From: Methylacidiphilum caldifontis | GTDB taxonomy: Bacteria; Verrucomicrobiota; Verrucomicrobiia; Methylacidiphilales; Methylacidiphilaceae | Length of the DNA: 64,000 nucleotides | NCBI RefSeq assembly: GCF_017310505.1 | Contig: NZ_CP065957.1 | Span: 620,001 to 684,000 of the forward strand | Reading direction: 5' to 3' | Shown here: in pieces, positions 1 through 64,000 of the stretch | How positions within the stretch are numbered: position 1 is the stretch's first letter | Layout of the letters: every line of letters starts with the position of its first letter | Program-made: the position numbers and the translations under genes | The notes under the pieces: generated by a model | What the model was told of the DNA's origin: nothing | Seen by the model: the letters and a program-made list of their open reading frames with translations, nothing else | Databases searched by the model: none

Positions 1-45
1 CTATGGTTTTCGATTTTGTGGGGATAGCAGGGAAAGGAAAACTCT

Positions 46-2745
46 GTGAAACCCAATGTTTTTCTCTTCTTGCTTAACATCAGAATAGAAGAACATATTA
101 ATCTTAAGTTTTCCTTAGCTTTTCTTTTCTTTTTTTTAATTTCCTTTGACATAGCCCTTTGCCAGTCCTCCTCTTCTCAAGAAGGACCTAATCTTCCTCC
201 CCTTCCCTCTTCGATTGACGCTCAACCTAAAAGTGTTTCTCCTTCACCAAGTCCAAGCCAAACGGGCGGTTCTTCCAACCTTGCTCAAGAACAATCAGAA
301 CAACTGACTCCCTCTGCTCCCCGCCTTGCTCCTCCATCACCGCCCGAAACCCCTCCCACAGAAGAAGAAAAACCCGTCGAACAAGCCGTACAACCTCCCC
401 CCCATGCTATCCCGATCAAAAAAAAACCTAAAAAAATTGTCGGCCCACCTAGTGGGGCGGAAAGCCAGAAGAAAGGCCCAACAGTTAAGGAAATTGAAAT
501 CGTCTACGTTGGCCCCAAGTCGGTGAATCGGTCCATGATTCTTTCCAATATGCGCACAACGGTAGGGCAACCTTACTCAGCAAGCACGGTAGAGGAGGAT
601 GTCAGGAATCTTTATGCGACTGGACTTTTTACTAACCTTAGAATATCGACTGAACAAGTTGCCGAAGGAGTGAAGGTCATTGTGATCGTTCAACCTAAAC
701 CGCTGGTCAAAGAGGTCACTATCCAGGGAGCAAAGCAGATCCCTATAGAAAGGATTAAAAAACAGATTAAAACAAAGATTGGAGATCCTTTAAGTGAGTT
801 CCAAGTTTCAGCGGATGCGGAAAAAATCAAGGAATACTATCAAAATCATGGTTTTGGTAATGCCCAGGTCACCTACAAAATCGATGTTAATGAAGAGTTC
901 GGTCGGGCTATCGTTAGTTTCTCGATTTCCGAAGGAGAAAAGCAGTTCATTGTAATGGTTAATTTCGTCGGCAATAAAGCCTTCAGTAATGCTGAGCTGC
1001 AAAAACAACTCAAAACGAAAAAAAAGAATATCCTTTCCTTCGTAAACAAATCGGGAATTTTTAAAGAAGACCAACTTCAAGAAGATTTAAGAAAACTCAA
1101 GGAGTTTTACCAGGATCATGGTTATATCGACATGCAAATCAAGGATGTCAAGGTATCTAGCCCACAAAAAGAGCAGATGGTTGTGACAATCACTATTTTT
1201 GAAGGAATCCAATATAAAGTAGGGACTATTCAATTCCAGGGCAATGTTATCCATCCTAATAGTGATCTACTCGATAGCATCAAAATGAAAGAGGGTAGCG
1301 TGTTTTCTCCCAAAGGACTTGATGACGATATCAAAGCGATTAGGGATCTTTACGGCAAACAAGGCTATATCGATGCGGAAATTAAACCTGAAAGATTAGC
1401 TAACATCGAAAATGGCCGCATTGATTTGCTCTTTAAAATATCGGAGGGCAGCCAGGCTTATATCGATAAAATCATTATCCAGGGCAACAACCAGACCAAA
1501 GACAAAGTTATCCGCCGGGAACTGGCGGTGGCCCCCGGAGATGTGTATGACAGCGTTAGGGTTGATGCGAGCAAGAAAAGGTTAGAAAATCTGGGTTACT
1601 TTGACAAAGTGGAGATCAATCCCCAGGACACCAACATTCCTAATAGGAAAAACATGGTCATTTCAGTCCAAGAAAAAAGAACAGGAAATGTGACTTTTGG
1701 ACTGGGATATAGCACGATTGAAAGTTTGCTTGGGTTTGTCGAACTCAACCAGGGAAATTTCGACATCGCCAATCCTCCTTCTTTTACGGGCGCTGGACAG
1801 AAATTTAGGTTTAGGTTGCAACTGGGTATTTTCATGGAAAGTGCCATGTTATCTTTTACCGAACCCTGGTTTATGGATCAACCGCTAATGGTCGGTTTTG
1901 ACCTCTTCTTCAATCAACTGACCTATCTTCAGTTTTACAACGGATTTAACGAAACCCAGTATGGTTTAGATCTGCGTCTTGCCAAAAGACTAAACCAGTG
2001 GTTTACTCTTTCAACCCGCTACGATTTTAATGTATACGATCTTTGGGGTTATCTTCCAGAGGTCGAGAATATCCCTGTGTTTGCGCAAAACAGAGGGTCA
2101 AGAACCCAAAGCGATATCACTATGGATCTGATCTATGATAGCCGTGACAGTGTCTTTGTCACCCGGCATGGAACCTATCTTGATTTCAATATCCTGGGTG
2201 CGGGAGGCCCATTGCTTGGTCAAACCGATATCTATAGATTACAGATCGATATATCCCATTTTGAAAACTTTCCTCTCTGGGACATTATTATGTGGAATCA
2301 CCTGACGGCTGGATTTGTCCAGCAATACGGTAAAAGCAGTTTTGTTCCACTTTTTGACAGTTATTTTGTTGGTGGTCCCCGTTCTTTAAGAGGATTCGAC
2401 TACAATCTTGTTGGGCCTAACTACCTTCCCCTCGATTTTCCGGTTGGAGGTCAAACCATGGCGGTTTGGAACCTTGAATTTACATTTCCTGTTGTAGACA
2501 GGGTCAGATTTGCCGTTTTCAATGATATGGGCTTTAATGCCGGTTCGCTCATTGGACCAAATGAATACATCCCCACCCCTCTTGTCGCAGGACAGGGGAT
2601 AAACATCGATGCGGATTACGGGTTTGGTTTAAGATTGTTTTTACCTATTGGTCCCTTACGTCTCGATTACGGTATTCCCTATTTAAGGCAGAGCTGGTTG
2701 AATAAAACAGGCAGGTTTTACTTCGATGTGGGCTATTCTTTTTAG
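46..2745 (+). CDS. bamA: BamA, outer-membrane protein assembly factor
   Basis: Core subunit of the BAM complex, which folds and inserts beta-barrel proteins into the outer membrane. The 899-residue product has an N-terminal hydrophobic signal segment, then an unusual Pro/Ser/Gln-rich stretch to about residue 145. POTRA repeats follow (about 148-540), then a C-terminal barrel from about residue 546. The loop-6 signature appears as GGPRSLRGFD near residue 775, and the chain ends in an aromatic Phe as expected of a barrel. The start is GTG with a purine-rich GGAAAGGA about 8 bases upstream. An ompH/skp gene and lpxD follow on the same strand, the classic bamA-skp-lpxD order. Identification is secure; the role of the Pro-rich linker is unknown. 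Confidence 0.95.
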   Translation: MKPNVFLFLLNIRIEEHINLKFSLAFLFFFLISFDIALCQSSSSQEGPNLPPLPSSIDAQPKSVSPSPSPSQTGGSSNLAQEQSEQLTPSAPRLAPPSPPETPPTEEEKPVEQAVQPPPHAIPIKKKPKKIVGPPSGAESQKKGPTVKEIEIVYVGPKSVNRSMILSNMRTTVGQPYSASTVEEDVRNLYATGLFTNLRISTEQVAEGVKVIVIVQPKPLVKEVTIQGAKQIPIERIKKQIKTKIGDPLSEFQVSADAEKIKEYYQNHGFGNAQVTYKIDVNEEFGRAIVSFSISEGEKQFIVMVNFVGNKAFSNAELQKQLKTKKKNILSFVNKSGIFKEDQLQEDLRKLKEFYQDHGYIDMQIKDVKVSSPQKEQMVVTITIFEGIQYKVGTIQFQGNVIHPNSDLLDSIKMKEGSVFSPKGLDDDIKAIRDLYGKQGYIDAEIKPERLANIENGRIDLLFKISEGSQAYIDKIIIQGNNQTKDKVIRRELAVAPGDVYDSVRVDASKKRLENLGYFDKVEINPQDTNIPNRKNMVISVQEKRTGNVTFGLGYSTIESLLGFVELNQGNFDIANPPSFTGAGQKFRFRLQLGIFMESAMLSFTEPWFMDQPLMVGFDLFFNQLTYLQFYNGFNETQYGLDLRLAKRLNQWFTLSTRYDFNVYDLWGYLPEVENIPVFAQNRGSRTQSDITMDLIYDSRDSVFVTRHGTYLDFNILGAGGPLLGQTDIYRLQIDISHFENFPLWDIIMWNHLTAGFVQQYGKSSFVPLFDSYFVGGPRSLRGFDYNLVGPNYLPLDFPVGGQTMAVWNLEFTFPVVDRVRFAVFNDMGFNAGSLIGPNEYIPTPLVAGQGINIDADYGFGLRLFLPIGPLRLDYGIPYLRQSWLNKTGRFYFDVGYSF

Positions 2746-2843
2746 GCCAATGAATAGATCAAAAATCATTTGACAAAAGAATAATTTCTCTTTTCAATTG
2801 CTGAGCATAAAAATTACACAGATGTACCGCGGTAAGGTATTAC

Positions 2844-2871
2844 TTGTGTTTTAACCAAAATCCGTTATACT
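2844..2871 (+). promoter_or_regulatory. candidate sigma70-type promoter before ompH
   Basis: TTGTGT and TATACT are separated by 16 bases, about 128 bases before the ompH start. A second candidate, TTGACA with 17-base spacing to TTCAAT, lies at 2770-2798. The 253-base gap after bamA suggests ompH has its own promoter. This is a consensus match only. Confidence 0.35.
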
Positions 2872-2998
2872 TTTTTCTGCTATGTAAAGGAGGGAAAGAG
2901 GGAAGATCAATTTATGGATGGGAAAGGATCTCTATTTGCTGGTGGGCAAACTAGATTTACTTAAAATATCTATCACTTAAAATATAAATTATAAACTT

Positions 2999-3598
2999 AT
3001 GAAATCATTTATTTTTGCCTTTAGTGTTATAACCGCTTTATCTATTTCATCGCTTTATTCTCAACAGGCTTTAAAAATAGCCGTAGTAGACCTTCAAAAA
3101 GCTTTTAATGATTTTTACAAAACCAAGGAGGCGGACTCCGAAATGAAATCCAAAGTCGCCGCTTTCGAAAAAGAAAGACAGGAGATGGCCAACGACTTGA
3201 ACAAGATCGGTGAAGAAGCAAAAAAGATGCATGATGCCGCCCAGGATAAAACCCTTTCAGAAGCGGCCAGGGCAGAAAAACAAAAAGCATTTGAAGCCAA
3301 AGCACAAGATTTCCAGGCGATGCAAAGAAAATTTCAAGAATTCCAATACGTGCGGACTAAAGAACTGGAAGATCGTTCACAGCGCATCAGGCAGAGTATC
3401 ATTGACGACATTACTAAAACCATTTTAGAAATCAGCAGCCGTGAAAAATTTACTCTAGTCTTTGACAAATCTGGGAAAAGCTTAAGCGGAACAAACGTTC
3501 TGCTTTACTCCCAGGATGTTAAGGATATTACGGATGAAGTGATTAAAACGATTAATGCAACAAAACCACAAACCAAGGCTGCTTCTACTTCTCAATAG
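2999..3598 (+). CDS. skp: OmpH/Skp-family periplasmic chaperone
   Basis: Skp/OmpH proteins hold unfolded outer-membrane proteins in the periplasm and hand them to BAM. The 199-residue product starts with a clear signal peptide (about 1-22, ending near YSQQA). The long central part, about residues 40-125, is highly charged and rich in Lys, Glu and Gln; it should form the paired coiled-coil arms of the family. A C-terminal segment with IIDDITKTILEISSREKFTLVFD returns to the body domain. It sits between bamA and lpxD, the usual neighbourhood. The ATG start directly precedes the signal peptide. Confidence 0.9.
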   Translation: MKSFIFAFSVITALSISSLYSQQALKIAVVDLQKAFNDFYKTKEADSEMKSKVAAFEKERQEMANDLNKIGEEAKKMHDAAQDKTLSEAARAEKQKAFEAKAQDFQAMQRKFQEFQYVRTKELEDRSQRIRQSIIDDITKTILEISSREKFTLVFDKSGKSLSGTNVLLYSQDVKDITDEVIKTINATKPQTKAASTSQ

Positions 3599-3658
3599 TT
3601 TGGATCAGAAGGAGGGCAAAGACCATCACTGCCCTTTCCACTCAAAGAGGAATAAAAA

Positions 3659-4720
3659 GTGGTTTCTTATACTGTAAAACAGCTTGCCGCATTAGTTGGG
3701 GGTATTGTTGAAGGAAATGCAGACATCGAAATTACAGGGATATCCGATATTGAGGAAGCAAAAAAAGGACAAATTACCTTTTTAAGCAATCCAAGGTATG
3801 AGTCGGCTGTTGAAAAAACTCAGGCTTCAGCCATTGTGGTATCAAAAAGTTATAAGGGTACTTCACCGGCTACCTTGATTCGGGTTGAGTCTCCATCCCT
3901 TGCTTTTTCAGAGATCGTTTCGTTATTTAGTCCTAAGCCAGTTTCCTATGAAGCAGGAATTCATCCCACAGCGATCATTGGAAAAGCAGTCGAAATAGGA
4001 AAAGAAGTAAGCATTCAACCCTATGCCGTAATCGAAGATAATGTAAAGATTGGAGATGGATGTGTTATAGGAGCTTTCGTTTTTATTGGCAAAGAAAGTG
4101 TTGTAGGAGAGAAGTCTTTTTTTTATCCTCATGTCACCATTCGGGAAAGGTCGCGGATTGGCAAAAGGGTCATTATCCATTCTGGAGCAGTGATCGGATC
4201 TGACGGATTTGGTTATGAACTGAAAAATGGCCGACATGAAAAAATCCCTCAAGTAGGAATTGTTCAGATCGATGACGATGTCGAAATTGGAGCAAATACC
4301 ACTGTGGATCGGGGTAGGTTTGGCAAAACGTGGATCCAGGAAGGCTGTAAAATCGACAATCTTGTCCAGATTGCTCATAATGTTATCATTGGGAAAAATT
4401 CAATTATCGCTGCCCAGACAGGGATTTCCGGCAGCACTTCCCTGGGAGACAACGTGACCCTTGCTGGGCAGGTAGGTATTGGAGGCCACATCCACATCGG
4501 CCAAGGGGCAACGATTACAGCTCAATCGGGTGTAACAAAAGATGTTCCTCCCCGGGCTATCCTTTCGGGCCGCCATGCTCGACCCATCAGCCTTACGCAT
4601 AAGCTTGAGGCACTTTACAATAAGCTTCCTGAAATATGGGAAAGACTCAGGAAATTAGAAAAAAAACAGGGGGAAGATGTCTTTTCCACCGAAGATGATT
4701 CCTGCAAAGCTCAGGAGTAA
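3659..4720 (+). CDS. lpxD: LpxD, UDP-3-O-acylglucosamine N-acyltransferase
   Basis: Third step of lipid A synthesis: transfers an acyl chain from acyl-ACP to the 2-amino group of UDP-3-O-acyl-glucosamine in the cytoplasm. The 353-residue product has the N-terminal uridine-binding LpxD domain (about 1-100) followed by a long left-handed beta-helix made of hexapeptide repeats (about 105-310). The catalytic His lies in LVQIAHN at residue 240, very close to its position in E. coli LpxD. The start is GTG, 60 bases after the ompH stop. The C-terminal helix is present. Presence of lpxD supports a Gram-negative LPS-bearing envelope. Confidence 0.95.
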
Positions 4721-4735
4721 TTTTTTTTATAGATC

Positions 4736-6046
4736 ATGAAATCTTTTCATGTCGGATTAATCGGTCTAGGTAATGTGGGTTATCGTGTGTGGCACAATCT
4801 TTTAACCCATAGAGAACTGCTGGCAAAAAAATCGGGCAAAGAAATTGAAATTAAAAAAATCGCGGTGCGTTCAGTTGAGAAAGCTCTGAAACAAGGTGTT
4901 CCTCCGGGAATACTGACCACGGACTGGAAAGAGATTGTCAACGATCCGGACCTAGATGCTATTGTCGAGTTAATTGGGGGGATAGATGTCCCCTATGAAA
5001 TCATTACAGAGGCTTTAAAAAAAGGAAAAGAGGTGGTAACCGCTAACAAGGCTCTTCTGGCCTTCCATGGACAACAGATAGCTAGTCTTGCATCCAGCTA
5101 TAAAAGAAGAATTCTTTTTGAAGCCAGCGTTGCAGGAGGAATTCCTCTGCTTCAAGCTATTCAAGATGGACTTGTTGCCAACCGATTTCTGATGATTTCA
5201 GGCATCGTTAACGCTACCTGTAATTATATTCTGACGGAAATGACTAACGGTCGGATGAGTTATGCAGATGCACTAAAAAAAGCCAAAGAGCTTGGCTATG
5301 CCGAAGCGGATGAAACACTTGATGTGAGTGGTGAGGACAGTGCGCACAAAGCAGCGATCCTTTGCGCTTTATCCTATAGATTCTGGCCAAAAGTCGAAGA
5401 AATCTACACCTCTGGGATTCAATCGGTCGATCCTTTTGACATTCAATATGCTGGAGAACTTGGCTATGTTTTTAAGCTATTAGCTATTATAAAAAAGCAC
5501 CAAGACTCAAAAGAAGTTGAAATTCGGGTTCATCCGACTCTTCTTAGAAAAGACCATATTCTGAGCTCGGTTTCCGGATCTTTCAATGCTGTGATTATTA
5601 AAGGAGACATTGTAGGAGATCAGCTATTTTATGGGCGAGGAGCTGGAGGAGATCCTACCGCCAGTGCTGTATTAAGTGACCTAGTGGAACTGGCCAGATA
5701 TCCCCACGTGGAATATAATCCTCGACTTTTCTTTGCTGATGAACAAACCGAATATAAGGTCATGCCTATTTCAGAGATTATTTCCCGATATTATCTGAGG
5801 CTTAATGTGGTGGATAAACCTGGAGTCTTGGCAGCGATCGCTGAAATTCTTGGGAAAAAAAACATCGGTATTTCTTCTGTTGTCCAACCTGAAGTTTCAA
5901 GCTTTTCGCAAGGCGTCCCCCTGATTATAATGGTCCATGATGCGAAGGAAAAATATTTCAAGGAAGCTTGTTTTGAAATATCCAGGCTTCCTTTTCTTAA
6001 AGGTGAACCAATCGTTTACAGAGTAGAGGATTTTCATGTTCAATGA
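4736..6046 (+). CDS. hom: homoserine dehydrogenase
   Basis: Reduces aspartate semialdehyde to homoserine, the branch point to threonine and methionine. The 436-residue product has an N-terminal Rossmann motif ([12 protein letters not shown], about residues 8-19), the catalytic domain with GGIPLLQ and the family signature around [18 protein letters not shown], and a C-terminal ACT regulatory domain from about residue 353 ([19 protein letters not shown]). The ACT domain makes feedback control by threonine likely. Its 3' end overlaps thrC by 11 bases, so the two are probably translationally coupled. Confidence 0.95.
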
Positions 6047-7136
6047 GAATAACCCTAGATCCTGGCTAGGGATAATTAATCGGTATCGAGATCGTCTTCC
6101 CCTGTGCGGAAACAGTATCAATATTACCCTTCTTGAAGGGAATACACCCCTAATCCCTTCTTTAAAATTATCCCGGATTTCAGGAAAAGATTTAAACGTT
6201 TATTTCAAATACGAAGGACTGAATCCAACGGCTTCTTTTAAAGATCGGGGAATGGTCGTAGCCATGACCAAAGCCCTGGAACAAAAAAAGCAGATAGTTA
6301 TTTGTGCCAGTACCGGCAATACCGCTGCTTCAGCGGCAGCTTACGCAGCGAGGGCTGATTTAAAATGTTTTGTTTTTCTTCCCCAAGGGAAAATCGCCTT
6401 GGGCAAACTATCCCAGGCTATGATCCATGGGGCAGAAATAGTAGAAGTAGAAGGAAATTTTGATGACACCATGCGGCTGGTTATCAAGCTTGCGAGCTTG
6501 AAACCTGAGATCGAACTAGTCAATTCAGTCAATCCTAGCCGCATAGAAGGGCAAAAGACAGCCGCTTTTGAGATCTGTGACACTCTGGGCGATGCCCCAG
6601 ACTATCATATTTTACCCGTAGGTAACGCAGGCAACATTACTGCTTATTGGAAAGGTTACAAAGAGTATTACGAAAGTAAACTTTCGAAGAAACTTCCACA
6701 AATGTTAGGGTTTCAAGCCGAGGGAGCTGCCCCTATTGTGCAAGGAAGGATTATTGAAAATCCCACGACAATTGCTTCAGCTATAAGAATTGGTAACCCA
6801 GCGAGTTGGAAAGGAGCTTTAGAAGCAGCCAGGGAATCAGCGGGTTGGATCGGTGCGGTAAGCGATTCTGAAATCATTGAAGCTTACCGTTTTTTAGCCT
6901 ATCAAGAAGGTATTTTCGTTGAACCCGCTTCAGCGGTCTCGGTGGCAGGGTTTTTAAAAGCTTGCAAGCAAGATCTTATTAGACCGCATTCTACTGTCGT
7001 ATTAACCCTTACAGGACATGGATTAAAAGATCCTTCTTTTACTGAATCCTGCTTTTCTTCTTTTCCCCGCCACCAGATCCTTCCCTCGATAGAAAAGGCC
7101 TTGAAAATTGTAGAAGGAACGAAGCAAAAAAGTTGA
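6036..7136 (+). CDS. thrC: threonine synthase
   Basis: PLP enzyme converting O-phosphohomoserine to threonine. The 366-residue chain is of the short bacterial/archaeal type. The PLP lysine is K69 in the context TASFKDRGM, and a phosphate-binding loop is seen as [13 protein letters not shown]. The start codon lies inside the end of hom (11-base overlap), giving a hom-thrC operon that carries out consecutive threonine steps. There is no homoserine kinase between them; that gene must lie elsewhere. Confidence 0.95.
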
Positions 7137-7142
7137 AAAGAG

Positions 7143-7171
7143 TTGAGAATTGATTCCTATTCTTCTATCTT
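7143..7171 (+). promoter_or_regulatory. candidate promoter before leuC
   Basis: TTGAGA and TATCTT with a 17-base spacer start just after the thrC stop and lie about 90 bases before leuC. This is a consensus match only. No attenuator or leader peptide rich in Leu codons was recognised in the 122-base gap. Confidence 0.3.
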
Positions 7172-7258
7172 GGCTAAAGAGGAAAACTCCGAAATAAGGC
7201 TTTAAAAGAGTTGCTCTTAAGAGTTACACAGTAAACTTTAAAAATAGAAATTATAGAT

Positions 7259-8626
7259 ATGACTTTGACAGAAAAAATACTCGCCAAAGCTAGCAAGAGA
7301 ACCAAAGTTTCTCCTGGAGATAATATCTGGGTTGATACGGATATCCTTCTTACCCATGATGTTTGCGGGCCAGGCACTATAGGGGTCTTTCATAGGGAAT
7401 TTGGGAAAAACGCCCGGGTATGGGATCCCTATAAAATCGTGATCATGCCCGATCACTATATTTTTACTTCCGACTCTTTATCAAATCGAAATGTCGATGT
7501 CCTTAGAACATTCGCAAAGGAACAAGGACTTCCTTATTTTTATGATGTCATTGATGATCCTCAGGGGACATGGAAGTTTGATCCTCTTAAAGGTTCGCTC
7601 CGTCGTCAATACGGATCATTATATGCGGGTGTTTGCCATACGGCTCTTCCTGAAAAAGGACACGTGCGTCCTGGAGAAGTCCTTTTTGGTACCGACAGTC
7701 ATACCTGTACGGCTGGGGCTTTCAATCAATTTGCAACGGGTATTGGCAACACCGATGCAGGTTTTGTAATGGGTACAGGCAAGCTCCTTATCAAAGTTCC
7801 CCCCACAATCCAGTTTTATCTTGACGGAGAACTCCAAAAAGGGGTTATGGCTAAGGATCTCATCCTGCATATTATTGGTGAAATCGGCTTTGATGGGGCA
7901 ACTTACATGGCGATGCAGTTTGAAGGTCCCGGTGTGTTTACTCTTTCGATTGAAGATCGCATGACGATAGCAAATATGGCCATAGAGGCGGGGGCCAAAA
8001 ATGGGATATTCCCTGCTGATCAAAAAACCATTGAATTTGTAAAACAGAAGACTTTGAAAAATGGAACGAAAAAGGAATTTGAAGTCGTTGAGCTCGATAA
8101 AGATCAGCATTTTTTTGCCTCCCATGTCATTGATCTTTGCCAGATTGAACCGACCGTTGCCGCTCCTCACAACCCAGGCAACAGGAAAAAAGCCAAAGAA
8201 CTGAGTTCTATTAAAATTGATCGTGCCTATCTCGGTTCCTGTACAGGAGGCAAGCTATCCGATTTCATCGCTTTTGCTTCGATCTTAAAAAACCAAGCGG
8301 TGAGTGTAGACACTTTCGCCGTTCCCTCGACTCCTGAAGTCGTAGATCAACTTTACAAAATCCAGCTGGAAGGCCAGAGCCTTTGGGATATACTCACCAA
8401 AGCGGGTGTTCAAATTACTGAAAATCCTTCCTGTGCTGCTTGCCTTGGAGGTCCGCTTGATACCTTTGGAAGGCTTAATAAGCCGCAAGTCTGTATCTCT
8501 TCGACAAACCGCAATTTTCCCGGACGAATGGGAGACAAAACTTCACAGATCTATTTAGCCTCTCCACTCACGGTTGCAGCATCGGCTATAACAGGCAGAA
8601 TTACTGATCCACGGGAATTTTTATAG
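7259..8626 (+). CDS. leuC: 3-isopropylmalate dehydratase large subunit
   Basis: Aconitase-family 4Fe-4S enzyme isomerising 2- and 3-isopropylmalate in leucine synthesis (or citramalate in the isoleucine pathway). The 455-residue product carries the three cluster cysteines: C328 in GSCTGGK and C392/C395 in CAACLGGP. GTDSHTCTAGAFNQFA is a typical substrate-binding stretch. No leuD small subunit is adjacent, so its partner must be elsewhere. A homoaconitase of the same family is possible, but the length and the biosynthetic neighbours favour LeuC. Confidence 0.88.
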   Translation: MTLTEKILAKASKRTKVSPGDNIWVDTDILLTHDVCGPGTIGVFHREFGKNARVWDPYKIVIMPDHYIFTSDSLSNRNVDVLRTFAKEQGLPYFYDVIDDPQGTWKFDPLKGSLRRQYGSLYAGVCHTALPEKGHVRPGEVLFGTDSHTCTAGAFNQFATGIGNTDAGFVMGTGKLLIKVPPTIQFYLDGELQKGVMAKDLILHIIGEIGFDGATYMAMQFEGPGVFTLSIEDRMTIANMAIEAGAKNGIFPADQKTIEFVKQKTLKNGTKKEFEVVELDKDQHFFASHVIDLCQIEPTVAAPHNPGNRKKAKELSSIKIDRAYLGSCTGGKLSDFIAFASILKNQAVSVDTFAVPSTPEVVDQLYKIQLEGQSLWDILTKAGVQITENPSCAACLGGPLDTFGRLNKPQVCISSTNRNFPGRMGDKTSQIYLASPLTVAASAITGRITDPREFL

Positions 8627-8648
8627 GCCGACTCAATAAAAACAGACC

Positions 8649-8999
8649 ATGTTAGACCATAAAAGATCATTCTATCCCCTAAATAAATTAAATTGCTTTG
8701 TTCTTTTGTTCTGTTTTTTAAGCTTATCCTTTTTTTCCTGCACCTCGACCATTGGAGGCTATGAATACAACTTAGTTACAAAAGATAGGACGCCTTTCTA
8801 CACTCAGGGACCAGGCGAAGAGGTACCTGATAGTTATCTAGAAAAAGGAACCCGGCTAAAGCTTCTCGGTTCTACGGGGGAAGGCTTTGTGCGGGTGGAA
8901 ACGACACGGGGCAAAAAAGGATTTGTCCCTACTTCCTATCTAGAAAAACAGGATACCTATTATGGTACTCCTTCAAGTACCCTTGCTCCAAGCTGGTAA
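8649..8999 (+). CDS. small SH3-domain lipoprotein
   Basis: A 116-residue exported protein. A hydrophobic N-terminal segment ends in a lipobox-like LSFFSC (Cys near residue 31), so a lipid anchor is likely. The rest resembles a bacterial SH3 (SH3b) domain: a start like TKDRTPFYTQGPG, a central LKLLGSTGEGFVRVET, and the closing GKKGFVPTSYLE. Such domains usually bind peptidoglycan or partner proteins in the envelope. It begins 22 bases after leuC and may be co-transcribed, but no functional link to leucine synthesis is apparent. Confidence 0.6.
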   Translation: MLDHKRSFYPLNKLNCFVLLFCFLSLSFFSCTSTIGGYEYNLVTKDRTPFYTQGPGEEVPDSYLEKGTRLKLLGSTGEGFVRVETTRGKKGFVPTSYLEKQDTYYGTPSSTLAPSW

Positions 9000-9045
9000 T
9001 GAGGATAAGGAAACAAAATAATTTTCTGTTTTTTCTCCGTCCGTT

Positions 9046-9051
9046 TATAAT
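9046..9051 (+). promoter_or_regulatory. -10 element of the tRNA-Ser promoter
   Basis: A perfect TATAAT lies 21 bases before the mature tRNA 5' end. The -35 region is poor (T-rich). The same promoter could also serve the proton ATPase gene that follows closely. Confidence 0.4.
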
Positions 9052-9071
9052 ATAACAATAAAAAGCCCCGG

Positions 9072-9159
9072 GGACAGATGCCGGAGTGGTTGATCGGGCA
9101 CGCCTGGAGAGCGTGTAGTCGGCGAAACCGACTCGAGGGTTCGAATCCCTCTCTGTCCG
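9072..9159 (+). tRNA. tRNA-Ser (anticodon GGA)
   Basis: A class II tRNA of 88 bases. The acceptor stem GGACAGA (9072-9078) pairs with TCTGTCC (9152-9158), discriminator G9159. The anticodon arm is CACGC-CTGGAGA-GCGTG with anticodon GGA at 9106-9108. The long variable arm has a GTCGG/CCGAC stem, and the T arm is GAGGG-TTCGAAT-CCCTC (9135-9151). CCA is not encoded. It decodes UCC/UCU serine codons. Confidence 0.95.
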
Positions 9160-9190
9160 AAACCCTTTTTTCAATTCGAGGAAAACCTTT

Positions 9191-11536
9191 GTGCCTGATG
9201 ATAATGTCAAGCTTCAACTCGGGTTATCTTGGGTGGAAGCTAAAAAAAGGTTATCTGAAGAAGGTTTAAATGCTCTCCCTGAAAAAAGAAGTCATCCTTT
9301 ATTGCTTTTCTTATCCAAGTTTTGGGCACCCATTCCCTGGATGTTGGAAATAACCATTATTTTGGAAATTGTTCTCCACAGGGTTCACGATGGACTAGCC
9401 ATTGCTGGTTTTTTGATCGGTTCTTCAATTATCTCTTTTGCACAGGAATCTCGAGCTCGTCGTGCCCTTCGCTCTTTGATCCGTCGACTTTCTCCACGTA
9501 CTCGAGTCCTTAGAGATGGAGTATGGACTATCCTCCCTGCCCAGGAAATCGTCAGGGGGGATATTATCTTGTTGCGCAGTGGGGATATAGTTCCTGCAGA
9601 TCTTCAACTGATCGAGGGCCAGATAGAAGTCAATGAATCAATGATTACAGGAGAGTCTTTTCCCAGAACTGTCTGTGAAGGAGAAACCCTGTTTGGAGGA
9701 GGTTTTGTTGAATCGGGACAAGCTCATGGAGTAGTTGTCGCTACAGGAGCCCAGACTCATCTAGGGAAAATGACAAAGTTAATCCAAAAGGCTATGCCCC
9801 CTAGCCAAGCCGAAAAAGTTATATTCGACATCGTCAAGTCCTTACTCTGGATCGATAGTCTACTCATCGCTTTTATATCCCTTTATGGTGCCATCGCAGC
9901 CCTTCCCTTTACCATTTTACTCCCTTATGCGCTTGTCATTCTTATCGCATCAGTGCCTGCCACATTGCCTTCCATCTTTACCCTAGCCACGGCACTCGGA
10001 TCCAGGGAACTGGCATCAAAGGGGGTGTTGACATCCAAGCTTTCCGCCCTTGAAGATGCTTCAGTTATGGACGTTCTCCTCGTGGATAAAACCGGCACTT
10101 TAACCCGCAACGAGCTTGAAATCAATAATCTTTTCCCCTATTCACCATACTCCTCTAAAGAGCTATTGCTCTGGTCGGCGCTTTGTTCTGATCCCCTAGC
10201 CGAAAACCCGATCGATAAAGCGATTTTTAAAAAACTAACCGAATATAAGCTTTCGACTCAAGAGCTTTCTCTTAGCTTTAAGCAATATATTCCGGCTGAT
10301 CCAAAGACAAAAATGTCTAAAGCACTCTACCTAGATAAAGAGGGAAATCCGTTAACCGTTGTTAAAGGGGCTGTGCCGGCGGTATTAAAAAATATCCCCT
10401 TTGATTCTTCAGAAATCGCAAATCGTGCAAAGGAACTGGAGGCGGATGGATCACGTATCCTTGCTGTTGCCTATGGTTATCCTAAAGCTGACAAACTTTT
10501 AGGACTCATCAGTTTTTCTGATCCTTTAAGGGAAGAGTCAGAAGCATTGGTGAGAAAAATCAAGGAGCTTGGAATCAAAGTGATTATGGTGACAGGAGAT
10601 CAGGAATTTACAGCAAAATCCATTGGGCGAAAAGTGGGTATTGGTGAACAGTCGATTACCCTTCCTAATGCAACAGCCGATCAACTTCAGCAGATCGAAA
10701 AGTTTGACATTATTGCTGGCGTTTTCCCTGAAGATAAGTTCATGATCGTTCAAGCCTTTCAAAAGAAAAACCATGTTACAGGCATGACTGGCGATGGAGT
10801 AAACGATGCACCGGCCCTGCGACAAGCCCATGTAGGAATAGCGGTGTCCAATGCAGTTGACGTGGCCAAAGCGGCCGCAAGCTTCGTGCTTACCAATCCA
10901 GGTCTTATGGATATTGTTCCTGCCATCATGCTAAGTCGTATCATTTTCGAAAGGATTCTCACTTACATTCTTAATAAGGTGGTCAAGACAATAGAAGTCG
11001 CTTTTTACATGACTTTAGGATTAGTTCTGGGAAAAACATTCGTATTAAACCCTTTTCTTGGAGTCATCCTTGTTCTTTACAATGATGTGCTAACTCTCTC
11101 TATCATTAGCGATCAGGTCAAGCCAGCGCACAAGACAAGGAAATGGCCTATTAAGTCCATTGTGATTAGCGGAGCAACTCTTGGGTTTATGCTGCTGCTC
11201 TTTTCCTTTAGCCTGTTTTTGTTTGCTCGAAATGTTTTAGGACTTGACCAGGATCATCTTCAATCATTGAGCTTTCTGATCCTTGCGTTAGAAGGTCAAG
11301 CTACGCTTTATCTTGTCAGAGAACGACATCATTTTTGGAACTCCTGGCCAAGCTCATGGATGATAGCAACTTCCCTTTTTGTCCTCTTTGCCTTGGGGAT
11401 ACAGGCCACATATGGAATAGGCACGACCAAAATAGGTTTTGGTCACTTCTTGGGCCTTGTCGCTGCGATTTTAGCCTATATGATCGCACTGGACTTTTTT
11501 AAAGTTTGGCTTTTCCGAAAACTCAAACTTTCTTAA
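9191..11536 (+). CDS. plasma-membrane-type (P-III) proton-pumping ATPase
   Basis: P-type ATPase of the fungal/plant H+-ATPase (PMA1) type, which exports protons at the expense of ATP and would help keep the cytoplasm near neutral in acid. The 781-residue chain has the actuator motif TGES (residues 153-156), the phosphorylated aspartate D299 in DKTGTLT, and the hinge motif TGDGVNDAP from residue 533. Hydrophobic helices lie at about 45-100, 210-270 and 590-780. There is no heavy-metal-binding domain. The start is GTG, 31 bases downstream of the tRNA-Ser 3' end. Pumping specificity for H+ is inferred from family resemblance. Confidence 0.9.
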   Translation: MPDDNVKLQLGLSWVEAKKRLSEEGLNALPEKRSHPLLLFLSKFWAPIPWMLEITIILEIVLHRVHDGLAIAGFLIGSSIISFAQESRARRALRSLIRRLSPRTRVLRDGVWTILPAQEIVRGDIILLRSGDIVPADLQLIEGQIEVNESMITGESFPRTVCEGETLFGGGFVESGQAHGVVVATGAQTHLGKMTKLIQKAMPPSQAEKVIFDIVKSLLWIDSLLIAFISLYGAIAALPFTILLPYALVILIASVPATLPSIFTLATALGSRELASKGVLTSKLSALEDASVMDVLLVDKTGTLTRNELEINNLFPYSPYSSKELLLWSALCSDPLAENPIDKAIFKKLTEYKLSTQELSLSFKQYIPADPKTKMSKALYLDKEGNPLTVVKGAVPAVLKNIPFDSSEIANRAKELEADGSRILAVAYGYPKADKLLGLISFSDPLREESEALVRKIKELGIKVIMVTGDQEFTAKSIGRKVGIGEQSITLPNATADQLQQIEKFDIIAGVFPEDKFMIVQAFQKKNHVTGMTGDGVNDAPALRQAHVGIAVSNAVDVAKAAASFVLTNPGLMDIVPAIMLSRIIFERILTYILNKVVKTIEVAFYMTLGLVLGKTFVLNPFLGVILVLYNDVLTLSIISDQVKPAHKTRKWPIKSIVISGATLGFMLLLFSFSLFLFARNVLGLDQDHLQSLSFLILALEGQATLYLVRERHHFWNSWPSSWMIATSLFVLFALGIQATYGIGTTKIGFGHFLGLVAAILAYMIALDFFKVWLFRKLKLS

Positions 11537-11636
11537 TCGGCCGAGTTGCTCTATCTAGATCAATAGGTTTAACGCTCTTGAAATTGTCTAAAAATAACTG
11601 AAGTACAGTTATTAGTATTGTCTTGCTTTTATATTT

Positions 11637-11996
11637 TCAAGAGCTGCAACAAGCAAAAGCAGAATGCTCTCCACAATGATTACAGAAAAAATGGTTCTTT
11701 TTGTCTTTGGTTTGCCTCGATTGGATTATACCCTGGCATAAGCCTGGACAATTTTGAAGCTGTCCAGGATCAAACCATGTTAAATGTTCTTTGCTTGCCT
11801 TCTTGACGGTTGTCATCCAAACGCCTTTACATTTTCCGCAAATAATCGCAAAGGTTTTTCCTGGAGGAATGCTTTTGGCCTGCTCAATACTGCTAAGAAT
11901 GGTTAATCTTTGTCCTTTTGAGGTTGGGATAATCGCTCCTTGACCAAGAAAGTAAAAGCCAATGAAAAAGAAAAGAATAAAAACGATGTTTTTCAT
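11637..11996 (-). CDS. exported Cys-rich small protein, unknown function
   Basis: A 119-residue protein beginning with a strong signal-like segment (MKNIVFILFFFIGFYFLGQG). The mature part has paired cysteines: CGKC, CPGLC, CNHC and a terminal CC, a pattern fitting one or two zinc-ribbon knuckles or disulfides. It converges on the proton ATPase gene (100 bases between the stops). I do not recognise the family. Periplasmic metal or redox sensing is possible but unsupported. Confidence 0.6.
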   Translation of the reverse strand: MKNIVFILFFFIGFYFLGQGAIIPTSKGQRLTILSSIEQAKSIPPGKTFAIICGKCKGVWMTTVKKASKEHLTWFDPGQLQNCPGLCQGIIQSRQTKDKKNHFFCNHCGEHSAFACCSS

Positions 11997-12057
11997 GCAT
12001 ATAATGGATTTGGCTTATTAAAAGCAAAAACCGTACCAGAATTTTACGGCGAATATT

Positions 12058-12285
12058 TCAGAGGTAATCCTCAAAACTGACTGAAGTCGGTTCGCGCTTT
12101 CCCAAAATTTCAGCTTGTTCTATAACCCTTTGCTTCGAGGAATCAAAGCGGTAACCATTACAGTTGGGACAAAATATAGCCTTTTTAGAAACGATCGAGC
12201 CGCATCCTTCGCACACTTTATAATCAGCAGGAGAAGCAATAATCTTTGCCGCTTTCTGTGCTCTCTCTTCCAAGGGGTTATTCAC
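12058..12285 (-). CDS. small zinc-ribbon protein
   Basis: A 75-residue cytoplasmic protein with a clear CxxC...CxxC zinc ribbon (VCEGCGSIVSKKAIFCPNCN, residues about 24-43). A helical Lys/Ala-rich N-terminus and an acidic C-terminus (SVSFEDYL) flank it. Similar tiny zinc-ribbon proteins are common in Verrucomicrobiota and lack known roles. It is transcribed in the same direction as the exported Cys-rich protein 62 bases downstream. Confidence 0.6.
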   Translation of the reverse strand: MNNPLEERAQKAAKIIASPADYKVCEGCGSIVSKKAIFCPNCNGYRFDSSKQRVIEQAEILGKREPTSVSFEDYL

Positions 12286-12446
12286 AGCTAAAAAATACTA
12301 ATTCTTTATTTAGATACAACTAAAAAAATCCGAAAATAGCTATGCGTTCGTTGGCGCATCCTCTTTTTTAAGAAGAATAGGCTATAGCTCATTTTAGGAA
12401 AGCCCATTGCTAATGGAATAATAAACAGTGTTTTTAAAATCTATTC

Positions 12447-14042
12447 ATGCACAAAAAAGTTCTTTTAGGTTTTTTCTTTCTTCTTTTTTTTGTTCCCGCT
12501 ACCTATGGCCAACAACAAGTTTACCAACCGAACAGTTCCCTAAGCGGAATAGATCCCAGCCTTGGACCTCTTATCCAAAAAGTTTTCCAGTTTGGTCAAC
12601 AAGCAAGGCAGGAAGGCCAACAGATCGCTGTCACGATAGCTCCCTTTTTGTTTTTCATGGCTGCTGCCATGGGAGGATTTCGAGTTGCCTTTGGTAAGCC
12701 TATAATCGATGAGCTGATCGACTATACTATTCATGCGGTCATTATATGGATTGTCGTCTATGCCCAGTTTCCCCAGCATTTGATCGATTATGGAAGACAA
12801 GCCCTCATTCAAGGTGGACTGCAATGGGGCAAACAGGTCGCCAACTTGGCATTCGATCCTCCCATGGGCAATTCCCCGACTCAATGGTGGATCTGTTGGA
12901 TTCATGTCCCTCCCTCCAGTGGGGTTGGAGTGGTTGCCTCGCCCTCAGGTGTCTGTCAAGGGAACGTAGCCGATTTTAAATTCGGACCTATTTTTGTAAG
13001 CCGGATGTTTGGGCTGGCCAACAACCTGGCCATTTATAACCCGGTAGTCTATAGATACCTAAACGAAGCCTTCCAAGGGCTTCTTGCCTGGTTTATGCCA
13101 GGGGGGGGTACTAATGATATTAAGAATACAGGTGAACAGACTTTAACCCTAATCCAGGTCTGGGGCATACCTCTTATGACTTCCATCGGGTGGGTTTTTG
13201 CCCTTGTGCTTGCAGCTGCCCTACTTTGTATTGGGGCGATTTTTACTGTTATTTTTAGCCAAATTATTCTTTTGGGAGGCAGCGAAGCGGCTTATCAGGC
13301 GTTATCTGGCTTTGGCATCGCCCTGGTTCCTTTAACATTCTTTGCCTCTTTTCGAGGGTTATGGAGACCCATGCTCATGGGTCTTGTCGCCGTTTCCATC
13401 GTTCCTGTGCTATATTGTATTCTTGCCGGCTTAGGGTATATGATGGCAGATATTGTTTTCAATACCCTCTTTGGGATAAGTGTAAGTGGGGATATGGGAT
13501 TTGTTTCGGGGGCAACGACTCTTGGAGCAATGATCCCTCTAATCATCGAAGCAACGATTGGCTGGCCTATCAACGGACTAAGTCTTTCCAATCTTTTTGA
13601 TGGAGGGTCAGGAGGTGGATTAGAAAGTCTTTTGCAGGTCTTTCTTAAAAGCATTTTTACGAATAATGGAGCAGCCGGAGGACTCCCTATCCAGCAATGC
13701 TTGGAACAGGCTGGAGGAGGAGCAGGTCCACTTTCTTTTGTCTGTGCAGTGGTTTATACGATCCTTGGCTTTCTTCAAGCTTCGGGAGCTTGGGTGCTCT
13801 ATTCACTGGGCATTAACATAGTGGCTGCTTTTATCTATGCGGGATCGATGTTTCCACTTGTTGCAGTCCGTGTTGCCTACGGTTGGTCATCAGCCTTTGC
13901 GGACATGGCTGGTGCCCTGCTCGAAAGCTTTAGCGGCCATTTCGGAAGGGTGCATAGTACAAGCATAGAAGGGTTAAGGGGCGTTGGAGAAAATATACAG
14001 AGTCGGGTTGGTGGTGTGTTCAGAGCATTAGCGGGTAAATAA
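12447..14042 (+). CDS. polytopic membrane protein, TrbL/VirB6-like in outline
   Basis: A 531-residue integral membrane protein. It has a signal-like N-terminus (ending near TYGQQQ), a hydrophobic segment at about 50-75, a periplasmic-type loop with three or four cysteines (WWICWIHVPP...GVCQGN) at about 145-180, then five or more strong hydrophobic helices between 230 and 510. Glycine-rich linkers (GGSGGG) separate some helices. The layout recalls the TrbL/VirB6 inner-membrane component of type IV secretion, but no other type IV gene is present here, so this is a weak comparison. Its only neighbours are a TIKI-like gene and zinc-ribbon proteins. Confidence 0.55.
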   Translation: MHKKVLLGFFFLLFFVPATYGQQQVYQPNSSLSGIDPSLGPLIQKVFQFGQQARQEGQQIAVTIAPFLFFMAAAMGGFRVAFGKPIIDELIDYTIHAVIIWIVVYAQFPQHLIDYGRQALIQGGLQWGKQVANLAFDPPMGNSPTQWWICWIHVPPSSGVGVVASPSGVCQGNVADFKFGPIFVSRMFGLANNLAIYNPVVYRYLNEAFQGLLAWFMPGGGTNDIKNTGEQTLTLIQVWGIPLMTSIGWVFALVLAAALLCIGAIFTVIFSQIILLGGSEAAYQALSGFGIALVPLTFFASFRGLWRPMLMGLVAVSIVPVLYCILAGLGYMMADIVFNTLFGISVSGDMGFVSGATTLGAMIPLIIEATIGWPINGLSLSNLFDGGSGGGLESLLQVFLKSIFTNNGAAGGLPIQQCLEQAGGGAGPLSFVCAVVYTILGFLQASGAWVLYSLGINIVAAFIYAGSMFPLVAVRVAYGWSSAFADMAGALLESFSGHFGRVHSTSIEGLRGVGENIQSRVGGVFRALAGK

Positions 14043-14251
14043 CCTAAAAAAAAACGATTAAATTAAAAAAAGTTTGGTTATACAGCCCTTTTCTATTTTT
14101 TTTCTCGCTAACTTATTCTTCGGTTTGGGACAAACCTATCCCCTGGCTTTACTAACTTAAGTCTTCTTTAACCAAAAAGCCAATTATAGGGCTATATTAT
14201 GCCAATATGACCGAATATCCACAAGGTATCTACAGATAAGCCCTTGGGTTG

Positions 14252-15865
14252 TCAATGTATAAGGTCTTCGCTTCTTTGTGGTTGCACTGAAAGCTTTGAA
14301 GTCAGATTATAAGACGAAAGAGAAGCTTTTTGCTGCTCCTTGATACCCGCTTCCACTGCTTTCATTAACCCTTTATGGCTTTCAAACACGTAATCGGTGG
14401 GATAATGCCTTTCCCATTGACCTTTTTCATTAAGCACAGCTTTTGGATCTGGAGCATCAGCGGTATAGGTATCAGCAGTTACTTTATTGACAAAACCCGC
14501 TTTTGCTAATTCCTTCTCAAGATTTGTTGACCGATTCATTTCACCCAGATGGGATGCTCCACCCCAATGTAAAATCCGTGGACCTGGATAATGGTATGAA
14601 GTAGCCCTAGCTATATCCTTTATAGAGCAGGGCCCATAATGGCGATCTTCTCCTTTGGGATAATTCCCTGCCATTCTTTGATCTCTGTAATCTAAAAAGG
14701 CTGAGTTAAAACCTAGCCTTAGTTCTGCCTTTTGAAGGGGATAAAACTGGAAAATCTTTTTAAAATTCGACTTATCTATATTCGTTGTTAAGATCGAAAT
14801 ACTTTTGTCTTTTTTGACTAATGCATTTATTGAATTAACCAGATTTTCCTTCTCTTCTTTTTCTAACTGGATTTCACCTTCTTTTTCTATCTCTTTAAAA
14901 AACTTCTCATTTATTTCATCTTTAGGGGGTTTTCCCAGTAAAGCGCTTTTTCTTGCTTTTATCACATAATCATTTACTGTTTTTTGGCATTCTTTAGGAA
15001 GGCATATCTGCTTATAGAGATTATTTTTTCTTTGTTGGGCTTTTAACTCCTTAGTTGAAATATCTACTGCATAAACTTCAATCTTAGGCTTTTGCCCTTC
15101 ATATCCATTATGCTTTGCAACCGCTTTTAAAACTTCAGCAAAATGGGTTAGACCATACACTCTATTGTTATCCTTTGTTATCTGCTGAGAAGGTTCTTTA
15201 AATCTCCTAATTATAGCATGATCAGGGATGGATTTGTCATAGCCATCGGGAACAAAAAGATCAACTGTTTTAGATAAATAAGATGCGGTACGATCTTCCC
15301 ACCTTACCACTCTTTGCTGACCATTGCCGTAATCAATTATAAATTTTTCTCCTTTTTTAGGTTTTAATATTCTTTCAATATCAGGACTAAACGCTGCGCT
15401 CTCAGCGGCTACAAGCTTATTATCCCAAGCTCCAATCCATTTTTTACTCTGAGCATGCTTCTCATATCCATACTGAGTTAACCTAACATTAATTCCTTCA
15501 TCTCTTTTTGCCTTCCTTAGCTCCCCTACCCATTGCCCATTTTCTTTTTTAACACGATCAAAAGGGAAGCTAAGAATAGCCGGAGATTTTTTTAACATCT
15601 TGTTTAGCATTGCTTCTTGGAGCTTATCGACCTTTTTGTCCGCTTCCTCGAAAAGCATCTTGTGATCCGCTGCTTTCTCATAGATTGAAGTGGCTCGATC
15701 GATAAATTTTTTTATGAGTGGATTAAAATCTCTTGGCAGTTCTAAAGATAGGACAAAATGTTTGTCAGCTAGATCAGATAGACTTTGAATCAGAATCTTA
15801 TAATGATCATGATCATGGATCTCTCCGCAGCTAACAACTAGAGTAGTATTGAGATGCTTTTTCAT
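14252..15865 (-). CDS. large TIKI/ChaN/EreA-superfamily-like protein
   Basis: A 537-residue soluble protein without a signal peptide. Three spaced motifs match the TIKI/ChaN/EreA fold: GEIH at residues 14-17, YRDQRMAGN near residue 397 (family RDxxMA), and HWGGASHLGE near residue 428 (family GxxH). Known members include haem-binding ChaN, erythromycin esterases, TraB/TIKI proteases and part of the Pasteurella toxin. Between the first motif and the last two lies a lysine-rich insert of about 350 residues, far longer than in ordinary ChaN or EreA. The gene stands alone, converging on the TrbL-like gene. Catalysis is not established. Confidence 0.55.
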   Translation of the reverse strand: MKKHLNTTLVVSCGEIHDHDHYKILIQSLSDLADKHFVLSLELPRDFNPLIKKFIDRATSIYEKAADHKMLFEEADKKVDKLQEAMLNKMLKKSPAILSFPFDRVKKENGQWVGELRKAKRDEGINVRLTQYGYEKHAQSKKWIGAWDNKLVAAESAAFSPDIERILKPKKGEKFIIDYGNGQQRVVRWEDRTASYLSKTVDLFVPDGYDKSIPDHAIIRRFKEPSQQITKDNNRVYGLTHFAEVLKAVAKHNGYEGQKPKIEVYAVDISTKELKAQQRKNNLYKQICLPKECQKTVNDYVIKARKSALLGKPPKDEINEKFFKEIEKEGEIQLEKEEKENLVNSINALVKKDKSISILTTNIDKSNFKKIFQFYPLQKAELRLGFNSAFLDYRDQRMAGNYPKGEDRHYGPCSIKDIARATSYHYPGPRILHWGGASHLGEMNRSTNLEKELAKAGFVNKVTADTYTADAPDPKAVLNEKGQWERHYPTDYVFESHKGLMKAVEAGIKEQQKASLSSYNLTSKLSVQPQRSEDLIH

Positions 15866-16396
15866 TGTTCAGTCGAGATTAAGACTTTCCAGAATTGAAG
15901 CATGCTAAAATGGCCGATCGAGGTTTATTACCCTCGTTAACCGGATAAAGATTCCCCACTTCCATTCCCTTCAGAGCAGAAAAATGAGGTCCTGGAAAAA
16001 GAAAGGAAAGCCAAGATAACAAAACATTTAAATTGATTCTCATAAGCTATTGTTTTTGATCTGCTTTCTTATTAATTAATAGGCCTCTAATCTTTTTTCT
16101 TCTTTTACTTTCCCAACTGCTTTTTTTGGACTTCCTTACAACAACTCACATTTTGAGCTTATAGCCTCATCTGTGGGGCCATTTAATTTTCAAAAACTGG
16201 TCACTGGAATTGGCCTTTGTGTATATAAAAGTAAGCAATGAAAAGGGATAAAAAACAAACAATAGAAAATTTTAAGCAGCTTGAGTTTGAAGTGTTTCAA
16301 AAGCTAAAAAAAAATTCTTGCCCAAGAAATTGATTAAAATTTTTTGATGTTTTTTCTTTCCTTTCCCTTTGCCCTCTTAAATAATCGAAAAATATT
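15866..16396. other. 531-base intergenic region, no clear gene
   Basis: AT-rich DNA between two divergent genes, so it must hold at least two promoters. A 31-codon open frame (16238-16333, start MKRDKKQTIENF) has no clear ribosome site and is not called. No RNA structure was recognised. Confidence 0.4.
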
Positions 16397-18481
16397 TTGA
16401 TAGTGGCCAAATCGAATTTTTTTAACTTATATACCCATAATTTTGTAAGGGTTGCGGTAGGTATTCCTGTAGGAAAGGTTGCCGATCCTTTTCACAATGC
16501 CGCTGAAATCGCAGGTTTATGTAAAAAAGCGGTCGAAAAAAAAGCCTCTTTGCTTGTCTTCCCCGAGTTAAGTTTATCTTCTTATTCTTGTGAAGATCTC
16601 TTTCATCAATCCGCCCTTCTTGATAGTACCTTGAGGGCACTAGAATATCTTCTCCAGGAAACCACTCCCCTTCCTCTGCTCACTATTATCGGTCTACCCC
16701 TAAGGGTCAACCAACTGCTTTACAACTGCGGCTGTATTTTCAGTCAGGGAAAAATTCTAGGCCTCATTCCTAAAAGCTATTTACCCAATTACCGTGAGTT
16801 TTATGAACTCAGGCAGTTTGCTCAAGCTTCCTTTGCCACTGAGCAGTATATAGATCTGCTAGGCCAAAAATCGATTCCTTTTGGCAGCAAATTAATCTTT
16901 GAATGGGAAGAACAACCCCTTTTCAAAATGGCCATTGAAATTTGTGAAGATCTCTGGGTCCCCTTACCCCCTACCTCTTTTGCTGCACTTGCAGGGGCAA
17001 CGGTTCTCGTCAACCTTTCAGCTTCCAACATTACGATTGGCAAGAGTGATTATAGGAAACTGCTTGTAGCAAGCCAATCGGGAAGATGCATTTCGGCTTA
17101 TATCTATAGTGCTGCTGGTTTTGGAGAGTCGACAACTGATCTTGCTTGGGATGGAGAAGGGATGATCTATGAAAACGGCACTAGACTGGCTGAAAGTCAA
17201 CGATTTGCCTACGACTCACAACTTATTTTTGCTGACATCGATCTTGACCGACTTCAGGCTGATAGAATGCGACAAAACAGCTTCGGTCAGTCAAAAGTCC
17301 ATTTTCACAAAGAGATCAGTTGCTTTAAAACCATTGCTTTTTCTCTAAAAGTCCAGAAAGAGTCATCCCTTTTACTGGAAAGGGAAATCGAGCGATTCCC
17401 TTACGTCCCAAGTGATCCTCTCACAAGAGACCTGAGATGCCAGGAGGTCTATGCCATTCAGACTCAAGGGCTGATTCAAAGACTAAGAGCAACTGCTATT
17501 CGCAAAACGGTCATAGGTATATCTGGGGGGTTAGATTCGGCTCATGCCCTGATTGTTTGTGCGAAGGCGATGGATATCTTAGGTTTTCCAAGAAAAAATA
17601 TCCTTGCCTGTACAATGCCTGGATTTGCAACATCCAAAAAAACCCTTGACCAAGCCCGCAGGCTTATAGAAGCGATCGGTTGCCAGCAATATTTTTTCGA
17701 CATCCGTCCCAGTTGTATGCAACTCTTCAAAGATATCAAACATCCTTTTGCCTGGGGTGAAAAACTCTATGATGTAACCTTTGAAAATGTCCAAGCGGGT
17801 GAAAGAACGAACCATCTTTTCAGGCTAGCAAACTTTGAAAATGCTTTAGTTGTAGGCACTAGCGACCTTAGCGAGCTTGCCTTAGGTTGGTCTACCTATG
17901 GGGTTGGAGATCACATGGCTCATTATCATGTCAATGCAAGTGTACCCAAGACACTGATCAAGTTTCTCATCCGTTGGGTTGCTAAAACCAGGGAGTTAGG
18001 TCAAAATGTGAGTGAGGTCCTTGAAGAGATCTTAAATACAATCATTAGTCCAGAACTTATTCCCACTGAAAACGGCCAAGAACCTCTGCAAAGTTCCGAA
18101 AAACAAATAGGACCTTATAACCTCCAAGATTTCAACCTTTATTATACACTCAGGTATGGGTATCTACCTACAAAAACCGCTTTTCTTTGTTGGTCTGCTT
18201 GGCATGATAAAAATTGCGGCCACTGGCCAGAAGGTGAAGAGAAAGTCGATGAATACAGTATTCAACAGATAAAACATTGGATGAGGGTTTTCCTCGATCG
18301 GTTTTTCCGTACCAGTCAATTCAAAAGAAGCTGCATAGCCAATGCTCCCAAAGTGGGTTCTGGTGGCTCGCTTAGTCCTCGAGGGGATTACCGCGCTCCT
18401 TCTGATAGCTCTTCGGTTCCCTGGTTAAAGATTTGGGAAGAGATACCAGACAATGAAGAGGAACTTTTAAAAGCCCTATAG
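16397..18481 (+). CDS. nadE: glutamine-dependent NAD+ synthetase
   Basis: Final step of NAD synthesis: amidates deamido-NAD using ammonia taken from glutamine. The 694-residue product has an N-terminal nitrilase-type glutaminase with the Glu-Lys-Cys triad: E57 (FPELS), K126 (IPKSYLPNY) and C183 (IEICEDLW). The C-terminal synthetase domain has the PP-loop SGGLDS at residues 376-381. The long form makes it independent of free ammonia. The first possible start is TTG at 16397; GTG at 16403 is equally plausible, and neither has a good ribosome site. Its 3' end overlaps the convergent gene by 94 bases. Confidence 0.93.
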   Translation: MIVAKSNFFNLYTHNFVRVAVGIPVGKVADPFHNAAEIAGLCKKAVEKKASLLVFPELSLSSYSCEDLFHQSALLDSTLRALEYLLQETTPLPLLTIIGLPLRVNQLLYNCGCIFSQGKILGLIPKSYLPNYREFYELRQFAQASFATEQYIDLLGQKSIPFGSKLIFEWEEQPLFKMAIEICEDLWVPLPPTSFAALAGATVLVNLSASNITIGKSDYRKLLVASQSGRCISAYIYSAAGFGESTTDLAWDGEGMIYENGTRLAESQRFAYDSQLIFADIDLDRLQADRMRQNSFGQSKVHFHKEISCFKTIAFSLKVQKESSLLLEREIERFPYVPSDPLTRDLRCQEVYAIQTQGLIQRLRATAIRKTVIGISGGLDSAHALIVCAKAMDILGFPRKNILACTMPGFATSKKTLDQARRLIEAIGCQQYFFDIRPSCMQLFKDIKHPFAWGEKLYDVTFENVQAGERTNHLFRLANFENALVVGTSDLSELALGWSTYGVGDHMAHYHVNASVPKTLIKFLIRWVAKTRELGQNVSEVLEEILNTIISPELIPTENGQEPLQSSEKQIGPYNLQDFNLYYTLRYGYLPTKTAFLCWSAWHDKNCGHWPEGEEKVDEYSIQQIKHWMRVFLDRFFRTSQFKRSCIANAPKVGSGGSLSPRGDYRAPSDSSSVPWLKIWEEIPDNEEELLKAL

Positions 18482-19158
18482 GTAGCATTGAGTTTCTTTG
18501 AGAGCTCCATCGTGATCTTTCCTTTCTCAAGCTGCCTGTCTTGGAATTGCACAACGGGTTTAATACCTATCCAACTATTGGTTATGAAAATCTCCTCCGC
18601 TTCTCTAAGAATTTCAGGTCCAGATCTTTCTTCTATAACGCTTAGTTCCGACATGATCCATCCCCTTATCACTCCCTTACGACATCCAGTTTGAACAGAA
18701 GGGGTATATATTCTACCCCCTTTAACCCAAAAAAGATTACTCATCGCTCCCGACACAACTTCCCCATGCTCATTCAAAAGCACCGCTTCATCGGCATTGA
18801 CAGAAAGTCTAGCTTGATAATGGACCAGATAACTTAAAGTCTTAAGCTTACTATCCCAATTCTGAGAACCCACTCTTACAGCCGAAATATCTAAAGTAAA
18901 GACTTCTTTAGGTTCTTGAGCTAGCGGGTCAAAAAAATGTTTCTCTTCCTGGGGGCTGATGATCCAACGCCATTTTCCAGTTGCATGAGGAGGAAGATGT
19001 CGAACATATTGACGAAAATCTTGCTTGGGAAACAGGCCAAGCATACTGGCACTTTGCTTAAGACTATTCCAATGTTCATTGGCAAAAAACACGGTCCCCT
19101 CTTCTACCCTGAGGGTTTCGAATACCCCATATCCTGGAACAAAAGGACCGAAATCCAT
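18388..19158 (-). CDS. class IV aminotransferase (PabC / branched-chain type)
   Basis: Fold-type IV PLP enzyme, 256 residues. It shows the family pattern: an N-terminal GYGVFETLRVEEGTVFF, the likely PLP lysine in SKLKTLSYLVHYQA, and EAVLLNEHGEVVSGAMSNLFW followed by a glycine-rich TGCRKGVIRGW. Length and sequence style suit aminodeoxychorismate lyase (folate synthesis) or a branched-chain/D-amino-acid aminotransferase; the sequence does not decide between them. Its last 31 codons are antisense to the end of nadE (94-base convergent overlap). It starts 18 bases downstream of the dsbD stop, so the two are probably one transcript. Confidence 0.8.
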   Translation of the reverse strand: MDFGPFVPGYGVFETLRVEEGTVFFANEHWNSLKQSASMLGLFPKQDFRQYVRHLPPHATGKWRWIISPQEEKHFFDPLAQEPKEVFTLDISAVRVGSQNWDSKLKTLSYLVHYQARLSVNADEAVLLNEHGEVVSGAMSNLFWVKGGRIYTPSVQTGCRKGVIRGWIMSELSVIEERSGPEILREAEEIFITNSWIGIKPVVQFQDRQLEKGKITMELSKKLNATYRAFKSSSSLSGISSQIFNQGTEELSEGAR

Positions 19159-19175
19159 AAAAAGAGAAAATAGAT

Positions 19176-21440
19176 TTACTGAAAAAATTCTTCGCTCTTG
19201 GTCTGCGCTTCTCTCTGTTTTTTCTCTTTTTCAATTTTACTTAAAACATCCAAAAGCATCTTTGGAGTAATCACTTCGGGTAAAAGGAGCGGTGAAGAAG
19301 AGTCGATTCCATAAAAAACATAAGTAGGCACTCCATTTCTACCTAGATATTCCAAAGCTTCTGTGATTTTTGGATCACGATTAGTCCAATCCGCCTCCAT
19401 TCTCACAACACCTAGCTGTTCGAACTTTTTCTTTACCTCTGGATTTTGTAAGGCTACTTTTTTGTTTACCTGGCAGGTCAGACACCACGAAGCGGTAAAA
19501 TCAACGAACACAGGAACTCCCTGGTGGACATACTCTTCTAACTTGCTTTCCGAAAAGGGAATCCATTCCTCCTTCTTGGCCATTTTTGAGGAAAAGGATT
19601 GTTCTATTTCCACAACCACGTAATAAAAACTACTCAACAGGATCGCTACCGAAACAAGAATAGAAACAATACGAACTCCAAGAGGATGATAAGGACCGCT
19701 AAATTTGCCATAAATCCATGATCCAAAACCAACAAATAAAGTGGCCAAAAGGATGTCGACAACCCCATCTATTCCTCTGAGTTTTCCATATACCCAAACC
19801 AGCCAGATCACCGCTCCAAGAATGGGAAAAGCTAGAAATTGTTTAAAACTAACCATCCAAGGCCCAGGCTTGGGAAGTAGCCTGAGTAGGCCTGGGAAAA
19901 TAGATAAGACAAATACAGGGAAAGCCATCCCTAAAGCCAGGGAACTAAAGACTAGCATGATAACTGGCGGAGGTTGGGAAAGGGCAAAACCAATGGCAGA
20001 TCCCATGAAAGGAGCTGTACAAGGAGAAGCGACTAAAGTGGCCAAAACGCCATTGAGAAAAGAACCGAAAATGCCCTTGGCTTTTTCTACCAGGGATTGC
20101 GCTGAAACCAGGGAAACCCCAATCTCGTAAACCCCAAGAAGGTTCAATGAGATCAGGAAAAAGAAAAGTGCCATGAAAGCCACAAATGGAGGAGACTGTA
20201 GCTGGAAGCCCCATCCCAGCTCTAATCCTTTTTCCCGCAAAAAGATTAGCAGACCCACGACAACCCAAAAAGAACACAACACGCCAAGCACAAAGAATAG
20301 TCCATGAACAAGGGAAGAAGACCCGCCTTCCCTGGATGCGCCGACCAAGTTTAGTACTTTTAACGAAATAACAGGTAGAACGCAGGGCATGAGATTAAGA
20401 ATCAGTCCACCTATAAAGCTCAACCCAAGATAGGAAAAAAATTTTTTGTTGAAATAAACAGACGCTCCCTTTTTTTGTGTTTCAACCTTGGGAGGGATGT
20501 ATTTTTTAGCCCTTATATCCCAGTTAATCTTTTCTATCCCTTTGAGTCCTGACAGTTTGGCTGTAAATATACCACTTAAAGGTTCATTCAAGGGAGCAGG
20601 ATTACTGCTGGGACGAGCAATCTCCAGGGATACCCCTTCTTTACGTAAACGCAGTTGTTGGGGAGCAGAATTTTGAATGATCCCATTTTGGAAAGGGAAA
20701 AAATGAACCGACTCAAAATTAAGGATTTTTCCCGTTTTGTTCTGGAAGAAAATAATCAGGTTCTTTCCCGTATCCATGAAACTGATATCAACCGATTCAG
20801 GAGGAGTGCGTGGAATTTCATATCTGGCTTTTTGGAAGCCTTCCTTTAAAGTCTCATCTACTCTCGAGCTGTTCTCGACAGGAAGGGTTAAGCTAAGTTC
20901 AGCACTTCCTGGCAGACAACTTTGAGCACATTCTACCCATTGCACCAAAGCCTTGAGATTAACTGTGCTGCCTACCCGTTGTTCTTGAGAAATATTCATT
21001 GGAATGAGCAGCCAACATTCACCTTCATATCCAAAACTGGCAAGCGGTGGTATAGCGATCACACTAGGGGTTGGCCACTGGATAGGCCCAGCATATACTC
21101 CCGAGGGAAGAGTCCAATCGATTTGTGTTGCTGAGCCAGCATCTCCAGGATTGAGCCAATAGGTATGCCATCCTTCATCCATTTTCATCCGTAAAGCCAC
21201 GTAGAAATGACTTCCCGGACTTACCGCATCGAGTTCAGATAAGAGGGTTACTTCCGTATGATGGCTTCGAGCAGGATTCGATGTAGCCGCAAGCCCATGT
21301 TGGTTGTGGAATACTTCAAGAAGGAGAAGAAGAAAAAGAGAGATTAAAGCTCTTTTGAGATTAGTCCAATACATAAGAGTTTGAAAATGCAACATTACAC
21401 GAATTTCTGCGTTGTACAACCTAATCATAATCGTCAACAA
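19176..21440 (-). CDS. dsbD: DsbD, thiol:disulfide interchange protein
   Basis: Carries electrons from cytoplasmic thioredoxin across the inner membrane to periplasmic thiol proteins, including cytochrome c maturation. The chain is 754 residues from a TTG. It has a signal region, an N-terminal immunoglobulin-like domain with ECAQSCLPG, an eight-helix membrane core with the redox cysteines in LMPCVLPV and ASPCTAPF, and a C-terminal thioredoxin domain with WCLTC near residue 650. Better starts are probably internal: ATG codons at residues 16 or 23 leave a normal signal peptide. The C-terminus is Lys/Glu-rich. The class IV aminotransferase follows after 17 bases. Confidence 0.9.
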   Translation of the reverse strand: MLTIMIRLYNAEIRVMLHFQTLMYWTNLKRALISLFLLLLLEVFHNQHGLAATSNPARSHHTEVTLLSELDAVSPGSHFYVALRMKMDEGWHTYWLNPGDAGSATQIDWTLPSGVYAGPIQWPTPSVIAIPPLASFGYEGECWLLIPMNISQEQRVGSTVNLKALVQWVECAQSCLPGSAELSLTLPVENSSRVDETLKEGFQKARYEIPRTPPESVDISFMDTGKNLIIFFQNKTGKILNFESVHFFPFQNGIIQNSAPQQLRLRKEGVSLEIARPSSNPAPLNEPLSGIFTAKLSGLKGIEKINWDIRAKKYIPPKVETQKKGASVYFNKKFFSYLGLSFIGGLILNLMPCVLPVISLKVLNLVGASREGGSSSLVHGLFFVLGVLCSFWVVVGLLIFLREKGLELGWGFQLQSPPFVAFMALFFFLISLNLLGVYEIGVSLVSAQSLVEKAKGIFGSFLNGVLATLVASPCTAPFMGSAIGFALSQPPPVIMLVFSSLALGMAFPVFVLSIFPGLLRLLPKPGPWMVSFKQFLAFPILGAVIWLVWVYGKLRGIDGVVDILLATLFVGFGSWIYGKFSGPYHPLGVRIVSILVSVAILLSSFYYVVVEIEQSFSSKMAKKEEWIPFSESKLEEYVHQGVPVFVDFTASWCLTCQVNKKVALQNPEVKKKFEQLGVVRMEADWTNRDPKITEALEYLGRNGVPTYVFYGIDSSSPLLLPEVITPKMLLDVLSKIEKEKKQREAQTKSEEFFQ

Positions 21441-21547
21441 GTAGAGAAAAATAAATGTCTTTTTATACTTAAAAGTGGCTTAAATTATAGGAGATTAAAA
21501 TAAAAAAGCTTTTTTGTTCAGAAGGAGCTTTTAATAAAAGATTTGTT

Positions 21548-23002
21548 ATGCTAGTACAAGAAAAAATTCGAGATCTTCCCCATAAACCTGGAGTGTATCT
21601 TTTCAAGGACAGATTGAATCGGGTTATTTACGTGGGCAAAGCCGTCGACCTCCATAAAAGAGTAAGCCAGTACTTTCATCCTTCAAGAAAACGGCGAGCG
21701 GATAGAAAACTCAATGCCCTTGTGGAGGCGATCGCAGATCTTGAATTTTACTGCGTACATTCAGAAGCCGAAGCCCTACTACTGGAAGGAAGATTAATTA
21801 AAGAATTTAGACCTCGTTATAACGTTAGTTTCAGGGATGATAAACGGTTTTTGTTGGTCAAAGTTGATTTGACCGAACCTTTCCCTAGGTTTCAAGTTAC
21901 CCGGCTAAAAAAGCAGGACAACGCCCGCTACTTTGGACCTTTTGCCAGTTCTGGAGCCCTAAGAACTACTCTAAACATTATGAAAAAAAAGTTCGGATTA
22001 CGCTCCTGCAACGCTCTTATCCCCACTGAAAAAGACTACAAACATTGCTTAGATCATATCATCAAGAACTGTTCGGCTCCCTGTATCGGTAAAATAAGCC
22101 AGGCTGAATATCTGGAAAGAGTGAAAATGGCCTGTGCCTTTCTTGAGGGGAAATCCAAGGAAATGATCGAAGAAATACGGGCGAAAATGGAGCAGGCTGC
22201 TCAAGCTTTCGATTTTGAAAAAGCCGCTGAACTCCGGGATCTGTTAGAAGCTTTAGAAGAAACGACTAGACCAGCACGCCGTTTTGTAAAACAACTTCCA
22301 CAAATTTCCTCTCCCCATGAAGACCTTGAAGCACTAAAATCTGCCCTTTCTCTTTCCAAACCACCTCTCCTTATCGAATGTTTCGATATATCCAATATTT
22401 CTTCTACACATAAAGTAGCATCCATGGTCTCCTTCCGGGAGGGAAAGGCAGAAAGGTCCGCTTACAGAAGATACAGGATAAAGACCGTGGAGGGACAAGA
22501 TGACTTTGCATGCATGGAAGAGGTCATTCGAAGAAGATATAAAAGAGTTCTCGATGAAGCTGGAAATCTTCCTGACTTAATCGTTGTTGATGGAGGCAAA
22601 GGTCAACTTTCAAGTGCCCTTAAGGCATTGCAGTCTTTGGGATTGAATAATATCTGCGTTATTGGCCTGGCCAAAGAAAACGAAGAGATTTATCGCAAGG
22701 GGCTTTCCGAACCGCTTATCCTGGATAAAAGTGACAAAGCTTTGAGACTACTGCAAAGAATAAGAGATGAAGCTCACCGGGTGGCTAATGCTTATCATCA
22801 GTTACTCCTGAAGAAAAGGATGAGAGAAAGTATCCTTGATGATTGTCCAGGGGTAAGTGAAAATCGCAAAAAACTTTTAATTCGAGCTTTTGGTTCAGTT
22901 GAAAAAATCAAGAAATCGTCCGTTGAAGAAATCGCTGCGGTAAAGGGAATAGGCAAAAAACTTGCTGAAAAAATCGTTTCATTTCTTTCTTCCCGCAATT
23001 AA
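21548..23002 (+). CDS. uvrC: UvrC, excinuclease ABC subunit C (short form)
   Basis: Makes both incisions in nucleotide excision repair. The 484-residue product has the GIY-YIG nuclease (about 12-92; GVYLF...VIYVGKAVDLHKRV), a Cys-rich patch (about 160-185), a UVR motif binding UvrB (about 205-240), the RNase H-like nuclease (D280 in ECFDISN, then IVVDGGKGQ and RDEAHRVAN) and a C-terminal helix-hairpin-helix pair. It is roughly 100-120 residues shorter than E. coli UvrC; the part missing lies between the UVR motif and D280. Both catalytic centres are present. Confidence 0.92.
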   Translation: MLVQEKIRDLPHKPGVYLFKDRLNRVIYVGKAVDLHKRVSQYFHPSRKRRADRKLNALVEAIADLEFYCVHSEAEALLLEGRLIKEFRPRYNVSFRDDKRFLLVKVDLTEPFPRFQVTRLKKQDNARYFGPFASSGALRTTLNIMKKKFGLRSCNALIPTEKDYKHCLDHIIKNCSAPCIGKISQAEYLERVKMACAFLEGKSKEMIEEIRAKMEQAAQAFDFEKAAELRDLLEALEETTRPARRFVKQLPQISSPHEDLEALKSALSLSKPPLLIECFDISNISSTHKVASMVSFREGKAERSAYRRYRIKTVEGQDDFACMEEVIRRRYKRVLDEAGNLPDLIVVDGGKGQLSSALKALQSLGLNNICVIGLAKENEEIYRKGLSEPLILDKSDKALRLLQRIRDEAHRVANAYHQLLLKKRMRESILDDCPGVSENRKKLLIRAFGSVEKIKKSSVEEIAAVKGIGKKLAEKIVSFLSSRN

Positions 23003-23052
23003 TCCCAGGGTAAGGTTCGTTTGCTCATACTCTAAAAGAAAAAACTAAGCCT

Positions 23053-23077
23053 AAAAGGACTTTGCTTAGTCCTTTTT
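23053..23077. terminator. bidirectional intrinsic terminator between uvrC and purL
   Basis: A 9-base-pair stem (AAAAGGACT with AGTCCTTTT, loop of 6) followed by T residues on the + strand and preceded by A residues, so it works for both convergent genes. It overlaps the purL stop codon. An outer CTAAG/CTTAG pairing offers an alternative fold. Confidence 0.6.
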
Positions 23078-25348
23078 GCTCTCTAAAATATTTAGTAGCT
23101 CATTTTTCCACCTTTTTTCGATTTCTATCCCTTTGACTTCTACAGTCCGTTTACCGTGGAGTATACTGAGTGAATAATTTTCCGTCACCTCTCCTATAAC
23201 AATGAGTTCTACTCCTAGGCTATTAGCTATCTTCACAACGGAAGGAAGATTTTCTCTAGGTAGTGAAATAATAGACCTAGCCCCCGCTTCATTGAACAAG
23301 AGCTCATCCAGTCGAAGTTCCTCTGGAAAAGTCACTGAAAAACCTAGTTTCTTATGTCCACTTACACAACATTCCACCAATGCTAGGGCAAGTCCTCCTT
23401 CGGATAAGTCATGGATACTGCTGGCTAAACCTTCGGAAACCAAAGAGTATAATAACTTGTTATGTTTTTTTTCGGCTTCCAGGCTAAAAGAAGGAAGCTT
23501 TCCTCCCCTTTGTCCAAACCATTCTTGAAGGTACAAAGAACCTTCCAGTCCACTGCCCCAACCTCCAAGCAGGACGATGAGATCACCCGATTGTTGGAAA
23601 GATAGCCTAGCTAAGGGTTTGTCAGTCTCGATAAGTCCAACAGCTCCAATTACGGGAGTAGGTAATATCGAGCTTTGTTGTGAAAAATTATAAAAGCTAA
23701 CATTACCCCCCGTCACGGGTATCTCAAAAAACTGACAAGCCTCGGCAATGCCTCTTACGGCTTCTTTAAATTGCCAATAAGAAAAAGGATCGTTAGGATC
23801 CGCAAAATTTAGATTATCTGTAATGCCTAAAGGAATAGCACCAACAGCGGCAAGATTCCTCACCGCTTCAGCTACCGTCATTATTGCTCCCCTATAAGGG
23901 TCGATTCCGCAATACCGGCCGTTACCATCGAGGGTTATTGCCAACCGGATCATCTTATCCTCTAGAAAAAGGCGTAACACCGCTGCATCCAAGCCAGGAT
24001 CTTCGACAGTTCTCAACCCAACCATGTAGTCAAATTGGCTATAAATCCAATGCCTTGAGCAATTTTGAGGTAATGCACAAAACTCTCGCAAAAGATTTCC
24101 GTAATCCCCAGGTTCAGGTAAGCCCTTCAAAGATAAGGAAGCTTTGATTGGGGGTTCAGAGGCCTGCAATTCATAGACAGGTGCTTTATGAACAATCAAT
24201 TCTGGAGATATTTCCAGGGCTAGTTTACCCCAACGATAAAACCGCAGTTTTTCTTCTTGGATCACTTCACCAATCCGGTTGAAAGGAACAGCCCACTTCT
24301 CAAAGACCGCCCGGGCTACATCTTCTTTGTCTTTATTGACAATCAAAAGCATTCTTTCCTGGGACTCGGAAAGGAGTATCTCCTCAGCGCTCATGTCCTC
24401 TTCTCGCAGAGGGACATCATCCAAATTGATCTCCATGCCTGTTTTTGCCCTAGCGGCTGTTTCTGAAGTCGAACAGATAATGCCCGCAGCCCCCATATCC
24501 TGGATTCCTACTACCACTCCTGGTATTTGGAAGAGTTCTAGGCATGCAGACATCAGTATCCTTCCCATAAAGGGGTCAGCGATCTGTACCGAAGGCCTTT
24601 CTTCTGACTTGTTTTCCTCTAGCTTTCGGGAAGCGAAAGCAGCTCCCTTCAGTCCATCCCTGCCTGTTTTCGAACCAACAATAAATACAGGATTGCCTAT
24701 CCCTCGAGCAACTCCACGCTGAATCTGATCAACTTTCACCACACCCAAGCAAAATACATTAACAAGAGGGTTGCCCTCATAACTTTGATCAAAAGCAAGT
24801 TCTCCCCCCACCGTCGGTACTCCCACGCAATTGCCATAATGGGCTATACCCGCCACGACATTTTGCAAAAGAAATGCATTATGAGCTGCATGCGGGCTTT
24901 TTTCTTTTCTAATATCACCAAATCTCAAGGAATTCATAAAACAAATGGGAGTTGCCCCCATAGTTAAGATGTCCCTGAATATACCTCCAACTCCCGTCGC
25001 AGCTCCCTGGAAAGGTTCTACGGCGCTAGGATGATTATGAGACTCAATCTTAAACACTACAGCCCAACCCTTCTCCAACTCAACCACTCCCGCATTTTCC
25101 TCTCCAGCCTTCACAAGTACCCTTTTCCCCGTGGAAGGTAGTTTGCGCAGTTCTTTTTTTGAACTTTTATAACAGCAATGCTCGCTCCACATTACTCCAA
25201 AAATAGCCAACTCAGCAGCTGTAGGCTTCCTACCTAACAAAAGAAAAAGCCTTTTATATTCGTACTCCGAAAGGCCAAAGGATTGAAACTCCGCAATAGA
25301 CTCCTTGTCTATCTCTATAACTGCATCTTTTTGTTCTGTAATTCTCAT
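23066..25348 (-). CDS. purL: PurL, phosphoribosylformylglycinamidine synthase II
   Basis: Fourth step of purine synthesis: ATP-dependent amidation of FGAR to FGAM. The product, 760 residues from this start, is the short PurL that works with separate PurS and PurQ; neither is adjacent. Signature stretches include MWSEHCCYKSSK near residue 45, ESHNHPSAVEP, GGIFRDILTMGA and a second AIRS-like half ending with a GGLALALVECC motif. The open frame continues upstream to 25465, but that part overlaps nagA. ATG at 25348, 13 bases after the nagA stop, is the sensible start. Confidence 0.93.
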   Translation of the reverse strand: MRITEQKDAVIEIDKESIAEFQSFGLSEYEYKRLFLLLGRKPTAAELAIFGVMWSEHCCYKSSKKELRKLPSTGKRVLVKAGEENAGVVELEKGWAVVFKIESHNHPSAVEPFQGAATGVGGIFRDILTMGATPICFMNSLRFGDIRKEKSPHAAHNAFLLQNVVAGIAHYGNCVGVPTVGGELAFDQSYEGNPLVNVFCLGVVKVDQIQRGVARGIGNPVFIVGSKTGRDGLKGAAFASRKLEENKSEERPSVQIADPFMGRILMSACLELFQIPGVVVGIQDMGAAGIICSTSETAARAKTGMEINLDDVPLREEDMSAEEILLSESQERMLLIVNKDKEDVARAVFEKWAVPFNRIGEVIQEEKLRFYRWGKLALEISPELIVHKAPVYELQASEPPIKASLSLKGLPEPGDYGNLLREFCALPQNCSRHWIYSQFDYMVGLRTVEDPGLDAAVLRLFLEDKMIRLAITLDGNGRYCGIDPYRGAIMTVAEAVRNLAAVGAIPLGITDNLNFADPNDPFSYWQFKEAVRGIAEACQFFEIPVTGGNVSFYNFSQQSSILPTPVIGAVGLIETDKPLARLSFQQSGDLIVLLGGWGSGLEGSLYLQEWFGQRGGKLPSFSLEAEKKHNKLLYSLVSEGLASSIHDLSEGGLALALVECCVSGHKKLGFSVTFPEELRLDELLFNEAGARSIISLPRENLPSVVKIANSLGVELIVIGEVTENYSLSILHGKRTVEVKGIEIEKRWKNELLNILESKKD

Positions 25349-25361
25349 CTTTAATGACTCA

Positions 25362-26519
25362 CTAAGGATACACTTTCCTTCCCTTAAGGTAAAGAGCTCT
25401 GAGTACGGGAGCGGGTAACAGCTCCAAAAGACAAAAACTGGCTTCATTGCCTTCTTTAAGACCATGATTTATCCCCAAGACTGCAGCTGGTCTTACTGAA
25501 TAAGCATCCCACCACCATCTCCAGGATACTCCAGTCAATTGTTGGGCAACAAAAACGCCATCGAAAGGTTTCAAAGTCGATCCTCCCAACCGACCTGTAC
25601 TTTTCTCTGTCGCCTTTCCCTGGTTATCGACTTCCAGCTCGATCTGGCCTAGAAAATAATTGCCGGCAGGAGCAGCTGCAGCCGCTATGGCATCAGAAAC
25701 AAGTATTACCCTGGGTCCAAGAGCCGAGGTTAAAGCCCGAAAAGCCACAGCAGGAATATGCTTGCCATCTGGGATTAAAGAAACGTAGGGGAGGTCCGAG
25801 GCAATGACGTTAAGAAGGATATTATTAAACTTGGGAATTGTGTGAGATAAAGCATTGCCTAGATGAGTCCATAGTTTAGCACCCGCTATAACGCAGGATT
25901 GTATCACTTCCCAAGAAGCTTCGGAATGCCCCAAAGCTATCGCAAGACCTAAAGAGTCCGCTTTCTTTATAAATCGCAGGGAAGTTTCAACTTCGATTTC
26001 GGGAGCCAGAGTGATCATTTTGAGATTTCCTTGAGAGGCTAAAAACAGCTCTTCCAGCCACGATATATCTGGCTTTGTCATCCATTCAGGCCGATGTACA
26101 CCTCTGCATCCCGAAGATGGGGAAAGAAAAGGTCCCTCCAGATGAAAACCTATGCAGTTCAAAGAAAGTTCCTGCCGCAGCGTTTCTAGCTTCTTAAGAA
26201 TACCCAAATAAGAAGCTAGGGGTCGGGTAATAATTGTAGCTAAAAAATGTGAACAGCCATTTTCAAATAGTTTTTGGCAAAGAAGCTCAAACTGTCCTTT
26301 AGTAAGATCATCCCCATTTAAGTCTACTCCCCCAAAACCGTTGATTTGCAGATCAAAAAGACCAGGGGCAATCCATGGCAAAGATTTTGAGTTTTCCCTT
26401 GGTTTAGTTTCGATTCTCTGATAAATACCCCCTTCAATACTTATTTCCAGAGGTAACCCACTGCGATAATCTCGAGCTACAAGAACAAAAGAACGAGGAT
26501 GCATCTTTGATTTTTCCAT
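25362..26519 (-). CDS. nagA: NagA, N-acetylglucosamine-6-phosphate deacetylase
   Basis: Amidohydrolase removing acetate from GlcNAc-6-phosphate during amino-sugar and peptidoglycan recycling. The 385-residue product shows the metal and catalytic positions: E128 (HLEGPFL), H198 (ALGHSEA), H219 (THLGNAL) and catalytic D276 (VSDAIAAA). In most NagA proteins the third site reads HLFNAM; here a Gly replaces Phe. purL follows after 13 bases, so the two form an operon without an obvious metabolic reason. No nagB or transporter is nearby. Confidence 0.9.
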   Translation of the reverse strand: MEKSKMHPRSFVLVARDYRSGLPLEISIEGGIYQRIETKPRENSKSLPWIAPGLFDLQINGFGGVDLNGDDLTKGQFELLCQKLFENGCSHFLATIITRPLASYLGILKKLETLRQELSLNCIGFHLEGPFLSPSSGCRGVHRPEWMTKPDISWLEELFLASQGNLKMITLAPEIEVETSLRFIKKADSLGLAIALGHSEASWEVIQSCVIAGAKLWTHLGNALSHTIPKFNNILLNVIASDLPYVSLIPDGKHIPAVAFRALTSALGPRVILVSDAIAAAAAPAGNYFLGQIELEVDNQGKATEKSTGRLGGSTLKPFDGVFVAQQLTGVSWRWWWDAYSVRPAAVLGINHGLKEGNEASFCLLELLPAPVLRALYLKGRKVYP

Positions 26520-26845
26520 TCAGAAGCAATAAACTCGATTTAAAAAATGAGAAAACCCCCTCCTTGCACAACCTCTATCACGCTTTCCGTTCCATCAATC
26601 TTACTCATTGATGCTTCAGACAGCAGTACCCTTTAATCCCTAATGAGAATATTTTCTCTAAATGATGAAAAAAGCTCAACACTCAATCCTAAAAAACCTT
26701 GTTAACTTTTTTTAAGCAAGGGCATAGAGTGTAAAGAAAAAAATCTCTTTTTCTCTCTTTTATCTCCACTATCTTTATAAATGACTTGTAAGATTTAAAG
26801 ATAAAATGGCTTTACAAATTTCTTCAGCTATAACTACTTAAAGAC
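26520..26845. other. divergent intergenic region nagA/miaB
   Basis: 326 bases of AT-rich DNA between divergent genes. It must carry promoters in both directions. I saw no convincing operator or structured RNA; a 6-base inverted pair (TTGTAA/TTACAA, about 26788-26818) is too short to interpret. Confidence 0.4.
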
Positions 26846-28246
26846 ATGCCTTCAGTTTTTCTCAAGACATTTGGTTGTCAGATGAACGTACGGGACTCAG
26901 AACAGGTCCTCCAGGATTTTATTGAACGAGGATACGAAATCGCCCATTCCGAAAAGCATGCTGATATTATTCTCATTAATAGCTGTTCGGTTAGGGCATT
27001 GGCTGAAGAAAAAGCTATAGATAAGTTGCTATCCCTGAAGGTCGAAAAAAAGAAAAACCCCTCCCTTATCTTGGGAATCATAGGTTGTATGGTTCAAAAC
27101 AGGGGCAGAGAAATAGCTGAAAAATATCATTTTGTGGATCTATTGCTGGGTACACAAAAATTCCATAAAGTAGCCGAAATTGCAGATAAACTCTTCAGGA
27201 ATCCCCATAGGGGACAACCCTACATCGATCTCTCAGAGGAAGAAGACGCTCATAAATCGATTAAAAAACACCTTTCTTCCGCTGCCAATCCTATCGCCTA
27301 TGTTTCCATCATGCAAGGTTGTAGCATGCACTGCTCTTTTTGTATTGTCCCTACAACTCGAGGCGAAGAAAGATCAAGGCCAATTTCAGAAATCTATGAA
27401 GAGGTCAAAAGCCTTGCCTCCGCTTCAGTTAAAGAAATCGTGCTCCTTGGCCAAATAGTCAATCGTTATGGGGCTAAAGAAATACCCTGGGTAAAGGGGA
27501 AATCCCCTTTCGTCCAACTTCTTGAAAAATTAAGCACTATTGAACAAATCAAAAGAATTCGGTTTACTTCCCCTCACCCTATTGGTTTTAAAGACGATCT
27601 AATCCAGGCATTCAAAGATATTCCCCAACTCTGTGAACATGTTCATATCCCTGTACAATCGGGAAGCGATAAGATATTAAAGGCGATGCGTAGGGGATAC
27701 AACCGTTCAAAATTTCTCTTTCTTGTGGAGAAGTTAAGAAAAGCAATTCCCCAAGTAGTCCTCTCTACGGATATCATTGTTGGATATCCAGGAGAAACCG
27801 AAGAAGATTTTCTCCAAACTTGTTCGTTAGTCGAAGAGGTTCGATTTGATAAGGCTTTTATTTTCCGTTACTCTCCTCGCGAAGGAACATCTGCAGCAAC
27901 CTTGGCAGATCAGCTGAGCGAAGAGGTCAAATTCGAAAGAAATTACCGGTTGCTTGAGCTTCAAAAGAAAATTACGATGGAGAAGGCTCAACAATGGGTA
28001 GGACAAGTTGTGGAAATTCTTGTTGAAGGGGAAAGCAAAAAAAATGCTTCCAAGTTTCAAGGAAGAACCCGGGGTAACCATCTTGTGATCATACCTAAAA
28101 ATGAACGATGGAGAGGAGAGTTTCTGCCTGTAAGGATCATCGAAACTACAGGTCATACTTTTTATGGTAGCCCAGTACTCGCCGGCATCGACGAATCTGA
28201 AATGGCTCTTGAAGAAGATCTTTATCCCAAGCCTATGCTTTACTAA
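26846..28246 (+). CDS. miaB: MiaB, tRNA methylthiotransferase
   Basis: Radical-SAM enzyme adding a methylthio group to N6-isopentenyladenosine-37 of tRNAs. The 466-residue product has the N-terminal MTTase domain with three cluster cysteines (C11 in TFGCQMN, then INSCSVR and IIGCMVQ), the radical-SAM cysteines C159, C163 and C166 in GCSMHCSFC, and a C-terminal TRAM domain (about 370-440). The wording INSCSVRALAE matches MiaB better than MtaB or RimO. It stands alone with its own upstream region. Confidence 0.93.
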   Translation: MPSVFLKTFGCQMNVRDSEQVLQDFIERGYEIAHSEKHADIILINSCSVRALAEEKAIDKLLSLKVEKKKNPSLILGIIGCMVQNRGREIAEKYHFVDLLLGTQKFHKVAEIADKLFRNPHRGQPYIDLSEEEDAHKSIKKHLSSAANPIAYVSIMQGCSMHCSFCIVPTTRGEERSRPISEIYEEVKSLASASVKEIVLLGQIVNRYGAKEIPWVKGKSPFVQLLEKLSTIEQIKRIRFTSPHPIGFKDDLIQAFKDIPQLCEHVHIPVQSGSDKILKAMRRGYNRSKFLFLVEKLRKAIPQVVLSTDIIVGYPGETEEDFLQTCSLVEEVRFDKAFIFRYSPREGTSAATLADQLSEEVKFERNYRLLELQKKITMEKAQQWVGQVVEILVEGESKKNASKFQGRTRGNHLVIIPKNERWRGEFLPVRIIETTGHTFYGSPVLAGIDESEMALEEDLYPKPMLY

Positions 28247-28310
28247 AAGAAAAATTTGTTCCTCTACAAAACTAAACAAAAAATGAACCTAACTCTATTC
28301 ATCGAATTTT

Positions 28311-28508
28311 TCCTTAACCGCAGGGAACCTGAAAGCTAGGTTGAGTAGCCATGCTTTGGAGAAGACTGCAATGCGAAGAAATAACTACGCTTGCGGAAGG
28401 TTAGAGGTCTACTCCAGGATACATCATCAGTCCTGGGCTCTGGAAGGTAATGTTGCAGGCAATCCTTCAGAACAAGGAGTAGAGAAAAAAAGAGAGCGGT
28501 TGTTCTCT
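28311..28508 (+). ncRNA. candidate structured RNA between miaB and the AI-2E permease
   Basis: The 368-base gap has no plausible gene but folds well by eye. Outer bases AACCGC (28316-28321) can pair with GCGGTT (28496-28501), closing a domain of about 185 bases. Inside are hairpins AACCT/AGGTT (28326-28342), GCAAtGCG/CGCTTGC (28368-28395), AGAG...CCAGGA/TCCTGG...CTCT (about 28403-28441) and GGAAGG/CCTTC (28442-28468). The length and single closing stem recall 6S RNA, but I cannot match a known consensus. A cis-regulatory leader for the downstream permease is the alternative. The strand is an assumption. Confidence 0.35.
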
Positions 28509-28614
28509 AATCAAGGCAAGAAACGGTGTGGAGTATCCGAGCCAATAATATGTTAATGAGGAGATCCTTAGTGACTTTCTTTTATATTCGGGTAATCTTT
28601 TTTTCCAGAAGTCC

Positions 28615-29664
28615 ATGACAATGACCTCTCCTAGTTACCAAAAAACGGCTCGAATTATTGCCTCTATTCTTTTTGTTATCTTAGCTATTTGGATATTGCG
28701 TGGTTTTATTGTGGCCATGGCCTGGGCTTTTTTAATCGCCATTGCAACTTGGCCGTTTTATAGATGGATAAGAACAAAACTGCCTCGGAAAATCCCGATT
28801 TGGGTCAGCTCCTTATTTTTCACTCTTCTTGTCGGGGTATTACTTTTTGCTCCGCTTGTTTATGGTGTTTTTAAAGCGGGACAAGAAGCGATTGTACTCG
28901 GTCAATACATAGCCCATGCCCAAAAAGAGGGGGCTCCAGCTCCCGATTGGTTCCAACGTATTCCTTTTATCGGCAATTGGTTAACATTACGCTGGAATGC
29001 AAATTTAGCTACTCCTGAAGCTGCATCCAAGACCTTGGCTCATATTGATACCGCATTTCTATTCCGTTGGGGAAAAACCATTGGGGTACAGGTTATTCAC
29101 CGGATGGAAGTCCTCGCTTTTACTCTGCTGACCTTATTTTTTCTTTACAGGGACGGAAGCATACTCGGCACCAAATTTCTTGCGTTTATCCGTAAAATTC
29201 TAGGTGCCCCTGGAGAAAGGTATGCCCAGCACCTCGTTTCGGTCATCCGCGGGACGGTTAACGGTCTTGTGCTGGTCAGTCTTGGGGAAGGTATTTTGCT
29301 TGGGATAGCCTATGCAGTTGTTGGACTACCGGATCCAGTAACCCTTGGAGGCATTACTGGGATTTTAGCCATGATTCCCTTTGCTGCTCCACCGGTGTTT
29401 TGTACCGCTGCCCTATTCCTTATTGCCCAGGGAATGATTATCCAAGCGGTGGCCATTGTGATTTTTGGTTTTAGTGTGCTGTTTATAGCCGATCATTTTA
29501 TCAGACCTGTTCTCATTGGTGGAGCGGTCGATCTGCCCTTCTATTGGGTTCTTTTAGGAACACTTGGAGGTCTTAGTTCTTTTGGTTTACTTGGACTTTT
29601 TGCGGGACCAACGATCATCGCCACTTTGCTCGTGGCATGGAAAGATTTTATAGAAAAGCCCTAA
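28615..29664 (+). CDS. AI-2E family (UPF0118) permease-like membrane protein
   Basis: A 349-residue membrane protein of the PerM/TqsA/YdiK family. Two hydrophobic helices near the N-terminus (about 15-50) and one at 62-85 precede a soluble region (about 90-150). Helices between 155 and 345 follow, with the family pattern of a Gly-rich GLPDPVTLGGITGILAMIPF and the closing LLGLFAGPTIIATLLV. Members have been linked to AI-2 export or to Na+/H+ and Li+ exchange; the substrate here is unknown. The 368-base leader before it may be a structured RNA. Confidence 0.85.
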   Translation: MTMTSPSYQKTARIIASILFVILAIWILRGFIVAMAWAFLIAIATWPFYRWIRTKLPRKIPIWVSSLFFTLLVGVLLFAPLVYGVFKAGQEAIVLGQYIAHAQKEGAPAPDWFQRIPFIGNWLTLRWNANLATPEAASKTLAHIDTAFLFRWGKTIGVQVIHRMEVLAFTLLTLFFLYRDGSILGTKFLAFIRKILGAPGERYAQHLVSVIRGTVNGLVLVSLGEGILLGIAYAVVGLPDPVTLGGITGILAMIPFAAPPVFCTAALFLIAQGMIIQAVAIVIFGFSVLFIADHFIRPVLIGGAVDLPFYWVLLGTLGGLSSFGLLGLFAGPTIIATLLVAWKDFIEKP

Positions 29665-29719
29665 AATTGACTTTGGGTCATCATTTCCAACTAAACAATA
29701 ATGTTTTAACTTCACTCTT

Positions 29720-32700
29720 ATGAGTAGCTATTTTCAGTTTTTTTGTTCTCCCTATGCTAAAAAAGGGGGACGCAGATACCTTAGGGAAAAGGCTGCTCTA
29801 GCTGAAGAAAATAGAGCTGACGAACTGATTCTATCTTTTCAAGATCTAAAGCTTTCTGTTGATCAGGTTAACCAAAGATTAAAACATATCCTAAAGGCTA
29901 TAGGAGAAGAAGCCAAGGGCTTCCTTTCCGAACAGCTCACAAAAGTCTATCCTCTCAATACTCATGAAGGATTACTCCTTCTTAGGCTTGCCGAAGCTCT
30001 CCCCAGGATAACCGATGATCAAACTGCACTTCTCCTTTTTAAAGAACAAATCTTAAAAGGAAATTGGCAAAATACAACCCATTCCCATTGGCTTTCTTCC
30101 TTACTGAGAATAATACGTCTTGTGACTGAAAAAGCAGATCTTCTCCCTTTCATCTCCTTTCTTTCGGATAAAGCCCTGATCTTGTTTATCCATCTCGCTA
30201 CAAAGATTCTGGTCAATTTATTCGTTCTTGCCCCAGATATGGACAAAGCCCAAGAAAAACTTTTTGACCTTGTCAGAAGTGGAGAACAGATTTCCCTGGA
30301 TCTGCTAGGAGAAGAGGCTCAAGGTGAAAAAGAAGGCAAAAGACATTGGGAGAACTGCCAAAAAGTCATTAATCTTCTTGGAGATCTTAAAAGAGCCTTT
30401 CCTCATTCCGATCCTGAGATATCCGTAAAACTCTCAGCTATCGATCCCAAATATGAGCTACATTATGGCCGCATTTCTTTCGATAGGATTTATTCTAAAC
30501 TCAAAACTCTCTGCTTAATGGCCAGTAAAAAGGATATAGGATTATGTATCGATGCCGAACAGTACTTTAGATTTGAATTTTCAGTCGATCTACTCGAAGC
30601 CCTTTTGTCTGACCCAGACCTCAATGATTGGAATAAAATGGGCTTCGTGGTTCAGTCTTATTTAAAAAACAGCGAAGGGCTGATTGATTACTTGGCTGAA
30701 CTTTGCAAAGAAAAAAAGAAAAAGCTCTCCGTTCGCTTAGTTAAAGGAGCGTATTGGGACCATGAAATCATCCATGCTCAACATCTAGGTCTATATTGCT
30801 ATCCTGTCTACACCCTCAAGGAGCTGACCGAACTTTCCTATATGCTCTGTCTATCCAAGTTACTTAAACAGTCCGAAGTCCTTAGTAGCCGCCTAGCTAC
30901 TCATAATCCTTCTACTCTTGCAGCAAGCTTAGAGCTTCATTCTTCTTTTAAGGAAAACCCTATTGAGTTTCAAAGGCTCTATGGTCTTGGTCAAAGCCTG
31001 GGAAAATGGCTAAAACGGGCAGGTTATGCAACCCGAATCTATATACCTATAGGTGAAGGAAAGGAACTTTTTGGCTATTTAGCAAGGAGATTAATAGAAA
31101 ATGGTACAGCACTGGACAACACCCTTTTCCCTTTCGATTTCGATAAACTGTACTGGGATCCTCTTGGTAAATTACAAAAGCGAGCCTTAAAGTATAATCC
31201 CAATATTGCACTTCCCACCAATCTGTTCAAGGATCGTGAGAATGCTCCTGGAATTGATCTTTCTAACCCCGAGGCATGGGAAAATATCGCCCAAAACACC
31301 GATGATTTCGCTTCCAAGCCCAGGTCTTTATTTTTCTATCCCAAACCCAAAGGTAAACAAGTAAAAGTCTTTTCTCCTGCTAATCCTGAAGAATGCTTAG
31401 GTGAAGTTCCTTTCCCCCCAGAAGAAGATATTGAGAATATGCTTTCTCTGACAGCCTCTTATGCTGAAGAATGGGATAGGCTACCGGTAGAACAAAGGGC
31501 TGAAAAAGTCAAAAAACTAGCCAAAGAAATCTGGGAAAACCGGGATGAGCTCTTGTATCTTCTTTGTGCAGAGGCGGGGAAAACTGTGCCCTCTGCCCTC
31601 TCTGAAATAAGGGAAGCGATCGATTTCTGTAACTATTATGCAAAGGAAGCCACCCGGCTTTTTGCCCATCCCCATTTACTCCCTGGCCCAAGAGGCGAGG
31701 AAAATAAACTTCACTACCATGGTTGCGGGCTTTGGGTATGCATTAGCCCTTGGAATTTTCCCCTTTCTATTTTTATAGGACAAATTGTAGCTGCCCTTCT
31801 TTCTGGTAACGTCGTAGCCGCTAAACCCGCCGAAGAAACCCCTCTTATCGCTACGGCTGCAATAAATCTTGCTTATAAAGCGGGTATTCCTAGGGAAGTT
31901 TTAAGTTTGATCCTGGGAGATGGCCAAAGTGGGAAAATAATGATTAATCATCCCTTGGTTCGAGGAGTGGCTTTTACTGGATCAACGAAAACGGCAAAAA
32001 ATATCGCCCTATATTTAAGCCAAAAAGAAGGTCCTATTGTTCCTTTTATCGCGGAGACTGGAGGTATCAACTGCATGGTGGTGGATGCTACGGCTGCTAT
32101 CGAAAGGGCGGTTAAAGATATCCTTGTTTCTGCTTTTGATAACGCAGGACAAAGATGTTCTTCACTAAGGCTATTGCTGGTACAAAAAGAAATATCAAAC
32201 TCGATTTTGGATTTGCTCTCCGATGCTACCCAATCCTTGATCGTAGGAGATCCTCGGTTTTCTGAAACCGATGTAGGCCCTATCATCCGCCAATCTCTTT
32301 TAGAAGAGCTACAAAAGTTTTCTTGCTTTTTTGAAACTCAAGGACGGTTGCTAGCCAAAGCACCTATGGGTAAAACGGCTTCTTCCAATGGTTTTTTCTT
32401 TGCTCCCCAGCTGTTCGAAATCCCATCGGTGGATTTGGTAAACCAGGAAATCTTTGGACCTATACTGCCTGTTGTCCGTTATTCAAGAAACGATCTTTCA
32501 TATCGGCTTAAGGAAATTCATCAGAAAGGCTTTGGTTTGACTATGGGGTTGCAAACAAGACTAGATAGTTTGACTCAAGAACTTTGCTTGGGTGCTCCCG
32601 TGGGTAACTTCTACGTTAACCGCTCAATGATAGGAGCCGTTGTCGAATCCCAACCGTTTGGAGGTGAAGGGCTTTCAGGTACAGGACCAAAAGCCGGTGG

Positions 32701-32797
32701 TCCCAATTACCTGCTGCGTTTCGTGCGCGAAAGAACGTGTACTATTAATACGGCAGCCCTAGGAGATCCTTCGCTTTATTTTTTAGATCGATCTTAA
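29720..32797 (+). CDS. putA: PutA, bifunctional proline dehydrogenase / P5C dehydrogenase
   Basis: Oxidises proline to glutamate in two steps, passing the intermediate internally. The 1025-residue product lacks the N-terminal DNA-binding domain of enteric PutA. The FAD-dependent proline dehydrogenase barrel covers about 70-480 (ISVKLSAIDPKYE, SVRLVKGAYWDHEI, LATHNP). The aldehyde dehydrogenase domain follows from about 530, with glutamate in AETGGIN and the catalytic cysteine in NAGQRCSS near residue 813. It ends 2 bases before the convergent protease-like gene. Without the DNA-binding domain it cannot autoregulate as in E. coli. Confidence 0.93.
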   Translation: MSSYFQFFCSPYAKKGGRRYLREKAALAEENRADELILSFQDLKLSVDQVNQRLKHILKAIGEEAKGFLSEQLTKVYPLNTHEGLLLLRLAEALPRITDDQTALLLFKEQILKGNWQNTTHSHWLSSLLRIIRLVTEKADLLPFISFLSDKALILFIHLATKILVNLFVLAPDMDKAQEKLFDLVRSGEQISLDLLGEEAQGEKEGKRHWENCQKVINLLGDLKRAFPHSDPEISVKLSAIDPKYELHYGRISFDRIYSKLKTLCLMASKKDIGLCIDAEQYFRFEFSVDLLEALLSDPDLNDWNKMGFVVQSYLKNSEGLIDYLAELCKEKKKKLSVRLVKGAYWDHEIIHAQHLGLYCYPVYTLKELTELSYMLCLSKLLKQSEVLSSRLATHNPSTLAASLELHSSFKENPIEFQRLYGLGQSLGKWLKRAGYATRIYIPIGEGKELFGYLARRLIENGTALDNTLFPFDFDKLYWDPLGKLQKRALKYNPNIALPTNLFKDRENAPGIDLSNPEAWENIAQNTDDFASKPRSLFFYPKPKGKQVKVFSPANPEECLGEVPFPPEEDIENMLSLTASYAEEWDRLPVEQRAEKVKKLAKEIWENRDELLYLLCAEAGKTVPSALSEIREAIDFCNYYAKEATRLFAHPHLLPGPRGEENKLHYHGCGLWVCISPWNFPLSIFIGQIVAALLSGNVVAAKPAEETPLIATAAINLAYKAGIPREVLSLILGDGQSGKIMINHPLVRGVAFTGSTKTAKNIALYLSQKEGPIVPFIAETGGINCMVVDATAAIERAVKDILVSAFDNAGQRCSSLRLLLVQKEISNSILDLLSDATQSLIVGDPRFSETDVGPIIRQSLLEELQKFSCFFETQGRLLAKAPMGKTASSNGFFFAPQLFEIPSVDLVNQEIFGPILPVVRYSRNDLSYRLKEIHQKGFGLTMGLQTRLDSLTQELCLGAPVGNFYVNRSMIGAVVESQPFGGEGLSGTGPKAGGPNYLLRFVRERTCTINTAALGDPSLYFLDRS

Positions 32798-32799
32798 TC

Positions 32800-34161
32800 T
32801 CATCGCTTCGTTTTGGAGGAACGAGGCATAGGAGTCAAAAAATAAAGCTGTTGGTTTCTATAATCGATTGTGACTTGCTTGTCATAGAAAAAACCAAAAC
32901 CGATCGTACCTCCTGTATAAAACCCAAGATCAGCATCCATATTATAGGGGAGTGATCCCACTATACCTGGCAGAGAGCCATGGATTTTTTCTCCTCTTAT
33001 TTCAATCTGGCTAGCCTGTCCAATCTGGGATGAGCCCCTACTCGCCCCTAATTCCCACTGGACATCAAGATTTGTCCCCCTACCCCTATGAATATAGGGT
33101 TCTTCGTTAGAAAAATTCTTTTGTATCCAGATCTTTGAAAATTTGGCTATAGAAGGTGAGCAAGCAAAATAGCCAGGGGTAGCTGTGTCTAATAAAAAAA
33201 GAAGAGGAAAACTGCGGTTAATACTGGCCTGAACCAATAGAGTTTGAGCTGGTCCAATGAGAAAAGGCACTTGAGTCTTTCTTTGTTCATCCTGGGGGCC
33301 TTTTTCAAAAGGGATCTGAACATTGTCATGGGATAACCCAAGGATAAAATACTTGGGTGTTCTTTTCCATCTTCCACGGAGATCAAAAGAGGGAATAAAA
33401 TGAGACAAGAAATTCTCTCCTAGAATACCATCGATCATCATCCCTGATCGAGGAATATCCAATAAGGAATGAACAAGTGCAGGAATATTTTTTATCGTTG
33501 CCCCACCCAAGGATAACGAAGGAATTTTTGCCCATTGAATCCAAAAGCTACCTTGGGTACTCTGCTCTTTTTCTTTGCGGAAAAGCTCAACGGCCGCTTT
33601 CTTCGCTAAACGTGGTGATAAAAGGACGTAAGTTGAACCAGTATCGATCATGAATCGAGCTTTGATACCAGACAACTCTACTTCAATGACTGGATAAGGA
33701 ACGATCTCTTTAAATTGAATTTTAACATAAGGGCTTTTTGACTCCACTAAAAAGGGTTTATGCTCTCCAAAACTTTTCAAAAGATCCCCTTGCCCATATT
33801 CCCCTAAAGCGTAGGCAATTTGAGCTGCCTGCAAATAACGATCTTGCCGAATATAGACTTCTCTTAAAAGAGCGAGAGATTTCTTGTCTTCAGGAAAAAG
33901 TTTTAATGCATGTTGGAACGCCTCCTTAGCCTCCTCTAGTTTTCCAAAGCAGAGAGCACTCTCTCCAATTACCCTCCAACAAAGATCACAGGAAGAATAA
34001 TGGCGTAAGAGCTCATAAGCATATGTAGAAGCTTCTTCAAGCCGTCCGCTCTGGAAAAGGCTTTGCAACTTTTTTATATTTGTTTCTTCCTTACTTAATG
34101 CAAAAAGAATAGAACTTGAGCATAAAAAAAAGAAAAACAAAAAGAATAAAAACCTTTTCAC
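32800..34161 (-). CDS. exported TPR plus aspartyl-protease-like protein
   Basis: A 453-residue protein with a signal peptide (about 1-22) and TPR-type helical repeats (about 25-125). A C-terminal part resembles pepsin/retropepsin aspartyl proteases: MIDTGSTYVLLS with D173, and a second, divergent LLDTATPGY with D325. Beta-rich stretches such as DGILGENFLSHFIPSFDL (about 243-260) and GSLPYNMDADLGFY look like the paired GxxxL flap and core segments. Two motifs in one chain imply a bilobal enzyme in the periplasm. The second site has Ala for Gly, so activity is uncertain. It is separated from putA by 2 bases, convergent. Confidence 0.65.
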   Translation of the reverse strand: MKRFLFFLFFFFLCSSSILFALSKEETNIKKLQSLFQSGRLEEASTYAYELLRHYSSCDLCWRVIGESALCFGKLEEAKEAFQHALKLFPEDKKSLALLREVYIRQDRYLQAAQIAYALGEYGQGDLLKSFGEHKPFLVESKSPYVKIQFKEIVPYPVIEVELSGIKARFMIDTGSTYVLLSPRLAKKAAVELFRKEKEQSTQGSFWIQWAKIPSLSLGGATIKNIPALVHSLLDIPRSGMMIDGILGENFLSHFIPSFDLRGRWKRTPKYFILGLSHDNVQIPFEKGPQDEQRKTQVPFLIGPAQTLLVQASINRSFPLLFLLDTATPGYFACSPSIAKFSKIWIQKNFSNEEPYIHRGRGTNLDVQWELGASRGSSQIGQASQIEIRGEKIHGSLPGIVGSLPYNMDADLGFYTGGTIGFGFFYDKQVTIDYRNQQLYFLTPMPRSSKTKR

Positions 34162-34231
34162 AAGGATATCATGATAAAGAGAAACAAATATCCTGATTAA
34201 ATATAGCCAATACCATCAAATATACATACCT

Positions 34232-34945
34232 TCAGTCCGCCCCTTTCCTAGGAATAATAATTTCAGTAGGCCAACATGCCCCAGATAAACTTAAAAGATA
34301 AAGAACCGTTTGGGCTATATCTGAAGGTTGAATATAGTCTTCTCCCTCTACCCCTGTCATTGGTGTTGCAACCATTGCAGGACAGATCGCGCTAACCTTT
34401 ATGTTATATTTTTTGCCTTCATCAGCCAAAGCCTTTGTAAGCCCCATGACTCCAAACTTCGAAGCACTATAAGCTGCTGTACCTGCCCAAGCTTCTATAC
34501 CCGCCACAGAAGAGATATTGAAAATATAACCTCCCTGTTGCTGTCTTCTCATCTGACTAAAAGCTTCTTTAGAACACCAAAAGGTCCCATAAAGATTTGT
34601 TTTTAATAGCCTGTCGAAATCTTCCGAAGACAACTCTTCTATGGGGGAATAAATCCCTATCCCCGCATTATTGACAAGAATATCTAAACGGCCCCAACAA
34701 TTGACTGTCTGTGCTATGAGCCTTTTACAATCCGACTCTTTAGAAACATCCGTATCGATAGGGAGGACTGTATTGGAAGTTTCTTGCTCGATTTCCAAAG
34801 CAACCTTTCTATTCAGATCCATTCGACGAGCAGCGATGACAACTCGAGCACCCGATGACGAAAGGGCAAAAGCGATCTCTTTGCCAATTCCACTATTTGC
34901 TCCTGTTACTACAGCCACTTTATCTTTTAAAAAATCCTCGTCCAT
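34232..34945 (-). CDS. short-chain dehydrogenase/reductase (SDR)
   Basis: NAD(P)-dependent oxidoreductase of the classical SDR family, 237 residues. The cofactor motif is TGANSGIG (residues 14-21); NNAG is present near 92-95, the active-site serine in NISSVAG, and the Y159-x-x-x-K163 pair in YSASK. ARR after the second strand suggests NADPH preference. The substrate is unknown; FabG-like and sugar or retinol reductase relatives share all these features. It follows the 5-formyl-THF cyclo-ligase gene on the same strand after 86 bases. Confidence 0.88.
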   Translation of the reverse strand: MDEDFLKDKVAVVTGANSGIGKEIAFALSSSGARVVIAARRMDLNRKVALEIEQETSNTVLPIDTDVSKESDCKRLIAQTVNCWGRLDILVNNAGIGIYSPIEELSSEDFDRLLKTNLYGTFWCSKEAFSQMRRQQQGGYIFNISSVAGIEAWAGTAAYSASKFGVMGLTKALADEGKKYNIKVSAICPAMVATPMTGVEGEDYIQPSDIAQTVLYLLSLSGACWPTEIIIPRKGAD

Positions 34946-35031
34946 AGTTTACGGTACACTTAAAGTAGTTGATGAAACAAAACCAAGAAATGTGATTCAA
35001 CCACATTTCGTTAAAAAAGTGCTTAGATGGA

Positions 35032-35616
35032 TCAAGCAGTTTGAATAAGCTCTTTTTCTGTAATTATGAGGTCCAGTCTTTGATCGTGAGGCTCTGTATA
35101 AATTTTTGGAATTTCTTGGAAAGAAAAAAACAACCCGATCCGACAAACCCTCGGAGAAAGGGTAGATAGGAATCGATCATAAAAACCTAGTCCTCTACCA
35201 AGCCTATGCCCTTGTCTATCGAAGCCCACCCCAGGAATTAAAATCAGATCAATACTTTCGGCTAAAGCTTCAATGCAGCTTAGTCGAGGTTCCATGATGT
35301 TCAAAAAGTTTTTTTCTAAATCCTCTTTTTTATCCACAATAAAAAACCGCAGATAATCCGTATCCACACGTGGAAAAAGGACCGTTTTTTTACTCGCCTT
35401 GGCCAAACGAAAAATATCGGAAGTATCAGGTTCCGAAGGTAGTGAAGAATAAAGAGCAACCACTTGGGAATCTTGCCACACGGGATGACTGCATAACCGG
35501 TGAGTAATCTCCATCGATGCAGTAATGCGATCCTTCGGTCGTAATGACCCAAGTACTTTTGATTTTAAAAGTCTTCTTTGAACCTGCTTAAGAGAATAGG
35601 TAGAGCTTACAGCCAT
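35032..35616 (-). CDS. 5-formyltetrahydrofolate cyclo-ligase
   Basis: Converts 5-formyl-THF to 5,10-methenyl-THF using ATP, rescuing the folate pool. The 194-residue product carries the family hallmarks: N-terminal SLRPKDRITASMEI, central FPRVD, and the C-terminal signature LIPGVGFDRQGHRLGRGLGFYDRFL, which binds ATP and folate. It is a normal length. It lies upstream of the SDR gene and probably shares its transcript. Confidence 0.9.
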   Translation of the reverse strand: MAVSSTYSLKQVQRRLLKSKVLGSLRPKDRITASMEITHRLCSHPVWQDSQVVALYSSLPSEPDTSDIFRLAKASKKTVLFPRVDTDYLRFFIVDKKEDLEKNFLNIMEPRLSCIEALAESIDLILIPGVGFDRQGHRLGRGLGFYDRFLSTLSPRVCRIGLFFSFQEIPKIYTEPHDQRLDLIITEKELIQTA

Positions 35617-35733
35617 TTATTATTAAAATCTTAAAAACAATTAAAAGTAAAACAAAAATCTAAAGATATTTTTTAAAAGCGAAAGATATTTTTAAAAAAT
35701 CATGATTCCTTTTTTCAAAGGAAGAAGAAATTT

Positions 35734-35889
35734 TTATTCGTGACGCCTCTGGAAAAAAAGGTTTTGTTGAACCAGTTTATCAAATTTTTCATCCCTGAAA
35801 GTCTCCATAACTTTCTCATCTTTTTTAGAGGATTCAAGAGAATCCCTTTTTCCATTATCTTTTTTTCTTTTATCTTCTTTTCTCTTCAT
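35734..35889 (-). CDS. possible 51-residue Lys/Asp-rich protein
   Basis: Open frame from ATG at 35889 giving a strongly charged peptide (MKRKEDKRKKDNGKRD at the start, LVQQNLFFQRRHE at the end). A weak purine stretch lies about 14 bases upstream. It fills an otherwise empty 440-base gap. A real small gene is possible but the evidence is thin. Confidence 0.3.
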   Translation of the reverse strand: MKRKEDKRKKDNGKRDSLESSKKDEKVMETFRDEKFDKLVQQNLFFQRRHE

Positions 35890-36056
35890 GAAGAAAACTC
35901 AACCTCTTTTTAAATGATCTTTGGCATAATTTTGAAAAAAAAACAAACTGACAAATAGTTTTATTACTATTTTTTATCCAAAAGAGAAATAAGGATATTT
36001 TCTATAATATATTCCCTATGAAGTTATAAACCTTTCCGGGGGAAAAAGAGGAATAA

Positions 36057-36740
36057 TTACTTAGGATAAGGTTCATTAAGAGTATCGATAAGACTCTGAG
36101 CACTCTTAGGGGGTTGTACTTGGCCGGCAAATATTTCAGAGGGACTAACTGCCTGGTGATAATATCTTTCATTCACTTCCGGCTCTTCCCTAATATCAAC
36201 CCCTTCAAGAGCAATACCGCCAAAAAGGCCTTCTGAGGACCGGTAGGTATAAATATTGGCCCTTGGTTTGATTAACGCCTCTCTTTCACTTTCCGGTCCA
36301 GCAACTCCACTCATCTCTCCTGTTAAATGAACTTTCCCGCCTCTAGAAAACATTCTTATAGCTTTTTCAGAATTAAGAATAACGACATAATCAGTCTTTG
36401 TTCCCCCTACCTGCAGACCTACTCCTATTGCACTTACAGATATTGCCGAAGGCCCAGACCATCCTCCTATAGGAAGCCTGACAACGACAAGCCCTTTACC
36501 ATATTCTCCACTGATCACAAATCCTCCCTTGGTCACTTCCAAGTAAGCAACACCTTTAGCCTTTTCCCACACTGATTTAGGAATTTTGCCTTCCTCTTTG
36601 AATTGATGAATAACGGCCGAGGCATTATGAACAATTTCCTTTAAGTTCCAGGCACCATAAACGGTTTTTGTCATGCCCAGAAATACCAGCAGGGAAAAAA
36701 CTGAAAGGAGCCGCATAAAAGGGGAAAAAGAGATTTTCAT
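36057..36740 (-). CDS. exported SYLF (Ysc84-like) domain protein
   Basis: A 227-residue protein with a signal peptide (to about residue 30). The SYLF lipid-binding domain is recognisable: AVIHQFKEEGKIPKSVWEKAKGVAYLEV, then the glycine-rich GGFVISGEYGKGLVVVRL and SGPSAISVSAIGVGLQVGG. A Ysc84-type actin/lipid-binding fold is known for this domain; bacterial members are exported proteins of unknown function. The last 40 residues are polar (YYHQAVSPSEIFAGQVQPP). The FecR-like gene lies 87 bases upstream on the same strand. Confidence 0.8.
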   Translation of the reverse strand: MKISFSPFMRLLSVFSLLVFLGMTKTVYGAWNLKEIVHNASAVIHQFKEEGKIPKSVWEKAKGVAYLEVTKGGFVISGEYGKGLVVVRLPIGGWSGPSAISVSAIGVGLQVGGTKTDYVVILNSEKAIRMFSRGGKVHLTGEMSGVAGPESEREALIKPRANIYTYRSSEGLFGGIALEGVDIREEPEVNERYYHQAVSPSEIFAGQVQPPKSAQSLIDTLNEPYPK

Positions 36741-36827
36741 TGGATTTAATCCTTTGATAACAAAACCATTGGTTCAAGTAAACCCTTTTATATAGACGAA
36801 ACTTCTTTTTTATTGAAAAACAAAAAA

Positions 36828-37394
36828 CTATTTTTTCTCTTGGTTTTTGTCTTGTGTAATGGGTCTTTTTTCTGCAACTCCATTGGCTCTCACATAGACC
36901 ATTTCACCGGAATGCAACTGGTAAGTCTCGTTTTGAGGAGTAAGCACTAAGGTTGCATCCCCCTGTTCAGCTCCATATCTTTGTTCTGATGATGAATAAG
37001 AAGCAAAGAATTTACCGGTAGTTTGTGATGTAAAAGTCCCCCCTTTGGTTATAACTTTGAAATCTTTTGAACTAAATTCTATTTTTCCTCTATCAAGCTC
37101 AAAGACAATCGGATTTTCATTTTTCAAAGTTACAACAGACAAGCTATCAAGCGTTGCTTCTTCCCCCCTATCCTTCCAACCAATGGTACAAACAGAAAAA
37201 TAATCTGTCTTAAGCGACTGACCAACTTTGACATCACTTCCTTCTTGAACAGGAACCCCATAAGTGGTGACTACGCTATTTTGATCACCTCCTTTAATGG
37301 AAATAATCTGAGCAGCAAAACACCCCAAAGGAATGAAACAGAATAAAAGAAAAACTTTCTTTGAAACCGCAGCGAGTAATGAAAATCTTTTCAT
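36828..37394 (-). CDS. exported FecR-like protein
   Basis: A 188-residue protein with a signal peptide (to about residue 28, cut near CFAAQ). The mature part resembles a FecR domain: VQEGSDVKVGQSLKTDYFSVCTIGWKD, TLDSLSVVTLKN, FELDRGKIEFSSK and a C-terminal LHSGEMVYVRANG. These domains in exported, non-signalling proteins form beta-sandwich modules. No sigma factor or TonB receptor is adjacent, so a classical FecIRA role is unlikely. The C-terminus is Lys-rich. Confidence 0.7.
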   Translation of the reverse strand: MKRFSLLAAVSKKVFLLFCFIPLGCFAAQIISIKGGDQNSVVTTYGVPVQEGSDVKVGQSLKTDYFSVCTIGWKDRGEEATLDSLSVVTLKNENPIVFELDRGKIEFSSKDFKVITKGGTFTSQTTGKFFASYSSSEQRYGAEQGDATLVLTPQNETYQLHSGEMVYVRANGVAEKRPITQDKNQEKK

Positions 37395-37595
37395 AAAAAA
37401 TTTTTTTAATTATATGTTTGTTAATCCAGCAAAAAATTGCAAGCATTTACCAACTTGTTCTTTTTAGCTCTACGGAATTTTGCTTAACCCGATATTTTTT
37501 CTCGGAATCTCTTTTTTTTTGCATTCATTATAAAGAGGATTCCAAAAGGAAAAAGAAGAAAATCGCCTTTAAAATATTTTCTCTGTTGTAAAAAG

Positions 37596-37623
37596 TTGTT
37601 TATTTAGAAAACTATTTTATACT
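37596..37623 (+). promoter_or_regulatory. promoter of tRNA-Thr
   Basis: TTGTTT and TATACT with a 16-base spacer end 13 bases before the mature tRNA 5' end, the usual geometry for a tRNA promoter. Confidence 0.5.
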
Positions 37624-37636
37624 TTTGGGTTTTAAT

Positions 37637-37708
37637 GCCGGCTTAGCTCAGGGGTAGAGCAACGGTTTTGTAAACCGTGGGTCGTGGGTTCGAATCCCAC
37701 AGTCGGCT
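37637..37708 (+). tRNA. tRNA-Thr (anticodon TGT), island attachment site
   Basis: The acceptor GCCGGCT pairs with AGTCGGC (one G-U pair), discriminator T37708. The D arm is GCTC/GAGC and the anticodon stem ACGGT/ACCGT with loop TTTGTAA (anticodon TGT, 37669-37671). The T arm is GTGGG-TTCGAAT-CCCAC. CCA is not encoded. Its 3' half, from the anticodon arm on, recurs at 38871 and 45516, so it is the integration target of genomic islands. Confidence 0.95.
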
Positions 37709-37710
37709 CA
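37662..37710 (+). repeat. att copy 1 (attL, inside tRNA-Thr)
   Basis: Anticodon arm through acceptor 3' end of the tRNA. Compared with copies 2 and 3 it has TGT instead of GCT in the anticodon and T instead of C at 37703. The intervening block is shared by all three copies, so the crossover probably lies between these two markers. Confidence 0.85.
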
Positions 37711-37752
37711 CGTCAAAATTAGCTGAAAGTCAAGATTGGATATAAAATCAGA

Positions 37753-37852
37753 GCTAAAATTAGTCAATACGTATTAGTCTTTTTTCCTACAGCAAAATGC
37801 CTAAAAAAACGCTAAAATCGTTGCCAAAACGATCAAGGAAAATGCAAGGAAA
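37753..37852 (+). repeat. att-flanking 100-bp repeat R1
   Basis: Starts 43 bases after att copy 1. Highly similar to 38725-38824 (R2), roughly 85-90% by eye, and more loosely to 38959-39040 (R3), which starts 43 bases after att copy 2. The shared core reads like AATGCCTAAAAA...CGTTGCCAAAA. It is non-coding; integrase arm sites are one possibility. Confidence 0.7.
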
Positions 37853-37979
37853 TTAAGTTCGATTTCGGCGGTCGTTCAAGAATAATTGTATACTTTCGGT
37901 TGAATGAACTTGTAACATTTTCTTAATCAACAACTTACAAAGTTCTTTTCGTAAAATGCATTATAACGAAAGATTGTTG

Positions 37980-38345
37980 ACCTTCCGCTATATAACAACC
38001 CTCGCCAACTCAAGGAAAGGCTTATAAAAGATTTTAGAAAGCAGGGCATTCAAAAGCTGTTGCTAACAGGTTGTAAGCAATAGAAGCATAACCTTGTCAG
38101 CAAGGAACTGATAGAAAAAGCTAGTCGTCACTCATCACAGTCTACTCGAGTCTTCTTGCTTGCTTTTCCAGATTATAAGCTCCAAAAAGCGATTTTCTTT
38201 TCAGTCGGCTTCCCAGATCAGGTCAGATGGGCTTTCAGCCCCATTGATGTCGTCCGCCTATCCACACTTCCCGCCCCAAAAAATTTTTCTTTCGCCACAT
38301 TAAAAATGAAAGAGGTTAAATTTTTGCCCTTATCAAACAAATAAT
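37980..38345 (+). pseudogene. decayed coding remnant of unknown family
   Basis: Fragments of open frame read like a degraded gene (for example DFRKQGIQKLLLTGCKQ then a stop, followed further on by EKASRHSSQSTRVFLLAFP and more). No family was recognised. It lies within the small left-hand island. Confidence 0.25.
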
Positions 38346-38396
38346 TTTTTCTTTTTTTATTATAAAATATTCAAAAATTTCCAAGAATTTAATTCT

Positions 38397-38588
38397 ATGT
38401 CTTCTAGCCGCAAAGCTTTTTGTTTGTGTGTTAAAAATGAAGAACGAGACATTGCTGAGTGGGTTGCTTATCATCTTGTATTTGAATTTGATGCAATTTT
38501 TGTCTATGACAACTTTTCCACCGATCGTACTTTAGAAGTTCTCAACCTGTTTGTTCCACTTGGGAAAGTCAATGTTATTTCTGGTTAA
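38397..38588 (+). pseudogene. truncated glycosyltransferase (family 92/2 type) N-terminus
   Basis: A 63-residue open frame ends early. CVKNEERDIAEWVAYH and FVYDNFSTDRTLEVL are the N-terminal signature of GT92/DUF616-type glycosyltransferases (the DNxSTD stretch binds the nucleotide sugar). The rest of the domain is gone, cut before R2. It is presumably cargo of the eroded left-hand island and non-functional. Confidence 0.6.
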
Positions 38589-38724
38589 CTTTTTTTCCTT
38601 GAGATTAGAGATAATCTTAAGAGCAGGTTTTCAAGAAAGCCACTTGTGATAAATCGCAAAAAGCAGTAAAGGATTGTTAATGATAATATGATATCATTAT
38701 TCTTGTGTCTAGAAACCAAAACCA

Positions 38725-38824
38725 AGCTAAATTTAATCAATACACTTTAGTACATTTTCCTACAGCAAAATGCCTAAAAATACGCCAAAATTGTTGCCAA
38801 AACGATCAAGGAAAATGCAAGGAA
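38725..38824 (+). repeat. att-flanking 100-bp repeat R2
   Basis: Direct copy of R1, ending 46 bases before att copy 2. Two islands inserted in tandem would place such ends side by side, as seen here. Confidence 0.7.
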
Positions 38825-38870
38825 GATTTTGTATTGTGTTTCTACCAGATCTATTTCAAATATGATTTGC

Positions 38871-38916
38871 GTTTTGCTAACCGTGGGTCGTGGGTTCGAA
38901 TCCCACAGCCGGCTCA
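38871..38916 (+). repeat. att copy 2 (island-island junction)
   Basis: Partial copy of the tRNA-Thr 3' half (GTTTTGCTAACCGTGGGTCG onwards to GGCTCA). It cannot form a tRNA because the 5' half is absent. It matches copy 3 at the two diagnostic sites and is followed by sequence like that after copy 1. Confidence 0.85.
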
Positions 38917-38958
38917 CAACAAAAATAGCTGATAATTCTCTCCAGAAGAGAAATCAAA

Positions 38959-39040
38959 GACAAAATTGGCAAACCTATTTTAGGACTTTTCCCTACTGAA
39001 AAATGCCTAAAAAAAATACGAAAATCGTTGCCAAAAACTG
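38959..39040 (+). repeat. att-flanking repeat R3 (diverged)
   Basis: Diverged copy of R1/R2 placed at the same distance (43 bases) after att copy 2 as R1 is after att copy 1, so both mark the left end of an island. Confidence 0.55.
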
Positions 39041-39054
39041 TGAGAAAATTGTGA

Positions 39055-39555
39055 TCAGAGGTTCAAAAGCTGTTTGACAGACTCCGCTGCAATATCCGCG
39101 ATAATAGATTTAATTATCATCGCTATATCTTGTTTAGTTTTAAGCATAATCCTTTTGACTCTGTCTATAGCCAAATTAGTTTTGGGAGTATCTTTGATTA
39201 GATCGTTAATACTTTGATTAAGCAGTTCTTTTTCTTCATCTGAAAGGCTTTCAATTTCTTTAATTCGAATCCGTGCCGCCTCAATTTTTGTTTGAGTCCA
39301 TGGATATGGGGTTCCACAGAAATGACAATAGGATGGTATAGTGTATTCCTTGATAGTAATATATTTTGGATTATAATACATACCTTGTATATCTTCATTA
39401 CAATTTTCGCACTTTGTTATAGACTTTGCGCCACAAATAGTACAATAGTTTTTGTTGTGCATTGGATATCGCTGTGCAGCATCATTAATGAGGTGTCCGT
39501 TCAAACAAATTTGTGCAACATCGTAATCAGATTCTTGTGGGATGCGAAAATTCAT
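39055..39555 (-). CDS. DUF2321-like zinc-ribbon protein
   Basis: A 166-residue soluble protein. The N-terminal half has DVAQICLNGHLINDAAQRYP, CTICGAK, CENC and CHFCGTPYPWT, the arrangement I recall for DUF2321 proteins, with several zinc knuckles. The C-terminal half is helical and charged (about 95-166). Function is unknown; members occur sporadically, often in accessory DNA. It is the first gene of the right-hand island and reads toward att copy 2, divergent from the DUF2971-like gene. Confidence 0.65.
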   Translation of the reverse strand: MNFRIPQESDYDVAQICLNGHLINDAAQRYPMHNKNYCTICGAKSITKCENCNEDIQGMYYNPKYITIKEYTIPSYCHFCGTPYPWTQTKIEAARIRIKEIESLSDEEKELLNQSINDLIKDTPKTNLAIDRVKRIMLKTKQDIAMIIKSIIADIAAESVKQLLNL

Positions 39556-39741
39556 GATTTAAATAATATTCAACGATTTTTATAAATTCAAAGAATTAAT
39601 AGAGTTTTTTCAAAAAAAAATGTTGTAAACAATTAATTAAATGTTTACGAGAGGGGCACATCTTTTACTTAAGGACAGCACTTCTTTTACTTTAAACTTA
39701 AACATAATCTATTTAAATGTTATCGATACTATATGTAAGAC

Positions 39742-40704
39742 ATGATAGCTGATTGGGAAAAAAAGATAAGTCCATATTTTTTGAAGATTTGGGAGGAACT
39801 TTCTCCTTATTCAAATTTACCAAAACTCTACCATTACTCCACTGGAGAAAATTTCATTAAAATCATTGAGAGTGGAGAGCTCTGGGCCACTCAGGTGGCT
39901 TGCCTTAACGATAAGCAAGAGTGTCATGGTTATTATAAACTTATCCAAAAAGCACTAAAGAAACGAAAGTCTAAAAAAAATGGTGGAGTATGTCCAGATC
40001 GGATTTATCAAGCATTATTGGATACTACAAAAGAATCGATCGATAAAAACCTACCTGATATTCCAATCTTTGTTGCGTGTTTTTCGACCGAATCGGATGA
40101 TTTAAGCCAGTGGAGGGCTTATTCACGGGGAGAAGAAGGCTATGCAATCGGGATTGATTTCACGAAGATTCAGGAAAATATGCATCGATCATTTAAGATT
40201 ACTCAAGTAATTTATGATGTAAGTGAACAAGAAAAAATGATAGAATCCATCATTAATGCTGCTGAAAAATTCTTTACCGATTACGAGATTGCTAAGGATT
40301 TAGATCGTCAACTGCCTCAAAATTATGAAGAACTGGAAAAATCAAACAAGGCAGCATTTGCAGCTATAGCATTCCTCAAGGCATTTGGTCAATTTGCACC
40401 TTGTTTTAAGCACGAAGCATATAAAGCAGAAAAAGAGTGGCGCATAATTTATTTTCCAGATGGTAATGACAGTTCACGTATGCGGTTTACTCAGCATCGA
40501 GGTTTCCTTGCTCGGCACGTGGCACTTTTTGGATCGAAAAATAAGGAAAATTCACTTTTATTGCCTGAGCTAATCCGCGAAGTCGTTATTGGTCCTTGTG
40601 CTTATCCAGATATTTCACGTGCAAATGTTCGTTATCTGCTATCTTCTAAAGGCTATCTTAATGTACCAATCAAGACCTCTAATATTCCTTTTCGATCCGT
40701 ATAG
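39742..40704 (+). CDS. DUF2971-like protein
   Basis: A 320-residue soluble protein. The pattern LYHYSTGENFIKIIESGELWAT...LNDKQE, then VACFSTESDDLSQWRAYSRGEEGYAIGID, KAEKEWRII and IREVVIGPCA matches DUF2971, a sporadic family found in islands and near defence genes. Spaced H, Ser/Thr and E residues in these motifs resemble an ADP-ribosyltransferase-like layout, but that is only an impression. The start has no strong ribosome site. It lies between the zinc-ribbon gene and an IS fragment. Enzymatic activity is unknown. Confidence 0.65.
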   Translation: MIADWEKKISPYFLKIWEELSPYSNLPKLYHYSTGENFIKIIESGELWATQVACLNDKQECHGYYKLIQKALKKRKSKKNGGVCPDRIYQALLDTTKESIDKNLPDIPIFVACFSTESDDLSQWRAYSRGEEGYAIGIDFTKIQENMHRSFKITQVIYDVSEQEKMIESIINAAEKFFTDYEIAKDLDRQLPQNYEELEKSNKAAFAAIAFLKAFGQFAPCFKHEAYKAEKEWRIIYFPDGNDSSRMRFTQHRGFLARHVALFGSKNKENSLLLPELIREVVIGPCAYPDISRANVRYLLSSKGYLNVPIKTSNIPFRSV

Positions 40705-40768
40705 CCTATTCAAAACTATGGAATAACGAAAATTCTCATAATACATTATGAGCTATCTTCTCGCATAA

Positions 40769-41311
40769 TAACTGAACTTCCGAAACTCTAAGATATAATT
40801 TATTGCAGCAGAACGAGATAACATTTTTATTCTGCCTACATAGCCCACTTGGGCGGATGAGCAAACAGCGGTAGTAGGTCGAGTTTATGAAGCAATGCGT
40901 TGAGCTCTGTAGGGATCCGGGATAAAAGCCAAGTTACAGGCTTTTCCTTGGTAGAGAGTTGGACCAAGCGGATTGGTTGCAAGCGGCGGAGCACTTTGGG
41001 AACTTCTTCAGTAAAACCCTTCTCTACCCGTTCTGCTCCGAGCCGTGCACTAATCCAAAAGGCCAAGAAGCAGAGCCTTATATGGTTACGAACCCGGTCC
41101 GGTCGCCAGTGACAGACCGGACGGACTTCCAGGTAACTTTTGAGCTCAGAAAAGGCTGACTCAACCACTGCAGGCCTCTTGTAGTGCGTGAGGACTTGCT
41201 GATCCGAAGCTTTGGCCAAGGGAAGGTTAGTCTCCAAAAGATACCAGCCGTCGATTGCCTCTTCTTCCTTGACCCGATCCCTATCGAGCTTCCACCAGAA
41301 CCGGCCTTTGG
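40769..41311 (-). pseudogene. 3'-end fragment of the IS1634-family element
   Basis: Matches the last third of the intact element at 59232-60918, from about its position 60375 to the right terminus. It encodes the C-terminal 133 residues of the transposase (glutamate-bearing SAFSELKSYLEV, then HWRPDRVRNHIRLCF) without start or N-terminal domain. The terminus AACTGAACTTCCGAAACTC and the sub-terminal stem are kept. Confidence 0.85.
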
Positions 41312-41463
41312 TATTAGCTGATCTTTTTCACAAATTTGTTCGGAACTTATAAAGCTATAAAAACGGTCTTTTTGTGGTTCAAATGGTCTAATTTGAACTC
41401 TCACATATAATATTGTAATCTATTATAAAAATATTGTAATTTATTATAAAACAGAACTATTTA

Positions 41464-42204
41464 ATGAATCTTCTACCTAAACGGCTAAAGAAAGAGCCCC
41501 TTATCGAGGCGATTTGGCAGGTTCAATTTGAAGTTATGCAAGATGTTGGTGATGTGTTAATAGGAATTCTTTTTTCTGAACTTAAGAAAACACACCCTAT
41601 ACTGCAATGGCGACGTCTTCCTTCTGCCGATATTCCAGCCCTTGTTGCTCGCGGTGATCCTAATTTACAATTCGCTCCTAAGATGCTTATTGAAGAGCCT
41701 AATGGATCATTTATTTGGCAGGTAGGCGATCGGGTTATCACACTGAATTGCCGTAAACCATATGTTGGCTGGTGCAAATTTAAAGAAGCCGTAAAAATCC
41801 TGACACAAATTATAGAAAGTAGTGAACTCATCTCTAATCCTCAGCGTCATTCATTACGCTACATTGATTTGCTAAGAGACGAGTTGGCAATGGATCTTAC
41901 ACCACTCAGATTGAAATTACAACTTGGTGATTATCAAATTAAGGATCGTGTCCAGATACGTTTGGAAATCCCTGATGCAGAGTGTATACATATTCTTCAA
42001 ATTGCTACTAAAGCTCATGCCAATATTAAAGGTGAAAGGATAATAGGTTCCATCATTGATTTGGAGACGCTGCCAGCAACCAAACCAGGTAACTGGGATG
42101 CCTTGCGGGCACAGCTCGATTTGCTCCATGATCATTCAAAGGAATTCTTCTTCCGTGAGATTTTAACTAAAGAAACTGTACAAAAACTTAATCCTGAGTA
42201 TTGA
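41464..42204 (+). CDS. TIGR04255-family protein
   Basis: A 246-residue soluble protein. The opening LPKRLKKEPLIEAIWQVQFE and the central FIWQVGDRVITLNCRKPYVGW...FKEAVKILTQIIESSEL...SLRYIDLLR match TIGR04255, a sporadically distributed family of unknown function. It is the first of three overlapping genes: its stop lies within the first codons of the small second gene, whose end overlaps a PIN-domain gene. Tight coupling suggests a shared role, possibly as a regulator or target-sensing partner of the PIN nuclease. Confidence 0.7.
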   Translation: MNLLPKRLKKEPLIEAIWQVQFEVMQDVGDVLIGILFSELKKTHPILQWRRLPSADIPALVARGDPNLQFAPKMLIEEPNGSFIWQVGDRVITLNCRKPYVGWCKFKEAVKILTQIIESSELISNPQRHSLRYIDLLRDELAMDLTPLRLKLQLGDYQIKDRVQIRLEIPDAECIHILQIATKAHANIKGERIIGSIIDLETLPATKPGNWDALRAQLDLLHDHSKEFFFREILTKETVQKLNPEY

Positions 42205-42206
42205 CA

Positions 42207-42536
42207 ATGTGTTCAATAACATTGGATATGTCGGAATTGACCTTCTCGAAAAAACCGGTGATTGCTTATCAACATCAACTTCCAGTTTGTACTCAAGTAT
42301 CTTGGAATGATTGTATTTTGGATGTTGGTTACAAGGCTGGTTGTGCCTCAGCTACTGCCCCACAGAATGTCAGACTTTGGGAACATTCTTTTCTAGATTA
42401 TCATCCCAGAACAGAACTTGGAAAAAGGCTTTTGGCTCTTCGTCAAGCCTATGTTGCTAGTGGAGGTCGTTTGCTATCAGCCGATGAAATTGATGAGGAA
42501 CTGTATTTGCGCCGTGGTAGGGTGAGAAATGCCTAA
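42207..42536 (+). CDS. small protein upstream of PIN toxin, candidate antitoxin
   Basis: A 109-residue protein from ATG 42207 (an in-frame TTG at 42201 would overlap the previous stop). Not recognised by sequence. The central part (WEHSFLDYHPRTELGKRLLALRQAYVASGGRLLSADEIDEEL) includes the phrase TELGKRLLALRQAY, which recurs in short proteins upstream of VapC-type toxins. It overlaps the PIN gene by 8 bases (ATGCCTAA). Position and size suit the antitoxin of a VapBC-like pair. Confidence 0.6.
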   Translation: MCSITLDMSELTFSKKPVIAYQHQLPVCTQVSWNDCILDVGYKAGCASATAPQNVRLWEHSFLDYHPRTELGKRLLALRQAYVASGGRLLSADEIDEELYLRRGRVRNA

Positions 42537-42939
42537 GCGCACATATATTGACACTTCTGTATTGTTAGCAGCTTTCAAGGCAGAAGAAGATCTGTCATTA
42601 AAAGCACTCGCTGTACTTGATGATCCTGAGCGAATCTTGATTGTTAGCGATTTGGTTCGCTTAGAAGCCATACCCATGGCACGTTATTTCAATCAACAAC
42701 AAGAAATAGATTTTTACGAAACAGTATTCAATAGAGCAGAAAACATCGCTTGGGATAAATCAGCCTTACAACAGGCTCAAACAATAGCCGAAAGCTATGG
42801 TCTCTCTGCTATGGATGCAATTCATATAGCTCATGCAATGTTTGCAGGAGTAGATGAGTTTGTTAGTGCTGAGAAGCCGACCAAACCGATCTTTCACGTG
42901 CAGGGTCTTGCAACGTTTTCTATAAGAGACAATTATTGA
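42529..42939 (+). CDS. PIN-domain ribonuclease (VapC-like toxin)
   Basis: A 136-residue PIN domain. Acidic active-site residues are in place: D8 in TYIDTSVLLAAF, a glutamate in VRLEAIPM, and D in LSAMDAIHIAHAMFAG, with a further acidic residue at GVDEFVSAE. PIN toxins of the VapC type cleave tRNA or rRNA at specific sites. The gene is the last of a three-gene overlapping unit with a TIGR04255 protein and a small protein. It ends just before an IS remnant. Confidence 0.8.
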   Translation: MPKRTYIDTSVLLAAFKAEEDLSLKALAVLDDPERILIVSDLVRLEAIPMARYFNQQQEIDFYETVFNRAENIAWDKSALQQAQTIAESYGLSAMDAIHIAHAMFAGVDEFVSAEKPTKPIFHVQGLATFSIRDNY

Positions 42940-42950
42940 AGTGTTAAATT

Positions 42951-43589
42951 ACAACCTGATTTAGATGCCTGGAGAAGTTCGGGAAGTAGTCAGGACTATT
43001 TGACAGAGAATGCTTATCTCCATGTATGGGTAGTAAGTCTCGGATGCTTTGTATTATAGAAGTTTGGCAGTGTTCGAGCAAACCTGGCAACTATTCGGTT
43101 TAGATCAAGCTCTTACTGGATTCTAATTGAAAAAGAAACAGAAACTATTAAAAGTGATGATCTACGGACTGATTCTTTTTCCCTCATCCAAGTTTGTCCT
43201 GCGGGAAGAAGTAAAGAGGATACTTTGAAAATCCGTCCAGTCTATCATTGGCGGCCGGACCGGGTCCGTAACCACATAAGGCTTTGCTTCTTGGCCTTCT
43301 GGATTAGCACCCGGCTCGGAACAGAATGGATAGCTAAGGGCTTCACCGAAGAAGTTCCCAAAGTGCTCCGTCGCCTTCAATCAATCCGCTTGGTCCAACT
43401 TTCTACCAAGGGAAAGCCTGTGATCGGACTCTTATCCAAGATTCCTACAGAGCTCAGGCGCATTGCTTCATAAACTCGATCTGCTTCCGCTCTTCGCTCA
43501 GCCGACCAAGTAGGCCTTGTAGGCAGAATAAAAATGTTATATCGTTCTGCTTCAATATCTTATATCTTAGAGTTTTGGAAGTTCAGTTA
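42951..43589 (+). pseudogene. internally deleted IS1634-family copy
   Basis: Carries parts of both ends of the transposase: MPGEVREVVRT-like and FEQTWQLFGLDQALTG-like N-terminal pieces with frame breaks, then from about 43221 the C-terminal part (RPVYHWRPDRVRNHIRLCF to SKIPTEL). The middle, equal to about 59600-60550 of the intact copy, is missing. The right terminus ending GGAAGTTCAGTTA is kept at 43577-43589. Confidence 0.8.
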
Positions 43590-43809
43590 AATTCCACCAC
43601 TTAAATAAAATCTCTTGAAATGAATCCGATTGAATTTCTCTTAACTCCAAGGAAATCTTTTCTGGGATGATTTCACAACCATTTTTACAATAACCTTTTA
43701 CCTTCTTAATTGAATCTATTAAAACATTTTTGTGTAAAGCTAATTGTTCAAGCTTTGCCCTTTGTTGAATCCGACGATATATTGTTTTACTAGCTCCAAC
43801 TGGTCTCAA
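43590..43809 (-). pseudogene. gene fragment cut by the IS end
   Basis: An open frame starts at 43809 (MRPVGASKTIYRRIQQRAKL) and reads as natural protein for about 72 residues until it meets the IS terminus, where the last residues LTELPKL are supplied by IS sequence. It is likely the N-terminal piece of a gene interrupted by the insertion. The family was not recognised. Confidence 0.4.
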
Positions 43810-43940
43810 ATGGGGATTTGTCTTAAATTATCTTTTGAGAAAGTGAGAGCATTTTAAAAAATATTAGTATATGTGAGGTGTAATATAAATATTATTAAAA
43901 ATAAAGATGAATTAGAATGTTGTGAAAAAGGAAAACAACC

Positions 43941-44267
43941 ATGAAAAAATTTTTATTATTTTTATTGATGACCACTTCAGCCTTAGCTTACCCGTTTTAC
44001 ATGAATAATGTCGGTAATTACAGTTTTGGTTATTTCGGAAGAACTCCGATATACATGAATAGAATGGGACCTTACACATTTGGAACTATTGGAAATAGAC
44101 CATTTTATTCAACTCAAGTGGGCAATTTCACATTTGGACAAGTAGGAGTAAGGCAAAATCATTTAAGGAGTAATTTCTACAAATATAACCATTCATACAT
44201 AAGGAGTTTTTATCATGGAAGATCTTATCACAGTAAATACTTAGGAAGTAACATGCCAAACGCCTAA
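43941..44267 (+). CDS. small exported Tyr/Phe/Gly-repeat protein
   Basis: A 108-residue protein with a signal peptide (about 1-16, ...TSALAYPF). The mature part contains three to four tandem units of about 20 residues with the pattern YxxxxGxYxFGxxGxxP (for example YMNNVGNYSFGYFGRTP and YMNRMGPYTFGTIGNRP), then a His/Tyr/Ser-rich tail. A good ribosome site (AAAGGAAAA) precedes the ATG. Possibly a surface or envelope protein; I do not recognise a family. It lies between the IS remnant and the integrase. Confidence 0.6.
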   Translation: MKKFLLFLLMTTSALAYPFYMNNVGNYSFGYFGRTPIYMNRMGPYTFGTIGNRPFYSTQVGNFTFGQVGVRQNHLRSNFYKYNHSYIRSFYHGRSYHSKYLGSNMPNA

Positions 44268-45418
44268 ATATTCTCCTTAATAGCTGAAAACGGCACTATA
44301 TTCGACTCAGGCAATGAAGGGTAAATCTGAAAATACCGCTTGCCATCTTCCTCGCTTACTAATGCCCAGTAATGTCGGTAAACCAATGTAGAACTGGAAT
44401 GACCGAGTTCGAAAGCGACCTTTCCGGCATCTTTGCATTGAGCTAACCTGTAGGAAGCATAGGAATGCCTCATGCCGTTGTGCTTCCATTCAATGCTTGT
44501 CAGAGCCATCAATTTCTCGAGCTTATGTTGTACATTCTTGGGTTTTACATCCCCAACTTTTTTACGGTAGGGTTCAATCCAAGCCCTTGCGTTTTCCTAC
44601 AATGGAACGACCCTTCGACTCGCTGTTTTTGCGACCCCTGCGTCGATCACAACTTCTTTGTGATTAACCTGCGACCATTGAAGTCTGTCCAGTTCTGCAG
44701 TCCTCAGTCCACAGAAGAACCCTAAAGCAAGGTAGGAGACGAGGTCGGGTATCTCTTTCCTTGCGGCTTCCAGTAAAATCTTAATCTCTTCAATGCTGAA
44801 TATTTCAGTCTTGGCAGGTCTTACCTTAAGGTTAGGAACTTTTTTTATGATATCTTCAGGACACCATCCCTGCATAGCACTCCAGTTGAGAAGATTGCTG
44901 ATGACCCTACGGAAATTGACTTTGGTTTGAGGCGCAACCGGAAGATTTAAAATCCAGAGGTAAATTTCTTGTGGAGTGAGAGAGGAAAGAATCCGTCCGG
45001 AAAAATCTTGCTTAAATCGATTTAAGCGGTTTTTCAAGTCCTGTAAAGCTCTTGGTCTTAATCCTTCGATAGTCTTAGCCTCAAGAAAATGAGTTACGGC
45101 TTCCTCAACAGACACACTGGACAACTCCCTCTTGCGTTTTTCTACCCAATCTCTAACTACGGTTAGCGGATCAACCCCAAAAGGTTCCAGCAATTTCTTT
45201 ATCTCTGCCAACATCTCAGCATCCCCGGGACGCAGCGACAAAGCTCCTTTGCCGGCTTCCTCAAGCTGGTTTATGAGCTTCCTGCATTCAGCTTCGGCTT
45301 TAACCTTGTTCGTGAAAAATCTTCTATGACGCTTGCCCTGAGCGTCTCTCCATTCCAGCACATAGGGATACTTACCGTCTTCAGTTTTCTTTATTCTCGG
45401 CGGTAAAGGTTTTCTCAT
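44264..45418 (-). pseudogene. tyrosine integrase with one in-frame amber codon
   Basis: One continuous reading frame of 385 codons broken only by TAG at 44597-44599 (codon 274). Up to there lie the SAM-like core-binding region (about 95-185) and the catalytic start with box I arginine in GLRTAELDRL. After it, in the same frame (ENARAWIEPYRKKVG), come HNGMRHSYAS (box II HxxR), ELGHSS and the nucleophile in VYRHYWALV. All catalytic residues survive if the amber is read through or suppressed. The gene sits 108 bases inside att copy 3, as expected for the island integrase. Confidence 0.85.
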
Positions 45419-45515
45419 ACCATAACAAAACGTAAAATAAAGTAGTCATACATGTCATCAAATTGTCAATAAGATGGATATAATTTTATCTACCAGATAT
45501 AATTGCTATCTGAAT

Positions 45516-45563
45516 ACGGTTTGCTAAACCGTGGGTCGTGGGTTCGAATCCCACAGCCGGCTC
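45516..45563 (+). repeat. att copy 3 (attR, right end of the islands)
   Basis: Repeats the anticodon arm to the acceptor 3' end of tRNA-Thr. The anticodon reads GCT (45523-45525) instead of TGT, and the acceptor is AGCCGGC, fully complementary to the tRNA 5' end. This fits an original chromosomal 3' end displaced by insertion. Confidence 0.88.
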
Positions 45564-45918
45564 TTCAAAAGGATTTAGGCTAGAACATAGATCAACAGGG
45601 AGATGGAAGGATGATTCATTTTAGAGCCAAAACAAGGTTCTCTTTATCTACAGTCTTGCCTAAATTATTTCAACCAACAGTGTTTCTTTATTAAAAAAAT
45701 TCCATCCTTTCACATAACATTAAAATAGGGATAGAACATAGCTGTTGTCATTTTAAACGGAGAAAAGCGGTAGGAGTTAACCAATTCAGCCGACAATTGC
45801 TTTCTGGATACCTTCAGAAATGGAAATCCATGAGACATGGGGCAAAACCTATAAATCTTCATTTTAGAAAAACACATCCTATAAATAAACTTTCAATAAA
45901 CAACCTTAAAAAAAGCCA
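45564..45918. other. 355-base intergenic region
   Basis: AT-rich sequence between attR and the first small secreted-protein gene. No gene, repeat or RNA was recognised. Confidence 0.4.
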
Positions 45919-46386
45919 ATGAACCAATTAGTGTTATTTCATTCAATCATGGGAATCTTTATTGTAGTGCAAAGTTCTTTTGCCCAGATCTATCCTTTTC
46001 CTGAATATCCTAAATCACCAAACTCAAAAGAGCAATCTTCTCAACCTTTATATGGAACCCCTTTTGTAGAATCAACATGGCTAAGTTGGGAAGTAAAAGG
46101 AATTCATTTTCAAGAAGGAATGGATCAAGCCAGAGTAATTAAGATAATGGGTGAAGATTATGAACGATACGATGTAATGGATATCCATTACCGAAGAGGC
46201 CGAATAATGTCAGGATATATTGGGGTATATTTGAAAAATAAATTAGAATCTGCTCATGTTTTAAAATGGACTTACCAAGATTCTTCTCATTATGTATACG
46301 AAGCCTATTTTCTCTTCTTAGATAAAAATAAAAGTCTTGTTAAAATATTTTTAAGGAAAAAACCCTTAACTATTATAGCCCAATAA
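45919..46386 (+). CDS. small exported protein, paralogue of the one at 49045
   Basis: A 155-residue protein with a signal peptide (about 1-23, ...SSFAQIYPFP). The mature domain has VESTWLSWEVKGIHFQEGM, VIKIMGEDYERYDV and IHYRRGRIMSGYIGV, and ends SLVKIFLRKKPL. It shares most residues with the second copy 3 kb away. EGMDQARVIKIMGEDYE resembles the start of SmpA/BamE-like or DUF3192-like folds, where a short helix follows a KGM(S)xxxV motif, but this is only a hint. Function unknown. Confidence 0.6.
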   Translation: MNQLVLFHSIMGIFIVVQSSFAQIYPFPEYPKSPNSKEQSSQPLYGTPFVESTWLSWEVKGIHFQEGMDQARVIKIMGEDYERYDVMDIHYRRGRIMSGYIGVYLKNKLESAHVLKWTYQDSSHYVYEAYFLFLDKNKSLVKIFLRKKPLTIIAQ

Positions 46387-46791
46387 AAAAGTTTCTATGA
46401 GGCAATCCTTATTTTTAAAGCCAACTCAATTCTTGTCCAATGCATAATAAACACATACTTCACTATAAAATCATTACAATAGAGATCCATTAGATTAAGC
46501 TCCCCAAGGAAAAAAAGATTGTAGGATTATTGTAAAAGTGTTGTCATAGTATTCAAATAAATATCTTCCTTTTTCGTCTAAGCGAAAATATAGAGTCATA
46601 AAATCCTATTTATCCTGATAAGAGTATTTGCTGAGCTCAGGCTTATTTTCTGACTCCCACCTTTTGCCCAGCTTCTTTTTGCAAAAAGGCAAAATCAGGT
46701 TTTTTTCTGAAGCATTTTTATAATTTTAAAAAAATTAAAAATAATAAAAATACTCTTTACACATTGAATTTTTTTTTTAATCTCCGAGATA
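46387..46791. other. 405-base intergenic region
   Basis: Nothing coding was recognised between the secreted protein and the barrel gene. AT-rich, with a T-rich run just before the barrel gene. Confidence 0.4.
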
Positions 46792-47733
46792 ATGGAAAAT
46801 ACTGCATTATATCGGCTTATAGAAGGAGCATGCAACAAGCTTTCTACTCTATTCATTTTCATGAGTATTTTGACATTTTCAAATCTTTCTTTTGCCAACA
46901 GACTAACTGAAACCTCCTCTTCCCAAAAAGAAGATATGGATGATATAAAAGCGCTTGCCAAGGAGGTTACCCCAAAGAAAGCCTTGTCTTTAGGAAGGGG
47001 TTTGTACATAGACTTAGCGGCCGGGGGAGGAGTCGTATCAAACAACTCCATCGTCCAGAGTGGTACCGCTTTCCTTCCTGCAAGCCGTGGTGGACCCCTT
47101 GGAGTTTTGGCTGTAGGCAGTCCAAATAACCACACTACGTCCTTGGGTGGGCTTGGCTTTGGGTATGAGTGGGATGGCTGGAGGCTTGGCGGCCCTGAAT
47201 CCCTATGGGCGATTCTTCCCGCAGTTGAATTTAACGGTTATTATCTAGGGACCTTTCAAAGTGGGTTTTTACGGAACACAATCTCCTTAAATCGGATCCC
47301 TGAACATCTTTTTAACGACCGTTTTCCTACGGACATTGGCGCGCTCTTAGTCAATGGGGTCTTTTCTCTTCATACACCCTATCACATTTATCCCTATGTT
47401 GGTGGCGGCGTTGGTGCTGCCATTATTTCCGTTTCAGGTGCGGATTCCGAGCAGGACACACCACCTGAACCTGGAATTAACCATTTTAACTCCCATACAA
47501 GCGCATCCGACTGGAACTTAGCTGTTAACGCAAAGGCTGGCCTACGTTTTGATATTACAAAACGCCTTTGGGCTTTTCTTGAGTACCGTTTTCTTTTTAT
47601 TGATAGCACCAATTACACATTTGGTTCTACGGTCTACCCCACGCATGTCCCCACAACTCCCTGGAACGTACATTTTGGTGAAATGTTTTTCCAATTGGGT
47701 GTAGCAGGAATTGGATATTCCTTTGGGAACTAA
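46792..47733 (+). CDS. outer-membrane beta-barrel protein
   Basis: A 313-residue protein with an N-terminal hydrophobic export segment (about 15-36, ...NLSFAN), a charged linker, and a C-terminal barrel-like part from about residue 65. Alternating, Gly-rich strands are clear: GLYIDLAAGGGVV, SLGGLGFGYEWDGW, YPYVGGGVGAAI, NAKAGLRFDI, WAFLEYRFLF and FFQLGVAGIGYSFGN, the last ending near the C-terminus as in OmpA/OmpW-type barrels. It lies between two paralogous small exported proteins. Confidence 0.7.
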   Translation: MENTALYRLIEGACNKLSTLFIFMSILTFSNLSFANRLTETSSSQKEDMDDIKALAKEVTPKKALSLGRGLYIDLAAGGGVVSNNSIVQSGTAFLPASRGGPLGVLAVGSPNNHTTSLGGLGFGYEWDGWRLGGPESLWAILPAVEFNGYYLGTFQSGFLRNTISLNRIPEHLFNDRFPTDIGALLVNGVFSLHTPYHIYPYVGGGVGAAIISVSGADSEQDTPPEPGINHFNSHTSASDWNLAVNAKAGLRFDITKRLWAFLEYRFLFIDSTNYTFGSTVYPTHVPTTPWNVHFGEMFFQLGVAGIGYSFGN

Positions 47734-47775
47734 AGGCGACTACTCAGCATTTATTCTTTTGTTATTCCAAAGTAA

Positions 47776-47987
47776 TTACTGAAAATTCATCATTAAATAC
47801 ATAAAATCGACATATATTCGGTCTTTTAAATCGTAGCCTTTTTTCGTCAATCTTTTAAAGTCAACATGTGTGATAAAATATATAGTTCTAGATAGACTAT
47901 CGATTAAATCCAGAATCGTCTTTAAAATGCCAATTCCAATATCATTCTCTGAACCGAAAGCATACAAAATAATAGAAAAATTGGCAT
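47776..47987 (-). pseudogene. possible gene remnant
   Basis: A minus-strand frame with no good start reads NFSIILYAFGSENDIGIGIL then KRLTKKGYDLKDRIYVDF. The YAFGS piece recalls the GS motif of MNT-type nucleotidyltransferases, but the domain is incomplete. Low confidence. Confidence 0.2.
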
Positions 47988-48149
47988 AAGCTTAGGATTG
48001 TTCCAGGCTATTGTGTAAGCTATCAGCTAGACTTAGCCCTCTTGCTATTGCTCCCTAAAGGTCCCTCGTAAATTAATCGAAATTCCATTGCTAACTTTAG
48101 GATACACAACAAGTTATTCAACCTTATTCAAATACAAAATCTCAACTAT

Positions 48150-48235
48150 TAACTGAATTTCCGAAAATCTAAAATATAAGATAGTAAAGGAGAATAACAT
48201 AACATTATATTCTGCCCACATAACCCACTTGAATG
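48150..48235 (-). repeat. IS1634-family right-end remnant
   Basis: Terminus AACTGAATTTCCGAAAATC and the stretch to the transposase stop region (CACATAACCCACTTGAATG), diverged from the intact copy. Only about 85 bases remain. Confidence 0.6.
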
Positions 48236-48416
48236 AAGTTTTGTTAGGATGATAAAATTTTATTATATGCTTCGAAAGTATTTCTATAAATTGATCCCAG
48301 GTGCTGTCATCGGAAAATTCATCCTCTTCTCCATCTATCAATCCTTTTCTGGAATGCATGCGGCATTTCCTCGGTTCAAAAAGCCTTTAAATTATTTTCA
48401 GAAAAATTGGGGGCTA
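48236..48416 (-). pseudogene. gene fragment trapped between two IS ends
   Basis: On the minus strand, an acidic frame (MHSRKGLIDGEEDEFSDDST, then WDQFIEILSKHIIKFYHPN) is natural-looking until it meets the IS terminus at 48235. Upstream it is cut by the next IS end. The family was not recognised. Confidence 0.3.
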
Positions 48417-48648
48417 ACTGAACTTCCAAAACTCTGAGATATAAGATATTGCAGCAGAACGACATAACATTTTTATTCTGCCTACAGGTCCCACTTTGGT
48501 GGATGAGCGAACAGCGAGAGCAGATCGAGTTTTTGAAACAAAGCATTGGGCTCTGTAGGGATCCAGGATAAGAATCCGATCATAGTCTTTCCCTTGGTAG
48601 AGAGTTGGACTAAGTGGATTGATTGCAAGCAACGGAGCCCTTTAGAGT
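48417..48648 (-). pseudogene. IS1634-family 3'-end fragment
   Basis: Right terminus, sub-terminal stem and the last about 55 transposase codons (SIHLVQLSTKGKTMIGFLSW then IPTEPNALFQKLDLLSLFAHP), in the opposite orientation to the intact copy. Confidence 0.8.
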
Positions 48649-49044
48649 GCAGTATAATATCTATATCCATCCTTTCAGTAGTTAAGAAGGTTGCAAGCAT
48701 TTCTCCAGTTTTGAACAACTATTCACTCATTGCTTAAATCACATGCATGAAGATAGAATTTTCTGACTTTAAAATAGAAAGAACTTTAAAATAGAAAGAA
48801 ATTATAATGATGAATAGGATTTTCCTGCAAATTAAAAGAAAAAAATAGGGGCTTCCAAAACCAAATTGTTGATTTCCTTTTTTAAGGTAATCTGCTATTC
48901 TTCTATAACTCTCTATTTCTATTATTTTTAAGCATCCCAATCCAATTGATATTAATTACTTACCATAATAGCCACTGGAACATTAGACTTCCAATGAAGC
49001 AAAAAACCTTTTATAAACAAACTTACAATATTTTAAACAATCCA
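48649..49044. other. intergenic region without recognised features
   Basis: About 400 AT-rich bases. A TTG-started extension of the next gene runs to 48946, but it lacks similarity to its paralogue and is not accepted. Confidence 0.35.
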
Positions 49045-49521
49045 ATGTGCCTACAAACTTTTGATTTATTTCCAACAATAATCTTTGGATTCTTCATTTT
49101 CATTCAGATTTCTTTTGCCCAGATCTATCCTTTTCCTCAATACCCTAAATCAATAAACTCAAAAGAACAATCTTCTCGATCTTTATATGGGACTCCCTTT
49201 GTGGAATCAACATGGCAAAATTGGGAAGTAAAAGGGATACGTTTTAAAGAAGGAATGAATCAAGCCACAGTAATTAAAATAATGGGAGAAGATTATGAGC
49301 GTTACGATGTGATAAATATCCATTACAGAAGAGGTCGAATAATGTCTGGCTATATTGGTGTAAATTTAGAAAATAATTTAGAACCTGCTCATGTTTTAAA
49401 ATGGACTTATAGAGATCATTCTCATTATGTTTACGAAGCTTATTTCCTTTTCTTAGACAAGAACAATAATCTTGTTAAAATTTTTTTAAGGGAAAAACCA
49501 TTAGACATTATAGCTCAATAA
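49045..49521 (+). CDS. small exported protein, paralogue of the one at 45919
   Basis: A 158-residue protein starting MCLQTFDLFPTIIFGFFIFI with a signal peptide ending ...SFAQIYPFP. Alignment with the first copy, including upstream bases (TTAAAxAAxxCCAATG), fixes ATG 49045 as the start. The mature domains are roughly 85% identical by eye. Duplication around the barrel gene suggests a local tandem event later broken by IS insertion. Function unknown. Confidence 0.65.
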   Translation: MCLQTFDLFPTIIFGFFIFIQISFAQIYPFPQYPKSINSKEQSSRSLYGTPFVESTWQNWEVKGIRFKEGMNQATVIKIMGEDYERYDVINIHYRRGRIMSGYIGVNLENNLEPAHVLKWTYRDHSHYVYEAYFLFLDKNNNLVKIFLREKPLDIIAQ

Positions 49522-49554
49522 GATTTCTGCTAGGTTAAGCACACACCATTGTTA

Positions 49555-50475
49555 TTACTCCAAAAATAGTTGCAACAGTTCTGAAGGAATCTCAGGAGGC
49601 TCTGCATGACGCTCAAGCTTTCCAATAAGGAAACTTGGGGGATCTGTGGTAAGCTTCTTGCTCACATATTGTTGTGTGGATTGTATCCAAGCTAACAGTT
49701 GTAAATTACAGCAAAGCGCAGCCCCTTCCCATTGTTTCATTTCTAGCACATCTCCTTTCCTTGTAACTATAATGCAGGATGTGCAGGCATTTAGGATCCT
49801 TTGGTTGTATCGATCGATTTTTCCCCCACAGTCCACTAAAAGAACTCTCTTACTTTCTTGAAGTTTTTCAATGTCTTCAACAACTTTGCCAACAAACTCT
49901 TCGTTCCATGACCCCTTATACCGTAGTATCTTTACAAGTTGTGGATCTCCTTCAACAAACCAGTCTCCCTCGCCATCAGGACATGCTCGCAGTACAAACA
50001 CTTCACGTTGTCCCTCTTCACCAAGAGCATTTCTTAGCCTCTTGACTAGTGAGTAAACCAACACCGACTTTCCACTATGAGGAGGGCCTATGATTGCTAC
50101 AGCTCGGTGATGAAAGCTAGAGCTTGTATGTTGAGAACGTTTTTCTGTCGACAGTTGCTTGGATAGATAGCGGCTATCCACTTGGCAAATAGTTCCTACT
50201 GGCGGTGCATCTACTCGATGAGCTTCAATAACAATAGCGCCATGACGAGGATCATAAACAGCAATCCACGGGCTTGGATGACAAAGATGGGTCAAGTAAG
50301 TGTAGAGCCAAATTGGTGCCCTGCCACAAATAACAATGCCTCGACTCATGGAAAGCTCCGGAGGCAGTTGAACCGAAGGAAGTTCTTTTGGGTCTATTAT
50401 TCCATTCCCTAAAAGGAGAATGTCCAAAATCTGAAAATCGTCCGCTGGAATAACACTTAGCGAAAGATTTTTCAT
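49555..50475 (-). CDS. csx3: Csx3 ring nuclease fused to a P-loop ATPase
   Basis: A 306-residue two-domain protein. The N-terminal part (about 1-105) is Csx3/Crn3: SRGIVICGRAPIWLYTYLTH...PWIAVYDPRHGAIVIEAH. H66 and D75 are spaced like the cyclic-tetra-adenylate-degrading residues I recall for archaeal Csx3 (H60/D69). The C-terminal domain has Walker A GPPHSGKS (130-137) and a Walker B-like RVLLVDCGG (210-217), an arrangement known in some Csx3-AAA proteins. Ring nucleases switch off type III signalling by degrading cA4, yet no cyclase (Cas10) is encoded in the window. Same strand as the RAMP-helicase genes, 320 bases after them. Confidence 0.85.
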   Translation of the reverse strand: MKNLSLSVIPADDFQILDILLLGNGIIDPKELPSVQLPPELSMSRGIVICGRAPIWLYTYLTHLCHPSPWIAVYDPRHGAIVIEAHRVDAPPVGTICQVDSRYLSKQLSTEKRSQHTSSSFHHRAVAIIGPPHSGKSVLVYSLVKRLRNALGEEGQREVFVLRACPDGEGDWFVEGDPQLVKILRYKGSWNEEFVGKVVEDIEKLQESKRVLLVDCGGKIDRYNQRILNACTSCIIVTRKGDVLEMKQWEGAALCCNLQLLAWIQSTQQYVSKKLTTDPPSFLIGKLERHAEPPEIPSELLQLFLE

Positions 50476-50795
50476 TAAAATTATCTCTTTTTCTTTCCTT
50501 TCTACACTTTTTGGGAAGAGAGTAGACCTCTTTTCTTAGCACTGTCAAGCAAATGAATGTCCAAAGACGTCCTAAAGACAAACTTATAAACGATAACTTT
50601 CTAGTAGAAACAATAAATTGGTTTTGACAGAGCAGGCTATCTTTTTATCATTTCGGTGCAGCCTTAAAGAAATCCAACAACTCGTTTCACGAACAAATGC
50701 TTAAAGAAAGCAGAAAGGTGTAGCACATCACAACCAAATACAATGTAAAAATTACATTCTCAAACAAAACCCCTTAATAAAGTGTCTTTTTAACA
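50476..50795. other. 320-base gap between helicase and csx3
   Basis: Non-coding. It contains a candidate minus-strand promoter for csx3 (50585-50613), implying csx3 can be expressed apart from the upstream genes. No CRISPR repeats were seen. Confidence 0.45.
50585..50613 (-). promoter_or_regulatory. candidate csx3 promoter
   Basis: On the minus strand TTGTTT and TTTATA are separated by exactly 17 bases, about 110 bases before the csx3 ATG. Confidence 0.35.
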
Positions 50796-53700
50796 CTAAC
50801 GGCTAGGTAGGATACCTTTTTCTTTCAATCGATCCCACAAGGGGTCCAGCGCTTTCTCTCCTTCCCATTCAAAACGCGAGAGGGGAAGCCTCCAAAACTC
50901 CCAACCGTAGCGTTCTAATGTTGCTTGCCGCTCCCAGTCTCTAGCTTGCTGTTCGAGCTCAGTATGGTGTGGACCATCGCATTCAACAGCAAGTCGAGCA
51001 TGATGTCCAATAACAACAATATCAATCCGGTATCCGCCAGGGCCAAAGGGAGCTTCTTGTAATCGCAAATTATATCCCTTTCCCCAAATAAGCTTAGCCA
51101 CTTTCCGCTCAAACTCGCTTTCACAAATAGACCAATCTGGCACGCCTCCTTCAGGCACTGGTACCCTAGGATCTTCTAAGAAATGTTTCAAAAGAAAAGA
51201 TCTCATACAATTAGGAGATAAATCCTCTAAAGAAACAGAATAAAAAAGCCAAAGCTGATCACGTGCTCGGCTAGCCGCTACATTGAAACGTCTTCTGTCC
51301 GAAGGCTTGGTTAAAGCTCCAATGCGCTCTTTAGGTGGGGCAGCAACTATAGAAAGAAAGATGACATCTCGTTCATCACCTTGGAAAGTGTAGGGATCGC
51401 CGCAAACGATTCTATGCCTATTCATACGCTCTACTGGGATCCTACTATCCAAAAGTAGCTTGTTAATAAGCTCTGCTTGTTTTTCACCTTGCAAGCTAAT
51501 TATTCCCATAGTACGGTTTTCATAGCGTGAGTCTTCTAGACATTTCATGACTGTTTCGACAACCTTTTGGGCCTCAGGAGGATTGACAATCTGGCTACCT
51601 TTTTCATCTCGATAACCATTCTCAACATAGACAGCTTTTAGTGGTTCCAAGCGATCCAAGCCGTATGTCCTGAGGGGATACAATGGGTAATTTGTGTAGG
51701 AAATCTTATTAGAAAACGCAATGATTTCTGGCATGCACCGAAAATGTTCCCGAAGTCTAATCCGTTGCGAAAACATAGTTTCCGCAATGTCAAATAGGCT
51801 AGAGTCACCCTCAAATAAGGATGCAAAAGGATGGTCCTTTAGATATTGATTAATAAGAGATCTTACTTGTTTTTTGTCGATACCGACAGCCTCGGGTGAA
51901 ATTTGCTCATCATCACCAACGATCACAGCCTTCTTTGCAATAAAACAAAGAAGAAGGGAGTCTAATTCACTTTGGCTTGCCTCATCAATAATGATTACGT
52001 CAAAAAACTCAGGCTTTACATGAAGAGTTTGAAGCAAACGATTAAAAGGAAGCACCCAGGCAGGGACCACATTACGACATTTTCCTAAGTATTGGCTAGC
52101 TTCTTTTTGATAAAAAGAGACGTATTTTCCAGTCCCCTTGCCGATTTTCCGTAGCGTTTTTTTCCAAGCTGTAAGATTTCCATTACCCTCTTCGGGCATG
52201 ACCTTCCTAAGAAAAAACCTTGCTCTTGAAGCTGCCAAATCCTCAATAAGCTTTTTCTCTTTTATTTCTAGCTCTTTTTTTCTTTTTTGATATTCTTCTA
52301 CAGGAAGTTTTTCTTTTAAAAGTTTTTCTATATAGGTTCGAGCAATCGCCCATTTCCAAGCCTTAGGTAGACTTTCCAACCGCTTTGGCCATTCAGGATC
52401 AGCTATCGTAGACAACAGTTTTTCCATAGTGTTAGGAAGAACCTGTTTCCATTTCCCTATAACTTGGCTTGCAAACTCAAGCTTTACTCGATCGTTTTCC
52501 ATTTCTCTAAGCTTCTCATAAAGCAACCAATAGCGTTGAATGTCTTTTTCCTTTAGTGTCTCCCACAGATCATTCGTTATAGGATGTGCGGAAGCACGGT
52601 CGATACGTGCAAGAATTCTCTTAATTTGTTCTAATTTGTTATGGATATTTTGTAACTCCTTAGCAATCCATGCAGCAGAAAGGAGATCGGAAGCTTTCCT
52701 AAGCTCAGGAAGACTTTTTATCGAGATTGGTGAGTCTAGCTGGGAAGCAAGCCAATTTTCCAATTGCCTCACTTCTAGCTCAGCACAAAGAAGCTCACGC
52801 AATAGTTGTTGATTTCTTGTAAAAATAGCCATTCTCTCTGGTAAAGAAAAAGAAGAAATCTTACCTAAGTGAGTTTCCCAAAGAGAGCTAAGTTCTTCAA
52901 AACACATTTGGCACCGCAGCCAAACAAGAAGATTAGAGAGAGTCTTTCGATCTCGACAAGGATGACCATTGACTTTTACAAAGGCCCACAACGCACGGGT
53001 TTGTCGAACAACCTTTGGCTGAAAAATCAAAAAACCCCACCCGCCGCCAGATTCTAAGTGGGAGAGAAGTGTTTGAGCTTGTTTTAACGCCAAGGGTAAT
53101 GGTTGAGTAAGACCATCAACAATTATTTCCCTGGCTTCTTTAGCCTGCTCAATCTCTGCTATCAATCCAGCTGAACGTCCTTCCAGCTCTTGCCAACTGC
53201 TCCGGTATCCTAAAAGAATTTCTTCCAGTGCTTTTTTGAGCCAATCGGATCTCGATCCTTTTAAGGAAAACTCTTGAAAAAGAGCTTTTGCTGCATCAGA
53301 TCTTTCTTTAAGGATTTCTTTGTCAATTGTGAGAAGAGAATTGTACTCAATTTCTCTTAAACCCAACTGATTAATCTCTTGTTGCAATAGATTTTCTTTT
53401 CTCCAAAGTTCTTCGAGGTCTTGAGGAAGAGGAAGCTCTTTTATAGATGGGTAAAGAAGTTTCAATTCTTCTTTTCGGTCTGAGGAAATTTCATGAAGGG
53501 TCCAGTATGCATGTACAAGCTCTTCTACAATAGTTGGATATTGGTAGTCAGGGTTCACAGGATCGCATATCCAGCCCAACTCCTTTTCTTCTTGCCTCAA
53601 CCGCAAAACTAACTCTCCAGGTGTTCCTTGATAATAAGTGCCAGGAATGTGAATTGATGTACTCTCCGTTGCTCTATATGTTCGAAGCGCATCATTACAC

Positions 53701-55193
53701 ATGCGTAACTGCTCGCGAGTTTCCTTCAAATATTTTGACAACAGCTCAATGTTCCGTTGAAGCACCTCAGTTGTTACTCGCGATTGCATATCTAATATTC
53801 CGTTTACAGATTTCTCCATTCTATCCATATCTTCTTTGCGATCTCCCAAGGCAGTTACGCAAAGAGGTTTAAGTGAGTCAGGCAATTTATCGTATAAAAC
53901 CTTTAAAGCTCGAGAGGTTTGACTTGTTACCAAAACTTTTTTCCCATGAGCCAAAAGATGACAGATAAGATTGGCTATAGTGTGGGATTTTCCAGTACCC
54001 GGAGGACCTTGAACCACTACTGCGGGTTGTTTCTCAAGCTTAAGGACAATATCCCGTTGCTCCTCGTTAGAAAGGAGAGGGAAAAAAATATCATCCCAAG
54101 TTTCTCTTAGCCTCTTGTCTTCTGTAGGTAAAGTTTGCTCATCAATAGATGATGACAACCCACAAAGATAACTGAAAAGCAAAGGAGGTTTTTCTAGTCT
54201 TTCTATTTCTTGGATGGCTTCATCCACGCGTTGAGAAAAAATCTCAGTAATACGATTTCGAAACAAAATAATTGGCTCCCAGTAGACCTGGGGGTAGCTA
54301 GAAAAATCTGATTGCTCTCTTGGTAGTCTATCTGGACAAAATTTGCCATGTGGATCTAGCACATGAATGAATCGCTTAAGAAGTTCTACTATTTTTTCCT
54401 TTTCCAATGGACTGGCTAGCTTCTTAGCTTCTTCTTCAAGCTCTCTTAGATTGTTTGGCTTTTCGTCAGGATCTAAAAAAGTTGTTTGAACCTCTGCTCC
54501 TATACGATCAGGATCTGAGAAAAGCTGGATCTCTCCTGTATCTTCCTTATACTCAATACCTAATGGAAAGCCAAGAATCGGATGGCGAATTTTTTGCCGA
54601 TCTTTTGGAGCCCACACCAAAAGACCGATACAATATAAAAGTTCGTATTTTTCTTCCTCTTGCTTAATTTGTTGATAGATTTTGAAAAGTTTTCGGTATT
54701 CTCGCGAGACGTCTTGATATTTTTTGTATTTGTCAAGCCAAGCTTTCCAATCTTGCTCAACAAAGCGATTATAGGACTCTAAAAGGGATGGATTTGGTTC
54801 CAGGATTTTGCCGTTAATCTTTATTTGCTCCTTAAGCTTAGGTTTTTGCACATCATCTAGATCTTCATTCAATTCCTTATTTTCTATCCAATCTATCCAA
54901 TCCCGAAGATTTTTAGGAGGGTCAGGGCGCCGTGGTACTTCAGGACGAAGAAAGGAAAGCAAATGTTCTGTCCTTTCTTCGTTATCCGCTAAAGGCGCAT
55001 CTAAAAGCAAACCTTGTACTTCCTTAAACCTTCTAAGGTCTTCCAAAAAGAAAACTGAGTCTTGCCCGTAATCCAATAGGTTCCTGGGTAACTTCCGTTT
55101 AGAATGTATAATTTTATGGAGCTCTGCAAGGTAGCGAAGAAGCGCAATAGCCTTATTTTTTTGTGAGAATGCATGTGAATTTTTAAAGCTCAT
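50796..55193 (-). CDS. giant SF1 (UPF1/DNA2-like) helicase with C-terminal nuclease
   Basis: A 1,465-residue protein. The N-terminal 390 residues are mostly helical and unrecognised. Walker A GPPGTGKSHT is at about 395-404 and Walker B-like VIIDEASQSELD near 1066, leaving about 670 residues, largely coiled coil, inserted between motifs I and II. Later SF1 motifs follow (VGDDEQISPEA, EHFRCMPEII, TFQGDERDVIFLS, AASRARDQLW). The end, AVECDGPHHTELEQQARDWERQ (about 1400-1420), is a Vsr/DUF559-type PD-(D/E)xK nuclease. The start ATG 55193 overlaps the cmr1 stop by 11 bases and has a perfect GGAGG 6 bases upstream; the longer frame to 55283 is rejected. It is probably the effector of the RAMP operon. 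Confidence 0.9.
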   Translation of the reverse strand: MSFKNSHAFSQKNKAIALLRYLAELHKIIHSKRKLPRNLLDYGQDSVFFLEDLRRFKEVQGLLLDAPLADNEERTEHLLSFLRPEVPRRPDPPKNLRDWIDWIENKELNEDLDDVQKPKLKEQIKINGKILEPNPSLLESYNRFVEQDWKAWLDKYKKYQDVSREYRKLFKIYQQIKQEEEKYELLYCIGLLVWAPKDRQKIRHPILGFPLGIEYKEDTGEIQLFSDPDRIGAEVQTTFLDPDEKPNNLRELEEEAKKLASPLEKEKIVELLKRFIHVLDPHGKFCPDRLPREQSDFSSYPQVYWEPIILFRNRITEIFSQRVDEAIQEIERLEKPPLLFSYLCGLSSSIDEQTLPTEDKRLRETWDDIFFPLLSNEEQRDIVLKLEKQPAVVVQGPPGTGKSHTIANLICHLLAHGKKVLVTSQTSRALKVLYDKLPDSLKPLCVTALGDRKEDMDRMEKSVNGILDMQSRVTTEVLQRNIELLSKYLKETREQLRMCNDALRTYRATESTSIHIPGTYYQGTPGELVLRLRQEEKELGWICDPVNPDYQYPTIVEELVHAYWTLHEISSDRKEELKLLYPSIKELPLPQDLEELWRKENLLQQEINQLGLREIEYNSLLTIDKEILKERSDAAKALFQEFSLKGSRSDWLKKALEEILLGYRSSWQELEGRSAGLIAEIEQAKEAREIIVDGLTQPLPLALKQAQTLLSHLESGGGWGFLIFQPKVVRQTRALWAFVKVNGHPCRDRKTLSNLLVWLRCQMCFEELSSLWETHLGKISSFSLPERMAIFTRNQQLLRELLCAELEVRQLENWLASQLDSPISIKSLPELRKASDLLSAAWIAKELQNIHNKLEQIKRILARIDRASAHPITNDLWETLKEKDIQRYWLLYEKLREMENDRVKLEFASQVIGKWKQVLPNTMEKLLSTIADPEWPKRLESLPKAWKWAIARTYIEKLLKEKLPVEEYQKRKKELEIKEKKLIEDLAASRARFFLRKVMPEEGNGNLTAWKKTLRKIGKGTGKYVSFYQKEASQYLGKCRNVVPAWVLPFNRLLQTLHVKPEFFDVIIIDEASQSELDSLLLCFIAKKAVIVGDDEQISPEAVGIDKKQVRSLINQYLKDHPFASLFEGDSSLFDIAETMFSQRIRLREHFRCMPEIIAFSNKISYTNYPLYPLRTYGLDRLEPLKAVYVENGYRDEKGSQIVNPPEAQKVVETVMKCLEDSRYENRTMGIISLQGEKQAELINKLLLDSRIPVERMNRHRIVCGDPYTFQGDERDVIFLSIVAAPPKERIGALTKPSDRRRFNVAASRARDQLWLFYSVSLEDLSPNCMRSFLLKHFLEDPRVPVPEGGVPDWSICESEFERKVAKLIWGKGYNLRLQEAPFGPGGYRIDIVVIGHHARLAVECDGPHHTELEQQARDWERQATLERYGWEFWRLPLSRFEWEGEKALDPLWDRLKEKGILPSR

Positions 55194-56055
55194 GGAAATC
55201 CTCCGTAATCTGGGATAAAATCGGACCGGATCTCCATTCCGTAAGAGTATTTTCTCCAAGTACCCGTTCATGGGGAGCTTCAAGAACTAAAAGATGAAAC
55301 TCTTTTTGAGGAAACGCCACTTGTATAGGTCGTAAAAGAAGAGCGCTACGCTGCCTGGGATTATCAAGTCCAAGGGGAGTGGGACGATGTCTGTTCCTAC
55401 TTCGAGCCGAATAACATTTTCGTAAATTCTTTAAATAGTCCTCGGCTTTTTTTACTAATCCCCACCAATCTCTTGCTTTTGCATCTTGCGGAAAGTGAAA
55501 TAAAAAACCTGCGGGACAAAGAAGTTGGTTAATCCTTTCCTGCCACTCTTCTAGTGTTTTTGGAGCTTTCTCCCATTGGAAAGCCCCAGCACATCGAGTA
55601 GCTCGATATCCCAAAGAACCAAAACAAAGAAAAGCTTCCTTGGCATTGTTCCATAGAGTAAAAAGTTGGGGATCCCTCTCACAAGGATCCCTTTGCCATA
55701 TAAACTGAATTTCACAGGAGCTACCAGGGGAAATAGCGCATTCCTTATTCCAACGGTCGGAAGCTTTAATAAAGTACCAAAGGTAACCTCCCTCTTTAGG
55801 GCTAAGCTTTTTGTTCCACCATTTTTCATCGGAAGGCTTCTTTATAAAAAAACGCATCAGAAATGCACTTGCTAATGCAGGATTTAAGCTTATGCCTCCA
55901 AAGACTTGCTGTTCCTGCTCTCTGCTTCCTCCAAGCACGCGAAACCACCATCGAAGTTCTCCACGTACTGCACTCACTCGAGCCTCAGCTCTACTAGGAT
56001 CAGCTCCACCACAAAAACATGGAGTTATGAATGTAATCGTATAAGTCTCTTGCAT
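55183..56055 (-). CDS. cmr1: Cmr1-like RAMP (Cas7-group) protein
   Basis: A 290-residue RAMP protein. The opening TFITPCFCGGADPSRAEARV, then RVSAVRGELRWWFRVLGGS and VFGGI, is the Cmr1 signature (in type III-B, Cmr1 sits at the crRNA 3' end with Cmr6). It is somewhat shorter than typical Cmr1. ATG 56055 follows the cmr6 stop by 5 bases; its own stop overlaps the helicase start (CATGAGCTTTAA). No Cmr2-5 is in the operon or the window. It probably binds RNA, but its guide is unknown. Confidence 0.88.
   Translation of the reverse strand: MQETYTITFITPCFCGGADPSRAEARVSAVRGELRWWFRVLGGSREQEQQVFGGISLNPALASAFLMRFFIKKPSDEKWWNKKLSPKEGGYLWYFIKASDRWNKECAISPGSSCEIQFIWQRDPCERDPQLFTLWNNAKEAFLCFGSLGYRATRCAGAFQWEKAPKTLEEWQERINQLLCPAGFLFHFPQDAKARDWWGLVKKAEDYLKNLRKCYSARSRNRHRPTPLGLDNPRQRSALLLRPIQVAFPQKEFHLLVLEAPHERVLGENTLTEWRSGPILSQITEDFHEL
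55200..55204 (-). promoter_or_regulatory. strong ribosome-binding site of the helicase
   Basis: A perfect GGAGG on the minus strand, 6 bases before ATG 55193 and inside the end of cmr1. It decides the helicase start and indicates independent, efficient translation of the large protein. Confidence 0.7.
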
Positions 56056-56060
56056 AGCAA

Positions 56061-57413
56061 TTAAGGAAGTTGAAAAGAAAACTTTTTCGCAAGGTTTTGA
56101 ATTCCAAGATAGCTTCTGTTTGTTGGAGAGTTTTTCACGCTCTCATATAGAGAAGTATTTTCCCTTAAGAGATAATAGAGAAGAGTATACTGATAAATTT
56201 CGTCTTTTGTGTATCTCTTGTCCCAGTATTTTTCTTCTACTGAAAACCATTTAATTTTTTGGCGTAACTGATCTTGTTTAAGACCTTTAAGCTCTTCTAG
56301 GATTGTTGGATCTGGTTTTAAAGAAGCCAGCAGAGCTTCTTTTTCCCTTTTCTCTTTTCTACTCTTCACAAGGGATTCTGCTTGTTGGATTGACTCCAAA
56401 TCAAAATAGCCGCATCCCGATGAAGTTTTTGCTCCAACTCCAAAAACTCTAAGCCCTACGGAGAGAAATCTCCTTGCTAAATTGACATACTCTTTGTTAT
56501 TCTTCCTCCCTATAAGCGGAAAAGAAAAAATAGCACCTGGACCGACTGTAATAAAGAATACCGGGTTAGGACCCTCGTCATCGGTGGCAATCTCTTTAGC
56601 TCCTCTGTAATAATCCATATGATGACAAGAAATAACATCAAGTTCTAATCGTATTGGAAGGCTTTTATCTCCATTTGAGAGGGGCATTGGATAAGCCGGC
56701 AAAAACTGCACCATTCCAGCAAAATTTGCAATGCCAAGCTCTTCCTCTTCTTCTTGATAGAAAGGCTTTAAATGTAACATAAAATCTTTAGCTAAATCTG
56801 AACTTATTTCTTTCCAGGATGCTTTCCCTCCAGATGCATATTCCCAATCACTACCTTCCTCCCAATCCTTTGAGACCCAACCAAATACCAGAAGGCTTTC
56901 TCTAATCATTTGCTTTTTATTTAGAAAACCTTCATATAATTCCGGCCAAGGGCTTTCCTTGGGAGCTTCCCTATCTTTCCACATGTTTAGAGCCGCAATC
57001 GCCGCACGACGGGCACATCCTTTCACTGCACTACCGGGGATATAAGAAACTCCATATTGGTCCAAGCAAAGATTTGCATTTTCCAGTACACCACCGCTCA
57101 TGTTTACAACGAGCCGAGATTGTAACCGACCAAAAAGAATATAGTCCTTGAGTTCCGTATCTTTTGGCCAAAGATCTAAGAGAAATTCAAGTTGGTCTTC
57201 ACACCGAAGTTTTATAGAATCCCGCGTATGCTCAACTTGATCAATAACCTTTTTTAGTAAAGCTTTTCGATCATCTCCTTTAAGACGAGGGTCAGCATAT
57301 TTCGATAGCAAAAGAGATGGAGAAATAAAACTATCACCTTTCTGTTGAAGCAGGTTTTTTACTTCATTTGGAAGTAAATAAATACATTTTCCTAAAGAGC
57401 CCTCTTCTTTCAT
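56061..57413 (-). CDS. cmr6: Cmr6-like RAMP (Cas7-group) protein, long form
   Basis: A 450-residue RAMP protein, longer than usual Cmr6. An N-terminal helical part (about 1-95) precedes the RAMP core. Cmr6 hallmarks are YIPGSAVKGCARRA (124-136), LELDVISCHHMDYYRG (256-271), NPVFFITVGPGAIFSF (283-298) and the Gly-rich loop GVGAKTSSGCGYF (325-337). A Lys-rich C-terminal extension of about 110 residues follows. It is the first gene of the operon, with two candidate promoters upstream. In III-B complexes Cmr6 caps the crRNA 3' end beside Cmr1; no other subunit is present here. Confidence 0.88.
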   Translation of the reverse strand: MKEEGSLGKCIYLLPNEVKNLLQQKGDSFISPSLLLSKYADPRLKGDDRKALLKKVIDQVEHTRDSIKLRCEDQLEFLLDLWPKDTELKDYILFGRLQSRLVVNMSGGVLENANLCLDQYGVSYIPGSAVKGCARRAAIAALNMWKDREAPKESPWPELYEGFLNKKQMIRESLLVFGWVSKDWEEGSDWEYASGGKASWKEISSDLAKDFMLHLKPFYQEEEEELGIANFAGMVQFLPAYPMPLSNGDKSLPIRLELDVISCHHMDYYRGAKEIATDDEGPNPVFFITVGPGAIFSFPLIGRKNNKEYVNLARRFLSVGLRVFGVGAKTSSGCGYFDLESIQQAESLVKSRKEKREKEALLASLKPDPTILEELKGLKQDQLRQKIKWFSVEEKYWDKRYTKDEIYQYTLLYYLLRENTSLYESVKNSPTNRSYLGIQNLAKKFSFQLP

Positions 57414-57453
57414 ACAATAGCTCTCTTCCCGCTGGATTCTTTTTCATAATGTT

Positions 57454-57482
57454 TTTAAAATACGCAAGGATAAAAGTTTCAA
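57454..57482 (-). promoter_or_regulatory. candidate proximal promoter of the RAMP operon
   Basis: On the minus strand TTGAAA and TTTAAA are 17 bases apart, ending 41 bases before the cmr6 ATG. Confidence 0.35.
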
Positions 57483-57562
57483 TAAAGTGACATGTCGCAG
57501 AAAATCGAGGACGTCAAAAATTTCTCTCCTTCCTATGTACTCCATCATGAAAGCCACTTTTC

Positions 57563-57592
57563 CTTATACTATGGATATATTCTTAACGTCAA
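57563..57592 (-). promoter_or_regulatory. candidate distal promoter of the RAMP operon
   Basis: On the minus strand TTGACG and TATAAG are 18 bases apart, about 150 bases before the cmr6 ATG. It is the closer of the two to consensus. Confidence 0.4.
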
Positions 57593-57656
57593 GATATAAA
57601 AACCAAAAATATTCATTATAAGCTTAAGAAAAAATGGCATAATTCTTGGCAATATA

Positions 57657-57944
57657 AAGCCAAAGAACGTTCAACACAAACTCGAGAAGCTATCAGCTCT
57701 GACAGGTATCGGATGGCGGCACAACTGCATGCGGCACAGCTACGCAAGCTACAGGGCACAGTGCAATGACGCGCCACGTGTGTCTTTGGAGCTTGGGCAC
57801 ATGAGTCCGACACTTGTTTTTCGGCATTATCGGGCTTTAGTCAGTGAAGAAGATGGGCAGAGGTATTTTGAGATTTTTCCTGCTTTTGAAAGAAACGTAA
57901 TGAAGTTTAAAAAGGAAGTAAATCCTTTTAATCTTTTCCGTTGA
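57657..57944 (+). pseudogene. C-terminal remnant of a second tyrosine integrase
   Basis: Encodes KPKNVQHKLEKLSALTGIGW, then HNCMRHSYASYR, LELGHMSPTLV and FRHYRALVSEEDGQRYFEIFP. It closely matches the last about 95 residues of the island integrase at 44264 and keeps box II, the LGH motif and the catalytic Tyr. The N-terminal two-thirds is absent. It is the stump of a related element's integrase, divergent from the RAMP operon and 240 bases from it. Confidence 0.8.
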
Positions 57945-58190
57945 AATTTATATATAAATTCAGATAGTAGGTAGTAGCTATCTATTCATCGAATCTTTGA
58001 TTTAATCACGTTCTATTTCTATAGAAAGTGCTTATACAGCCACTTCAGATATCGATTCTCGATCAACTTCAAAAAAGGCATGGTACTTCAATCTAATTAA
58101 TTCTCAATCGATGTCTAATTTTTTAATAAAAGGTCGCTATTGACATTACCTAGGTCATCCTTAGCTTATTTCTAAGCGCTCAAATGTCTT
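57945..58190. other. 246-base intergenic region
   Basis: No gene, tRNA piece or CRISPR-type repeat was found next to the integrase stump. An att copy was specifically looked for by eye and not seen. Confidence 0.35.
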
Positions 58191-58682
58191 ATGCAAATAG
58201 GCGATTTTAAAGGATTCTTTTTATCTATTTTACGTCTATTAAAGTCTAAAATTCCACCTTTCCTGCGCTATTGGGCCGATATTCCCTCATTAACACTGCA
58301 ACCAGGACCTAAAGAAAAGAACTTATATGGCTTTTTGGGTCAAAATATATGTATTTATAGCTGTGTACGTGCAACAAATGATGGAGGACAGTCCGCGCGT
58401 ATACAAAGAGCAGTTTTGTACTGTAATAAGAATGGGAAGAATAATCTCTTTGAACATAAATTTCTAATAGTGAGTGATGGTCGCGTAGTAGTAGAAGATA
58501 TTCCTAAAAATACAACTAGGGATGTAATCAGTATTTTCCACTTACCTTCTGAATATATATCCCATGAAGGGTCATTCCAAGCCAATTTACTTGAACTTAT
58601 TGATCAATTCGGTGTCCGCTATTCTTTAAAAAAACCAATCTTTTATTATGTCCCCAGAGATTTTTCATATCCTCAATTCTGA
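58191..58682 (+). CDS. hypothetical protein of 163 residues
   Basis: Reads like a real soluble protein but matches no family I know. It is Lys/Ile-rich at the N-terminus, then beta-rich (LYGFLGQNICIYSCVRATN; ARIQRAVLYCNKNGKNNLFE; KFLIVSDGRVVVEDIP). TTRDVISIFHLPSEYISHEG and a conserved-looking FYYVPRDFSYPQF end it. No signal peptide or membrane segment. It lies between the integrase stump and IS remnants in accessory DNA. An ATG start is used without a clear ribosome site. Confidence 0.45.
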   Translation: MQIGDFKGFFLSILRLLKSKIPPFLRYWADIPSLTLQPGPKEKNLYGFLGQNICIYSCVRATNDGGQSARIQRAVLYCNKNGKNNLFEHKFLIVSDGRVVVEDIPKNTTRDVISIFHLPSEYISHEGSFQANLLELIDQFGVRYSLKKPIFYYVPRDFSYPQF

Positions 58683-59231
58683 AATTCTGATCTTTAATAG
58701 GGCTTTAAACAAAAGATGAAAAAATTTTAATTCTATACAGCCTATTTGAAAAGACAAAAAAGAAGGGAAATGGTTTTTTTGATTTTTGAAAAAATATTTG
58801 AGTTCTAAGTGATCAAATAAAACTGGTTCGATCAAAGTTATATCATGAGAATCAATAAGATCAAGAGGAGCTTCTGGTTAATTTGAAACAATGTTAAAAG
58901 ATCATCAGATGATGAGCATGGCTGGCAATGATGAATATCATTATGATCATGGTAAGGAAAAGGTAGAAAACATAAAGTAAAAAGGCAGATCGATTTTATG
59001 AAAAAACGCGTTAAGTTCTGTAGGGATCTGGGATAAGAGTTCAATTAAATGCTTTCCATTGGTATAGAGTTGGACTAAGCATGCTTGATGATCGCTAACC
59101 GATCTTCCTTATAATTTTGAGCAATATTTAGGCAGACAAAGGACTTAGGGTCAATAAAGTAGGACGTAATATGTGAATAAATATGAATAATATTTGTTGA
59201 TTATTTTCTTATATTTTGACATACTGTAGGC
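58683..59231. other. gap holding an IS remnant and the IS left flank
   Basis: Holds a short, decayed, inverted piece of the IS (58985-59085) and the region before the transposase start, in which the left terminus must lie. I could not recognise a left inverted repeat matching the right end. An 8-base palindromic AT stretch is not interpretable. Confidence 0.4.
58985..59085 (-). repeat. decayed IS1634-family 3' fragment
   Basis: Antisense match to the last transposase codons (AACGCGTTAAGTTCTGTAGG, then GAGTTGGACTAAGC), with base changes and without the terminus. It lies directly before the intact copy and in the opposite orientation. Confidence 0.65.
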
Positions 59232-60851
59232 ATGTATTTGCAGGAGGTGCGTACCTACCAGAAAGGCAAGATCTATCGGTCTTATCTCGTCCGGGAGTCC
59301 TACCGAGTGGGCAAACAGGTCAAGACGAGGATTTTAGCCAATCTAACTCGGATGCCTGAAGAAGTCCGGGATGCGGTCAGAGCAATCTTGCAGGGGAAGA
59401 AGCTTGTCCCCCTGGAGGAGTGGGAAGCCCCGGATGCTTTGGATTATGGAGGCCTGGCAGTCCTCAAGCAAGCTTGGCAACGATTCGGTTTGGATCAAGC
59501 TCTTGGCGGAGTCAAATCGGAACGGAAACGGAAACTTTTGAAGGCGATGATCTACGGGCGGATTCTCTTTCCCTCATCCAAGCTTGCCCTGCGGGAGGAA
59601 GCCCGGGGGACACTCATAGCCAAGGCTTGTGGGTTGGAGGAGGATGACCTGGAGGAGGGAGATCTCTACCAAGCGATGGATGGACTCGGGTGGCTTTGGA
59701 GCGGGATCGAGAGGAAGCTCTACGAGGAATCTCAACCGGCTGGAGCAAGCCTGGTGCTTTATGATCTATCCAGTGTATATTTTGAAGGGGATGGTCCAGC
59801 TGGCTTGGCCCAATATGGCTACAGCAGGGATCATCGGCAGGATAGGCTGCAGGTTCTTCTTGCCGTCGCTACGGATAGTCGGGGCATTCCAATTCATGTG
59901 GAGGTGCTTCGAGGGAACCGGGCGGATAGTACGACCCTGACGGGGCTTTTGGTTACCCTGCGACGAAGGTTTGGGATCCAGGAAGCGACCTTTGTCTTCG
60001 ACGGGGGGATGAAGAGCCGGTGGAACCTGGAGATATTGACGGGTCTGGAACTCCAGTATGTGACACGAGCAACTCAAGCAAAGCTGCAGGAGATTATCGG
60101 AAGCCTTCCTGAAGATCGCCAGCTTTGGCTTACGGATCGGACTCGGGTCCTGGAGATTGTACACCAGGGAGTTCGCTATGTTATCGCCGGAGGGGAGTGG
60201 CGAGCGCAACGGGATAGGGAGCGACGGGAAAGACGGATCGAGCAAGGAGAAGAGCTGCTGCGCCAAATAGCACGATCGATGCGGAAGGGAGTGGATCCGG
60301 TCAATCTGGGCAGCCGGGTCGGCCGGGCGCTCCAGAGAATCCAGGCGCATAAATACTTTCGGTATGGGGTTGACGCCAAAGGCCGGTTCTGGTGGAAGCT
60401 CGATTTGGAGCGGGTTAAGGAAGAAGAGGCGATCGATGGTTGGTATCTTTTGGAAACTAACCTTCCCTCGGCCAAAGCTTCGGATCAGCAAGTCCTCACG
60501 CACTACAAGAGGCTTGCAGAAGTTGAGTCAGCCTTTTGCGAGCTCAAAAGCTACATGGAAATCCGTCCGATCTATCACTGGCGGCCGGACAGAGTCCGTA
60601 ACCATATAAGGCTCTGCTTCTTGGCCTTCTGGATCAGTGCCCAGCTCGGAACCGAATGGTTAGCGAAGGGTTTTACCGAAGAAGTTCCCAAAGTGCTCCG
60701 TCGCTTGCAATCAATCCGCTTGGTCCAACTCTCTAGCAAGGGAAAGCCTGTGATTAGTTTCTTATCCCGGATCCCTACAGAGCTCAACGCATTGCTTCAT
60801 AAACTCGACCTGCTACCGCTGTTTGCTCATCCGCCCAAGTGGGCTATGTAG
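59232..60851 (+). CDS. IS1634-family DDE transposase, intact
   Basis: A 539-residue transposase. The N-terminal part is SYLVRESYRVGKQVKTRILA; the DDE residues are D in LVLYDLSSVYFEGDG, D in ATFVFDGGMKSRW, and E in VESAFCELKSYMEIRP, followed by YHWRPDRVRNHIRLCFLAFW. This is the IS4-superfamily/IS1634 arrangement. GC content is visibly higher than the flanking DNA, suggesting recent arrival. It is the only complete copy in the window and could mobilise the other ends. A stem-loop and the right terminus (to about 60918) follow. Confidence 0.92.
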   Translation: MYLQEVRTYQKGKIYRSYLVRESYRVGKQVKTRILANLTRMPEEVRDAVRAILQGKKLVPLEEWEAPDALDYGGLAVLKQAWQRFGLDQALGGVKSERKRKLLKAMIYGRILFPSSKLALREEARGTLIAKACGLEEDDLEEGDLYQAMDGLGWLWSGIERKLYEESQPAGASLVLYDLSSVYFEGDGPAGLAQYGYSRDHRQDRLQVLLAVATDSRGIPIHVEVLRGNRADSTTLTGLLVTLRRRFGIQEATFVFDGGMKSRWNLEILTGLELQYVTRATQAKLQEIIGSLPEDRQLWLTDRTRVLEIVHQGVRYVIAGGEWRAQRDRERRERRIEQGEELLRQIARSMRKGVDPVNLGSRVGRALQRIQAHKYFRYGVDAKGRFWWKLDLERVKEEEAIDGWYLLETNLPSAKASDQQVLTHYKRLAEVESAFCELKSYMEIRPIYHWRPDRVRNHIRLCFLAFWISAQLGTEWLAKGFTEEVPKVLRRLQSIRLVQLSSKGKPVISFLSRIPTELNALLHKLDLLPLFAHPPKWAM

Positions 60852-60918
60852 GCAGAACAAAAATGTTATATCGTTCTGCTGCAACAATTTATATCTTAGA
60901 GTTTCGGAAGTTCAGCTA
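60852..60918 (+). mobile_element. right end of the IS: sub-terminal stem-loop and terminus
   Basis: GCAGAAC (60852-60858) and GTTCTGC (60873-60879) form a perfect 7-base-pair stem with a 14-base loop right after the transposase stop. The element ends near 60918 with GAGTTTCGGAAGTTCAGCTA. Both parts persist in most remnants, so they are probably needed for mobility, or act as a terminator. Confidence 0.6.
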
Positions 60919-61202
60919 AGCCTTCATATGTCAAATATTTGAAAATGATCAATGCCTAAGATAATTTGTCTTGCGGCATTTTTCCTACAGATTGATCATC
61001 ATCAACTTAAGAATTATGGTTTCTCTTTTTCTTGAAAACCTTTTTCTTCAGCAAACCCCAAATCGCATATTACATATAATTCTACATTGTCATGAAGAAA
61101 TCCAAAGAAACGAAATTAATTTATTCAGAATATATTGTAGAATAACAAAAAGCTCAAATTCCTTGTTATTTTTCAACTGTTCCATCAGAATTCAGTTGAA
61201 AA
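60919..61202. other. intergenic region after the IS
   Basis: 284 AT-rich bases. An 86-residue TTG-started frame here has no gene-like features and is not called. Confidence 0.35.
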
Positions 61203-62003
61203 CTAGCTTAAATGCTTTTCCCACCGATTAGTTATTAAATGACCGATTGCAATGAATCCTGCTCCCAAAATCGTCCCTCCATAAGTTACGATGAGAGGTA
61301 ACCAATTATGTTGTGCGAAGCCAGCATACCAAGGAGCAAATATGAGGGTAATTGGCAAGACCATAAAAGCGATAAGGCCGCCCCAAAAGCCTACTACTTT
61401 TATAACGATAGAAAGATTTAAAATAAACGATACGACAGCTGTGACTGCATATATTATCCATCCACTAACAATAAAAGAAGTTGCTATAAATTTGGAGATT
61501 GCAATTGATCGTAACTTTGCTTTATAATGTCCTTCATGTGTGTTTTGAATACCTTTTGGATTAGGTCCATATTGGTTGTCTCCAGGTGTGCTGTCACGCA
61601 GTAAAAGAAGCAAAAACACTAAAACCCACACAAGCAGCAGTATTAATATCAAATCGACAATCCACTCAATACCTGCCACACCAGATATGAAAATACCGAC
61701 TAACAACAGTATTGGTATTAGTAGCCACTTCCCACTATGTGAGGTATCGTGTAATCGTCGAACAGTCACTGCAAGGGATGGTATTAAGGTAGCAAGCCAA
61801 TAAATAAAACTAAGAGGACCATAACTTGGTGTTTCATTACCTAGCTCAAAATATTCAACGTAGAGAAACTGATCTAAAATTCTGAGACAAATCAAAAAAA
61901 GATTGTTAAACAAAAAGTAACACCAAAACTCACTGCGTCGTGCCCGCCCGAAAAAGTCTGTATATTTCCGCAATGCAGATAAGTACCATTCCATACACTC
62001 CAA
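61203..62003 (-). CDS. DUF805-family membrane protein
   Basis: A 266-residue inner-membrane protein. The N-terminal half is DUF805: WYLSALRKYTDFFGRARRSEFWCYFLFN, the LAVTVRRLHDTSHSGKW loop, and LLLRDSTPGDNQYGPNPKG after several hydrophobic helices. The C-terminal part (about 155-266) adds three more hydrophobic helices not typical of the family. Function of DUF805 proteins is unknown. No operon partner. Confidence 0.8.
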   Translation of the reverse strand: MECMEWYLSALRKYTDFFGRARRSEFWCYFLFNNLFLICLRILDQFLYVEYFELGNETPSYGPLSFIYWLATLIPSLAVTVRRLHDTSHSGKWLLIPILLLVGIFISGVAGIEWIVDLILILLLVWVLVFLLLLLRDSTPGDNQYGPNPKGIQNTHEGHYKAKLRSIAISKFIATSFIVSGWIIYAVTAVVSFILNLSIVIKVVGFWGGLIAFMVLPITLIFAPWYAGFAQHNWLPLIVTYGGTILGAGFIAIGHLITNRWEKHLS

Positions 62004-62396
62004 TTCTTTTTGTCTATTTTAGGGAAAAAATTCTTTCATGAAAATATATAGCTTTTCAGCCTTTTCATCTTCAAAAGATTATAAAATTCTTGTAAAAGCA
62101 ATAAATTATTTTCCACCCTGCGCATGCCTCTGAAGACCTTTTTTACCATACTTGACCAACAAAATAAGAAAAAGCCATCAAATTCAATAACTGAATATCA
62201 AAGATATTTGTTCAAAGATATTTGTCACTGCCAGCTTATGTCACTAATAATGCAAGATACTGATCTTTCTTTGAAAAAGTAGAATCCAGTTGTCGATATA
62301 CTTGATTATTTAATATTGTCTTCCATTTTCAAACTCTATTTCGTAATTAGCGTTTTTCTTATTTGTTTTTCAGTTTATGTTATATCCCTTCTTAAT
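62004..62396. other. 393-base intergenic region
   Basis: AT-rich, no gene or repeat recognised. Confidence 0.35.
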
Positions 62397-62957
62397 TTAT
62401 TTTCGACTTTGTTGTATCCCATACACCCGATTCAGAAACTCATCCAGATCGTCAAACTCTTTTAATTGTAAAAGAAGAACCACTTCTTGTTTTACAATTA
62501 TCTCACCAATCTGTTTTAGATCTCTCAGACCACTAGGCTCATTTTGTACTAAATGAGTTATTTCATGTTTAAGAAAATCCGTCCGATCACAAAGCTCATT
62601 ATATACCATTCGAGTAATATTCTTTAGTTTCTTGAAGTATCTTAATTCCTCATCTATTTTCCTTCTTGGATATTTATTAAGTTCATAAATATATTCTTTA
62701 GCAACAGTTTTCGCTTGTTGTAATGTTTCTTCAAAGGTATTTTTGCTTTGATATAAGTCATCCGTCAAATAGCCTTCACTAATACACTTATCAACCTCAT
62801 TAATAAATTCATGAGCATATACATCTAATTCAGCTGTTAAACCAGCTAACTTTTCCAATTTCTTATTAGGAGATGGTGAATATGTAAAGAAAGTAAGGCA
62901 TAAAAAAAGAACGAACATCGCTCCAATCACCATTAATATGTCCTTTATGATTTTCAC
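62397..62957 (-). CDS. membrane-anchored coiled-coil protein
   Basis: A 186-residue protein with one N-terminal hydrophobic helix (about 5-27, DILMVIGAMFVLFLCLTFF) and a long charged, helical remainder (for example EETLQQAKTVAKEYIYELNK) ending near EFDDLDEFLNRVYGIQQ. It probably projects into the periplasm as an anchored helical bundle. The family was not recognised, and no neighbour suggests a role. Confidence 0.5.
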   Translation of the reverse strand: MKIIKDILMVIGAMFVLFLCLTFFTYSPSPNKKLEKLAGLTAELDVYAHEFINEVDKCISEGYLTDDLYQSKNTFEETLQQAKTVAKEYIYELNKYPRRKIDEELRYFKKLKNITRMVYNELCDRTDFLKHEITHLVQNEPSGLRDLKQIGEIIVKQEVVLLLQLKEFDDLDEFLNRVYGIQQSRK

Positions 62958-63048
62958 ATTTCTCTTCAGATTATTTTTATGAGATTAACCTTTTCATTTT
63001 CTGATTACAATATTTCGTTAAAACTTTTTCTTACTTTATAGAAGTGCT

Positions 63049-63400
63049 AACTGAACTTCAGAAACTCCAAGATAAATATATTGAAGTAGAATTACATTGG
63101 CTTTTTATCTGCCTAACTAACCCACTTGGGCGAATAAACGAAAAGCTGAAGCAGGTCAATTTTTGAAGCAACGCGTTGAGCTCTGTATGAATCCGAGATA
63201 AGAGGACGATCACAGGCTTTTCCTTGGTAGAGAGTTAAACCAAGCGAATTTCCTGAAAGCGGGTGATCGCTTTAGGAAATTCTTCAGTGAACTTCTTCTC
63301 TCTCAATTCTATTTTGTACCTATCGCTAATCCAAAAGGTTAAGAAGCTGAGCCTAATTCCATAGGGACAAGCTTCTTTCTCTGCAAGACAGCCCTGACAG
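63049..63400 (-). pseudogene. decayed IS1634-family 3'-end fragment
   Basis: Right terminus AACTGAACTTCAGAAACTCC and the last about 85 transposase codons with frameshifts (RLSFLTFWISDRYKIEL, then KKFTEEFPKAITRFQEIRLV). It is more diverged than the other copies, so it is an older insertion. Confidence 0.75.
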
Positions 63401-64000
63401 CAGTTGTTTAATGCTGGAACAATGTTTAGTGGCATCTTTAATTGTCAAAAAACTGAGGCTTTCTATTACTTATCAGCTACGAAAAGCCTCTGAAAAATTG
63501 CTTAAGGAAACGGTGTGTTAATAGATCAATTGCTAGGTTAAAATATTATGTTGCCCTCCAAAGGAACTTACTCTACCCTTACAAGATAATTATGCTTGTT
63601 GAAACTAAATCTAGACTACTCATTAGAACGGAAGGCGTATTCTTTTTCTTTTCCTTATGATGTGTATGATGCTGTAGTTGGCAGGATCATCATGGGTTAC
63701 CTTATTAAAAAAGAGGAAAACGAGCGTTTTATCGGTCAGAGTTATTTTCCAAAAAGAGTATGGAAAGATAGTATGGAGAAACAAAAAGAAAGATAATAGG
63801 CGGTCAGTCGACAGTCTACACTACTGCTCGACAATGAAGGAAGCTCTCACAGACGATTTCATAAAAGTTGGCATTCTGATTTGTTTTCTCCGAATGATAT
63901 TATAGCCTTTAAATATTATTGTACTTTAACGATGCCTCAAGGATTATTGTGGGAAGGCATTATACAGGAAAACTACAGTTGGACTTACATAGACATTCAT
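63401..64000. other. window end: no supported gene
   Basis: Short frames occur (63596-63796 from TTG, and a frame from 63934 running off the end: MPQGLLWEGIIQENYSWTYI), but neither has a good start or a recognised motif. Possibly decayed genes. Confidence 0.3.

Follow-up and report, generated by a model that had tools for sequence, protein, structure and literature searches.

The cmr6-cmr1-helicase-csx3 locus in the window (the whole 64,000-nucleotide stretch of Methylacidiphilum caldifontis DNA that was analysed) has good support, from sequence comparison, as a 3' part that became detached from a type III-B operon like those of the sister genus, which was taken to be Methylacidimicrobium. 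On the same grounds, a complete helicase-nuclease gene of stand-alone type now occupies the effector slot between cmr1 and csx3. We give an even chance to the reading that the resident Cas10 complex draws in trans on this detached Cmr tail as a source of Cmr1, an alternative Cmr6, the helicase-nuclease and a ring-nuclease homologue.

The module in the window

Table 1. Features of the module and of the broken recombinase gene around it (positions in the window).
Feature	Position	Strand	Size	Basis or remark
cmr6-like RAMP gene, window type	56061..57413	-	450 aa	TIGR01898, PADLOC Cmr6, tree
cmr1-like RAMP gene	55183..56055	-	290 aa	PADLOC Cmr1; 36-44% identity to five sister-genus Cmr1
SF1 helicase with C-terminal MTES_1575 PD-(D/E)XK nuclease	50796..55193	-	1465 aa	Pfam/NCBIfam/PADLOC, motifs
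Csx3 (ring nuclease family) fused to P-loop ATPase domain	49555..50475	-	306 aa	PF09620, PADLOC Csx3-AAA
Tyrosine recombinase gene, C-terminal part	57654..57944	+		~240 bases upstream of cmr6; marks rearrangement
Recombinase of same kind, N-terminal part	44597..45418	-		strand opposite to C-terminal part

The four intact same-strand genes that the earlier note had reported were recovered as minus-strand ORFs, all open and all matching their families by HMM. Window Cmr6 reached 97.5 bits against TIGR01898 (cut-off 51.1), and window Cmr1 46.8 bits against PADLOC Cmr1 and 24.7 bits against TIGR01894, under the cut-off of 28.65; both RAMP subunits are present at the locus, with Cmr1 below the TIGR01894 cut-off. 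Conserved residues are retained in both proteins. As both frames are open, the frameshifts that the earlier note had named as an objection to its claims were rejected. The helicase matched AAA_11/AAA_12 and the MTES_1575 nuclease (68.5 bits), and the SF1 motifs were found in its sequence. Csx3 scored 86.2 bits with PF09620 and 171 bits with PADLOC Csx3-AAA; beside the AH motif it reads AHR, as against AHH in six relatives (His to Arg). The "cyclic-nucleotide-related regulator" proposed before holds at the level of the Csx3 family and finds no support beyond it.

The gene spacing was also as described: cmr6 and cmr1 are separated by 5 bases, and the helicase starts at ATG 55193, 6 bases 3' of a GGAGG of its own, overlapping cmr1 by 11 bases. 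With genes that overlap or almost touch, the joining of the Cmr6-Cmr1 pair with the helicase-nuclease is real. The end of the helicase gene lies 320 bases from csx3, so that "one operon" is firm for cmr6-cmr1-helicase only, and less so for csx3. A promoter scan returned 11 sites, fewer than the 15.9 expected from shuffles.

When the window was searched by tblastn with family Cas10, Cmr3-6, Cas1 and Cas2 proteins, nothing was found beyond the four genes; Cas10/Cmr2 is absent from the locus, and the Cmr4/Cmr5 backbone is absent beside its cmr6. Both recombinase halves align to a single ORF in a genome of the genus (L206) and bracket the block containing the module. IS copies surround the locus.

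The resident type III-B system

The absence of Cas10, Cmr3-5 and Cas1/2 stands for the window and fails for the genome, where a type III-B locus of the order cas10-cmr3-4-5-6-CARF-CARF/deaminase-cas1-cas2, with 63 repeats, lies 100 kb off. The lack of a CRISPR array likewise does not extend to the genome: the resident repeat is confined to a single array at 584-589 kb, where its 63 copies enclose 62 spacers. Against part of the collected loci, one spacer gave a 15-base match, in two loci. The genome-wide Cas10 match is single, at this locus. The resident operon has no cmr1 between cmr6 and the CARF gene, and the genome-wide profile search returned one Cmr1 match, the cmr1 of the window. Resident Cas10 carries HD and GGDD, Cmr4 has the GAIDLPI stretch as in relatives, and the cas1 and cas2 frames are open; the system looks functional.

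Resident Cmr6 is 38-41% identical to its counterparts in G003 and G004, which share 58% with each other, whereas the other resident subunits reach 50-62% (G003 versus G004, 61-69%). Resident Cmr5 lags too (50-54% versus 66%), so fast change is not peculiar to Cmr6. In the Cmr6 tree, built from 26 phylum rows (filtered by score and length) and 9 family and order rows, the resident branch measures 1.7 as against 0.38-0.39, for a row that the tree program flags for length and composition. Resident Cmr6 is also missing the C-terminal extension and some internal segments that are otherwise conserved. As its frame is open, the resident complex may have adapted to lacking Cmr1.

Few loci do without Cmr1. 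Among 39 phylum loci, cmr1 is present in 35 of the 35 whose contig runs past cmr6, 33 times as a separate gene and twice fused to cmr6; the 39 are a count of loci and not of intact genes, since several of the cmr6 run off a contig or are spread over more than one frame. Cas HMMs, made from 11 family and order loci including overlapping G004 pieces (L036/L037) and its decayed cmr6, detected Cas10 in 35 of the 39, the remaining four being contigs of 3.6-5.2 kb. Of 14 genomes, 6 had a cmr1, with one intact copy and one Cas10 in each. For a Cmr1-deficient complex of S. islandicus, weaker RNA and DNA interference is reported (PMC7694759).

Relatives of the locus and of its helicase

The earlier note had set relatives carrying the locus inside a Cmr operon against its own reading, and this is largely what was found: cmr6-cmr1-X-csx3 forms the 3' part of Cmr operons in five sister-genus genomes. 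X is a CARF nuclease in both relatives tested, CARF-PD-(D/E)XK in G007 and CARF-HEPN in G003; among the five sister-genus genomes it was tested in one. Window Cmr6, Cmr1 and Csx3 are 36-49% identical to sister-genus proteins. For Cmr1, identity is 41-44% to four of the five sister-genus copies, 36% to the fifth and 24% to the in-operon copy of G004. Window Cmr6 groups with four sister-genus Cmr6 (support 100/99) on a branch of 1.39, in a different clade from resident Cmr6. The module was also considered as a fragment of the resident operon itself, and this origin was rejected on two counts: window Cmr1 is nearer to the sister genus than to the G004 in-operon copy, and the two Cmr6 fall in different clades.

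Similar copies of the open window genes have decayed in two sister species. In G003 the in-operon cmr1 is frameshifted, a copy upstream of cas10 is intact, and further remains have decayed at other places. G004 keeps a single intact cmr1, inside the operon, and has, upstream of cas10, a decayed cmr6-cmr1 pair with no cmr4 or cmr5 remnants adjoining. No match to Cmr1 or the helicase was found in the viral contigs scanned, nor to Cmr1 by tblastn of plasmids; Cmr6 gave 7 plasmid records, all annotated cmr6 and none covering 80% of the query.

The earlier note had proposed an autonomous, Cas10-free defence system in which Cmr6-Cmr1 would be the RNA-binding head of the helicase-nuclease. The tight spacing of three genes, a window without Cas10 and the G004 pair devoid of cmr4/cmr5 remnants are consistent with it. 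Nevertheless, no intact case recurred: with the decayed G004 pair, the sole exception, set aside, cmr6 is adjoined by cmr4 and cmr5 at 47 of 47 loci from other genomes, and at 48 of 48 once the resident locus is included. Furthermore, an operon of the same genome encodes Cas10, Cmr3, Cmr4, Cmr5 and a second Cmr6 and is missing exactly cmr1. Given a Cas10 in the same genome and no intact recurrence, the proposal was rejected as very improbable.

The helicase has at least 561 relatives, of which 80 were kept for locus comparison (at least 1.5 kb of upstream flank in 65, 1.5 kb on both sides in 57, short flanks in 23). Among the matches listed, none of 85 other helicase loci with flanks examined has type III genes, and the window locus alone places the helicase beside RAMPs, which also argues against a Cas10-free RAMP-helicase system. 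Among these matches, similarity is full-length at about 24-34% identity, and the domain order is the same. The window helicase carries no domain beyond those of its relatives, and thus gives no pointer to a Cmr-binding part. Its N-terminal 385 residues were folded (pLDDT 83), and the best PDB match had an E of 0.23.

These neighbourhoods bear on another explanation, which we hold possible though doubtful: a second Cmr operon may have lost its 5' half by rearrangement, leaving cmr6-cmr1 as a recent remnant without a role, while the helicase-nuclease works alone from the cmr transcript. The broken recombinase halves and IS copies, the decay, in two sister species, of a comparable pair or of the cmr1 belonging to one, the lack of type III neighbours at the 85 listed helicase relatives and the long branch of window Cmr6 all suit such a history. 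However, the window RAMP genes are open and retain conserved residues, and no cmr1 but theirs was found in the genome, whose III-B system is complete in other respects. Also, the 11-base helicase-cmr1 overlap resembles that in G008, where the effector, taken as its longest frame whatever its true start codon, overlaps cmr1 by 13 bases.

Possible action in trans and comparison with known systems

A resident system without exactly one part that the window provides suggests that both may work together, and action in trans is inferred from three things: each genome has a single intact cmr1, the resident operon has lost its own, and resident Cmr6 evolves fast. In such a scheme, crRNAs of the 63-repeat array would be loaded onto Cas10-Cmr3-Cmr4-Cmr5, and the crRNA 3' end would be capped, and target RNA captured, by window Cmr1 together with window Cmr6, which would either take over from resident Cmr6 or take turns with it. 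Cyclic oligoadenylate made by Cas10 would then serve the CARF effectors of the resident locus. Unwinding and cutting of invader nucleic acid would fall to the helicase-nuclease, either brought in by the Cmr1/Cmr6 end or co-expressed as an effector in its own right, and the Csx3-ATPase would tune or end the cyclic oligoadenylate signal. That the complex assembles in trans and recruits the helicase is predicted, as is every activity named here. Assembly could be poor, as window Cmr6 has a long branch and comes from a lineage other than that of the resident subunits. The 100 kb between the loci and the outcome of the promoter scan speak against action in trans.

A special form of the trans reading, whose probability overlaps with it, has two complexes sharing Cas10-Cmr3-4-5, one with resident Cmr6 and no Cmr1, the other with window Cmr6-Cmr1 bringing the helicase-nuclease. 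The genome has two Cmr6 genes, both open, that evolve in different ways, and this, with the segments and extension missing from the resident one, points in this direction; the fast evolution of resident Cmr6 may nonetheless be decay, and we consider two such complexes unlikely. With similarly small probability, the whole would be a split III-B effector with exchangeable 3' heads, either resident Cmr6 alone or a foreign Cmr6-Cmr1 head carrying the helicase-nuclease to the target, capable of CRISPR-guided, helicase-driven cleavage without need of a cyclic nucleotide signal. If the trans reading is true, one III-B complex can be made up of subunits from two lineages encoded at distant loci, the Cmr1-Cmr6 3' head is a module swappable together with its effector, and a known RNA-guided sensor gains a link to a large helicase-nuclease family of unknown trigger. 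Surveys of genomes need a whole-genome check before "orphan RAMP" or "Cas10-free" is called.

By motifs, nuclease and full-length similarity, the window helicase belongs with the SF1 helicase-MTES_1575 family of PDC-S37, a PADLOC candidate whose anti-phage role is putative; unlike the 85 listed relatives, which have no Cmr genes in the flanks examined, it follows cmr1. The ProA and Hhe NCBIfam models are related, but the window helicase scores far under their curated cut-offs, with 207 of 1500 bits for ProA and 122 of 2000 for Hhe. The portions of the literature on PDC-S37 and MTES_1575 consulted, including PMC12799240, held nothing on the mechanism of this family. Window Csx3 shares the Csx3 and P-loop domains of the long form of Csx3/Crn3, which has a C-terminal kinase-like domain, and cA4 cleavage is putative; it differs from that ring nuclease in lying far from its Cas10 and in having Arg for one His.

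The locus resembles the type III-B operons of the sister genus and of Methylacidiphilum in its cmr6-cmr1-X-csx3 order. Unlike them, the window has no cas10, cmr3, cmr4, cmr5, cas1, cas2 or array of the resident repeat, and its X is a CARF-less helicase-nuclease where the Cmr operons of G007 and G003 have CARF-PD-(D/E)XK and CARF-HEPN. HRAMP of haloarchaea is a Class 1 system without Cas10 or array, with RAMP proteins that have no adjoining Cas10. Unlike HRAMP, the genome of the window has a Cas10 complex missing the very subunit that the window supplies.

Four intact genes in the order of a Cmr operon

All four genes of the module are open on the minus strand at the positions that the earlier note had given them, and their identities were agreed by family searches. 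The window DNA confirmed the spacing of 5 bases between cmr6 and cmr1, as well as the 11-base overlap between cmr1 and the helicase gene, whose ATG at 55193 has a GGAGG 6 bases before it; the gap between helicase and csx3 is 320 bases. The G+C content of the module (0.408) is close to that of the window (0.405).

Features of the module and of its flanks (window coordinates)
Feature	Position	Strand	Basis or content
cmr6	57413-56061	minus	open frame, family searches
cmr1	56055-55183	minus	open frame, PADLOC match; score under NCBIfam cut-off
helicase-nuclease	55193-50796	minus	open frame, family searches
csx3-ATPase	50475-49555	minus	open frame, family searches
tyrosine recombinase, N-terminal part	44597-45418	minus	aligns to a single frame in another genome of the genus
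tyrosine recombinase, C-terminal part	about 57654-57944	plus	aligns to same frame of genus member
IS	59096-60919		DDE transposase at 59232-60851
IS end fragment, inverted	48415-48643		flanks module with the IS

The Cmr1 and Cmr6 profiles match solved Cmr1 and Cmr6 chains. Walker A, DEAS and the later SF1 motifs are retained in the helicase protein, as is the nuclease ECDG, and family searches found no CARF domain in it. The Csx3 domain (49555-50475) carries AHR where six relatives carry AHH, a replacement that could affect ring nuclease activity.

The window Cmr6 was matched in 8 of 39 genomes, its own excluded (seven of the same family, one of the same order), and cmr5 and cmr4 adjoin cmr6 in all eight. 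Five genomes of the sister genus, presumably Methylacidimicrobium, share with the window the order cmr6-cmr1-X-csx3, X being the gene in the slot between cmr1 and csx3; cas10 is visible in three of these loci, and the contigs of the remaining two stop within the operon. The cmr3 of one of them (G006) is split over two frames. The only sister-genus X tested, that of G007, encodes a CARF-PD-(D/E)XK protein, and the others resemble it by eye in their N-terminal residues; in G003, of the same genus as M. caldifontis, X encodes a CARF-HEPN protein. The helicase-nuclease occupies this slot in the window.

Across the phylum, the Cmr6 profile (E 1e-8) matched 42 of 387 genomes, and 39 cmr6 loci out of 38 genomes new to the comparison were surveyed. 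Cmr4 and Cmr5 were present in 39/39 and Cas10 in 35, the remaining four being short contigs. Cmr1 is separate in 33 loci and fused to Cmr6 in two type III-B loci (L197 and L198, single proteins of 634 and 724 aa), while in four the contig ends at or just past cmr6. The helicase was found in none of the 39. The module had been proposed to be a Cas10-free defence system; these neighbourhoods, and a window order that is that of the relatives' Cmr operons, speak against it. What is new is narrowed to a detached Cmr tail with a swapped effector, which plausibly completes the resident III-B complex.

The resident type III-B system and the only intact cmr1

The genome is a single 2.25-Mb contig, of which the window spans 620001-684000. 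A type III-B locus lies at about 572460-583830 of the same contig, in the order cas10, cmr3, cmr4, cmr5, cmr6 (300 aa), a CARF gene, a CARF-adenosine deaminase gene, cas1, cas2 and an array of 63 repeats and 62 spacers. This operon has no cmr1, and the 257 bases from cmr6 to the CARF gene, inspected in six frames, hold no recognisable remnant. Genome-wide, the window Cmr1 is the only match to the Cmr1 profile. A second CRISPR locus is of type I-D, with a Cas6.

Cmr1 was matched in 6 of 14 genomes searched, with exactly one intact copy apiece. G003 has a frameshifted in-operon cmr1, decayed cmr1 remnants at 1485 kb, and an intact Cmr1 of 438 aa (L132:1491-2807) upstream of a CARF-deaminase gene and cas10. 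In its congener G004 the in-operon cmr1 is intact, and a cmr6-cmr1 pair located about 3 kb upstream of cas10 has decayed; no cmr4 or cmr5 remnants adjoin that pair. The decayed pieces of both genomes share neighbouring genes, as compared by eye, and are closest mostly to sister-genus or window proteins; one segment of 42 residues in the cmr6 remnant of G004, however, best matches that genome's own cmr6. M. caldifontis has an operon without cmr1 and has retained the window copy. Each of the six Cmr1-bearing genomes has one Cas10 (in two pieces of one frame in G006); G001 has a Cas10 fragment only.

The resident Cmr6 is 41% identical to that of G003 and 38% to that of G004, against 58% between these two, and is without internal conserved segments and a C-terminal extension. 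Resident Cas10, Cmr3, Cmr4 and Cmr5 reach 50–62% to G003 and G004, against 61–69% between them, Cmr5 lagging most (50–54% against 66%). In the Cmr6 tree the resident copy, flagged by the program for length and composition, groups with G003 and G004 (support 97/97, branch 1.7), and the window copy with four sister-genus copies (100/99, branch 1.39). Of the five sister-genus Cmr1 proteins, four are 41–44% identical to the window Cmr1 and one (G008) 36%; for the G004 protein the figure is 24%.

Origin of the helicase-nuclease and of the block

Helicase relatives occur in 5 of 386 other phylum genomes (E 1e-60), and at least 80 further loci on genome contigs were among the matches listed, 57 of these 80 with at least 1.5 kb of flank on both sides. 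Profiles that passed a positive control detected no Cas10, Cmr1, Cmr3-6, Csx3, CARF, Cad1, Cas1 or Cas2 at these 85 loci, so the helicase is, as far as seen, a stand-alone gene type. Among these listed matches and the cmr6 loci, only the window joins it to cmr genes. Upstream of the resident cas10, at a distance of about 2.8 kb, there is a C-terminal helicase-nuclease fragment (L005:3013-3657, about 569.0 kb). This fragment shares 48% identity with the window helicase but also 46% with another relative (L063), and therefore hints only weakly at an older tie of this lineage to the III-B locus.

The recombinase halves, on opposite strands, bracket a 13-kb block holding the module, as inversion of the enclosed block would leave them. 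Counting the one in the window, the genome carries six near-full copies of the IS, plus partial ones. Other than these repeats and a small gene located at about 46.0-46.4 kb (70–73% to G002 and G004, both of the genus), nothing in the module flanks gave a long match to the remaining four genomes of the genus. Two alike small proteins of the island, at 45919-46386 (155 aa) and 48946-49521 (191 aa), have GTPFVESTW and KIMGEDYERYDV stretches in common and match no Pfam family.

Proposed working and precedent

Cmr1 and Cmr6 are described as contacting the crRNA 3' end (PMC7192623), Cmr1 as crucial for target RNA binding (PMC7214462), and a Cmr1-deficient complex as weaker in vivo (PMC7694759). Given these roles, the lack of a cmr1 in the resident operon and the sole intact Cmr1 beside a Cmr6, the window Cmr1 is most simply read as provided in trans. 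The helicase-nuclease may rely on the Cmr head for recruitment, or may be a co-expressed independent effector. As no CARF domain was found in it, it probably does not respond to cyclic oligoadenylate in the way that the usual slot occupants presumably do. A limited literature search, which took in work on Methylacidiphilum and type III CRISPR and is weak evidence in itself, turned up neither a cmr6-cmr1-helicase locus nor a Cmr1 supplied from a distant locus. There is precedent for extra cmr copies: in Pyrobaculum oguniense a cmr6-cmr1 pair is listed close to csm genes (PMC3396285), and nine cmr genes with one csx3 are reported for a metagenome-assembled Methylacidiphilum (PMC8779874).

Follow-up and report, generated by a model that had tools for sequence, protein, structure and literature searches.

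The 306-aa protein encoded at positions 49555-50475 (-) of the analyzed Methylacidiphilum caldifontis sequence is probably a Crn3 ring nuclease of the Csx3-AAA type that cleaves the cA4 made by a type III-B Cas10 encoded 94 kb away; its own operon would represent the 3' half of another III-B operon, and its P-loop domain most likely belongs to the SIMIBI class. The analyzed stretch (hereafter referred to as the window) comprises 64,000 nucleotides, corresponding to positions 620001-684000 of a single 2,254,698-bp contig (99.98% complete). Its features around the gene of interest are as follows:

44597-45418 (-): N-terminal half of an integrase (ORF list).
49555-50475 (-): Csx3/Crn3 ring nuclease domain (residues ~1-100) and P-loop NTPase domain (~122-306), identified with PF09620, TIGR02579, PADLOC Csx3-AAA and an AF2 model.
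50796-55193 (-): 1465-aa SF1 helicase carrying a Vsr-like (MTES_1575) endonuclease at its C-terminus, matching AAA_11, AAA_12 and PF18741.
55183-56055 (-): Cmr1-like RAMP (PF03787, 29.4 bits; PADLOC Cmr1, E 8e-13).
56061-57413 (-): Cmr6-like RAMP, 450 aa (TIGR01898, 97.5 vs. 51.1 bits).
~57650-57945, ends approximate (+): phage-type integrase, C-terminal piece, where the truncated operon breaks off upstream (sequence reading).
59232-60851 (+): copy of an IS transposase, 539 aa (ORF list and sequence comparison).

The open reading frame at 49555-50475 (-) was correctly delimited in the initial annotation, which described it as a Csx3 domain fused to a P-loop ATPase. Profile searches bear out this fusion, with the Csx3/Crn3 part matching PF09620 over residues 24-89 (E 1.3e-24; 86.2 bits vs. 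a cut-off of 21) and TIGR02579 (78 bits vs. a cut-off of 55.4), and the PADLOC Csx3-AAA model extending over residues 23-280 (E 6.7e-51); this is the sole PF09620 match in the whole genome. Residues H63, H66, D75, R77 and H86 of the fusion align with H57, H60, D69, R71 and H80 of Archaeoglobus fulgidus Csx3 (AfCsx3), which are the residues studied in PMC7371418, and both half-sites are complete, so that the resemblance to active Csx3 first noticed for H66 and D75 extends to the three remaining positions. Structural comparison of an AF2 model of residues 1-109 with AfCsx3 (6yud) yields a Z score of 16.5 and an rmsd of 1.4 over 98 residues. In Csx3, two dimers enclose cA4 as a sandwich, one contributing its D69 face and the other its H60 face (PMC7371418). 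The window protein hence resembles the A. fulgidus Csx3/Crn3 (PDB 3WZI, 6YUD; PMC7371418) in fold and in all half-site residues, and differs from this single-domain protein in the addition of a C-terminal P-loop NTPase. We infer from the conserved residues that the fusion is a Csx3/Crn3 ring nuclease with predicted Mn2+-dependent cA4 cleavage, a reading to which the retention of all catalytic residues and the presence of Cas10 alongside full residue sets in nearly all fusions sampled both contribute. The same two parts make up the type III Csx3-AAA fusions (PADLOC PDLC01045; Synechocystis slr7080, PMC9676260), from which the window protein differs in lying 94 kb from Cas10; slr7080-like proteins are more distant from it, with ~30% identity over the P-loop part. 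The fusion itself is thus of the already long-known Csx3-AAA type, and what is unusual is the split arrangement that parts it from Cas10. No relative of the Csx3 fusion was detected in the viral contigs searched.

The initial annotation had correctly remarked that the RAMP genes of the window stand without a nearby Cas10. Searches with tblastn, using the genome's own proteins and, for the 40-62 kb interval, proteins from relatives, detected no Cas10, Cmr3, Cmr4 or Cmr5 in the window, and the intergenic gaps at 50476-50800 and 57414-58190 returned only chance-level matches to Cmr5 or CARF effector remnants. The main CRISPR repeat is likewise absent from the window, and a search of the 40-64 kb interval gave no direct repeats resembling an array. 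The further claim that no cyclic-oligoadenylate synthase was in sight does not hold genome-wide, the apparent absence arising from where the edge of the window falls. A Cas10/Cmr2 gene with intact GGDD and N-terminal HD motifs is located at chromosome positions 572460-575444, 94,111 bp from the Csx3 gene, and supports the first option originally listed, that of a Cas10 elsewhere in the genome. The second option, a signal produced by another enzyme, gains no support, since the single model used (PF18144) identifies no SMODS-type CD-NTase in the genome.

The III-B locus (572460-588750) encodes, in order, Cas10, Cmr3, Cmr4, Cmr5, Cmr6, a CARF5/TIGR02584 protein, a Cad1-type CARF-adenosine deaminase, Cas1 and Cas2, and carries an array with ~63 repeats of GTTAGAACTAGAGATGAAGCCGAAAGGCAATTGAGAC. 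Searching for RAMPs genome-wide at E values up to 10 returned only four, Cmr4 and Cmr6 at the Cas10 locus and Cmr1 and Cmr6 in the window. No Cmr1 other than the window copy turned up in the genome, and the window Cmr6 is the genome's second, 31% identical to the copy beside Cas10. The Cas10 locus contains neither a Cmr1 nor a stand-alone ring nuclease of its own, and the window holds both; the full set of Cmr subunits is present in the genome only when both loci are counted. A Cas10 locus elsewhere that had lost its ring nuclease was the finding anticipated in the initial annotation as contradicting its interpretation, and this is largely what the genome contains, with the caveat that the CARF5 protein of this locus harbors GTSPA and GGRKT motifs and is named a TIGR02584 ring nuclease by NCBIfam. 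Judging by this name and these motifs, it might cut the messenger too, and Csx3 is perhaps not the sole off-switch. Moreover, the Cad1 that has been studied has a higher affinity for cA6 than for cA4 (PMC11645235), a preference that makes the match between messenger and off-switch uncertain in this genome.

Under our preferred explanation, the Cas10 of the III-B locus would make cA4, which the fusion would degrade in trans, and the resulting loss of cA4 would shut off the CARF effectors of the Cas10 locus. The window Cmr1 would likewise serve the distant Cas10, and a helicase/nuclease of stand-alone type would occupy the place of a CARF effector in the window operon. This scheme presumes that the fusion is expressed, that it cleaves cA4 and that it acts in trans for the distant Cas10. 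Ring nucleases operating in trans have already been suggested by Hoikkala et al. for 31 effector-less loci (PMC12409355).

The helicase/nuclease of the window operon retains intact motifs (Walker A GPPGTGKS, DEAS, ECDG). Its ATG at 55193 is preceded by GGAGG and generates an 11-nt overlap with the end of the Cmr1 gene, making the listed TTG start at 55283 the less likely of the two. Promoter and terminator scans performed no better than on shuffled sequences. The PDC-S37, ProA and Hhe helicase-nucleases (PADLOC; NCBIfam NF058533) have, like the window protein, an SF1 helicase core and a nuclease region at the C-terminus; the window protein is only distantly related to ProA (207 bits with NF058533, against a cut-off of 1500). 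The stretches examined around the nearest relatives of the helicase/nuclease elsewhere in the phylum contain no cas genes, and the notion that it is a type III accessory gene by general rule was dropped on that account. About 2.8 kb upstream of Cas10 (chromosome 569012-569656; positions 3012-3656 of survey locus L014) lies the wrecked C-terminal part of another helicase/nuclease, which is 48% identical and interrupted by three stops. Also upstream of the III-B locus (L010, 388-8556) are two large helicase genes, encoding 955 and 1761 aa by their start codons, and this pair looks like a further defence island.

These observations bear on the possibility that the four window genes form a separate, Cas10-free defence unit, in which Cmr1 and Cmr6 guide or recruit the helicase/nuclease and the Csx3-P-loop protein controls it by way of a ligand from a source other than Cas10. 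The overlap of the helicase/nuclease start codon with the Cmr1 gene, the stand-alone nature of its homologues, the anti-phage proteins found as its best profile matches and the wrecked homologue near the main-locus Cas10 are all compatible with such a unit. The four-gene set, however, occurs in no other sampled genome, the relatives of the helicase lack cas genes, and the region has no array, just as the genome has no PF18144 match. In addition, the known III-B backbone cannot be built from Cmr1 and Cmr6 without Cmr4 or Cmr3. We regard a Cas10-free unit as highly improbable.

To establish where the window operon came from, we compared it with the III-B loci of related genomes. Six related Methylacidiphilaceae (SolV, G263, G291, LP2A, M. 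tartarophylax and M. cyclopophantes), all but SolV belonging to the Methylacidimicrobium group, have a III-B operon with the gene order Cmr6-Cmr1-effector-Csx3 fusion, in which the fusion sits two genes after Cmr1; Cas10 precedes in four of the six, where contig sequence suffices, and lies on another contig in the other two. The effectors in five of these relatives belong to a single related family, which as read from the sequences appears to resemble CARF-nucleases (Card1), and that of SolV appears to be a CARF-HEPN-like protein. The III-B loci of Methylacidimicrobium spp. and M. fumariolicum SolV (L118-L121, L019, L020) therefore share the order of the window operon, and differ from it in having Cas10-Cmr3-Cmr4-Cmr5 ahead of these genes and a CARF effector where the window has the helicase/nuclease. 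Phylogenetic trees place the window Cmr6 outside the clade of main-locus, SolV and Kam1 Cmr6 proteins (support 97/99) and assign the window Cmr1 to the Methylacidimicrobium type (89/91), apart from SolV and the Kam1 main-locus protein (97/94), the exact place of the long branches being unsure in both trees. The Cmr genes of the window and of the Cas10 locus hence derive from different lineages, and such separate evolutionary histories of the two halves weigh against our preferred explanation. In M. kamchatkense Kam1 (L117, 1484-3452), frameshifted window-type Cmr6 and Cmr1 genes are found ~3 kb upstream of Cas10. On the basis of the trees and of these pseudogenes, the window operon is best read as what is left, still intact, of a second III-B module whose counterpart in a sister species has decayed, namely the surviving 3' half of a Methylacidimicrobium-type III-B operon minus Cas10-Cmr3-Cmr4-Cmr5. 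The Cad1-type gene of Kam1 is also split, into several frames.

The surroundings of the operon show possible signs of rearrangement. Upstream, the operon breaks off at the start of Cmr6. The two integrase pieces (44597-45418 and ~57650-57945) flank it in opposite orientation, as if an inversion had split one integrase. Decayed IS copies are scattered around the operon and another lies just beyond the array that accompanies Cas10, making IS copies at both loci a possible route of rearrangement; a single IS-mediated inversion joining the two loci was considered and rejected, as it fails to explain two Cmr6 genes that are only 31% alike. Also beside the operon, 45919-46386 and 48946-49521 are two copies, 81% identical in DNA, of a gene for a small secreted-looking protein of unknown family, the second of which returned no profile match.

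The decay of window-type Cmr6-Cmr1 in Kam1 weighs against our preferred explanation, since by the same token the window module may itself be a relic. The operon would then be dead, made up of III-B leftovers that are not yet pseudogenised and have no present function. Its missing upstream half, the integrase and IS fragments on both sides, and the truncation of a second Csx3 copy in SolV, which ends before the P-loop domain (L021, 10467-10838), fit this account as well. Against it stand four intact open reading frames totaling ~2,500 codons, which preserve all catalytic motifs of the Csx3, P-loop and helicase/nuclease components amid neighbouring genes that are broken. We therefore consider it unlikely that the operon is a dead relic, and retain the reading of a surviving half-operon whose ring nuclease serves the distant Cas10.

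The P-loop domain of the fusion is not covered by any Pfam family above its cut-off, and no AAA family exceeds its threshold (AAA_22, 16.6 bits vs. 27). Its Walker A motif is GPPHSGKS (residues 130-137). The motif following the Walker B strand is VDCGG (214-218), comprising a DxxG-type DCGG at 215-218, in place of the AAA+ Walker B hhhhDE with its catalytic glutamate. In 66 sequences of the domain, D215, G217 and G218 are invariant, and G130, G135, K136 and, one position excepted, a PDGEG box are invariant or nearly so. A model of the domain built on these 66 sequences (pLDDT 92.6) has as its best structural match MinD (1g3q; Z 15.2, rmsd 3.3 over 173 residues), the listed neighbours being mainly MinD, ParA/Soj, DTBS, nitrogenase Fe protein and HypB, with Z scores of 13-15 for the top ones, and the whole-protein model agrees, its P-loop part matching MinD at Z ~15. 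No AAA+ chain appears among the 50 structural matches listed, a result that does not in itself exclude an AAA+ fold. The deviant Walker A of MinD/ParA (KGGxxGK[ST]), with its signature lysine, is absent from the fusion. Taken together, the SIMIBI structural neighbours, the DxxG motif without the AAA+ glutamate and the lack of a Pfam AAA match over cut-off lead us to doubt the AAA label: the modeled C-terminal domain is most likely a SIMIBI-type NTPase with a MinD/ParA-like fold, not AAA+, and we think that the name is wrong at the fold level. SIMIBI NTPases commonly dimerise on nucleotide. This behavior suggests control of Csx3 stacking, in that nucleotide-dependent dimerisation of the P-loop domain could conceivably set the dimer-on-dimer stacking of Csx3 required for cleavage.

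A survey of 70 family loci from named genomes revealed that Csx3-first fusions with all five residues are almost always found in type III systems or in genomes holding them. Conversely, three Bacteroidales-type fusions with degenerate sites (L061, L062, L064) come from genomes without Cas10 or RAMP matches, two of which give weak, sub-threshold matches to a Csm1 profile. Exceptions to this pattern are L059, with a degenerate site alongside Cas10, and CPR genomes (L065). In Chloroflexota (L066-L101), genes for P-loop-Csx3-Csx3 proteins usually adjoin, divergently, a CARF5 (TIGR02584-like) gene. Repeat 1 of these proteins mostly keeps D and R, with most histidines gone, and such proteins may bind cA4 without cutting it. 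The last option raised in the initial annotation, that the Csx3 domain has turned from enzyme into a sensor controlling the P-loop ATPase, may fit branches such as this one. For the window protein, the fusion to an NTPase and the loss of catalytic histidines in Chloroflexota would favor it, but the H60 and D69 faces are both complete here and in the Csx3-first relatives, and we find a pure sensor scarcely credible in this case.

A second arrangement was found in Clostridia, in three loci where both genes of a Csx3 pair are visible:

L106, 9977-11461 and 12987-13976: Csx3 pair.
L108, 4650-6167 and 7639-9258: Csx3 pair.
L113, 6560-7804 and 9302-10117: Csx3 pair.

The first gene encodes a P-loop-Csx3-Csx3 protein in which D and R are present and lysines replace the histidines, and the second a Csx3-Csx3 protein with two histidines in repeat 1 and the histidine equivalent to H86 in repeat 2. 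A LysR-type regulator and a small gene lie between the two Csx3 genes in L106 and L108. Matches to the PF22335 Cas10 model and to RAMPs are absent from all eight Clostridia MAGs, two of which give sub-threshold Csm1-profile matches, an absence of Cas10 that is suggestive only, given that the completeness of these MAGs is unstated. If real, the Clostridia pair would be a naturally divided Csx3 active site, with complementary halves on separate proteins. A broader hypothesis, which we hold to be possible though rather doubtful, can be drawn from these elements: the P-loop domain would act as a SIMIBI switch, not an AAA+ motor, whose nucleotide-driven dimerisation sets the rate at which stacked Csx3 dimers destroy the messenger, coupling the off-switch to the nucleotide pool. 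In M. caldifontis the switch would operate in trans beside a Cad1-type effector (ATP to ITP), and the family would also have a Cas10-free use in the Clostridial pair, with one half-site per protein.

These results indicate that reading a single window can mislead, and that a genome search closes the apparent paradox of a ring nuclease without a synthase. Locus-based surveys, such as those covering 6 kb around Cas10 (PMC12409355), would miss a ring nuclease located 94 kb away and score this Cas10 locus as being without a stand-alone one. The predicted SIMIBI fold provides a first testable idea for a domain that papers describe as an AAA-ATPase whose function is unknown. Should the separation of half-sites in Clostridia prove real, it would allow the dimer-sandwich mechanism to be tested on a natural system and would hint at a role for Csx3 outside type III CRISPR.
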